Assembly (NCBI GenBank): GCA_900474095.1
Contig: UCOA01000089.1
Location: 1 to 33,397 of the forward strand
Source of the DNA: Hyphomicrobiales bacterium
GTDB taxonomy: Bacteria; Pseudomonadota; Alphaproteobacteria; Rhizobiales; Rhizobiaceae
Reading direction: 5' to 3'
Length of the DNA: 33,397 nucleotides
Shown here: in pieces, positions 1 through 33,397 of the stretch
Position numbering within the stretch: position 1 is the first letter of the stretch
Layout of the letters: each line of letters opens with the position of its first letter
Made by a program: the position numbers and the translations under genes
The notes under the pieces: model-generated
The model's input: only the letters and a program-made list of their open reading frames with translations
Databases searched by the model: none
Told to the model about the DNA's origin: nothing

Positions 1-800
1 ATGGTGACGCCCATCAGGAAGACCAGCGAGGCAATGATCCAGTTATAGGCTGTGCCGAACGCCAGCGGATAGTGGTTCGACAGCATCAGGAACAGAACGG
101 GCAGCGTCAGATAGTTGTTGTGCGTCGAACGCTGCTTGGCGATCTTGCCGTATTTTTCATCCGGCGTCCGACCCGCAATTAGATCCGCCACGACGATCTT
201 CTGGTTCGGGATGATGATGAAAAAGACATTGGCCGACATGATCGTTGCGGTAAACGCACCGAGATGCAGAAAGGCGGCCCGGCCGGTGAACAGCTGCGTA
301 TAGCCCCAGGCCATGGCGACCAGGATGAAGTAGAGCAGCACCATCAGCCGCGTATTGTCTTTGCCGAAGGGCGACTTGCAGATCAGGTCGTAGATGATCC
401 AGCCGAAGGCAATCGAGGCAAGCGAGATGCCGATCGCAACCGGCTTGGAGACGTCGAGCACGTTCGGATCGATCAGATAGAGGTCGGCACCGGCATAGTA
501 GACCAGGCACAGCATGCCGAAGCCCGACAGCCAGGTCACGTAGCTTTCCCATTTGAACCAGATCAGGTGCTCCGGCATGTTGGCTGGCGCCACCAGGTAT
601 TTCTGGATGTGATAGAAACCGCCGCCATGGACCTGCCATTCCTCCCCATGGGCGCCGGCCGGAAGATCCGGGCGCTTCCGCAGACCGAGGTCCAACGCGA
701 CGAAATAGAACGACGAACCGATCCAGGCGATACCGGTGATGACGTGAAGCCAGCGGACGGCGAAGGTGAGCCATTCCCAGGCGATGGCGTATTCATACAT
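1..800 (-). CDS. puuD: Urate hydroxylase PuuD, membrane domain (3' end outside window)
   Basis: The minus-strand frame opens at an ATG (798-800) behind a GGGGAG ribosome site 7 bases upstream and stays open to the window edge, giving 266 residues without a stop. It begins MYEYAIAWEWLTF and has repeated hydrophobic spans with conserved His residues (RWLHV, HGGGFYHIQKY, RSTHNNYLTLPVLF), as expected for the Urate_ox_N membrane domain of PuuD. Family knowledge: PuuD oxidises urate to 5-hydroxyisourate in the inner membrane and usually carries a C-terminal cytochrome c domain, which would lie beyond base 1. It is divergent from a LysR gene and lies near uraH, uraD and xdh, which supports the role. 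The downstream end cannot be checked here. Confidence 0.9.
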   Translation of the reverse strand, partial: MYEYAIAWEWLTFAVRWLHVITGIAWIGSSFYFVALDLGLRKRPDLPAGAHGEEWQVHGGGFYHIQKYLVAPANMPEHLIWFKWESYVTWLSGFGMLCLVYYAGADLYLIDPNVLDVSKPVAIGISLASIAFGWIIYDLICKSPFGKDNTRLMVLLYFILVAMAWGYTQLFTGRAAFLHLGAFTATIMSANVFFIIIPNQKIVVADLIAGRTPDEKYGKIAKQRSTHNNYLTLPVLFLMLSNHYPLAFGTAYNWIIASLVFLMGVT

Positions 801-938
801 TTGGGTTCTCCCCCTGTTTGGGAGAGTTTTGCCATCGGGCGATCTTCGCCGAAATGCCGGTTAATCCCCAACACTTTCAAAAAAATCTATAAGATCACCC
901 CCGCTGTGGTTCGTTTGGCAATATGGTAGAAAAGCGTC
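801..938. promoter_or_regulatory. Divergent puuD / lysR promoter region
   Basis: This 138-bp gap separates divergent puuD and the LysR-type gene, so both promoters must lie here unless transcription enters from outside. An A/T-rich block CTTTCAAAAAAATC at 874-887 resembles the CTTTCAAATTTTTCG element found in the uraH/puuE gap and upstream of the purine permease. LysR-type regulators commonly bind the gap next to their own gene. That this protein binds this element is inference. Confidence 0.5.
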
Positions 939-1853
939 ATGTCCTATCTCGATAATGTGCGCGTCTTCGTCCGGGTCGTCGAACTCGGCACTCTTTCCTC
1001 CGCAGGTCGCGACCAGCGGGTGACGCCGGCCGTTGCCAGCAACCGCATCAAGGAACTGGAGCGTCATCTCGGCGTGCGCCTGTTCAACCGGACGACGCGT
1101 AAGCTCTCGCCGACTGAACATGGCCGCGTGTTCTATCAGGGCGCCGTCAAGATCATCGAAGCTGTCAACGAGGCGGAAAGCGCAATCGCCGATCTCTCGC
1201 ACAATCCAAAGGGGTCGCTCAGGATCACCGCACCGCTCGGCATCGGTCGGCGCCTGATCGCGTCGGGCATTCCGGAGTTCCACGACAAATATCCGGATAT
1301 CGAGGTGCGCCTGCGTCTTTCCGACCACAATGTCGATATCTTGAGCGAGGGCGTCGACGTGGCCTTCAAGCTTGGCGTGCTCGAGGATTCGAACCTGCGC
1401 ATGCGCGGCATCCTGAACTGTCAGCGCGTCGTCTGCGCCGCGCCCGCCTATCTGGAAAAGCGCGGCACGCCGGCGACGCCGGATGCGCTGATCGATGACA
1501 AGCACGACTGTCTGCTTTTGCGCTATCCCGGGTCGAAGGAGTATTACTGGAACCTGCAGATGCCGGACGGTATCCGCAAGTTCGAGATCGGCGGCCCCTA
1601 TGATTCCGACGACGGCGACGTCCTGACGCAATGGGCACTGGAAGGCCGCGGCATCATCAACAAACCGCTCTTCGAGGTGAAGAGCTACCTGAACGACGGA
1701 ACGCTGGTCGAGATCCTGAAGGACGCCCCGCCGGCCGGCGTTCAGCTCGCCGCGATCTATCCGCACAAGCGCTTCCAGGATCCGAAGGTCCGGCTGATGA
1801 TCGATTTCATGGCCGAGCGCTGTCAGCGGCTGATCGGTAAGATGCTGGAGTAG
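939..1853 (+). CDS. LysR-type transcriptional regulator
   Basis: The 304-residue protein has the usual LysR size. An N-terminal winged helix-turn-helix spans about residues 1-60 (FVRVVELGTLSSAGRDQRVTPAVASNRIKELE, then LGVRLFNRTTRKLSPTEHG). A periplasmic-binding-like effector domain follows from about residue 90 (GSLRITAPLGIGRRLIASGIPEF). It sits head-to-head with puuD, so control of urate oxidation, and perhaps of the nearby xdh and puuE operons, is the natural inference; the effector (urate or an intermediate) is unknown. The ribosome site before the ATG is weak. The call as a LysR regulator is firm; the target set is not. Confidence 0.9.
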   Translation: MSYLDNVRVFVRVVELGTLSSAGRDQRVTPAVASNRIKELERHLGVRLFNRTTRKLSPTEHGRVFYQGAVKIIEAVNEAESAIADLSHNPKGSLRITAPLGIGRRLIASGIPEFHDKYPDIEVRLRLSDHNVDILSEGVDVAFKLGVLEDSNLRMRGILNCQRVVCAAPAYLEKRGTPATPDALIDDKHDCLLLRYPGSKEYYWNLQMPDGIRKFEIGGPYDSDDGDVLTQWALEGRGIINKPLFEVKSYLNDGTLVEILKDAPPAGVQLAAIYPHKRFQDPKVRLMIDFMAERCQRLIGKMLE

Positions 1854-1890
1854 TGGCACGGCATTCTTGCGCCAAATCATCATCTAGTAT

Positions 1891-1906
1891 ATATTTTTGA
1901 AAATAT
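1891..1906. promoter_or_regulatory. Palindrome upstream of the toxin-antitoxin pair
   Basis: ATATTTT at 1891-1897 and AAAATAT at 1900-1906 form a perfect 7-bp inverted repeat with a TG spacer, 18 bp before the antitoxin start codon. Type II antitoxins usually repress their own operon by binding a palindrome over the promoter, so this is a plausible operator. Binding is inferred. Confidence 0.45.
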
Positions 1907-1924
1907 CCTACTTTGGGGATGACG

Positions 1925-2179
1925 ATGAAAGTTTCCTCTATGACAAGCGCTGCCTTCAACCAGAACCCGAGCCGGGCAAAAAAGGAAGCGGACAAGCAGC
2001 CGCTCGTGATCACCGAGCATGGCGAGGCAAGCTATGTCCTGGTCACCTATGCGGATTTCACCACGAACTGGAGGAAGTCGAAGACCCTGCTGGACGCGCT
2101 GGCCGACCGCTCACCGGATTCAGGCAAGGATTTCGAGCCTGAAAGGCTTGACTTTTCGGGACGTGACGTCGCGTTCTGA
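1925..2179 (+). CDS. Phd/YefM-type antitoxin
   Basis: This 84-residue protein begins MKVSSMTSAAFNQNPSRAKKEADKQPL and continues into a VITEHGEASYVLVTYADF segment. That is the pattern of the Phd/YefM fold: an N-terminal DNA-binding region followed by 'V-x-D/E-x-G-x-P-x-x-V-L'. The ATG at 1925 is preferred because GGGG lies 6 bases upstream; an in-frame ATG at 1919 would overlap that site. The gene shares one base with the following PIN-domain toxin (TGATG junction), a typical translational coupling of antitoxin and toxin. It would neutralise the toxin and autoregulate the operon. The C-terminal half is less conserved and presumably contacts the toxin. Confidence 0.8.
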   Translation: MKVSSMTSAAFNQNPSRAKKEADKQPLVITEHGEASYVLVTYADFTTNWRKSKTLLDALADRSPDSGKDFEPERLDFSGRDVAF

Positions 2180-2592
2180 TGGCTTTTCTTCTCGATACCA
2201 ACGTGGTTTCGGCCGCGCGCCGGCCTGAACGCCAGAGCGCCGAGTTCCGAAATTTCCTCACCAGTTTCGATGCCGACAGCGCTTGCCTATCGGCCGTAAC
2301 GATCATGGAAATCGAATTCGGCATCATGCGCGAACGAAGCCGTGATGCCGCATTTGCGGATGAACTGGCGCGTTGGCTGACGGAGGTCGTTCTTGCAGGT
2401 TTCGAAGGCCGCATCCTGGCGTTTGATCTCGAAATCGCCTCCATCACGGGCAGGCTGCCGACGGTCGACAAACGGCCCTCCGCGGACGCGATGATCGCAG
2501 CGACAGCGATCGTGCATCAACTCGAGATCGTCACCCGTAACACGGCGCATTTCGAACCGCTCGGCCTTCACTGCCTCAATCCCTGGATGTAA
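2179..2592 (+). CDS. vapC: PIN-domain toxin, VapC-like endoribonuclease
   Basis: The 137-residue protein shows the PIN-domain acidic set in the right order: D6 in FLLDTNVVS, E44 in TIMEIEFG, D103 in SADAMIAATA and N121 in VTRNTAHF. These bind Mg/Mn for RNA cleavage in VapC toxins, which usually cut tRNA or rRNA. The start codon overlaps the antitoxin stop, so the two are co-translated. The pair sits between the purine LysR gene and xdhC and is convergent with xdhC with a 13-bp gap. This looks like a small module inserted in the purine locus. The RNA target cannot be read from sequence. Confidence 0.88.
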   Translation: MAFLLDTNVVSAARRPERQSAEFRNFLTSFDADSACLSAVTIMEIEFGIMRERSRDAAFADELARWLTEVVLAGFEGRILAFDLEIASITGRLPTVDKRPSADAMIAATAIVHQLEIVTRNTAHFEPLGLHCLNPWM

Positions 2593-2605
2593 CCGCGATT
2601 TGCCC

Positions 2606-3478
2606 TCAATGCGGCAACGCGGACTTCGAACTCTCACCGCGGCCGGCTTTTGGAGAATGCCTCTGCGCGTCGCAATTCAACGCCGCCGTCATGATCTGCG
2701 CCGCCGCAAGCGCTGCGATCACCGCCGGGCGTTTGTCCTTCACCGCCGTGCCGCCGATCGGGCAGATCAACCGATCGAACAGCTCTGGGCGGCCAATTTC
2801 GCGCGACAGCCAGTTCTTGAAGGTGGCGCGTTTGGTCTTCGAGCCGATCATGCCGACGTAAGCGGCATCGTCGCGGCCCAAGGCTTCGGCGGCGATCAGG
2901 AAATCCAGCGCGTGGTCATGCGTGAGGATAACAAATGAACTGCCGGGCGGCGCGTCGCGCACCACTGTCTCCGGCATGGCAGTGAGGCAGGTCTCGATGC
3001 CGGGAACGCTCGCGGCCGAAAGCTCATCTTCCCGCGTATCGACCAATACGGTGCGCACCGGTGTCAGGGACAGAGCCATAGCCAAGGCGTCGCCGACATG
3101 GCCGGCACCGAAGACGTAGACATGCGGACGCTCTGTCATTTCGCGGTCGCTCCGTGCAATCAGGAAGGCGGTAATATCCGGGGTCAGTGCCGTGAAGGAC
3201 AACCTCACGCGGCCGCCGCAACACTGGCCGATTTCCGGGCCGAGCGGGACGTTCATGGCCTCGGCAGGAACACCCTGCCGCAAAGTCCGCCGGGCGTGGT
3301 CGATCGCCATGTATTCAAGCTGACCACCTCCAACCGTCCCGAAGAGAGTGGCAGCCGTCACCAGCATCCAGGCATCGGTGTCGCGCGGCGTCGAACCGTC
3401 AGCGCCCGTCACCTCGACGAGCACGCAGTCCGGTTCGCCGCGCAGAAAATCCCTGATGTTTTCGCATATGGCAACCAT
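2606..3478 (-). CDS. xdhC: Xanthine dehydrogenase accessory protein XdhC
   Basis: The 290-residue protein has an N-terminal XdhC/CoxI domain (residues 1-100; VEVTGADGSTPRDTDAWMLV, FGTVGGGQLEYMA) and a C-terminal Rossmann-like domain (VYVFGAGHVGDALAMAL, VGMIGSKTKRATF). XdhC proteins bind molybdenum cofactor, promote its sulfuration and insert it into the XdhB subunit. The chosen ATG (3476-3478) follows the xdhB stop by 5 bp; a GTG at 3485-3487 overlapping that stop is an alternative start three codons longer. It is the last gene of the uraH-xdhA-xdhB-xdhC operon and converges on the toxin gene. No sign of damage. Confidence 0.93.
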   Translation of the reverse strand: MVAICENIRDFLRGEPDCVLVEVTGADGSTPRDTDAWMLVTAATLFGTVGGGQLEYMAIDHARRTLRQGVPAEAMNVPLGPEIGQCCGGRVRLSFTALTPDITAFLIARSDREMTERPHVYVFGAGHVGDALAMALSLTPVRTVLVDTREDELSAASVPGIETCLTAMPETVVRDAPPGSSFVILTHDHALDFLIAAEALGRDDAAYVGMIGSKTKRATFKNWLSREIGRPELFDRLICPIGGTAVKDKRPAVIAALAAAQIMTAALNCDAQRHSPKAGRGESSKSALPH

Positions 3479-3483
3479 GCCAA

Positions 3484-5820
3484 TCACCCGTTCTTCGCGG
3501 CCCGCTGCAAGCGTTCGAGGCAGAGCAGGACACGCTCCGGAGTCGCCGGCGCATCGATGCGCGGCGCTATACGATACCCCGCAACGCTCGCCGCCGCCAT
3601 CGAGATCGCTTCGAGCACCGAGATCGGCAGCATGAAGGGCGGCTCGCCGACCGCCTTGGAGCGGCGGATCGTTTCTTCGCGGTTGACTGACCATTCGGCG
3701 AGCTTGACGTTGAAGATGCGCGGTCGGTCGGAGGCAAGCGGGATCTTGTAGGTGGAGGGCGCATGGGTTCTGAGGCGCCCCTTGGCATCCCACCACAGCT
3801 CTTCCGTCGTCAGCCAGCCCATGCCTTGCACGAAAGCGCCTTCGACCTGGCCGATATCAAGCGCCGGGTTTAGCGACTTGCCGACATCGTGCAGGACGTC
3901 GGTGCGTTCGACCTGGTATTCGCCGGTCAGCGTATCGACGCTGACTTCGGAACAGGAGGCGCCATAGGCATAGTAGAAGAACGGGCGTCCCCGGCCCTCC
4001 GAGCGGTTCCAGTGGATTTTCGGCGTCTTGTAGAAACCGGCGGCCGAAAGCTGGATGCGCGAGCCATAGGCAAGCTTGATGAACTCGGAAAAAGCAATGC
4101 GCTCGATACCGACGCGAACGGTGTTCGGCTCGAAAGCAACGTCGTTCTCGCTGACGCCCCAACGTTCCGCAGCAAACGTCACAAGCCGCGCTTTGATCTG
4201 CTGCGCGGCATTGGCGGCGGCCATGCCGTTCAAGTCCGATCCGGAAGAGGCGGCGGTGGCCGAGGTGTTCGGCACCTTGCCTGTCGTCGTCGCCGTCACT
4301 TTGATCCGGTGGAGATCGACCTGGAACTCGTCGGCGACGACCTGCGCCACCTTGGTATAGAGCCCCTGCCCCATCTCGGTCCCACCGTGGTTCAGATGAA
4401 TCGAACCGTCCGAATAGACATGCACCAGCGCGCCGGCCTGATTGTACTCCGTCTTGGTGAAGGAGATGCCGAACTTGACCGGGGTCAGCGCAATGCCGCG
4501 CTTGATGACGCTGCTTCTTTGGTTGAAGGCCAAAACCTCGTCGCGGCGGGCGGCGTAATCGCAGGAGGTTTCCAATTCCTCGATTATGCGGCCGATGATG
4601 TTGTCCTCGACGGCCTGGTGATAGGGCGTCAGGTCACGCCCTTCGCCACCGTAGAAATTCAACTTGCGAATTTCGAGCGGGTCTTTGCCGAGCGCGTAGG
4701 CGACATCCTCGATCATCCGCTCGCCGCCGACCATGCCCTGCGGGCCACCAAAACCGCGAAAGGCGGTATTGGAGACGGTGTTGGTCTTCAGCGGCCGCGA
4801 GCGCAGCCGGACATGCGGATAGAAATAGCAGTTGTCGGCGTGGAACAGCGCCCGGTCGGTGACAGGGCCGGAGAGATCGGCCGAAAAACCGCAGCGCGCC
4901 GAGAAGACGGCGTCTACCGCCTCGATGCGGCCATCGTCGTCGAAGCCGACCTTGTAGCCGACGTGGAAATCATGGCGCTTGCCGGTGGCAGTCATGTCGT
5001 CGTCACGGTCCGGACGGATCTTCACCGCGCAACGGTATTTCTTCGCGGCCAGCGCTGCGACGGCCGCAAACAGGTTTGCCTGCGTTTCCTTTCCGCCGAA
5101 GGCGCCGCCCATGCGCCGCACATTGATCGTCACGGCATTGGCGGGAACGCCAAGCACCTGGCCGACCATGTGCTGCGTTTCGCTCGGATGCTGGGTCGAG
5201 GAATGGACCGTGATCTCGTCATCCTCGCCAGGGATGGCGAAGGAGATATGACCTTCGAGATAGAAGTGATCCTGGCCGCCGATACGCATCTCGCCTTCGA
5301 CGATATTCTTCGCCCTGGCAAAACCGGCGGCGATATCGCCACGCTCCAGCTTCAGGGGATCGATGACCAGCGGATAGTTGGCGGCTGCGGCTTCGAGAAC
5401 ATCGGTGACATGCGGCAGATCCCGATACTCGATCTTGACCTTGGCGGCAGCGCGGCGGGCTTCGTCACGGGTTTCGGCGATGACGGCGAAGATCGGCTGG
5501 CCGTGGAACTCGACCATGCCTGTCGCAAAGACCGGATCGTCGTGCTTGTGCGCCGGGCTGACATCGTTTTCGCCAGGAATATCGGCCGCCGTCAGAATGC
5601 CGATCACGCCAGGAGCGGTTTTCACCGCATCGAAATCGATTGACAGGATCTCGGCATGGGCGCGCTCGGACAGGCCGAGATAGGCATGGAGAGTGCCGGC
5701 GGGCTCGGGCATGTCGTCGATATATTCAGCCGTTCCCGTCACATGCTTGTGGCCGGATTCGTGGCGTTCCTTTTCATGCACGCCGCCGCGGATACGGTCG
5801 ATGGGCTGCATCACGTTCAT
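3484..5820 (-). CDS. xdhB: Xanthine dehydrogenase molybdopterin-binding subunit XdhB
   Basis: This 778-residue large subunit hydroxylates hypoxanthine and xanthine to urate at a molybdenum centre. Key motifs are present: GGAFGGKE near residue 240 (active-site Glu), RALFHADN near 320 (substrate-binding Arg), RGFGGPQG near 355, GTEMGQGLYTK, and GEPPFML near 725 (catalytic base Glu). The start at 5818-5820 (MNVMQPIDRIRGG) has a GAGGGAGA ribosome site and lies 13 bp after the xdhA stop; the frame extends further upstream but without coding character. Length and motif order match the bacterial two-subunit enzyme. A long open frame on the opposite strand is a codon-bias shadow. Confidence 0.96.
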   Translation of the reverse strand: MNVMQPIDRIRGGVHEKERHESGHKHVTGTAEYIDDMPEPAGTLHAYLGLSERAHAEILSIDFDAVKTAPGVIGILTAADIPGENDVSPAHKHDDPVFATGMVEFHGQPIFAVIAETRDEARRAAAKVKIEYRDLPHVTDVLEAAAANYPLVIDPLKLERGDIAAGFARAKNIVEGEMRIGGQDHFYLEGHISFAIPGEDDEITVHSSTQHPSETQHMVGQVLGVPANAVTINVRRMGGAFGGKETQANLFAAVAALAAKKYRCAVKIRPDRDDDMTATGKRHDFHVGYKVGFDDDGRIEAVDAVFSARCGFSADLSGPVTDRALFHADNCYFYPHVRLRSRPLKTNTVSNTAFRGFGGPQGMVGGERMIEDVAYALGKDPLEIRKLNFYGGEGRDLTPYHQAVEDNIIGRIIEELETSCDYAARRDEVLAFNQRSSVIKRGIALTPVKFGISFTKTEYNQAGALVHVYSDGSIHLNHGGTEMGQGLYTKVAQVVADEFQVDLHRIKVTATTTGKVPNTSATAASSGSDLNGMAAANAAQQIKARLVTFAAERWGVSENDVAFEPNTVRVGIERIAFSEFIKLAYGSRIQLSAAGFYKTPKIHWNRSEGRGRPFFYYAYGASCSEVSVDTLTGEYQVERTDVLHDVGKSLNPALDIGQVEGAFVQGMGWLTTEELWWDAKGRLRTHAPSTYKIPLASDRPRIFNVKLAEWSVNREETIRRSKAVGEPPFMLPISVLEAISMAAASVAGYRIAPRIDAPATPERVLLCLERLQRAAKNG

Positions 5821-5833
5821 GATCTCGTCTCCC

Positions 5834-7309
5834 TCACACGGCACGCTTTCGGTCGAGCCGCACCGGCTGATCGCCCTGCGTCTCCAGATAGAAGCGGCGC
5901 AAAAGGTTCTTCGCCACCAGCAGGCGGTAATCGGCGGATGCGCGCCAGTCGCTAAGCGGCGTGTAGTCTGCGCCGAGCGCTTCCATGGCGGTTTCGACTG
6001 TGTCGTCGGTCCATTCGGCGCCATTCAGCGCAGCCTCGGCATTCTCAGCCCGCTTCGGCGTTCCGGCCATGCCGCCATAGGCGATAACAGCGTCGGAGAC
6101 TTTGCCGTTGCCATCAAAGGTCAAACGGAACGCGCCGCAGACGGCGGAGATGTCCTCGTCCAGCCGCTTGGTGATCTTGTAGACGGCGCAACGCGCATTC
6201 TCGTTGAGGAACGGTATGCGCACGGCCTCGACGAATTCGCCGGGGTGGCGGTCCTGCTTGCCATATTCGATGAAGAAGCTTTCGAGTGGCACGGTGCGCC
6301 GCCGCTTACCTTTGCGGAGCACGACCGAGGCGCCAAGCGCAATCAGAGCCGGCGGCGTGTCGCCGATCGGCGAGCCGTTGGCAATGTTGCCGCCGATCGT
6401 GCCCATGTTGCGCACCTGCTGGCCGCCGATGCGATCCCAGAGTTCGGTGAGCTGCGGGAAGTGCTTGGTTACGAGCGGGTAGGCTTGGGTATAGCTGACA
6501 CCGGCGCCAAGCGTCATGCTCGTTTCATCGACGGAGATGCTGCGCAGCTCGTCCAAGTGGCTGAGATGCACCACCGGAGAGATGTCGCGCATGAACTTCG
6601 TCACCCACAGCCCGACATCGGTGGAGCCGGCAACGATGCGGGCCTTTGGCTCTGCCTCATAGATTTCGGCGAGATCGTTCACCGAGGCGGGCAAGACGAA
6701 GCGTTCCGCGCCATCGCCGACGACCACGCGCTTGCCGTCTTTGAGACCCTCTAGCTGCTTGCTGATCTTTTCCCGTTCGAGCACCAACGGATCCTTGTTC
6801 AGGTCGCCGATCACCGATACGGCCTCGGCGGCGCGGATAATGGCCGCATAGCCGGTGCAGCGACAGAGATTACCCTGCAGCGCCTTCTCGATTTCCGTTA
6901 CCGATGGTTTCGGATTTTCCATCCAGAGCCCGTAAAGCGACATGACGAAACCCGGGGTGCAGAAGCCGCATTGCGAGGCATGCGTATCGACCATTGCCTG
7001 CTGCACCGGGTGCAGCGGCCCGCCGGGCGCGGCGAGGCAATCCACCGTGACGACATGACAGCCGTCGAGCGAGCCGACGAAGCGGATGCAGGCATTGACG
7101 CTCTCATATTTCAGCCGTCCGTCGAGCAGCCGGCCGACCAGGACCGTGCAGGCGCCACAGTCGCCCTCGGCGCAGCCTTCCTTGGTGCCGCGCAGATTAC
7201 GGTCAAGCCTGAGGAAATCGAGCAGGGTCTGGACCGGTGAGACCGAGGACAGCTCGACCAGGCGGTGATTGAGCAGGAAACGGATGGTGTTGCGGATGTC
7301 GACGGTCAT
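5834..7309 (-). CDS. xdhA: Xanthine dehydrogenase FeS/FAD subunit XdhA
   Basis: This 491-residue small subunit carries the electron-transfer centres. The plant-type [2Fe-2S] domain has C46, C51, C54 and C74; the second [2Fe-2S] domain has C114, C117, C149 and C151 (QCGFCTPG, GNLCRCTGY). The FAD domain starts near residue 190 with VAGSTDVGL and IGGNIANGSPIGDTPPALIAL. All ligands are intact. The ATG at 7307-7309 is favoured over the GTG three bases upstream because GGGAG lies 7 bases before it. The uraH stop is only 3 bp upstream, so the two genes are coupled. It pairs with XdhB and passes electrons to NAD+. Confidence 0.96.
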   Translation of the reverse strand: MTVDIRNTIRFLLNHRLVELSSVSPVQTLLDFLRLDRNLRGTKEGCAEGDCGACTVLVGRLLDGRLKYESVNACIRFVGSLDGCHVVTVDCLAAPGGPLHPVQQAMVDTHASQCGFCTPGFVMSLYGLWMENPKPSVTEIEKALQGNLCRCTGYAAIIRAAEAVSVIGDLNKDPLVLEREKISKQLEGLKDGKRVVVGDGAERFVLPASVNDLAEIYEAEPKARIVAGSTDVGLWVTKFMRDISPVVHLSHLDELRSISVDETSMTLGAGVSYTQAYPLVTKHFPQLTELWDRIGGQQVRNMGTIGGNIANGSPIGDTPPALIALGASVVLRKGKRRRTVPLESFFIEYGKQDRHPGEFVEAVRIPFLNENARCAVYKITKRLDEDISAVCGAFRLTFDGNGKVSDAVIAYGGMAGTPKRAENAEAALNGAEWTDDTVETAMEALGADYTPLSDWRASADYRLLVAKNLLRRFYLETQGDQPVRLDRKRAV

Positions 7310-7312
7310 CAC

Positions 7313-7672
7313 TCAGCTCCCGCGATAGGTCGAATAGCTGTACGGCGAAAGAAGCAGCGGTACGTGATAGTGCGCGGTCTCGTCAGCGATGCCGAAGCGG
7401 ATCGGGATGATGTCGAGGAAGGCGATCTCGCCGGCCTTGCGGCCGAGATAGTCGCCGGCATGGAAACGCAGCTCGTAGGTGCCGGCCTTCATGCGCTCGC
7501 CGGAGAGAAGCGGCGGGTCGCAGCGGCCGTCGTCATTGGTCCGGGTCGAGCCGATCCGTTCGGCCGCCCTGTCGCCCTCAACGCGGAAAAGGTCGATGCG
7601 CAAGCCTTCGGCTGGTTTGCCGAGCGCCGTGTCGAGCACATGGGTGGTCAGCCGACCAGTGTGGGATTGCAT
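7313..7672 (-). CDS. uraH: 5-hydroxyisourate hydrolase (transthyretin-like)
   Basis: The 119-residue protein has the HIU hydrolase pattern: an N-terminal [17 protein letters not shown] with the catalytic His, a central Arg (THVLD...[11 protein letters not shown]), a late His ([14 protein letters not shown]) and the diagnostic C-terminal YRGS. It converts the PuuD product 5-hydroxyisourate to OHCU. The ATG at 7670-7672 is chosen because GGAGGG lies 9 bases upstream; a GTG at 7681 abuts that site and is unlikely. It is the first gene of the operon with xdhA-xdhB-xdhC and is divergent from puuE-uraD, which catalyses the next steps. Confidence 0.95.
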
Positions 7673-7837
7673 GCGTTTCACCCTCCGAAAACTGCATTCG
7701 TTCGGCCACTATCCTTCACCCCACTTCGCTGTGGTAGCTGGCTTATCCTTCGAGACTTTCAAATTTTTCGCAGGGAATGGCGCGCGCGTTTTCTGGTTAG
7801 AAATCGGTCAATCGAAGGCTTAGGGAGGAATGGCTTC
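7673..7837. promoter_or_regulatory. Divergent uraH / puuE-uraD promoter region
   Basis: This 165-bp gap must hold promoters for the uraH-xdhABC operon and for puuE-uraD-allA. It contains CTTTCAAATTTTTCG at 7756-7770, repeated exactly at 24229-24243 upstream of the purine permease. On the minus strand the element includes TTGAAA, which could be a -35 box, so promoter and operator functions cannot be separated by eye. The puuE start has an AGGGAGG ribosome site at 7822-7828. Confidence 0.55.
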
Positions 7838-9256
7838 ATGAGGTATCCCCGTGATTTGCATGGGTATGGCGCGACACCGCCGGATGCAGTCTGGCCTGGC
7901 GACGCGCGTATCGCCGTGCAATTCGTCGTCAACTACGAGGAAGGCGGCGAAAATTGCGTGCTGCATGGCGACATCGCGTCGGAAGCCTTCCTGTCGGAAA
8001 TCGTCGGCGCGCAGGCCTGGCCGGGGCAACGCCACTGGAACATGGAATCGGTTTACGAATACGGTGCTCGCGCCGGCTTCTGGCGGCTGCACCGGCTGCT
8101 GACCGATCGGCAGGTGCCGGTCACCGTCTATGGGGTTGCAACCGCGCTGAAGCGCTCGCCGGCGCAGGTCGCGGCGATGCAAGAGGCCGGCTGGGAAATC
8201 GCCTCGCACGGGTTGAAATGGGTCGAGCACAAGGACATGGATCACAGCGAGGAGCGCAAGCAAATCGCCGAAGCGGTAAGGTTGCATGAGATCGTCACCG
8301 GCGAGCGGCCACGGGGCTGGTACACCGGCCGCTGCTCGGCAAACACCGTCGATCTCCTCACCGAGGAAGGCGGGTTTGCCTATGTTTCCGACAGCTACGC
8401 CGACGACCTGCCGTATTGGCACGAGCATGGCGGCAGGTACCAGCTTGTCATTCCCTATACGCTCGACACCAACGACATGCGTTTTGCCACCGCTCAAGGA
8501 TTCAACAGCGGCGACCAGTTCTTCAGCTATCTGAAGGATACGTTCGACGTGCTTTATGCCGAAGGGGCGAGCGGCGCGCCGAAGATGATGAATATCGGTC
8601 TGCACTGCCGACTTGCCGGCCGGCCAGGGCGGGCGGCGGCGCTTGCCCGGTTCATCGACTACGTGAAGAGTCACGACAAGGTCTGGCTTACCCGCCGCAT
8701 CGAGATTGCCGAACATTGGGCGAAAGAACACCCCTTTCAACCCAACGAAAGCCATCCATCGCGCCTGTCGGAGGATGAATTCGTCGCGCGCTTCGGCGGC
8801 GTGTTCGAGCATTCGGACTGGATCGCCCGACGCGCCTTCGCCGAAGAACTCGGGCCTGCCAATGATACGGCGATCGGGCTTCACGCCGCGCTGGCGGCGG
8901 TGTTCCGCGAAGCGAGCGACGCAAAGCGGCTCGGCGTGCTCAATGCCCACCCGGATCTCGCCGGCAAGCTTGCGCAGGCAAAACGGCTGACCGAAAGCTC
9001 GACCAGCGAGCAGGCGTCCGCCGGGCTCAATGCGCTGACGGATGCCGAACGCGTGCGTTTCACCGATCTCAACAGCCGCTACGTCAAGGCCTTCGGCTTT
9101 CCCTTTATCATCGCCGTCAGAGGTCTCACGAAGGGCGATATTCTCGCGGCTTTCGAGCGGCGCATCGGCAACGACCGGCAGACGGAGTTTGATACGGCCT
9201 GCCGACAGGTGGAGCGGATTGCCCTGCTTCGCCTCACCGACATGCTGGCTGCCTGA
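7838..9256 (+). CDS. puuE: Allantoinase PuuE fused to OHCU decarboxylase UraD
   Basis: The 472-residue protein joins two enzymes of one pathway. Residues 1-300 are a polysaccharide-deacetylase-fold allantoinase (MRYPRDLHGYGATPPDAVWPGDARIAVQF, NYEEGGENCVLHGD, GWEIASHGLKW, PRGWYTGRCS). Residues 310-472 are UraD: LNAHPDLAGK with its active-site His, SEQASAGLNALT and YVKAFGFPFIIAVRG. UraD makes S-allantoin from OHCU and PuuE opens its ring to allantoate. The ATG at 7838 follows AGGGAGG by 9 bases; the open frame extends far upstream antisense to xdhA, but only this start fits. The opposite-strand frame of 533 codons is a shadow. allA follows after 45 bp. Confidence 0.95.
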   Translation: MRYPRDLHGYGATPPDAVWPGDARIAVQFVVNYEEGGENCVLHGDIASEAFLSEIVGAQAWPGQRHWNMESVYEYGARAGFWRLHRLLTDRQVPVTVYGVATALKRSPAQVAAMQEAGWEIASHGLKWVEHKDMDHSEERKQIAEAVRLHEIVTGERPRGWYTGRCSANTVDLLTEEGGFAYVSDSYADDLPYWHEHGGRYQLVIPYTLDTNDMRFATAQGFNSGDQFFSYLKDTFDVLYAEGASGAPKMMNIGLHCRLAGRPGRAAALARFIDYVKSHDKVWLTRRIEIAEHWAKEHPFQPNESHPSRLSEDEFVARFGGVFEHSDWIARRAFAEELGPANDTAIGLHAALAAVFREASDAKRLGVLNAHPDLAGKLAQAKRLTESSTSEQASAGLNALTDAERVRFTDLNSRYVKAFGFPFIIAVRGLTKGDILAAFERRIGNDRQTEFDTACRQVERIALLRLTDMLAA

Positions 9257-9301
9257 GTGGCTGGCCGCAGTCTCGGCAAACATTCCTGAGGAGGCGAACA
9301 T

Positions 9302-9787
9302 ATGAAAACGATCGATATCAGACCGCTCACCCGCGAGGCCTTCGCGCCGTTCGGCGACGTCCTGGAAACCGAGGGCGCCCCGAGCTTCCCGATCAATGCG
9401 GGCAAATGTGTGCGCTATCACGATCTTGCAAAGGTCGAGACGACGGGCAAAAAGGCCCGCCCGATGATCAGCCTGCTGCGCGGCGAGCCCTATCCGCTAC
9501 CGCTGGAGCTCAACATGGTCGAGCGCCATCCGCTCGGCAGCCAGGCGTTCATTCCGTTGGGCGAACATCCGTTCCTCGTCGTGGTGGCAGAGGAGACCGC
9601 CGATGGACCGGGCCAGCCGATTGCCTTCAGAACCGCGCCCGGACAGGGCGTCAATATCGGCCGCAATGTCTGGCACGGCATCCTGACGCCGCTGGAGGGC
9701 ATCTCCGAATTCGCCGTGGTGGACCGCGGCGGCGAGGGCATCAATCTTGAAGAACATTTCTACAAGCAGCCGTTCCTGATCCGCTGA
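9302..9787 (+). CDS. allA: Ureidoglycolate lyase
   Basis: This 161-residue cupin-like protein matches the AllA family: an N-terminal IRPLTREAFAPFGDVLE, then MVERHPLGSQAFIPL and FLVVVA, a central NIGRNVWHGILTPL and a C-terminal FAVVDRGG. AllA cleaves ureidoglycolate to glyoxylate and urea, the end of the allantoin route. GAGGAGG lies 8 bases before the ATG, and the gene probably shares a transcript with puuE-uraD. An allantoicase or allantoate amidohydrolase, needed to produce its substrate, is not found in this window. Confidence 0.93.
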   Translation: MKTIDIRPLTREAFAPFGDVLETEGAPSFPINAGKCVRYHDLAKVETTGKKARPMISLLRGEPYPLPLELNMVERHPLGSQAFIPLGEHPFLVVVAEETADGPGQPIAFRTAPGQGVNIGRNVWHGILTPLEGISEFAVVDRGGEGINLEEHFYKQPFLIR

Positions 9788-10064
9788 TCCTTCCAGCAAT
9801 TCTTAAGCCGGTCCATTGCGAGCCCAGCCCTGACCAAAACTGGAATACTTTCTGTCGCAAAAAATCGGTCGCAAAGCGCTGATTTTTGCGACGGAATGAA
9901 AACCTGATTGACGACCTCGCGAAACCGCAGAATTTTTGCGACAATGCCTCTGCTTTGCGCCGCCAATTGCGGCCATTGAAGCTGCGGCAAAACTCCGCAA
10001 TTGGCAACTGCCACCATGAAAAGTAACATCGGCCTGCCGTAAGCCTCTGGGCAGTGCCCGGCTC
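9788..10064. repeat. Gene-free stretch with three GTCGCAAAAA repeats
   Basis: No supported gene. The 10-mer GTCGCAAAAA occurs at 9854-9863 and its inverse TTTTTGCGAC at 9883-9892 and 9933-9942. The first two form an inverted repeat (13-base arm at 9854-9866, 12-base arm at 9881-9892) with a 14-base loop. It lies just after allA and could fold in the transcript, but no T-run follows, so an intrinsic terminator is not supported. Confidence 0.4.
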
Positions 10065-10292
10065 TTAAGGGACCAGCAACTTGGCGAAATGATAAAGCTG
10101 ATTGAGGAGCGACGCCGCCAGTCGTTGGAGGCGCGACATCGGCGCCGTCGGCACTCGCAGCCGCACATCACGGTCCAGAACAAGATATCGAAGGTGGCGG
10201 CAGACAGACTCGATCGAGACCTCCTCGATACGCTCCGACCTCATTAGATAAAGATCAGGAACTCGATTTGTGGCGTTATCTGAATGGTCCAT
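10065..10292 (-). CDS. Possible small hypothetical protein
   Basis: A 75-residue minus-strand frame (MDHSDNATNRVPDLYLMRS) has a GC-rich third codon position through its middle part (VSIESVCRHLRYLVLDRDVRLRVP), which suggests coding. No clear ribosome site precedes the ATG at 10292, and I recognise no family. It lies 25 bp downstream of a better supported small gene on the same strand, so the two could share a transcript. This may equally be a non-coding interval. Confidence 0.3.
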   Translation of the reverse strand: MDHSDNATNRVPDLYLMRSERIEEVSIESVCRHLRYLVLDRDVRLRVPTAPMSRLQRLAASLLNQLYHFAKLLVP

Positions 10293-10317
10293 GGCGACAC
10301 GAAACCTCTGCGATAAT

Positions 10318-10548
10318 TCAAGGACATATGAACTCGAATGCCTGCTCCGAAGTGGCGTCGAGGTCGAAAAGCACGGGATCGGCGTCAAGGCAATCGGCAC
10401 AGATTCCGCAACAGTCCTGATCGAATTCGCTGACCAGCTTCAGCCTTCGACAACAATCACAAACGACGGTGTCCTGAAGCGACGTCCGCCTTGGTGAAAT
10501 GATTTCCATTCGCAGCGAGCCTATAGGATTCGCGTGGAGCGCTGGCAT
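10318..10548 (-). CDS. Small Cys-rich protein, possible zinc-ribbon
   Basis: The 76-residue frame has an excellent ribosome site (AGGGAGG, 5 bases before the ATG at 10548). It contains a Cys-rich core, VVCDCCRRLKLVSEF then DCCGICADCL, that could bind one Zn ion through two Cys pairs. An acidic tail follows (DADPVLFDLDATSEQAFEF). It looks like a small conserved hypothetical protein rather than a fragment of a larger gene. The plus-strand open frame across the same bases lacks a ribosome site and was rejected. Function unknown; a regulator or metal-binding adaptor would fit but is only inference. Confidence 0.6.
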   Translation of the reverse strand: MPALHANPIGSLRMEIISPRRTSLQDTVVCDCCRRLKLVSEFDQDCCGICADCLDADPVLFDLDATSEQAFEFICP

Positions 10549-10726
10549 GACAACCTCCCTGATCTGGCTTGTTAAATGGGGTCGTCATAGACAAGTGTCC
10601 AGATGTGCGGGGGTGTGTCGCGCCTACATCGCCGCCTGGTGGCACGGACAATCTCGGGGCATGTTCTGCCTCGACTAACAAGCGAAAACGCATCTCCGCG
10701 GGATATTCGCGACGATGGGCATGTTC

Positions 10727-10751
10727 GGAACAATCGCGTATTCGCTCCGTT
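10727..10751 (+). promoter_or_regulatory. EcfG-type general stress response promoter
   Basis: GGAAC at 10727-10731 and CGTT at 10748-10751 are separated by 16 bases. This matches the alphaproteobacterial EcfG consensus (GGAAC, 16-17 bases, CGTT) exactly. It lies 66 bp upstream of the start codon at 10818. The gene behind it would thus be under PhyR/NepR/EcfG control. The match is read from sequence; use by EcfG is inferred. Confidence 0.65.
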
Positions 10752-10817
10752 AACTGCGGCACGGCTGGAACTCTCCTGGAACGGCCGCTCCGATACTGGA
10801 ACCAAGGAACCAAAACG

Positions 10818-11081
10818 ATGCCTCCGATGCAATCAATTCCGCGCCCTGACGGCAATCTGACGCTGGAAAACGCCGTCGAAGCGGTTCGGCCGTCGTTCGA
10901 TGATCTCGTTTCGCTCGCCGACGTCAGCGTCGAAGCAGCTGCTGGGCCGGAAATGCCGGAAACGTTCATGGCTCTCGCGCGACGGGCGGAAAGCGTGGGA
11001 TGGACATTGGACATTGCCGAGGATGCGATCAGACAGTTGGCGCATGAGTACCTAGGTGCGCGTGGGGCATTTGCGGATTAA
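10818..11081 (+). CDS. Hypothetical protein, predicted EcfG-regulated
   Basis: This 87-residue protein starts at an ATG with AAGGA 9 bases upstream. It begins MPPMQSIPRPDGNLTLENAVEA and ends in an Ala-rich helical stretch (MALARRAESVGWTLDIAEDAIRQLAHEYLGARG). The frame is open further upstream to 10569, but that part has no coding character and contains the promoter-like sequence. No family was recognised. There is no signal peptide or membrane segment, so it should be cytosolic. A textbook EcfG promoter 66 bp upstream suggests induction by stress or starvation. Confidence 0.6.
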   Translation: MPPMQSIPRPDGNLTLENAVEAVRPSFDDLVSLADVSVEAAAGPEMPETFMALARRAESVGWTLDIAEDAIRQLAHEYLGARGAFAD

Positions 11082-11110
11082 TCCGATATCGCAGTCCGCC
11101 AAATTGGAGC

Positions 11111-11175
11111 TTGCCCATCTATTTCTTTCACGTAAAGCACCGTGACCGCGTCGGCGAGGATTTGGAGGGTAGTTC
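11111..11175 (+). pseudogene. Remnant of a DUF6894-like small protein
   Basis: Translation from a TTG at 11111 reads PIYFFHVKHRDRVGEDLEG, which resembles the opening of the small DUF6894 family of rhizobia (MPxYFFxxxxGDxxxDxEG). Similarity stops after about 20 codons, and the rest of the frame (Cys-, Arg- and Pro-rich) looks non-coding. There is no proper start codon or spaced ribosome site. I read it as a truncated relic. The remaining stretch to 11403 shows no other supported gene. Confidence 0.35.
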
Positions 11176-11403
11176 GAAATGCTGCGAGCATTTTGGGTCC
11201 GTAACGGTCCGCGCTCGCTTCCATCACTGCCCCCTTCTTCTTTGGCCACCATGTCGATCGCGATGGCCCCGTACTATCGTCACAGGAATGCAGCGGCGGC
11301 GTCAATTGAAATTTGTGCGGGCGATCGCCACCAAAGGGTTTCCAGGACCGCACTGATGGCCGATAATCGGCGGCAGAGCCACGCGCTCTGGCCTGGAGAT
11401 ACG

Positions 11404-12336
11404 ATGATGTCACCGCGATACTCGATCAATCGGCGTGGGGCCCTTGCTCTGATGGTCGGCGCGGGGGCTCTGGTTGGCTTTTCCAACCAGTCCTCGGCTC
11501 AGGTGTCGTCGCTCTTGACTAAACCGATCCCGTCATCTGGCGAAATGCTTCCAGTCGTGGGTCTGGGAAGCTGGATCACTTTCAACGTTGGCGATGATGG
11601 CGAACTTCAGGACGAGTGTGCATCCGTAATGCGGGCCTTCTTCGCGGCGGGAGGAAGACTGATCGATTCCTCGCCGATGTATGGTTCGGCTCAGCAGACG
11701 ATCGGTTACGGTCTCGACAAGCTATCCCGGCCAAAGGCGCTGTTTTCCGCCGACAAGGTCTGGATCAGCGATCCCGGAGCAGGGCGCGAGCAGATCGCGC
11801 AGTCCCAGGAGTTGTGGGGCATACCGAAATTCCACCTGCTCCAGGTCCACAATCTGCTGAGTTGGGAAGCGCATCTGCAGACGCTCTTCGAGATGAAAGC
11901 CGCAGGCCAACTCAACTATGTCGGTATCACAACCTCTGAAGGACGCCGTCATGCCGAAATCGAAGATATCATGGCCTCCCAGCCGATCGATTTCGTCCAA
12001 ATTTCCTATAACGTCCTGGATCGCGAGGTGGAGGACCGCATCCTGCCGCTCGCTCTCGAACGCAAGATCGCCGTCATCGTCAATCGCCCCTTCCGGCAGG
12101 GCGACCTGATCGCTGACACGGCGGACCAGCCTTTGCCGGATTGGATTTCGGAAACGGGAGCGAAGAACTGGGCGCAACTGATGCTGACGTTCATCATCTC
12201 GCATCCGGCCGTGACCTGTGCGATTCCAGCCACCTCGAACGTTTCGCATGTCCAGGAAAACATGAATGCGGCAACCGGAGCCTTCATGGAACCGGCCTTG
12301 CGCAAACGCACCATCGACTACGTGGAAAGCCTGTAA
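11404..12336 (+). CDS. Tat-exported aldo/keto reductase
   Basis: The 310-residue protein opens with a twin-arginine signal (SINRRGALALMVGAGALVGF, predicted cleavage near A32-Q33). An aldo/keto reductase barrel follows. The AKR tetrad is complete: D88 and Y93 (LIDSSPMYG), K118 (SADKVWI) and H149 (LLQVHNLL). Later motifs include YVGITTS, DFVQISYNVLDREVEDRILPLA and a C-terminal AIPATSNVSHVQENMNA. The Tat signal implies folding with cofactor in the cytoplasm and export to the periplasm, where NADPH is scarce; the electron donor is unclear. Two adjacent ATGs (11404, 11407) both fit the GGAGA ribosome site. A membrane protein gene follows after 31 bp. Confidence 0.88.
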   Translation: MMSPRYSINRRGALALMVGAGALVGFSNQSSAQVSSLLTKPIPSSGEMLPVVGLGSWITFNVGDDGELQDECASVMRAFFAAGGRLIDSSPMYGSAQQTIGYGLDKLSRPKALFSADKVWISDPGAGREQIAQSQELWGIPKFHLLQVHNLLSWEAHLQTLFEMKAAGQLNYVGITTSEGRRHAEIEDIMASQPIDFVQISYNVLDREVEDRILPLALERKIAVIVNRPFRQGDLIADTADQPLPDWISETGAKNWAQLMLTFIISHPAVTCAIPATSNVSHVQENMNAATGAFMEPALRKRTIDYVESL

Positions 12337-12367
12337 TGCCTGTCCGCTCGATTGGATGGAACCTGGC

Positions 12368-13012
12368 ATGACAGAGTGGTGGTCCTACAGGCCATCAGAC
12401 TTTTTGATGTACTCACCGCGCGTCTATTTGAGGCAAATCGAGATTTACAACAACGCGCTCTGGCCGCTTCAGTTGGTGATGCTGCTGGTGGGAATAGGTC
12501 TTGTCTGGTTGCTCCTGCGGTCTCGCCAGAATGACGGGAGGATCGTCGCGATTGTTCTGGCTGCGCTTTGGCTGTTTGTCGGATGGGACTATCTCTGGTC
12601 GCGCCTTTCGAGCATCAACTGGGCCGCCACCTATGCGGCTTGTGGCTTCGCGGTTCAGGCAATTCTGATGATCGTTGTTCACGTCATGCCGTCCAAAAGT
12701 CGAGCGCCCTTGCTAAACGGGATATCCGGGCCTGTCGTCGCTGCGGTGGCTGTACTGCTCTATCCCGGCCTGTCGCTAATTGCCGGCCGAGGACTGGGGA
12801 CATCCGAAGTCTTCGGCATAATGCCAGACCCAACTGCGATCGCCACAATCGGCTTTCTGGCATCGATGCGGCAGCGCTACGATTTTGTGTTGTTCGTGAT
12901 CCCGACGCTCTGGTGCATCATCAGCAGCGCCACGCTTTACGCCATGGTGGATACGACGTGGTGGATTCCGCTGGCAATGTGTGTCCTTGGAATTGCAGCG
13001 ACTTTCGCCTGA
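12368..13012 (+). CDS. DUF6064-like integral membrane protein
   Basis: This 214-residue protein starts MTEWWSYRPSDFLMYSPRVYLRQIEIYN and has six or so hydrophobic spans (LQLVMLLVGIGLVWLLL, IVAIVLAALWLFVGWDYL, ATYAACGFAVQAILMIVV, VVAAVAVLLYPGLSLI, VLFVIPTLWCIISSATLY, WIPLAMCVLGIAATF). The N-terminal pattern and length fit the DUF6064 family, of unknown function. It follows the Tat-exported reductase after 31 bp on the same strand, so it may be a membrane partner of that enzyme; this is inference from position only. The frame is open upstream, but the ATG at 12368 gives the natural N terminus. Confidence 0.72.
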   Translation: MTEWWSYRPSDFLMYSPRVYLRQIEIYNNALWPLQLVMLLVGIGLVWLLLRSRQNDGRIVAIVLAALWLFVGWDYLWSRLSSINWAATYAACGFAVQAILMIVVHVMPSKSRAPLLNGISGPVVAAVAVLLYPGLSLIAGRGLGTSEVFGIMPDPTAIATIGFLASMRQRYDFVLFVIPTLWCIISSATLYAMVDTTWWIPLAMCVLGIAATFA

Positions 13013-13362
13013 CACAACAGAGCCTGATTTCAGCCCTGCCTGCTTGTGCACTTCGAATGACGCTCTCGGAGTTCCCCGACAGTTCCAGACAATGGTAACA
13101 GTGCTTCGGTTCAAGCACGGTCACGGAACTCCGCGGTGGAACGAGTCGCGGCCACGCTGCTGGCCGGGAAAGATCACGCCGCCGAGATCGGCAACGTGGT
13201 GATCGCGCGAAAGCCAACCGACAAGAACCAGACGTATCGATGCGAAATGGATCCTCGGACGTCTGTCCTACGCATGCAAATGGGCTGCCCGGATTTTGAT
13301 CGGTGGCAGGAGCGCCAAGCGTTCCAATGGTTGCAACGCCCGACCGTTATCAGTCTTCACAA
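13013..13362. other. Gene-free stretch
   Basis: No gene is supported here. A GTG-initiated plus-strand frame (13136-13513) runs through and into the opposite strand of the YidB-like gene; it has no ribosome site and no recognisable domain. No clear terminator or repeat was seen. Confidence 0.4.
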
Positions 13363-13944
13363 TTACACGACGGTAGGCTTGATTGAAGGTACCGACGTCT
13401 GCGGCTCGGTCATAGCGTCCCCGTCTTCCCCTGGAGGCAGCGTCCCGTCCGGCGTTAGGCCATCGACGGCTTTCGGAAGGTCTCGTGACAAACGACTGAG
13501 GACCTCCTCCTGAGTCAGTCCAGTCCGCGAGACGATGTCCTGGAGCACATCGGGACCGAGTGCTTCCGACAGGCCCCGATTGTCGATCTCTTCGTTGGGG
13601 CCGTCCTGAACCCAGGACTTCGCTGTCTCTCCGTGGCCTGTCTGGCTGAACTGGTCGAGCAGCCCACCAAGGCCGCCGCTCAAGATACCGCCACCGCCGG
13701 AAGTCCCGCGCAGGAGATCGCCAAGACCTCCCAGCCCGCCTGAGCCGCCCAAGCCTCCAAGCAGATCTCCTAGGCCACCCGGCTGTCCGGATGAGGTCGG
13801 GTCGTTTGTGGGGTCTGCATTCGGGTCGGTGGGTCGCCGAGCGTTCGCGGCGAGGCCTCTGAGAACCTCGGCGATCTTTTCGCGATTCTGATATCCGGCT
13901 ACTGCTAGAACACTCAGGAGTGCGGTCATTGCGCTGCGTGACAT
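13363..13944 (-). CDS. YidB-like (DUF937) protein
   Basis: The 193-residue protein starts MSRSAMTALLSVLAVAGYQNREKIAEVLRG with a GGGAGGA ribosome site 7 bases before the ATG at 13944. It has a Gly/Leu-rich repetitive middle (GGLGDLLGGLGGSGGLGGLGD, about residues 60-105). The C-terminal domain contains WVQDGPNEEIDNRGLSEALGPDVLQDIVSRTGL and is typical of YidB family proteins. A possible EcfG-like promoter lies upstream (GGAAC, 16 bases, AGTT, minus strand, 13988-14012). YidB proteins have no established biochemical role. The frame extends upstream of 13944 without coding signal. Confidence 0.82.
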   Translation of the reverse strand: MSRSAMTALLSVLAVAGYQNREKIAEVLRGLAANARRPTDPNADPTNDPTSSGQPGGLGDLLGGLGGSGGLGGLGDLLRGTSGGGGILSGGLGGLLDQFSQTGHGETAKSWVQDGPNEEIDNRGLSEALGPDVLQDIVSRTGLTQEEVLSRLSRDLPKAVDGLTPDGTLPPGEDGDAMTEPQTSVPSIKPTVV

Positions 13945-13987
13945 TCGAAATCCTCCCAGACTTTCACCTGATGATGAACGATCTGGT

Positions 13988-14012
13988 AACTTGCAGACAT
14001 GCGGTATGTTCC
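13988..14012 (-). promoter_or_regulatory. Possible EcfG-like promoter for the YidB-like gene
   Basis: Read on the minus strand, GGAAC (14012-14008) is followed after 16 bases by AGTT (13991-13988), one mismatch from the EcfG -10 element CGTT. It lies 44 bp before the start codon at 13944. Weaker than the site at 10727, but of the same spacing. Confidence 0.35.
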
Positions 14013-14157
14013 AACGGAATCCGCAGATCGGGCCCACTTGTCGACGAACCCTCTTAATCACTAGATCAGTGACCGCGCGGAGGGCAAAACACGAAGCGAG
14101 TTTCTGTGGCGAGATACCAATCGTAAAGAAGATCAAGGACAGGTTCTTTGCGAGGGT

Positions 14158-14505
14158 CTAAAGGCGGACTTCCAGAACCATGTTGAACGCGGTTTCCGCT
14201 GATCGACGCACTTTGGTGAAGCCGCCGGCATTGAGCACTTGCGTCAGCTTCTTCTCCCTAGCCTGCGCACCAAGTGCTGCGCCCACTTCTTGCCCCAGCG
14301 ATGCCGGCACGCACGTGTTGGCCGACGCTGCATAGAAGACGCGGCCAACCGGATTGAGGTTGTCCGAGAGGCTGTCGCCCGCCATCGGTTCGACCAGCAT
14401 CAGCGTGCCGTCGGGCTTCAGGGTCTTTGCAATTTGGTGGACTGCACCGACAGGGTCGCCAATGTCGTGAAGCGCATCAAAGATGGTGACCAGGTCGAAT
14501 CCCAT
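14158..14505 (-). pseudogene. 5'-truncated SAM-dependent methyltransferase
   Basis: The 115-residue frame is the C-terminal part of a class I methyltransferase: FDLVTIFDALHDIGDP (motif around strand 4), then LKPDGTLMLVEPMAG, NLNPVGRVFYAAS, SLGQEVGAALGAQ and a C-terminal GGFTKVRRSAET. The N-terminal SAM-binding glycine motif is missing. Upstream of the internal ATG the frame still reads EFRG, then loses similarity and hits a stop at 14557-14559. An IS-like terminal repeat lies at 14630-14650. I infer that insertion and deletion removed the 5' half. It is probably non-functional. Confidence 0.7.
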
Positions 14506-14629
14506 GCCACGGAATTCCTGTAGCTGCCTGCGAATGTCGAGGCAGCCATTCGAATATCATTGCCTGTCGGGCGCTCCTGACTACGGTTGTCTCAGGTCGT
14601 GCCCCCCAGGCGTTACGAGGCAGGGAGCG

Positions 14630-14650
14630 GCGGATATTGTTGAAAAAGCC
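14630..14650 (+). repeat. Solo copy of an IS-like terminal repeat
   Basis: This 21-bp block, containing GATATTGTTGAAAAAG, is identical to 18921-18941 and is matched in inverted orientation, with one mismatch, at 19123-19142. It lies next to the truncated methyltransferase and a transposase remnant, so it is probably the leftover end of a mobile element. Confidence 0.6.
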
Positions 14651-14704
14651 CTCAGAAACCTCAAAACCAATCACTTCATGAAGGAAATCATCGCTTCAAT
14701 GGGC

Positions 14705-14762
14705 GGTGCGCACCGCACGGGAGCACACTTCAGGGGGAAAATTTGTCTATTGTCTTACTCAT
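14705..14762 (-). pseudogene. Frameshifted N-terminal fragment of an IS3-family OrfA
   Basis: From the ATG at 14760-14762, preceded by GGAG, the frame reads MSKTIDKFSP and then hits TGA. Removing one C from the run of five C's restores KFSPEVCSRAVRTAH, which resembles the conserved OrfA start 'KFSPEVRARAVRMV' of IS3-family transposases common in rhizobia. Similarity then ends about 18 codons in. This is a decayed IS end with a one-base insertion. The flank at 14763-14850 may be its noncoding end. Confidence 0.6.
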
Positions 14763-15019
14763 GAGGTCTCCACTTCTGAGGAGTTGGAGCCTCCGGCGCG
14801 GTACATTGGGCAGAGGAGCGCAGGCTTGGATGTGTCCAGTATCCGTCGCGGCACAGGTTCGATCGGCGTGCCAGAGAATTGGTCTCTTGGATAGCGAACG
14901 GAAACCGGACAACTCGATTTGCAGATAGCGCGGGCACTACTATCGCGCGAACCGTGAGGATTGTTGCCGGGTGCTTCCATTTTTCAGGAATAGGCTTGAA
15001 CCGAGTGATCGGGGCCGGA
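14763..15019. other. Gene-free stretch next to IS remnant
   Basis: No gene supported. The bases next to 14763 are probably the noncoding end of the IS3-type remnant. The rest shows only unconvincing frames on both strands. Confidence 0.4.
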
Positions 15020-15235
15020 TCACCAATTGCCAGGATCAGCGGTATGATCGAGATTGGCGAACTCGGCTGCCTGCTCTCGATCCAAGTCGAAATCGACCTT
15101 CTGTCCTCTGTCGTCGGTGACCGAATAGTGGAGGGGCGCTGGGCCCCTGGTGAGCGCCTGATACATGAGGAGAGCGGCCTCTTCGACGGTGTCGGCCTCA
15201 ATTTCCTGCGTAGTGGTAACCGCAAATTTGTGCAT
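15020..15235 (-). CDS. Small hypothetical protein
   Basis: This 71-residue frame begins MHKFAVTTTQEIEADTVEEAAL and has an AGGAG ribosome site about 9 bases before the ATG at 15235. The first half looks like an alpha/beta fold with a strand-helix pattern (VEEAALLMYQALTRG). The middle reads HYSVTDDRGQKVDFDLDREQAAEF, an amphipathic acidic pattern. Small rhizobial proteins of this type occur, but I cannot name a family. It is divergent from the HtrA-like gene. No signal peptide. Confidence 0.6.
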   Translation of the reverse strand: MHKFAVTTTQEIEADTVEEAALLMYQALTRGPAPLHYSVTDDRGQKVDFDLDREQAAEFANLDHTADPGNW

Positions 15236-15471
15236 CGGTGAATGCTCCTAAATCGATCAGCAAGACATTGCTATGTTTGCATATTCAACCCGTGTTCCGA
15301 AGTGGCCTGGATGAAATGATCAAATTTCAACTCGTCGCAAGCTGCCATCGATCGGAAGTCTTGAGAGCCGGCACCCCGAATGCGAACGGCCACTGGGGGT
15401 TCACGGCCTTGTAGTGGCGCGATAGCGTACATACCTCAAGATGGTCTGAACACCATACTGAGAATGAGCAC

Positions 15472-16377
15472 ATGGATAAAGCTGCCATCCTAAGATCAAT
15501 CGTTGCTGTGCGCACGGCCATCCCGGATGATGCGTTCACCGCCCGAACCCTTGGCACAGCGCGGGAAGGAAGCGGCGTCGTGATCCGCGGCGACGGGCTC
15601 GTGCTCACGATCGGCTACTTGATAACCGAGGCAGAAGAAGTCTGGCTAACGGCCTCGGATGGACGAGTGGTGCCTGGCCATGCCCTTGCTTACGATCAAG
15701 AGAGCGGCTTTGGCCTCATCCAGGCGCTCGGGCCACTGAACTGCCCGGCATTGGTTTTCGGTGATACGTCTAAAGCGAATATTGGTGATCCTGTCTTCTT
15801 CGCGGACGGTCTCGGACAGACGACAGAGGCAAAGATCTTGGCCAAGCAGGAGTTTGCGGGCTATTGGGAATACTTGCTCGACGAGGCGATCTTCACCGCG
15901 CCCGCGCATCCGTTGTGGGGCGGTGCAGCACTCGTCGACCAGGATGGTAAGCTCTTGGGAATTGGTTCCCTGAAGCTTGAGATGAACCGCGGCGGAGCCC
16001 ACGCCGATATCAACATGGTTGTCCCGATCAACCTGCTTCCCCCCGTCCTTGACGATCTGCTTACCCGCGGGAGGGTAGACAAGCCCGCACGCCCGTGGCT
16101 CGGAGCGATCACCGCCGAGCGCAATGGCGATGTAGTGGTCATCAGCGTGGCTCCTGGTGGCCCGGCGGCGAAAGCCGGGCTGAAGGGCGGAGACGTGATT
16201 TCGGAAGTCCGCAACGAAGAGGTTGGCGGACTTGCCGATTTCTATAGGCAGGTCTGGAAGAGCGGCCCGGCTGGAGCGGAGATTCCCGTGAGGGTCTTGC
16301 GCGAAGGTCGTGAAACCTGGCTCAGGGTCAAATCGGCGGATCGCGAGAGCTTTCTAAGACGACCGCAGCTCCAATGA
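15472..16377 (+). CDS. HtrA-like pseudoprotease with PDZ domain
   Basis: The 301-residue protein has a trypsin-like domain of the HtrA/DegP type (residues 30-195; GSGVVIRGDGLVLT, then ALVDQDGKLLGIGSL) and a PDZ domain (about 205-290; PWLGAI, VVVISVAPGGPAAKAGLKGGDVI). The catalytic triad is missing: aligning to canonical HtrA motifs, His is Tyr49 (LTIGYLI for LTNxHVV), Asp is Gly79 (DQESGFGLI for DxxTDLALL) and Ser is Trp149 (HPLWGG for GNSGGP). There is no obvious signal peptide. It is therefore likely a non-proteolytic binding or scaffold protein. Similar triad-less S1C proteins occur in rhizobia, so this is not a decayed gene. The ribosome site is weak. Confidence 0.8.
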   Translation: MDKAAILRSIVAVRTAIPDDAFTARTLGTAREGSGVVIRGDGLVLTIGYLITEAEEVWLTASDGRVVPGHALAYDQESGFGLIQALGPLNCPALVFGDTSKANIGDPVFFADGLGQTTEAKILAKQEFAGYWEYLLDEAIFTAPAHPLWGGAALVDQDGKLLGIGSLKLEMNRGGAHADINMVVPINLLPPVLDDLLTRGRVDKPARPWLGAITAERNGDVVVISVAPGGPAAKAGLKGGDVISEVRNEEVGGLADFYRQVWKSGPAGAEIPVRVLREGRETWLRVKSADRESFLRRPQLQ

Positions 16378-16386
16378 GTGAGCACC

Positions 16387-16599
16387 TCAGTCACCTTGAA
16401 ATATCCTCCGAGCAGTCCCTTGATCAGAGCGGACGGACGTTTTCGGCTTTTGATTTTCCGGTTTAAGCCCTGTAAAGAACTGAACGACGTACCGCCGCTT
16501 CAGTTGCCGGCGAAAGACGACCGTGCCGGTTGCGGAAATGGCATGCACCTGGAACACCGACTTAGCAATGTCGAGTCCAATCGTGGTAATCTCTTCCAT
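16387..16599 (-). pseudogene. IS110-family transposase, 5' fragment
   Basis: From the ATG at 16599 the frame reads MEEITTIGLDIAKSVFQVHAI, then GTVVFRRQLKRRYVVQFFTGL. This is the conserved start of IS110-family DEDD recombinases, including the first catalytic Asp in GLDIAK. Similarity stops after about 45 codons (near 16465). The remaining frame to the stop at 16387 (KPENQKPKTSVRSDQG) does not resemble the family. The catalytic core and C-terminal Ser domain are gone, so it is inactive. The noncoding left end upstream (16600-16674) is retained and folds well. Confidence 0.8.
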
Positions 16600-16674
16600 G
16601 GATGGCTCCTCCCATGCGGTTCCTAAACAACACCGCAACCATGGCACATTGCGATGCCGGCGGAGGAGCCGTCC
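16600..16674 (-). ncRNA. Structured left-end element of the IS110 remnant (bridge-RNA-like candidate)
   Basis: Directly upstream of the transposase start, 16600-16612 pairs with 16662-16674 (12 of 13 positions), enclosing two smaller hairpins: TGCGGT/ACCGCA at 16615-16620 and 16632-16637, and GGCA/TGCC at 16643-16646 and 16655-16658. IS110-group elements encode a bridge RNA in the noncoding end upstream of the recombinase, so this could be a relic of one. It is shorter than known bridge RNAs, and target or donor loops were not identified. Confidence 0.35.
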
Positions 16675-16785
16675 ACAGCATCAACAGCGGACACCGGCTT
16701 CTGCAGGAGTGCGTGCCCAATTTCTGGCCGGGTGACGGGGTCCACGTTTCTGAGTGGTATCCTTCAGAACATCTCGCCCTAAAGT

Positions 16786-17478
16786 TTAAGCCATCATCCG
16801 GGGCGTTTTGGCGAACACACTAAGACCGAGCCATTCCTGCATGTCGTGCGCGAGACCCCTGTCCCCTTCAAGTTTCAGCGTTTCTGCATCGGTTTCCTGA
16901 CGTATGGTCGTGAGGCCCATCCAAATTGCGGTCATCGAACGTAGCGATCCTTCAACGAGAAGGTCTACGTCATAGCCCGGATCGAAGTTACAGAGATCGA
17001 CTTTTCCGTTTTCGACCACAAGCCACCAGCTCTTTTGCGCGGCCGAAAGTTCCGGGTACAGAAACTGTATCGTACAACGGCGGCGCGGAAGTCTTTTTGT
17101 ATCGAGGCTCCTCCGCATGTCCCACATGAGCAGAGAAGGGTCGAGATTCTTCAAGGAAAGTCGCGATTCCATCCACCGTTGAGCCCAATTTCCGAGACCT
17201 ATGATCAGAGGTCTCAATTCTTCGCCCGCTGCCGTGAGTTGGTAATCGGTCATGCCGTTCGCGCTCCTTGTCACCGTGATGACGGCCGATTGTTCCAGTT
17301 CTTTCAGTCGTTTTGACAGGAGTGCCGGAGACATTTTTGGTAGACCGCGGCGCAACTCATTAAAGTGCGTCGATCCGCAAAGGAGCTCGCGGACGACCAA
17401 GGTCGTCCACCGCGAGCAGAGGATTTCCGACGCCATTGATACTGGACAGAATTGCCCGTAGCCGTCACGCTCTACCAT
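16786..17478 (-). CDS. HxlR-family transcriptional regulator with C-terminal sterol-carrier-like domain
   Basis: The 230-residue protein starts MVERDGYGQFCPVSMASEILCSRWTT at an ATG (17478) behind GGAGGG. The winged helix (residues 10-105) has the HxlR pattern: CPVSMASEIL, RWTTLVVRELLCGSTHFNELRRGLPKMSPALLSKRLKELEQ. A C-terminal domain (about 130-225; AAQKSWWLVVENGKVDLCNFDPGYDVDLLVEGSLRSMTAIWMGL) resembles an SCP2-like ligand pocket, found in longer members of this family. It is divergent from an acyl-CoA-dehydrogenase-like gene with a perfect palindrome between them. It probably controls that gene and itself. The frame extends upstream past the promoter; that extension is not coding. Confidence 0.88.
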   Translation of the reverse strand: MVERDGYGQFCPVSMASEILCSRWTTLVVRELLCGSTHFNELRRGLPKMSPALLSKRLKELEQSAVITVTRSANGMTDYQLTAAGEELRPLIIGLGNWAQRWMESRLSLKNLDPSLLMWDMRRSLDTKRLPRRRCTIQFLYPELSAAQKSWWLVVENGKVDLCNFDPGYDVDLLVEGSLRSMTAIWMGLTTIRQETDAETLKLEGDRGLAHDMQEWLGLSVFAKTPRMMA

Positions 17479-17569
17479 AAGGACCCTCCACCGGTCTGGA
17501 TCAGGCACGATATTGCAAAGCAACCGATCCGCCAAACGCTCCTTGCCTACCCATACTGAGGCGGAGTTC

Positions 17570-17586
17570 AGTACAGTTCGTGTACT
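17570..17586. promoter_or_regulatory. HxlR operator candidate
   Basis: AGTACA (17570-17575) and TGTACT (17581-17586) form a perfect inverted repeat with a 5-bp spacer in the 166-bp gap between the HxlR gene and the acyl-CoA-dehydrogenase-like gene. HxlR-family dimers recognise short palindromes of this size. Assignment rests on position and symmetry. Confidence 0.55.
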
Positions 17587-17644
17587 AGCCGCAATTGTGA
17601 AACGAGCGCAGAGTTTCAATCCTCACGAGATAGGAGGCATTGAT

Positions 17645-18802
17645 ATGCTCGGGCTTGCAGAACCAACACAGAACCTTGTCGGCGGTCGGACCATCGTCGA
17701 ACTAACCAATTCAGTCCTGCCCACCTTCGCACAACGCGCCGCATCGATCGACGAGAGCGACACCTTCGTCGGCGAGAATTACGCGCTGCTAAAGGAATCT
17801 GGCCTCGCGCGGGCAGGCGTTCCAATCGAATTGGGCGGGCTGGGCGCTGAAGTGCCCGAACTTTCTGAGATGCTCAAATCCATTGCTCGTGCATGTGGGT
17901 CCACTGCGCTTGCCTTTTCCATGCATACCCATCAAGTCGCCATCCCCGCCTGGCGCTGGCGGCATCAAAAGGTGGCCGCGGTGGAGCCGCTCCTGAGACG
18001 TGTTGCATCGGAGCAAATCATATTGCTCTCGAGCGGCGGATCAGACTGGATCGGCGGATCGGGCAAGGCCATGAAAGTTGATGGCGGATACCGGATCACC
18101 GCGCGTAAACGCTTCACTTCTGGCGCGGCGGCAGGAAACATCCTGATGACCGGTGCTGTTTATGAAGAACAGGACGGCGCGCGCTCCGTCATTCATTTCG
18201 GCGTTCCGATGGCATCGCCAGAGGTTTCGATAGAGGATACGTGGCGAACACTTGGAATGAGGGGAACCGGGTCAAACGATATCATCATCGAAAACCTCTT
18301 CGTGCCGGATGCGAGTGTCGCATTTTCCAGAAGTGCGGGACAATGGCATCCCGTATTTCAAGTCATCGGCATGATCGCGTTTACTCTGATCTACGCGGTC
18401 TATCTTGGCGTCGCCGAGAGCGCCCGCGACATCGCAGTCAAGATGGTCCGAAGCAAGGCCAACAGCGATCACCTGATCGAGTTGGTGGGGCGCATGGAAA
18501 CGTCTCTGAGGGCCGCACAGATCGCGCATCGCTGGATGTTGGAGGTGGTTGCTCGAAACGAACCGTCCGCGGAAACCGTCAACGAGGTTATGATCGGCCG
18601 TTCCTTGGTCGCGCGGCACTCTATCGAGGTGACGGAGCTTGCAATGGAGGTCGCAGGCGGCGCGGCATTTTATCGAGAGAATGGGCTGGAGCGCTGCTTC
18701 CGTGACATACAGGGCGCTCGCTATCATCCGATGCAGCCCGGAGCCCAGGCGCAATACGCGGGCTCATTCGCACTCGGACTTCCCACCGAGAACATTTTCT
18801 AG
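17645..18802 (+). CDS. Acyl-CoA dehydrogenase-like flavoprotein
   Basis: This 385-residue protein has the ACAD fold: an N-terminal helical domain (LLKESGLARAGVPIELGGLGAEVPELSEMLKSIARACGSTALAFSMH), a middle beta domain (KRFTSGAAAGNILMTGA, WRTLGMRGTGSNDIIIENLFVPDASV) and a C-terminal helical domain ending RYHPMQPGAQAQYAG. The WRTLGMRGTGSNDI segment also occurs in DszC/SfnC-type flavin monooxygenases, so oxygenase activity on an aromatic or sulfur substrate is as likely as true dehydrogenation. The ATG at 17645 has AGGAGG 7 bases upstream. It is divergent from an HxlR regulator, a pattern typical of inducible catabolic or detoxification genes. Substrate unknown. Confidence 0.82.
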   Translation: MLGLAEPTQNLVGGRTIVELTNSVLPTFAQRAASIDESDTFVGENYALLKESGLARAGVPIELGGLGAEVPELSEMLKSIARACGSTALAFSMHTHQVAIPAWRWRHQKVAAVEPLLRRVASEQIILLSSGGSDWIGGSGKAMKVDGGYRITARKRFTSGAAAGNILMTGAVYEEQDGARSVIHFGVPMASPEVSIEDTWRTLGMRGTGSNDIIIENLFVPDASVAFSRSAGQWHPVFQVIGMIAFTLIYAVYLGVAESARDIAVKMVRSKANSDHLIELVGRMETSLRAAQIAHRWMLEVVARNEPSAETVNEVMIGRSLVARHSIEVTELAMEVAGGAAFYRENGLERCFRDIQGARYHPMQPGAQAQYAGSFALGLPTENIF

Positions 18803-18923
18803 CGCCCGGCGCAACGACGAACTCCGCGGAACCATAGGATAGGTGGGCTAGTTTGATATCCAGAATCCGAATGGACGAGCCTCGCCAGCAGGGACGACGG
18901 AGCAACCTCTTGTCCTTAGGGCG

Positions 18924-19142
18924 GATATTGTTGAAAAAGCCGGAAATCAGGGCTGGCCGAAAAGTCCGCCATTTCACGTTCTAAGCGAATGTTGCCGCGC
19001 GATGCGGTTCCATTTTGGCTATGCGCCTCACACGCCGCTTGATCGCAAAATTGTTAAGTCCCCCAAGTCGATTTTCAGTATTGGCCCCTACGGTCCTCCA
19101 AAAAATCAGACGTTATGGAAAACCGACTTTTTCAACAATATC
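18924..19142. mobile_element. 219-bp inverted-repeat element (MITE-like or deleted IS)
   Basis: GATATTGTTGAAAAAGCCGG at 18924-18943 is inverted at 19123-19142 with one mismatch. The 219-bp segment carries no transposase frame. This is the layout of a non-autonomous element left by internal deletion of an IS, or a MITE. The same end occurs alone at 14630-14650. No target duplication was identified with confidence. The gap from 18803 to 19297 holds no supported gene beyond this element. Confidence 0.6.
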
Positions 19143-19297
19143 GGCGAAAAGCGGGTATCGCGCATCGCTCTCAAGACATCCCAGTCGGTATCTTAGGTCG
19201 CCACCGTCTCTGCCGATGACATAAGATGATCCTGATCCGGGCGAAGAAATCGTCGCTCTCGTCTGCCTAAGAATTGCGCTGCAGGAACTCCCCCGCC

Positions 19298-20068
19298 TCA
19301 GGCGACGGACCATCCACCGTCCACCAGCAGGTTCGCGCCGGTGATTAGGCTCGCAGCCGGTGACGCAAGGAAGACCACGGCACCCACTACATCGTCGGTT
19401 TCACCGATCCGGCCGAGTGGAATGTGACCGAGCGTCGCTTGGCGATTGTCGGGATTGGATAGGAAAGGTGTGGTGCCATCGGTGTGGATGAAGGTCGGCG
19501 ATACGGTATTTACCGTGACGTTGTAGCGCGCCCATTCGGCTGCAAGGCAACGCGTCAGGTGATTAATTGCCGCCTTGCTCATGCAATAGATCGCCTCGCC
19601 GCGCAGTGCCACGGTACCGGCCTGCGAGCTGATGTTGATGATCCGGCCCTCTTTACGCTCTATCATATGACGGCCTATTGCCTGCGTCATCAGAAAAGTG
19701 CCCTTGATGTTGACATCGAGTATCTGGTCAAGGTCCTTTTCCTCAACGAGTTCCGCGAGATTGCCCGGAGCCACTCCGACATTGTTGATGAGGACGTCGA
19801 TCCGACCGAACGTTGTAAGGGCCGCATCCACTGCTTGTGCGATATGCGCCTTATTGGGAATGTCCAGCTCAACCGGGAGGACTTTGCCGCCGGCGCTCTC
19901 GAGTTTGCTAACTAGGCCAGTCGACGCCGCGATGTCGCGAACTCCCAGGACGATGTCGGACCCTGCTGCGGCACAGGCAATTGCGCAAGCACGACCGATG
20001 CCACGGCTCGCTCCCGTCACGAACGTCACTTTGCCGTCAAGGCTGAAATCCGGCGCGTTCTTCTGCAT
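19298..20068 (-). CDS. Short-chain dehydrogenase/reductase (SDR)
   Basis: The 256-residue protein has the classical SDR pattern: a TGASRGIG cofactor motif near residue 20, NNVGVAP (variant of NNAG), an active-site Ser in INISSQAG, YCMSK with catalytic Tyr and Lys, and a C-terminal LLVDGGW. The start at 20068 (MQKNAPDFSLDGKVT) has GGGAGG 7 bases upstream. It should reduce a carbonyl or oxidise an alcohol with NAD(P)(H) in the cytosol. The substrate is not apparent. It lies between the IS-like element and the cyclase gene; no operon partner is evident. Confidence 0.9.
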   Translation of the reverse strand: MQKNAPDFSLDGKVTFVTGASRGIGRACAIACAAAGSDIVLGVRDIAASTGLVSKLESAGGKVLPVELDIPNKAHIAQAVDAALTTFGRIDVLINNVGVAPGNLAELVEEKDLDQILDVNIKGTFLMTQAIGRHMIERKEGRIINISSQAGTVALRGEAIYCMSKAAINHLTRCLAAEWARYNVTVNTVSPTFIHTDGTTPFLSNPDNRQATLGHIPLGRIGETDDVVGAVVFLASPAASLITGANLLVDGGWSVA

Positions 20069-20239
20069 TATGATACCTCCCTTGATGAAGCTCATTTATG
20101 GCAGCGTCGGCATGCGGATGCCAGACTTTCAAAGCATGTTGCGGTGCATCCCTTGACCACATAGGCCACGTCCTTCTTCCTTGTGAAACGAAGGTCGCGT
20201 CTCGGACCCTTCGAGATGTTTGTCATCCGTGGCCGCCAG

Positions 20240-22138
20240 TCAACGCGATTTCGGCGAAGCACACTTCGGCAGGCGCAGCGGCTTCTTTAACTTCGCGAGC
20301 TCTTCCGCCTTGGCGCAATCAGGAAAGCCGACGAGCTGCATGGTTTCGATCAGCCGCTGGCGCTCCGCTTCGTTGAATCCGGGAATATTGACAAATCCCT
20401 CGACGGTCAAATTGGGAAACCGCCTGAGTGCGTCCGTTACTGAGACCTTCGCCTCTTCAGTTCGGCCAAGAGCCGCAAGCGCGCCAGAACGCATCACCCA
20501 GTGTTTCCTTCCATAGTTTTCCGGCGTCAAGCGGTCCAGCATCCGCAGGGCATCCTCATACCGGCCAGCCATGAAGTAGGCATGAGTGAAAATCCTGGCA
20601 CTCCACATAGGGAAACCGGGGTTGAGACTGACCGCCTTGTCGACCAGTTCCCCGGTGCGCCCAGGTTCGCCGAAGGTCGAGGCCCAAGCGATATAGAAGG
20701 TCAGAACTTCGAATTGCCCGGGAGCGAGGCGCAGTGCTGTATCGAACTCTGCCTTGGCGCGTTCGAATTCGCCTCTGTCACCTAAAATCACGGCATAAAC
20801 AGCATGCGCCTCGGCATCGCTCGGGTCGAGCTGGACGGCGCGCTTGGCAGCCTCGGCAGAGAGAGCCCGGTTCTTGTCGGGTTCAACCCCAAAACCCGTC
20901 AAGACACCATGGGAATGGCTAAGTTCGACCCAGGCGCGGGCAAGGCCGGGGTCCAGTTCGACCGCGCGGGTGAGCAGCCTGACGGCCTCCTCGACATCCG
21001 CCTGATTGACTTGCTCGAGTTTTTCCGTGCCGAGCAGATAAAGTTCGTAGGCATTGAGATTCTCGGGCGGCTTTCGGTGGGCGGTGATGCGGCCCGCCTC
21101 CTGGATTAAACCTGCGCCGCCGCCGAGGCGGTTCGAAATCTGCTCGGAAATTTCGATCTGGATTGCGAACAAGTCCTCGTCCGGCCGGTCCCAGCGCTGC
21201 GACCAAAGATGTTTGCCCGTATTGGCGTCGATGAGCTGCGCCGTAATTCTCACGCGGTCAGACTGACGCTGGATGGAACCCTCGACCACAAATCCTGCGC
21301 CAAGCGCCTTACCCACTTCACTCGGCACGGCTGGTTTGTCCCGGTATGGTTCAGTCGAGTTACGGGCGATCACCTGGAATTCAGGGAACCCCGCCAGATC
21401 GGTGATTATGTCCTCAGTGAGGCCAACGGCGAGGCGTCCGGTCGCCTCGTCGCCGCCATAGTTGTCGAACGGCAGCACCGCTACCGACGGTTTGCCGCTT
21501 ACTGTCGCAGTCGGCCAGAATTGCCAGACCGTCCCAACCAAAATCAGAATAAGGACTGGCACGGCTGCTGCTGCCCAAACCCAGCGCGGAGGCGATGACC
21601 GCGCTGGTTGGCGTGGGGCTTGTCCCTCAAGGATGACGCGGAAGGCCTGCACCGGTTCGGCGATATTCTTCACCTTCTGCTCGCCCATCGGCTCGAAGCC
21701 GAAAGCCAGCTTCTTCTCAACCTCCCTGGCGACCTTTGCCGAGACACAGATGCCGCCCGGGTCTGCCAGCTGCTGAAGCCTGGCCGCGACATTGACGCCC
21801 TCGCCATATCGGTCCTCGCCCTCGACGATCACCTCGCCGAGATTGATCCCGATCCTGACCTGGATCTGCTGGTCCTCGGGAACAGCGGCATTCCGTTCCG
21901 CCAGCCCGCGCTGCAGCGAAACGGCGCATTCCACGGCGTCCACCACGCTGCCAAATTCGGCGAGCATCCCGTCGCCCATAAGCTTGAAAATCTGGCCGTG
22001 ATGGAGGGCAATCTCCGGCTCAAACAGTTCCTTGCGTCCCGCACGAAGGCGCTCGAATGTGCCAGCCTCGTCGCGTTCCATCAGCGCGGAATAGCCCACG
22101 ACATCAGCAGCGAGAATGGCGGAAAGCTTGCGGTCCAT
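20240..22138 (-). CDS. Class III adenylate cyclase with membrane anchor and TPR repeats
   Basis: This 632-residue protein starts with a class III cyclase domain (residues 1-175): metal-binding D12 in LAADVVGYSALM and D56 in FKLMGDGMLAEF, K52 for base recognition, and an N/R transition-state pair in GVNVAARL. One membrane segment follows at about 187-208 (WVWAAAAVPVLILILVGTVW). A TolB-like region (VAVLPFDNYGGDEATGRLAVGLTEDIITDLAGF) and TPR-type helices (400-590) follow, placed in the periplasm by the topology. This is the common CyaA-like layout of rhizobia, where many paralogues exist. It makes cAMP, presumably in response to a periplasmic cue. The ribosome site is weak. No partner gene is next to it. 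Confidence 0.9.
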   Translation of the reverse strand: MDRKLSAILAADVVGYSALMERDEAGTFERLRAGRKELFEPEIALHHGQIFKLMGDGMLAEFGSVVDAVECAVSLQRGLAERNAAVPEDQQIQVRIGINLGEVIVEGEDRYGEGVNVAARLQQLADPGGICVSAKVAREVEKKLAFGFEPMGEQKVKNIAEPVQAFRVILEGQAPRQPARSSPPRWVWAAAAVPVLILILVGTVWQFWPTATVSGKPSVAVLPFDNYGGDEATGRLAVGLTEDIITDLAGFPEFQVIARNSTEPYRDKPAVPSEVGKALGAGFVVEGSIQRQSDRVRITAQLIDANTGKHLWSQRWDRPDEDLFAIQIEISEQISNRLGGGAGLIQEAGRITAHRKPPENLNAYELYLLGTEKLEQVNQADVEEAVRLLTRAVELDPGLARAWVELSHSHGVLTGFGVEPDKNRALSAEAAKRAVQLDPSDAEAHAVYAVILGDRGEFERAKAEFDTALRLAPGQFEVLTFYIAWASTFGEPGRTGELVDKAVSLNPGFPMWSARIFTHAYFMAGRYEDALRMLDRLTPENYGRKHWVMRSGALAALGRTEEAKVSVTDALRRFPNLTVEGFVNIPGFNEAERQRLIETMQLVGFPDCAKAEELAKLKKPLRLPKCASPKSR

Positions 22139-22698
22139 TGGTTCGGCCTTAACCTCGCCGGATTATAGGACTGGTCGCATTTAAATGAAACGACAGACGT
22201 CAACAGCGCTTGTGAGCCTGATTGTTCGTGTGCCTCCCGCAAGTCGCTTGCAATGTGAGGACCGTCGTCGAACGCAGCCCCACGGACCGGTGGGATGGCG
22301 ATGCGGCGCATGGCCTAGCCTTGGCCTAATTCCATTTCCGCAAGTTTCGAGACATTCGCGCTTGAACCCCGGATTGGCCGACTTGGGTCACGGGCCTGAG
22401 TTCGGCCGAGGGCTAGCAAACTTCCGTAAGGGTCGATAGCCGAGTCCAAATTAGCAACAACCGGGCTTCCGATTTTATCGACGGCGAGCCGTCTCCTTTG
22501 CGCCACCCTGCCACTTCAGCTTTGTCACTGATCAGGAGTATCTGCCCCGCCAAATCGTTGAGTCGACTCTTGACTTCCGCTCCGGCCAAACAGCGGGAGA
22601 TGGGACTTGTCGCGAAAACCGAGCCGCAGTGGATGCGGCCCGGCCCCGAGATTTCTGAAGGGCGAGCGGAACTATCGTTCACCGCTCCGCCCGATCCA
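22139..22698. other. Gene-free stretch between cyclase and permease
   Basis: About 560 bp with no supported gene. Several open frames on both strands lack ribosome sites and recognisable sequence. Transcription of the cyclase starts from this region on the minus strand. No strong repeat or terminator hairpin was seen. Confidence 0.4.
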
Positions 22699-23991
22699 TC
22701 ATTCCGCGAAGAAGGCGAAGCGGATGATGAAGAGCGCCGCGACAATCATCGTTGCCGGATGCAGCACGCGCCATTTGCCCGTGAATACCTTCAGGACGAC
22801 ATAGCTGATGAAGCCGAAGGCGAGACCGTTGGCGATCGAGTAGGTGAAGGGCATTGCAAGCGCCGTCAGCGCGGCCGGTGCGGCTTCCGTCAGGTCTTCC
22901 CATTCGACCTCCGTCAGTTCGCGCATCATTAGGCCGGCGACATAAAGCAGCGCCGGCGCCGTCGCATACGTCGGGACAGAGCCGGCAAGCGGCGAGATGA
23001 AGAGCGAGGCGAGGAACAGGATGGCAATGACGAGGGCCGTCAGACCCGTGCGTCCGCCGGCCTGCACGCCAGAAGCGCTTTCGACGTATGCGGTGGTGCT
23101 GCTGGTGCCGATCAGCGAACCGGCGACGATTGCGGTACTATCGGCCAGAAGCGCCCGGCCAAGGCGGCTCCGCTTGCCTTCCTGGATGAGATTGGCGCGC
23201 TTGGCGACACCGATCAGCGTTCCAGTGGCGTCAAAGACTTCGACCAGTACGAAGACGAGGATGACATGGATCAGGCCGCCATGCAGGGCACCGACGATGT
23301 CCAGCTGCAGGAAAGTCGGCGCGATGCTCGGCGGCATCGACAGGATGCCGCGGAATTCGCTGACACCGGTAATCCATGACAACACGGTGACCGCCAGGAT
23401 GCCGATCAGGATGGCCCCGCGGACACGCAGTGCGTCGAGCACGGCGATGACGAAGAAGCCGAAGATGGCGAGCAGCGGACCGGTTGCCTTGAGGCTGCCG
23501 AGACCCACGAGCGTTGCCGGATTATCGACGACAATGCCGGCGTTCTTCAGCGCGATAATGCCGAGGAAGAGGCCGATACCGGTGGCGATCGCGCTGCGCA
23601 GCGAATGCGGGATGCCGGCGATCAGCCAACTGCGGATGCCGGTGACCGTCAGGAAGACGAAAATCAGGCCGGAGATGAAGACCGCGCCCAGCGCCTGCTG
23701 CCAGGTGAAGCCGAGTGCGGCAACGACCGTGAAGGCGAAGAAGGCGTTAAGGCCCATGCCGGGGGCCATGCCGATCGGCCAGTTGGCGACGAGCGCCATG
23801 ACCGCCGAGCCGAGCGCTGCGGCGATACAGGTCGCGACGAAGATCGCGTCGCGATCCATGCCGGTGGTCGACAGGATGTCCGGGTTGACGAAGATGATGT
23901 ACGACATCGTGAGAAATGTCGTCAGGCCGGCGACCAGTTCGGTGCGAACCGTCGTGTGGTGCTCACTCAGCTTGAAGAGCCGTTCAAACAT
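22699..23991 (-). CDS. Purine permease, AzgA/GhxP-type NCS2 family
   Basis: The 430-residue membrane protein has the AzgA-family signatures: ELVAGLTTFLTMSYIIFVNPDILSTTGM at the N terminus, then PGMGLNAFFAF, LVEVFDATGTLIGVAKRANL and SLIGTSSTTAYVESASGVQAGGRTGL. About 12 hydrophobic segments are expected. These transporters import guanine, hypoxanthine or adenine by proton symport. The start at 23991 follows GGGAGG closely (MFERLFKLSEHHTT); the longer frame upstream is non-coding. The shared CTTTCAAATTTTTCG element 238 bp upstream links it to the xdh/urate locus, so purine salvage or catabolism is its likely role. Confidence 0.92.
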   Translation of the reverse strand: MFERLFKLSEHHTTVRTELVAGLTTFLTMSYIIFVNPDILSTTGMDRDAIFVATCIAAALGSAVMALVANWPIGMAPGMGLNAFFAFTVVAALGFTWQQALGAVFISGLIFVFLTVTGIRSWLIAGIPHSLRSAIATGIGLFLGIIALKNAGIVVDNPATLVGLGSLKATGPLLAIFGFFVIAVLDALRVRGAILIGILAVTVLSWITGVSEFRGILSMPPSIAPTFLQLDIVGALHGGLIHVILVFVLVEVFDATGTLIGVAKRANLIQEGKRSRLGRALLADSTAIVAGSLIGTSSTTAYVESASGVQAGGRTGLTALVIAILFLASLFISPLAGSVPTYATAPALLYVAGLMMRELTEVEWEDLTEAAPAALTALAMPFTYSIANGLAFGFISYVVLKVFTGKWRVLHPATMIVAALFIIRFAFFAE

Positions 23992-24398
23992 ATTTCCTCC
24001 CTTAGCCGGAATGATCCAATCCCGGCAAATACCATTGGCGGACCGCCCTTCTCCCGGCGACCACCTATTTGTACCGATCTTCAAATCGTCACGACTTGTC
24101 GGGGCTCCTGCCCGATCAGGGTCCCGCGTCCCGCCAGGGGGTGCCGGATGCCTCATTTACGGTTTGTCAATTGTGCGGTTTCGCGGCGCCGATCGCTAGC
24201 CGTCCATTTCGACCGCGCAAGCGAAAGTCTTTCAAATTTTTCGAGGACAGTATCGGGAGGATTGAGGTCTGTTTGGCGGGAAGCAACGGTCCATTTTGAC
24301 CAGACGATGGCGATATGCGATCGAAAGCGCAGGTTCTTCCTGCATTGCCGCAAGATCATCTTGTTTGCCATTGCGGTAAAGTCAAGCGCCGGAAACTC
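23992..24398 (-). promoter_or_regulatory. Long 5' region of the purine permease gene
   Basis: About 400 bp without a gene. It contains CTTTCAAATTTTTCG at 24229-24243, shared with the uraH/puuE promoter. Nearer the gene, two adjacent hairpins can form: TCGGG/CCCGA (24099-24103, 24111-24115) and CAAATCG/CGACTTG (24082-24088, 24092-24098; one G-U pair). A structured leader is possible, but I do not recognise a known purine riboswitch core here. Confidence 0.4.
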
Positions 24399-24845
24399 TC
24401 AACTCCGTTCGATGTCGCGCCGAAGGACAATCGACGTGGTGAGGTCTTCGACGTTATCGAGTGTCGCTACTTCGTTTCTCAGTTCGTTGAGCGCATTGAT
24501 CGACCCGACCTCGACCTCGACGACGAGATCGAGGTGACCGCTGACGGAGGAGACTTTTCGCACCGTGGAAAATCCCGCTAGCTGGTCCAGCACGCCGATC
24601 GACGGGGTGCGCTTCAGCGTCAGGAGCAGGAAGGCCTGGATCTGCCCCTCCTCCAACTGGCCGATATCGGCCCGGTAGCCGCGGATGATGCCCGACTTCT
24701 CGAGCCGGCTGACCCGCTCCGTCGTGGCGCTTCTGGAGAGTCCGATCCGCCCCGCCAGTGACTTCATCGGGATGCGTGCTTCCCGCGACAGGATGCTAAG
24801 GATGGTCCGGTCGATCGCGTCCGTGTCCTGCATGATTCCGCTCAT
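24399..24845 (-). CDS. Lrp/AsnC-family transcriptional regulator
   Basis: The 148-residue protein has an N-terminal helix-turn-helix (residues 8-55; DAIDRTILSILSREARIPMKSLAGRIGLSRSATTERVSRLEKSGIIRGY) and an AsnC/RAM ligand domain (about 70-140; IQAFLLLTLKR, VSSVSGHLDLVVEVEVGSINALNELRNEVATL, TTSIVLRRD). Starts at 24845 or 24833 are both possible. It is divergent from the kinase/M23/aminotransferase gene, across a strong multi-half-site palindrome. Lrp-family members next to amino-acid-metabolism genes usually respond to the substrate or product amino acid, so it probably controls the divergent gene. Confidence 0.92.
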   Translation of the reverse strand: MSGIMQDTDAIDRTILSILSREARIPMKSLAGRIGLSRSATTERVSRLEKSGIIRGYRADIGQLEEGQIQAFLLLTLKRTPSIGVLDQLAGFSTVRKVSSVSGHLDLVVEVEVGSINALNELRNEVATLDNVEDLTTSIVLRRDIERS

Positions 24846-24878
24846 CGCTGCTGCCGACAAGATGACGGTTATTATAAA

Positions 24879-24908
24879 CATTATGCCGGTGCAATCGGCA
24901 TAATGCCG
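24879..24908. promoter_or_regulatory. Lrp/AsnC operator candidate
   Basis: CATTATGCCG (24879-24888) and CGGCATAATG (24896-24905) are a perfect 10-bp inverted repeat with a 7-bp spacer. The right arm also reads as its own palindrome CGGCATAATGCCG (24896-24908), giving three related half-sites. It lies between the divergent Lrp gene and the triple-domain gene, and overlaps an AT-rich TTATTATAAA block. Lrp family octamers often bind such repeated half-sites. Confidence 0.6.
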
Positions 24909-24957
24909 GATGCACGCTACCCATCCGCGTGCAACTCTGATCGGCAGAGGGCACCCG

Positions 24958-27900
24958 ATGAACGATATGCTGAAGACTACACCCGATTTTTCGATCGAGC
25001 AGGCAAAGCTTTTGCTGGCCGAGCACTATGGCCTCGACGGCACGCTGTCGCCGCTCGACAGCGAGCGAGACCAGAATTTCAAGGTTCTGACCAGGGGCGG
25101 CGAAACCTATATCCTGAAAGTCGTCAATGCCGCCGAGCCATTGGTGGAGAGCGAATTCCAGACGGCGCTTCTGGAGCATATCGGTGCGTACGCGCCGGAC
25201 CTTCCCGTTCCGCATATCCGCCAGACCGTTTCAGGTGCCAGCCTCGCCGAAGCGACGAACGGGCATGGCGTTCGCCATCTGCTACGGCTCGTCGTCTGGG
25301 TGCCGGGCGTACCGCTTGCCCAGACGCGACGCAACGACGCGGCCCTGGAATCGCTTGGGGGTCTGCTCGGCCGTTTCGATGCTTCGCTGAAAGGCTTCAT
25401 GCACCCCGGCGCCTTGCGTGAACTCGACTGGAATCTTCGCAATGCCGGCCGATCCGCCGAAAGGCTCCACCATATTGCCGATGCGCACGACCGCGTGCTG
25501 CTTGAACGGTTTCTTGCCCGCTTCGAAACCAGGGTCGTGCCGATGCTTCCGAAGCTGCGCTCGGCGGTCATCCATAACGACGCCAATGACTGGAACGTGC
25601 TCGTCGACGGCGCCGATCACGATCGCATCGCCGGCGTCATCGATTTCGGTGATGCACTTTATGGGCCGGTGATTGCCGAGATCGCGATTGCCGCCGCCTA
25701 TGCCGGTCTCGATCATGCAGATCCGATCGGTGCTGCCGCTTTGATCGCGCGCGGTTTTCACGCGGAGTATCCGCTGCTGGAAGAAGAAATAGGTCTCCTC
25801 TTTGATCTGATCGCCATGCGGCTGGTGACCTCGGTGACGATCTCGGCCTCCCGCCGCGCCCATACCGACGGGAACCCCTATCTCGCCATCAGCGAGAAAC
25901 CGGCCTGGACCCTGCTACGCAAGCTTGACGCCATGAACCCGCGCTTTGCCACGGCGATCCTTCGCCAAGCCTGCGGTTTCGAGGCCGTGCCGGGCGCGCG
26001 GACTGTAGCACGGTGGATCGCCGAGAACCGCAAGACGTTGCACCCTTTGCTCGATAGGCCGGCGGCCACCTATCCGGCCGATCTCGTGCCCTATGGTGAT
26101 CCCGCGCACCCGATGACGGTGAAATCCGCCAGCGAGCGGCCGCACGAGGCGCAGGCGACCTGGGAAGACCACTGCCGCGAACGCGGCGTCGACCTCGGCA
26201 TCGGTCCCTGGGGCGAGGCGCGCACGGTCTATTCCGGCGAGATGTTCGTGTCCAGGCTGATCGACAACACGCGCCGCACCCGCCATCTCGGTCTCGATCT
26301 CTTCATGGCTGCCGGCACCAGGGTCTACACGCCAGTGGCCGCCACCGTCGTCAGCGTCGAGATCGAAAAGGAGCCACTCGGATACGGCTGCCTGATCGCG
26401 CTTCGTCACGAGCCGGCGGGCGGCCCGGCCTTTATCACGCTGTGGGGGCACCTTTCCCACGCAGCGCTCGATCGGTTGAAACCCGGTGACCGCCTGGAAG
26501 CTGGAGCATTGGTGGGCGAGATGGGCGCTCCAGACGAAAACGGCGGCTGGGCGCCGCACCTGCACCTGCAGATTTCCACCGATACCAGCCTTTCCGCGAC
26601 CGAAATTCTCGGCGTTGGCGAGGAGCGCTATCTCGATGTCTGGGCCGAACTGTTCCCGGATGCACGCACGTTCGCCGGTCTTGCGCCGGAGTTTTACGAG
26701 CAAAAAGGCCGGTCTCATCAAGAAATCGTCAAGCGCCGCAAGGAACTGCTGCTGCCGAACCTGTCGATCTCCTATGACAAGCCGATCAAGTTCGTCCGCG
26801 GCGAAGGCGTCTGGCTGATCGACGATCGCGGTCGGGCTTATCTCGACTGCTTCAACAATGTCTGCCACATCGGCCATGCACATCCGGCGGTGGTCGAGGC
26901 CATGGCGAAGCAGGCCGCGACGCTCAATACCAATACGCGCTATCTGCATGACAACATCGTTGCCTATGCCGAGCGGCTGACGGCGACTATGCCCAAGGAA
27001 TTATCGGTTGCCGGCTTCGTCAATAGCGGCTCGGAGGCTAACAGCCTGGCGTTGCGCCTGATGCGCGCCCATACCGGCCGCGAGAACGCGATCGTACTCG
27101 ACTGGGCCTATCACGGCACAACGCAGGAACTGATCGACATCAGCCCCTACAAGTTCCAACGCAAGGGCGGCAAGGGACAGAGGCCGCATATTCATGTCGC
27201 GCCGGTTCCCGACAGCTATCGTGCCGCGGCCGATTGGCCGGTCGAGGAACACGGCAAACGCTTTGCCGAGCATGTAGCCGAGCTGATCACCGCGATGCGG
27301 GCGAAGGGAGATGCGCCCTCCTTTTTCATTGCTGAATCCATTCCGAGCATCGCCGGCCAGGTGTTCCTGCCGGACGGATACCTTAGAGAAGTCTACCGCA
27401 TGGTACGCGAGGCAGGAGGCGTCTGCATCGCGGACGAGGTGCAGGTCGGGTTTGGCCGGGTCGGCAGCCATTGGTGGGCCTTCGAGACGCAAGGGGTCGT
27501 GCCCGACATCGTCACCATGGGCAAGCCGATCGGCGACGGACATCCGCTGGCAGCCGTCGTCACGACGCGGGACATCGCCGACAGTTTCGACAACGGCATG
27601 GAATATTTCAACACATTCGGCGGAAACCCGGTGTCCTGCGCCGTCGGGCTTGCCGTCCTCGATGTTATCGAGGGCGATGACCTGCGCCGCAACGCGCTTA
27701 AGGTGGGCAATTACCTGATAGCCGGTTTTCGGGCGATGCAGGACCGCTTCGAAGCGATCGGCGACGTACGTGGCATGGGGCTCTTTCTCGGTATCGAACT
27801 GGTAAAGGATCGAAAGACCAAGGCTCCCGCCACCGAATTCGCCAGGGCCGTCTCGAACGGTGCACGGCAGCGCGGCGTACTGATGGGAACCGAGGGGCCG

Positions 27901-28026
27901 CACGACAACGTCCTCAAGATGCGGCCGCCGATGATCTTCTCGCGGCGGGACGCAAACCATCTGCTGGCCGTTCTCGAAGAGACATTCGAGGCTTTAACCG
28001 CCAAGGGCTGGGCCAAAAGCATATGA
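24958..28026 (+). CDS. Trifunctional-looking fusion: aminoglycoside-phosphotransferase-like kinase, M23 domain, class III aminotransferase
   Basis: This 1022-residue protein joins three domains. Residues 1-340 are a kinase of the APH/choline-kinase fold (H206-N-D208 in [14 protein letters not shown], then [10 protein letters not shown]). Residues 410-575 form an M23/LytM-like domain with its metal motifs, H443-x3-D447 (RHLGLDLF) and H534-x-H536 (APHLHLQI). Residues 590-1020 are a PLP class III aminotransferase with [23 protein letters not shown] and PLP lysine K856 in [12 protein letters not shown]. There is no signal peptide. In animals the hydroxylysine kinase and phospholyase are separate proteins of the first and third domain types; here they may act in sequence on an amino alcohol or hydroxy amino acid. 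The ATG at 24958 with GAGGG upstream is preferred over 24910. Confidence 0.9.
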
Positions 28027-28116
28027 AAGTGAAACGAAAAATGGCGGGATATGCCGCCGGGCGGCAGACGCGCGCCTTGTGCGCCGACGAGATTGCTGCG
28101 CGAAGACGCAGAAACG

Positions 28117-28272
28117 AAAAAGCCTGCCGCGGGAGGAGGTGCGGCAGGCTTTCAAATAGAACCGAACAGCGACTGGGAGGAGGAGTGTCGCCATTCCGCG
28201 AGTGCCCTTTGGGAGGAGGAGTAAGGACACTCGCAATCGAAGCTTTGCGGGAGGAGGTGCATCGCTTCGATG
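28117..28272 (-). ncRNA. Cuckoo/alpha-r14-like sRNA with four CCUCCUCCC hairpin loops
   Basis: On the minus strand, four consecutive hairpins each expose CCTCCTCCC in the loop. Stems are ATCGAAGC/GCTTCGAT (28236-28243, 28264-28271), GCGAGTG/CACTCGC plus CCTT/AAGG (28198-28234), GCGAC/GTCGC (28169-28191) and a 12-bp stem AAAGCCTGCCGC/GCGGCAGGCTTT (28119-28130, 28141-28152). The last is followed by five T's and works as an intrinsic terminator. A TATAGT box at 28283-28278 would place the transcript start near 28271, right at the first hairpin. The loops are anti-Shine-Dalgarno sequences, the hallmark of alphaproteobacterial cuckoo (CcsR) and alpha-r14 RNAs. A 3'-UTR origin from the RND transcript is an alternative. 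Confidence 0.75.
28119..28152 (-). terminator. Intrinsic terminator of the sRNA array
   Basis: A perfect 12-bp stem with a 10-base loop is followed on the minus strand by TTTTTCG. On the plus strand only three T's follow (GGCTTTCAAA), so it is a weaker terminator for the upstream triple-domain gene, which ends at 28026. Confidence 0.75.
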
Positions 28273-28410
28273 ATTTGACTATACACGGATTCCGCTCAAA
28301 TAGTAGGCAGTATTTTGCAGAGCAGCCATGCGCTATGCGCGTAGCGGATGGCTTGACCGGCCGTAAACCGATTGAACCCCGCGGAAAACGAATAGCTGCT
28401 TTCCATGGAG

Positions 28411-31400
28411 TTATTCGGCCGCCAGTGACGCCGGATAGATCTCTTGCGGCTCCTGCTCTTCCTTCGCATCCATTGGCTCGGCGGTGAGTTTCTTCGGCTC
28501 CTTGCCGAAGAACAGGGCGTAACCTGCCGGCAGCACGAGGATCGTCAGCACGGTAGCGACGAGGATACCGCCCATCATGGCAAAGGCGAGCGGCCCCCAG
28601 AAGACGCCGCGGGAGATCGGGATCAGCGCCAGCACGGCCGTCATTGCCGTCAGCACGATCGGCCGGAAACGGCGCACGGCCGAGCCGATGATCGCTTCCG
28701 ACCGCTCCATGCCGGCAGCAATATCCTGGTCGATCTGATCGACGAGAATGATCGAGTTGCGCATGATGATGCCGAGCAGCGCAATGACACCGAGGATGGC
28801 GACGAAGCCGAAGGGCGCGCCGCTGATCAGAAGCGCTGCAGCCGCACCGATGATGCCGAGCGGGCCGGTCGCCAGGACCAGCATTGCCTTGCCGAAGTGC
28901 TGGAGCTGGATCATCAACAGCACGACGATGACGGCAAGCATGACGGGTGCCTTGTCGGCGATCGATTGCTGGCTTTCGGCCGAATCTTCGGCACCGCCCT
29001 GGATCTCGACCGTATAGCCCGGTGCCAGATTATCGCGCAGCGGCTTCAGGTCGGCATACATCTTCATCGCCACGTCGTTCGGCTGCACGCCGTCCGGCAA
29101 GGTGGCGCGCACGGTAATCGTCGGCAGGCGGTTGCGGCGCCATTCGATGCCCTGTTCGAGAACCGGGACAACCTTGGCGACCTGCGACAAGGGCACGAAA
29201 CCGCCGAAATCCGTCGGGATGTAGACCGAATCCACGGCCGACAGCAGGTGACGGCTCGTCTCCGGCTCACGGGCAACGATAGAAACGGTTTCCTCGCCGT
29301 CGCGGAAATCATCGAGCGGCGCGCCAGTCATCGACGCCTGCAGCATCTGGCGAATTCGTTGCGAGGTGACGCCGAGCGCGCGGGCGCGATCCTGATCGAT
29401 CACCAGCTTCATGGCAGGCACGGGCTCCAGCCAGTCGTCGTGGATGGCGCCGAGCTGCGGATTTTCGGCAAATTTTGCCTTCACTTCGTCGGCGATCTTG
29501 CGGACCTCGGCACGATCCTGACCCATCACGCGCATCTGGACAGGCCAGCCGGTCGGGGGGCCGAGGAACAGGCGATCGACCTTGCTGCGGATCGACGGGA
29601 AGTCGGCAGCAAGGATACCCCGCAGCTTGACGATCAGCCGCTCGCGGGCCGGTTCGTCATTGGCCATGACGAGAAGCTGGGCAAAGTTCGGATTGCGCAG
29701 CTGCTGGTCGAGCGGCAGGAAGAAGCGCGGCGCCCCCTCGCCGATATAGGTGGCGATGAACTTCTTGTCCTCGTCGTCCATCATCTTCGCTTCAAGCGCC
29801 TTGGCCTGCGCCTCCACTTGCTTGATGCTGGTGCCTTCCGGCAGCCACAGATCGACGAGGATTTCGGGCCTTGAGGACTGCGGGAAGAAGTTCTTCGGAA
29901 TGAACTGGAAGGCCCATAGGCTGGTGGCGAAGGTAACGAGCGTCAGCGCAAGCACGATGATACGGTGGCGCACGGCCCAGCCGACAGTGGCGCGCAGGCG
30001 GCGGTAGAAGTGCGTATCGAAAACGTCGTGGTGCTCCCCGGCATGATGGCGCTGCTTGAGGATCATGTGGCCGAGCCAAGGCGTGAAATAGACTGCCACG
30101 AACCAGGAGACGACCAGCGCGATCCCGACGACGTAGAACAGCGATCGAACATATTCGCCGGCGGTCGAGGCTGCAAAACCGACGGGGATGAAGCCGGCGG
30201 TAGTGATCAGCGTGCCGGTCAGCATCGGGAATGCCGTCGAGGTATAGGCGAAGCTCGCTGCGTCGACCTTGTGCAGCCCCTCCTCGAGTTTGCGTTCCAT
30301 CATCTCGACCACGATCATCGCGTCATCGACGAGCAGGCCGAGCGCGATGATGAGGGCGCCGAGCGAAATGCGCTGCAGGTCGATGCCGAGTTCATACATG
30401 ATCGCAAAGGTGGCGGCGAGCACGAGCGGGATGGCAATGGCGATTACCAGGCCGGAGCGCCAGCCGATCGACAGGAAGGAGACAACCAGGACGATGACCA
30501 GCGCTTCGCCGAGCGCTTTCATGAACTCGTTGACCGCCTCGGTCACCACTTCCGGCTGGTTGGCAATCTGATCGACCTTGACGCCGTAGGGCAGCGCGGA
30601 TTCGAAACGCTTGTAGGTATCCTCGACGGCGGCACCGACGTCGGTAACCTTGAAGCCCTTGGCCATCACGATGCCGAGCTGAACACTGTCCTCGCCATTG
30701 AAGCGGTATTTGCGCTGATAGGGATCTTCGAGCCCGGATGAGACGGTGGCGATATCGCCGAGACGGGTGACCTGATCGCCGGCCCTTAGCCGCAGTTCGC
30801 GAATATCCGATGGCTTGGTCACGCCGCCGTCCACGGCAATCCGGACGGACCGGGTTCCGGTATCGACGGAACCCGCCGGATCGACATTGTTCTGGCCCTT
30901 GATGGCATTCTGAACATCGGTCAGCGTCAGACCGCGCGTGGCGAGCAGCTTGGAGGAGATGTCGATATAGATCTTCTCCGGCTGGTCGCCGATGATGACG
31001 GCCTTCTCGACGCCGGGCGTCGTCAGGAGCATGTCACGCGCCTGGATGGCGAACGTCTTCAGCTCCGGATAGCTGTAGCCGTCACCGCTCAGCGAGTGCA
31101 ACGTGATGAAGGTATCGCCGAACTCATCGTTGAAATAGGGACCAAGCAGGCCTTGCGGCAGCTCGTTTTCGATATCCCCGACCTTTTTGCGGACCTGATA
31201 GAAGGCGTCGGCAACCTGCTCCGCGTTGGTGTCGCCCTCGACCTGCAGCGTGATGATGGCGCTGCCTGGGCGGGTGTATGAGCGGACGAAATCGAGATGC
31301 GGCGTTTCCTGCAGCTTGCGCTCGATCTTGTTGACGACCTGGTCTTCCATCTCCTCAATTGAGGCGCCCGGCCAGATCGCCTGCACGACCATGACGCGGA

Positions 31401-31554
31401 AGGTGAAATCCGGGTCCTCCTTCTGGCCCATGCGCAGCAGGCCCAAGGTGCCGGTGATGAGGATCAGGCCGAACAGGAAGCGCGCGATGCTCGGATGCTC
31501 GATCGCCCAGCGGGAGAGGTTGAAGGACTGCTTTTGATCGGTGGAAATGTTCAT
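28411..31554 (-). CDS. RND efflux transporter permease (AcrB-type)
   Basis: The 1047-residue inner-membrane pump has the RND duplication. It opens with NLSRWAIEHPSIARFLFGLILITGTLGLLRMGQKEDPDF. The paired proton-relay Asp residues occur in LGLLVDDAMIVVEMMERKLEEG. The second half has GIIALLGIIMRNSIILVDQID and FRPIVLTAMTAVLALIPI. Length fits the family. The start at 31554 (MNISTDQKQSFN) is chosen; a TTG at 31578 is less likely. The stop of the adaptor gene is 31 bp upstream, so tetR-adaptor-pump form one operon. A long plus-strand frame opposite it is a shadow. The exported compound is unknown; the closest families include multidrug and solvent pumps. Confidence 0.95.
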   Translation of the reverse strand: MNISTDQKQSFNLSRWAIEHPSIARFLFGLILITGTLGLLRMGQKEDPDFTFRVMVVQAIWPGASIEEMEDQVVNKIERKLQETPHLDFVRSYTRPGSAIITLQVEGDTNAEQVADAFYQVRKKVGDIENELPQGLLGPYFNDEFGDTFITLHSLSGDGYSYPELKTFAIQARDMLLTTPGVEKAVIIGDQPEKIYIDISSKLLATRGLTLTDVQNAIKGQNNVDPAGSVDTGTRSVRIAVDGGVTKPSDIRELRLRAGDQVTRLGDIATVSSGLEDPYQRKYRFNGEDSVQLGIVMAKGFKVTDVGAAVEDTYKRFESALPYGVKVDQIANQPEVVTEAVNEFMKALGEALVIVLVVSFLSIGWRSGLVIAIAIPLVLAATFAIMYELGIDLQRISLGALIIALGLLVDDAMIVVEMMERKLEEGLHKVDAASFAYTSTAFPMLTGTLITTAGFIPVGFAASTAGEYVRSLFYVVGIALVVSWFVAVYFTPWLGHMILKQRHHAGEHHDVFDTHFYRRLRATVGWAVRHRIIVLALTLVTFATSLWAFQFIPKNFFPQSSRPEILVDLWLPEGTSIKQVEAQAKALEAKMMDDEDKKFIATYIGEGAPRFFLPLDQQLRNPNFAQLLVMANDEPARERLIVKLRGILAADFPSIRSKVDRLFLGPPTGWPVQMRVMGQDRAEVRKIADEVKAKFAENPQLGAIHDDWLEPVPAMKLVIDQDRARALGVTSQRIRQMLQASMTGAPLDDFRDGEETVSIVAREPETSRHLLSAVDSVYIPTDFGGFVPLSQVAKVVPVLEQGIEWRRNRLPTITVRATLPDGVQPNDVAMKMYADLKPLRDNLAPGYTVEIQGGAEDSAESQQSIADKAPVMLAVIVVLLMIQLQHFGKAMLVLATGPLGIIGAAAALLISGAPFGFVAILGVIALLGIIMRNSIILVDQIDQDIAAGMERSEAIIGSAVRRFRPIVLTAMTAVLALIPISRGVFWGPLAFAMMGGILVATVLTILVLPAGYALFFGKEPKKLTAEPMDAKEEQEPQEIYPASLAAE

Positions 31555-31585
31555 CGGCTTCGTTCCGTTCTCGATCAAACCAGGT

Positions 31586-32719
31586 TCAACGCGTCAGGGT
31601 GGCGGTATCGGCCAAGGCCGACTTCTGGCCTGTCGCGCCATCGAGCTTCACTTTCAGCCCCTCCGTCATGAACTGCGTCCCTGCGGAAACCACGATATCG
31701 CCGGGCTTCAACCCTTCGGCGACGCGCACGCCGTCACCGACGAAATCGGCGATCTTGACCGCGCGGGAATGCACGGTCGCAACCGTGCGGTCGACCGTCC
31801 AGACGATCGGCTGATCATCCTTCTTTGCCAGAGCGCTTAACGGGATGGAAACAAGCTGGCGCATGCTGTCGGCGGAGGCTTCGATATTGGCGGTCATGCC
31901 AAGCAGGACCTTGGGGTCGTTTGGCAGGCTAATGCGGACGGCGAACGTGCGCGACTGCGGATCGGCGCTGCCTGCCACTTCACGGACCCTGCCATGCAGC
32001 GTCAGGGCGGCGTCGGACCAGAAGCTGGCCTTCACGGTCTTTCCTGGTCGGAACTGGGCGATGTCCAGTTCCGGCACGGCCACGAGAATTTCCTTTTCGC
32101 CGTCGACCGCGACCGTCACGACCGGGGTACCCGAACCCACGACCTGGCCGACATCGGCATTGATGGCGGTGACGATGCCATTCTGGTCGGATTTCAGATC
32201 GGTGTAGCTGACCTGATTTCTTGCCTGATCGAGAGCCGAGCGGGCTGAATCGCGGGTGGCAACCGCCTGGTCATAGCTCAGCTGAGCCTGTTCCAGCTGC
32301 GACTTCGGCGAGACGTTCTTGGCAAAGAGCTGTTCGGCGCGGTTGCGGGCCAGCTCTGTGGTCTCGACCTGCCGTTCGGCCGCATCGAGGCTCGCTTGGG
32401 CGCTGCGCACGGAAAGCTCATAGTCCGCGGCATCGATCCGCGCGAGAAAATCGCCGGACTTGACCCTCTGGCCGACATCGACGAGGCGCTGGCTGATCTT
32501 GCCATTGATACGGAAACCGAGGTTCATTTCGACGCGGGCACGCACCGAACCGGAGTAGTTGAGTGTGCGGGTGTCACTCGTCTGCGCGATCTCGATCACC
32601 TTAACCGGGCGCAGGATTTCCCTGGTCTCGGCCTTGTCATCCGAGCAGGCGGCGAGTGTAAGGAGCGCGGCAGCCAGAAAGGTGTAGGAAGGTACCCGGG
32701 TAGGACTGATCGACGACAT
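31586..32719 (-). CDS. RND periplasmic adaptor lipoprotein (membrane fusion protein)
   Basis: The 377-residue protein has a lipoprotein signal peptide (SYTFLAAALLTLAACSDDK, lipid Cys at about residue 25). The adaptor layout follows: beta-barrel/lipoyl halves (VEMNLGFRINGKISQRLVDVGQRVKSGDFLARIDAADY and GIVTAINADVGQVVGSGTPVVTVA) and a coiled-coil hairpin (ASLDAAERQVETTELARNRAEQLFAKNVSPKSQLEQAQLSYDQAVATRDSARSALDQARNQ). It links the RND pump to an outer-membrane channel, which is not encoded in this window. The ATG at 32719 follows AGGA by 8 bases. It is 53 bp after the TetR gene, with a small GC hairpin between them. Confidence 0.94.
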   Translation of the reverse strand: MSSISPTRVPSYTFLAAALLTLAACSDDKAETREILRPVKVIEIAQTSDTRTLNYSGSVRARVEMNLGFRINGKISQRLVDVGQRVKSGDFLARIDAADYELSVRSAQASLDAAERQVETTELARNRAEQLFAKNVSPKSQLEQAQLSYDQAVATRDSARSALDQARNQVSYTDLKSDQNGIVTAINADVGQVVGSGTPVVTVAVDGEKEILVAVPELDIAQFRPGKTVKASFWSDAALTLHGRVREVAGSADPQSRTFAVRISLPNDPKVLLGMTANIEASADSMRQLVSIPLSALAKKDDQPIVWTVDRTVATVHSRAVKIADFVGDGVRVAEGLKPGDIVVSAGTQFMTEGLKVKLDGATGQKSALADTATLTR

Positions 32720-32754
32720 TTTCTTAATCCTGAAAAACAAACAATTTAAAAGAT

Positions 32755-32770
32755 GCCGGCGTGCGCCGGC
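32755..32770 (-). terminator. Small GC hairpin between tetR and adaptor gene
   Basis: GCCGGC (32755-32760) and GCCGGC (32765-32770) flank GTGC, giving a 6-bp stem. On the minus strand it is followed by ATCTTTTAAAT. It could be a partial terminator that lowers read-through from tetR into the efflux genes. The T-run is short and interrupted. Confidence 0.4.
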
Positions 32771-32772
32771 GT

Positions 32773-33375
32773 TTACCTCAAGGCTTTGATTGCAAATTCG
32801 ACGAGCTCTTCCGGCGTTGCCCGGTTCCCTTTGCTGAGACACTGCGCCACCATCTGCGGATGGCACAGGTTGACGGTGGCGGCCGCGAAGCAGCGGGAAG
32901 CAACGGCGGGGTCCTGTTCGGCAAATTCGCCGGCCTGGATGCCTTGCCGGATAATCTCTTCGATAAGTTCACCCACACGGTCGATATGCTTTTCGATGAC
33001 ATGCCAGTCGCGCTCGATGGCAACAACGACCATTTCATGCACTTTTTCCTGATCGAGCATGGCCGTCAGAACAAGCTGATGCTGCGTATAGAGATGCCGG
33101 CGCAAGCGATCGGCGGCACTGATCGGCAGACGGGAGATTTCAAGGGCCTGCTGATAGCTGCCCGCGAGCATGCGACCGCACAGGGCCTGATGGATTTCCG
33201 TTTTGGAAGCAAAGAAGCGGTAGATATTGGCCGGCGACATGCCGAGATCACGCGCCACATCTGCGACGGTGGTCTTGGAGTAGCCATAGTGCCGGAAAAG
33301 CCGCTCCGCTGAATCGAGGATTCGGGTGATGTTTTCCTGCCGAGTGGCTTCGATAGTGTCACCTGTGTCATCCAT
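32773..33375 (-). CDS. TetR-family repressor of the efflux operon
   Basis: The 200-residue protein has an N-terminal TetR HTH (residues 12-60; RQENITRILDSAERLFRHYGYSKTTVADVARDLGMSPANIYRFFASKTEIHQAL) and an all-helical ligand domain. It lies directly upstream of the adaptor and RND genes on the same strand, so it is probably their repressor, released by a pump substrate. Only 22 bp upstream of the start are in the window, so the operator cannot be examined. Confidence 0.93.
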   Translation of the reverse strand: MDDTGDTIEATRQENITRILDSAERLFRHYGYSKTTVADVARDLGMSPANIYRFFASKTEIHQALCGRMLAGSYQQALEISRLPISAADRLRRHLYTQHQLVLTAMLDQEKVHEMVVVAIERDWHVIEKHIDRVGELIEEIIRQGIQAGEFAEQDPAVASRCFAAATVNLCHPQMVAQCLSKGNRATPEELVEFAIKALR

Positions 33376-33397
33376 ATGGACAGACTTTCGATTTACG

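Follow-up and report, generated by a model that had tools for sequence, protein, structure and literature searches.

We analysed a DNA stretch of 33,397 bases, referred to here as the window, and found on its minus strand a small RNA (sRNA) gene of about 159 nt at 28114..28272, of ar14/cuckoo type and, judged by sequence, orthologous to SmelA099 of S. meliloti. The gene contains four hairpins, each with the seed CCTCCTCCC: hairpin 1 (28236..28271; 8 + 3 pairs in a stem split by an internal loop; seed at 28257-28249), hairpin 2 (28197..28235; 13 pairs; seed at 28219-28211), hairpin 3 (28164..28196; 10 pairs; seed at 28183-28175) and hairpin 4 (about 28117..28153; 13 pairs; T run at 28121-28117; seed at 28139-28131). 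The 5' end (28272) and the 3' end (28114) are the SmelA099 ends mapped through our alignment A1. The original prediction had placed the array at 28117..28272; its 5' end held, and the 3' end lies closer to 28114 than to 28117. On the same strand, the ORF of an AcrB-type transporter (PF00873) occupies 31578-28411, with its stop 138 bases upstream of the sRNA. On the other side, the sRNA gene converges on a plus-strand ORF at 24910-28026, whose 1038 aa comprise fused APH-type phosphotransferase, M23 peptidase and class-III aminotransferase domains. The closest relatives of the transporter gene are found in Rhizobium herbae, Pararhizobium sp. and Rhizobiales isolates (91-94%), and Pararhizobium sp. 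A13 matches the sRNA region with 95.3% identity; from these similarities, we infer that the genome is Pararhizobium or near it.

The four CCTCCTCCC copies are the only ones in the window, and all lie on the minus strand. In shuffled windows, 0.33 copies were expected, and none of 100 contained four (largest number, 3). The minimum free energy of the array was -71.6 kcal/mol, whereas shuffled sequences averaged -40.8 (z -8.27; 0/200 shuffles as good). In this fold, each CCTCCTCCC is unpaired within the loop of its own hairpin, leaving CCUCCUCCC exposed. The loops are of two types, CACCTCCTCCCGC in hairpins 1 and 4 and CTCCTCCTCCCA in hairpins 2 and 3. Both the four motif-bearing hairpins and the two loop types had been read from the sequence in the original prediction, and both were borne out.

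We then compared the locus with known sRNA families. Rfam at gathering thresholds returned a single match in the window, ar14 (RF02344), at 28239-28115 with 105.1 bits (gathering score 58.8). This model has three hairpins and spans hairpins 2-4, so annotation by the model alone trims the gene by omitting its first hairpin. With its additional 5' hairpin, the locus departs from the three-hairpins-only definition of ar14, whereas the SmelA099 family is defined by what is present here, a row of four adjacent hairpins whose loops all contain CCUCCUCCC; we assign the locus to the SmelA099 type, a relative of ar14. Cuckoo RNAs are said, in a 2015 paper, to have two to four adjacent hairpins. Of the cuckoo/alpha-r14-like family first proposed, the ar14/cuckoo type was upheld by the Rfam check, but membership of CcsR1 itself (RF02791) was rejected, since the model scored 26.8 and 18.7 bits here, below its gathering score of 65.3. 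In Rhodobacter sphaeroides, CcsR1-4 (RF02791) carry the same CCUCCUCCC seed in their hairpin loops as the window sRNA, and CcsR RNAs are described as being cut from a transcript shared with ccaF1, the gene of the DUF1127 protein CcaF1 (PMC10253847). By eye, no DUF1127 gene was present among the ORFs of at least 60 aa at window positions 25000-31500, a size limit that shorter genes would escape. AbcR1/AbcR2 (ar15) resemble the window sRNA in having unpaired anti-Shine-Dalgarno motifs, with ABC-transporter targets reported in PMC7143759, but differ in their Rfam family, their two CU-rich motifs and their binding of Hfq; Rfam at gathering thresholds gave no ar15 match in the window. PmaR of Agrobacterium was rejected as unrelated, its paper describing an interacting sequence that is not an anti-Shine-Dalgarno region.

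SmelA099 (RFM-SmelA099; also smrA6 or SMa6570) is the closest known counterpart. By BLAST, the query matched S. meliloti 1021 pSymA at 1328171-1328403 on the minus strand, with 79.7% identity over 98% of the query. This match contains the whole SmelA099 gene, so the homology extends over its full length. According to PMC2873474 and PMC7143759, SmelA099 is a sequenced transcript of 160 nt from a single-copy gene (pSymA 1328175-1328334, minus strand), and the latter also lists it as expressed in the nodule zones ZII, IZ and ZIII. The two genes share four adjacent CCUCCUCCC hairpins, nearly the same length (160 nt and a mapped 159) and the conserved upstream block described below; they differ in their neighbouring genes and in the stem of hairpin 2, whose sequence is largely changed. 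A survey of 2011 already includes the SmelA099 family with four CCUCCUCCC hairpins, as well as L5, a member from Agrobacterium whose RNA was confirmed both by Northern blot and by sequencing (PMC3927594), and the four-loop form is thus already published. The suggestion that the array is an unusually long member of its family does not hold, as the locus matches the gene of a four-hairpin family that was described in 2011, and longer arrays are present in related genomes. On sequence similarity, the locus is the SmelA099 orthologue of a Pararhizobium-like genome, and that survey had already made known both the class of four-hairpin RNAs and the way in which they are proposed to act.

To describe its distribution, we searched related genomes. 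The query DNA was matched in all 26 genomes of the genus, our own included, and 19 of them carry a close orthologue (L091-L109, 88-100% identity). These 19 orthologues were found by DNA similarity, and every one keeps all four exact 9-mers. Among the other 11 fetched matches (L110-L120), nine have four exact loops, L113 has an altered third loop and L116 has three loops. The genome that carries the window contains five ar14 matches above the cut-off among the ten listed, and its contig C76 holds a second four-hairpin-like copy with two exact 9-mers and two altered loops. Across the family, the strict hairpin-1 pattern occurs in at least 31/394 genomes and at least 9/109 genera, and three-loop arrays in at least 144/199 genomes and at least 80/109 genera; these counts are lower bounds because matching was exact, with no mismatch allowed.

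We next examined whether stems and loops are conserved differently. From 41 distinct four-motif sequences, 38 were aligned (A1). L144, a three-hairpin unit followed by a stray motif, and L150, which is part of a longer array, were left out on inspection by eye. Also left out was L141, a genuine four-loop locus that belongs to another lineage and lacks the CGAAG first stem. Since the 41 sequences were collected by the exact motif, their loop invariance is by construction, and the fair count is that of the 19 orthologues. In the 38 sequences, 94.9% of paired cells could pair, compared with 86.2% after shuffling and 35.4-49.8 for slid versions; 25 of 47 pairs had two-sided changes (13.3 on average after shuffling), and covariation scored 0.312 (shuffled 0.156). 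None of 500 shuffles reached the pairing, two-sided-change or covariation value, a comparison that kinship can inflate and for which the structure was taken from one of the sequences. Two-sided changes were concentrated in hairpins 2 (12/13 pairs) and 3 (7/10), with 4/11 in hairpin 1 and 2/13 in hairpin 4, and RNAalifold recovered the same four hairpins from A1. In alignment A2, made of 16 chosen rows (the window, 14 relatives and S. meliloti), identity to the window, with the window itself included, was 99.1% for the 9-mers and 95.4, 81.3, 85.9 and 99.5% for stems 1 to 4, stems 1 and 4 showing little variation. Each alignment contains one misaligned row: in A1 it is L123, at loop 3, and in A2 it is L151, at loop 2. 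A contiguous-stem score served poorly for hairpin 1 because of the internal loop (mean 3.8, minimum 0; 4.1% of shuffled flanks reached or exceeded that mean), and covariation counts were used instead.

These results indicate that the stems vary with compensation while the loops are kept exactly, and they support the selection on the loops that had been predicted. Loops varying in place of stems had been set beforehand as the refuting outcome; in the relatives it was the stems that changed. The same observations bear on whether this copy is a silent duplicate, conserved but little used, as has been reported for most NfeR1-type copies of S. meliloti under tested conditions. Just one of six such copies was reliably detected by Northern blot under the conditions tested, as reviewed in PMC7143759, so the window copy may be silent. 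We nevertheless consider this reading unlikely: compensatory stem changes together with exact loops amount to continued selection, and SmelA099 itself has been sequenced (PMC2873474) and is listed as nodule-expressed (PMC7143759).

Upstream of the gene, TATAGT at 28278..28283 (minus strand) is the presumed -10 box and reads TATAGT or TATATT in aligned relatives. The mapped 5' end, 28272, lies six bases 3' of this box, in agreement with the expectation that TATAGT stands where the transcript should begin. Further upstream, at 28303..28342 (minus strand; about -70 to -31), is a conserved block that presumably comprises the -35 and an activator region. Mean identity per ten bases was 0.84-0.96 at 28340-28301, compared with 0.44-0.70 at 28400-28351 (16 sequences, S. 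meliloti included). A sigma-70 scan listed no minus-strand promoter at the locus, and the table of one review gives no promoter motif for SmelA099 (PMC7143759). The -35 element is non-consensus, in which the window sRNA differs from NfeR1 of S. meliloti, whose promoter is given as CTTAGAC-N17-CTATAT; upstream of it lie an NtrC site and, at -72 to -57, one for LsrB (PMC10746234). The LsrB motif of NfeR1-like promoters is TGCA-N6-GCAT at about -72 to -57 (PMC10746234). By eye, the upstream block contains a partial match, TGCA-N6-CCAT on the other strand, whose position overlaps that of the NfeR1 site; because the match is partial, LsrB control of the window sRNA is only a guess. At the 3' end, hairpin 4 and its T run have the form of a terminator, as had been expected of the last hairpin, and probably serve as one. 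Hairpin 4 was missing from the output of a terminator scan whose rule admits loops of 3-8; the loop of this hairpin has 10 unpaired bases.

NfeR1 provides the closest functional model. It is a 123-nt RNA with three hairpins and three identical, redundant seeds, and in reporter assays it silences the mRNAs of ntrB and of two ABC transporters; this silencing is seed-dependent, and NfeR1 is described as Hfq-independent (PMC10746234). NfeR1 (Smr14C2), a member of ar14 (RF02344), and the window sRNA have the same seed and a terminator-like last hairpin, and hairpins 2-4 of the latter fit the ar14 model; the window sRNA differs by its additional first hairpin. By analogy, the locus is very probably a free-standing gene for a trans-acting sRNA, the SmelA099 orthologue, that would act as a multi-target repressor with redundant anti-Shine-Dalgarno seeds. 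An RNA of about 159 nt would be made from its own promoter, with the TATAGT box and the upstream block, and would end at hairpin 4. The four hairpins would present the same CCUCCUCCC seed unpaired, and any single loop could exclude ribosomes by base-pairing to a Shine-Dalgarno region rich in GGAGGAGG. If NfeR1 is a guide, the four interchangeable loops would block translation of mRNAs with GGAGGAGG-type leaders. The sRNA thus probably represses its targets by occluding the ribosome-binding sites of their mRNAs; for the window copy, we infer its transcription, this silencing, its targets and its regulation.

To identify candidate targets, we searched its own genome for GGAGGAGG-N4-11-ATG. There were 51 listed matches (one site counted three times), compared with 10 for the reversed pattern, a control that leaves the general purine richness of ribosome sites uncorrected. 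In 50 of the 51, we found 26 distinct ORFs of at least 60 aa starting at such an ATG, six of them with the full GGGAGGAGG. Seven of the 26 were picked by eye and their products compared with Pfam: four are ABC-transporter parts (two ABC ATPases and two periplasmic binding proteins), one is a TPP enzyme, one is an alcohol dehydrogenase and one had no match. In this hand-picked sample, the candidate leaders fit the transport bias predicted for NfeR1. The leader of the presumed ntrB, taken by position as the ORF after dusB, reads AGAAGAAAAGGACGCGGCATG and has no GGAGGAGG ahead of the start, so one of the established targets of NfeR1 cannot simply be transferred to the window sRNA.

The loops might instead titrate ribosomes, acting mainly as decoys that resemble the 16S 3' tail or as global leader binders that lower translation broadly. 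All four carry the core CCUCC, exact in 19/19 orthologues, and several copies exist per genome, as the five ar14 matches above the cut-off in our own genome illustrate; even so, we regard titration as quite improbable, given that the seed extends past the 16S core and that NfeR1 silences particular mRNAs seed-dependently (PMC10746234). One typed pattern for the 16S tail was not found in this draft genome.

Finally, we considered the surroundings of the gene. The transporter adjoins the sRNA in 14 of the 19 orthologues, and no RND C-terminus was found in the 1.5-kb flank of the other five. Conversely, the sRNA was present at 7 of 80 transporter homologue loci, with four motifs at all seven. Around the S. 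meliloti copy, the ORF list gives other ORFs and no transporter ORF ahead. The sRNA would therefore hardly be a 3'-UTR product cut from the transporter mRNA, which its place directly downstream on the same strand and the transporter beside 14/19 orthologues would favour, since the transporter is missing from the flank of five orthologues, the sRNA accompanies so few transporter loci and is lacking beside the transporters of L013 and L019 (91-92% identical), and the conserved upstream block travels with it, S. meliloti included. We rejected the transporter mRNA tail as sole origin on the five orthologues with no transporter in the flank, on the ORF list ahead of SmelA099, which shows none, and on the travelling block. 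The linkage being partial and the S. meliloti surroundings different, the sRNA is best seen as an independent unit. In L013 (Rhizobium herbae DSM 26427) and L019 (Pararhizobium polonicum), no sRNA match was found within the adjoining 3 kb, and the sRNA gene may have been lost or moved there.

A small-protein reading of the locus was also rejected. The 80-aa minus-strand ORF at 28236-27994 begins with a TTG, and its frame is not kept: among the 19 orthologues, this TTG is directly followed by a stop in six (TAA 4, TGA 1, TAG 1), is absent in nine, and is followed by a sense codon in four, the window copy included.

In hairpin 1, which lies outside the Rfam model, the stem sequence is more strongly conserved than in hairpins 2 and 3. 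Ten four-loop A1 loci from other genera (L123, L129, L156-L161, L163 and L165) were found by loop pattern, not by stem 1, and nine of them have CGAAG/CTTCG flanking the loop; L123 is without it, as is L141, outside A1 and judged by eye. This constancy is the part least explained by the known account. Tentatively, the stem may be more constant than pairing requires, with hairpin 1 serving as a site where a protein docks or an RNase processes the RNA. Three-hairpin ar14 RNAs would have no such site, and the SmelA099 class would then be functionally distinct; we hold this possible but doubtful. A young age of the four-hairpin class would equally explain the constancy. Hairpin 4 is equally constant, perhaps because a terminator is required there.

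Several other arrays were also observed. In genome G119, four-loop loci occur at no fewer than four separate places and differ in their stems (L156-L159), the highest number among the genomes examined. L154 (G200:C1:877900-879900, minus strand) contains seven tandem three-loop ar14 modules with 21 exact CCTCCTCCC loops and a period of about 150 bases; all seven are Rfam matches above the gathering score, and the array lies directly 3' of a DUF1127 ORF (PF06568). It looks like an enlarged CcaF1-CcsR locus. Short DUF1127 genes, named CIN1, often lie beside CcsR-like sRNAs, and as such pairings are described in PMC10253847, the layout of L154 is known; arrays as long as L154 were not met in the literature examined. 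L153 (G216:C54:17300-18700, minus strand), likewise 3' of a DUF1127 ORF, has eleven consecutive exact CCTCCTCCC loops at 34-51-base steps, each closable by 10-14 pairs, with two more ahead, and five ar14 matches above the gathering score. L155 (G180:C1:3404900-3406600) has six tandem ar14 modules by Rfam, 3' of a DUF1127 ORF; one module has two altered loops and was therefore overlooked by the exact-motif count.

Because a class of four-hairpin RNAs, and the way in which it is proposed to act, had already appeared in print in 2011, the discovery is a modest one. Our results indicate that the four-loop gene has been stably maintained and has a conserved upstream region of its own. Genomes that hold three- and four-loop versions with one seed show where to ask what the extra loops and the fixed first stem add.
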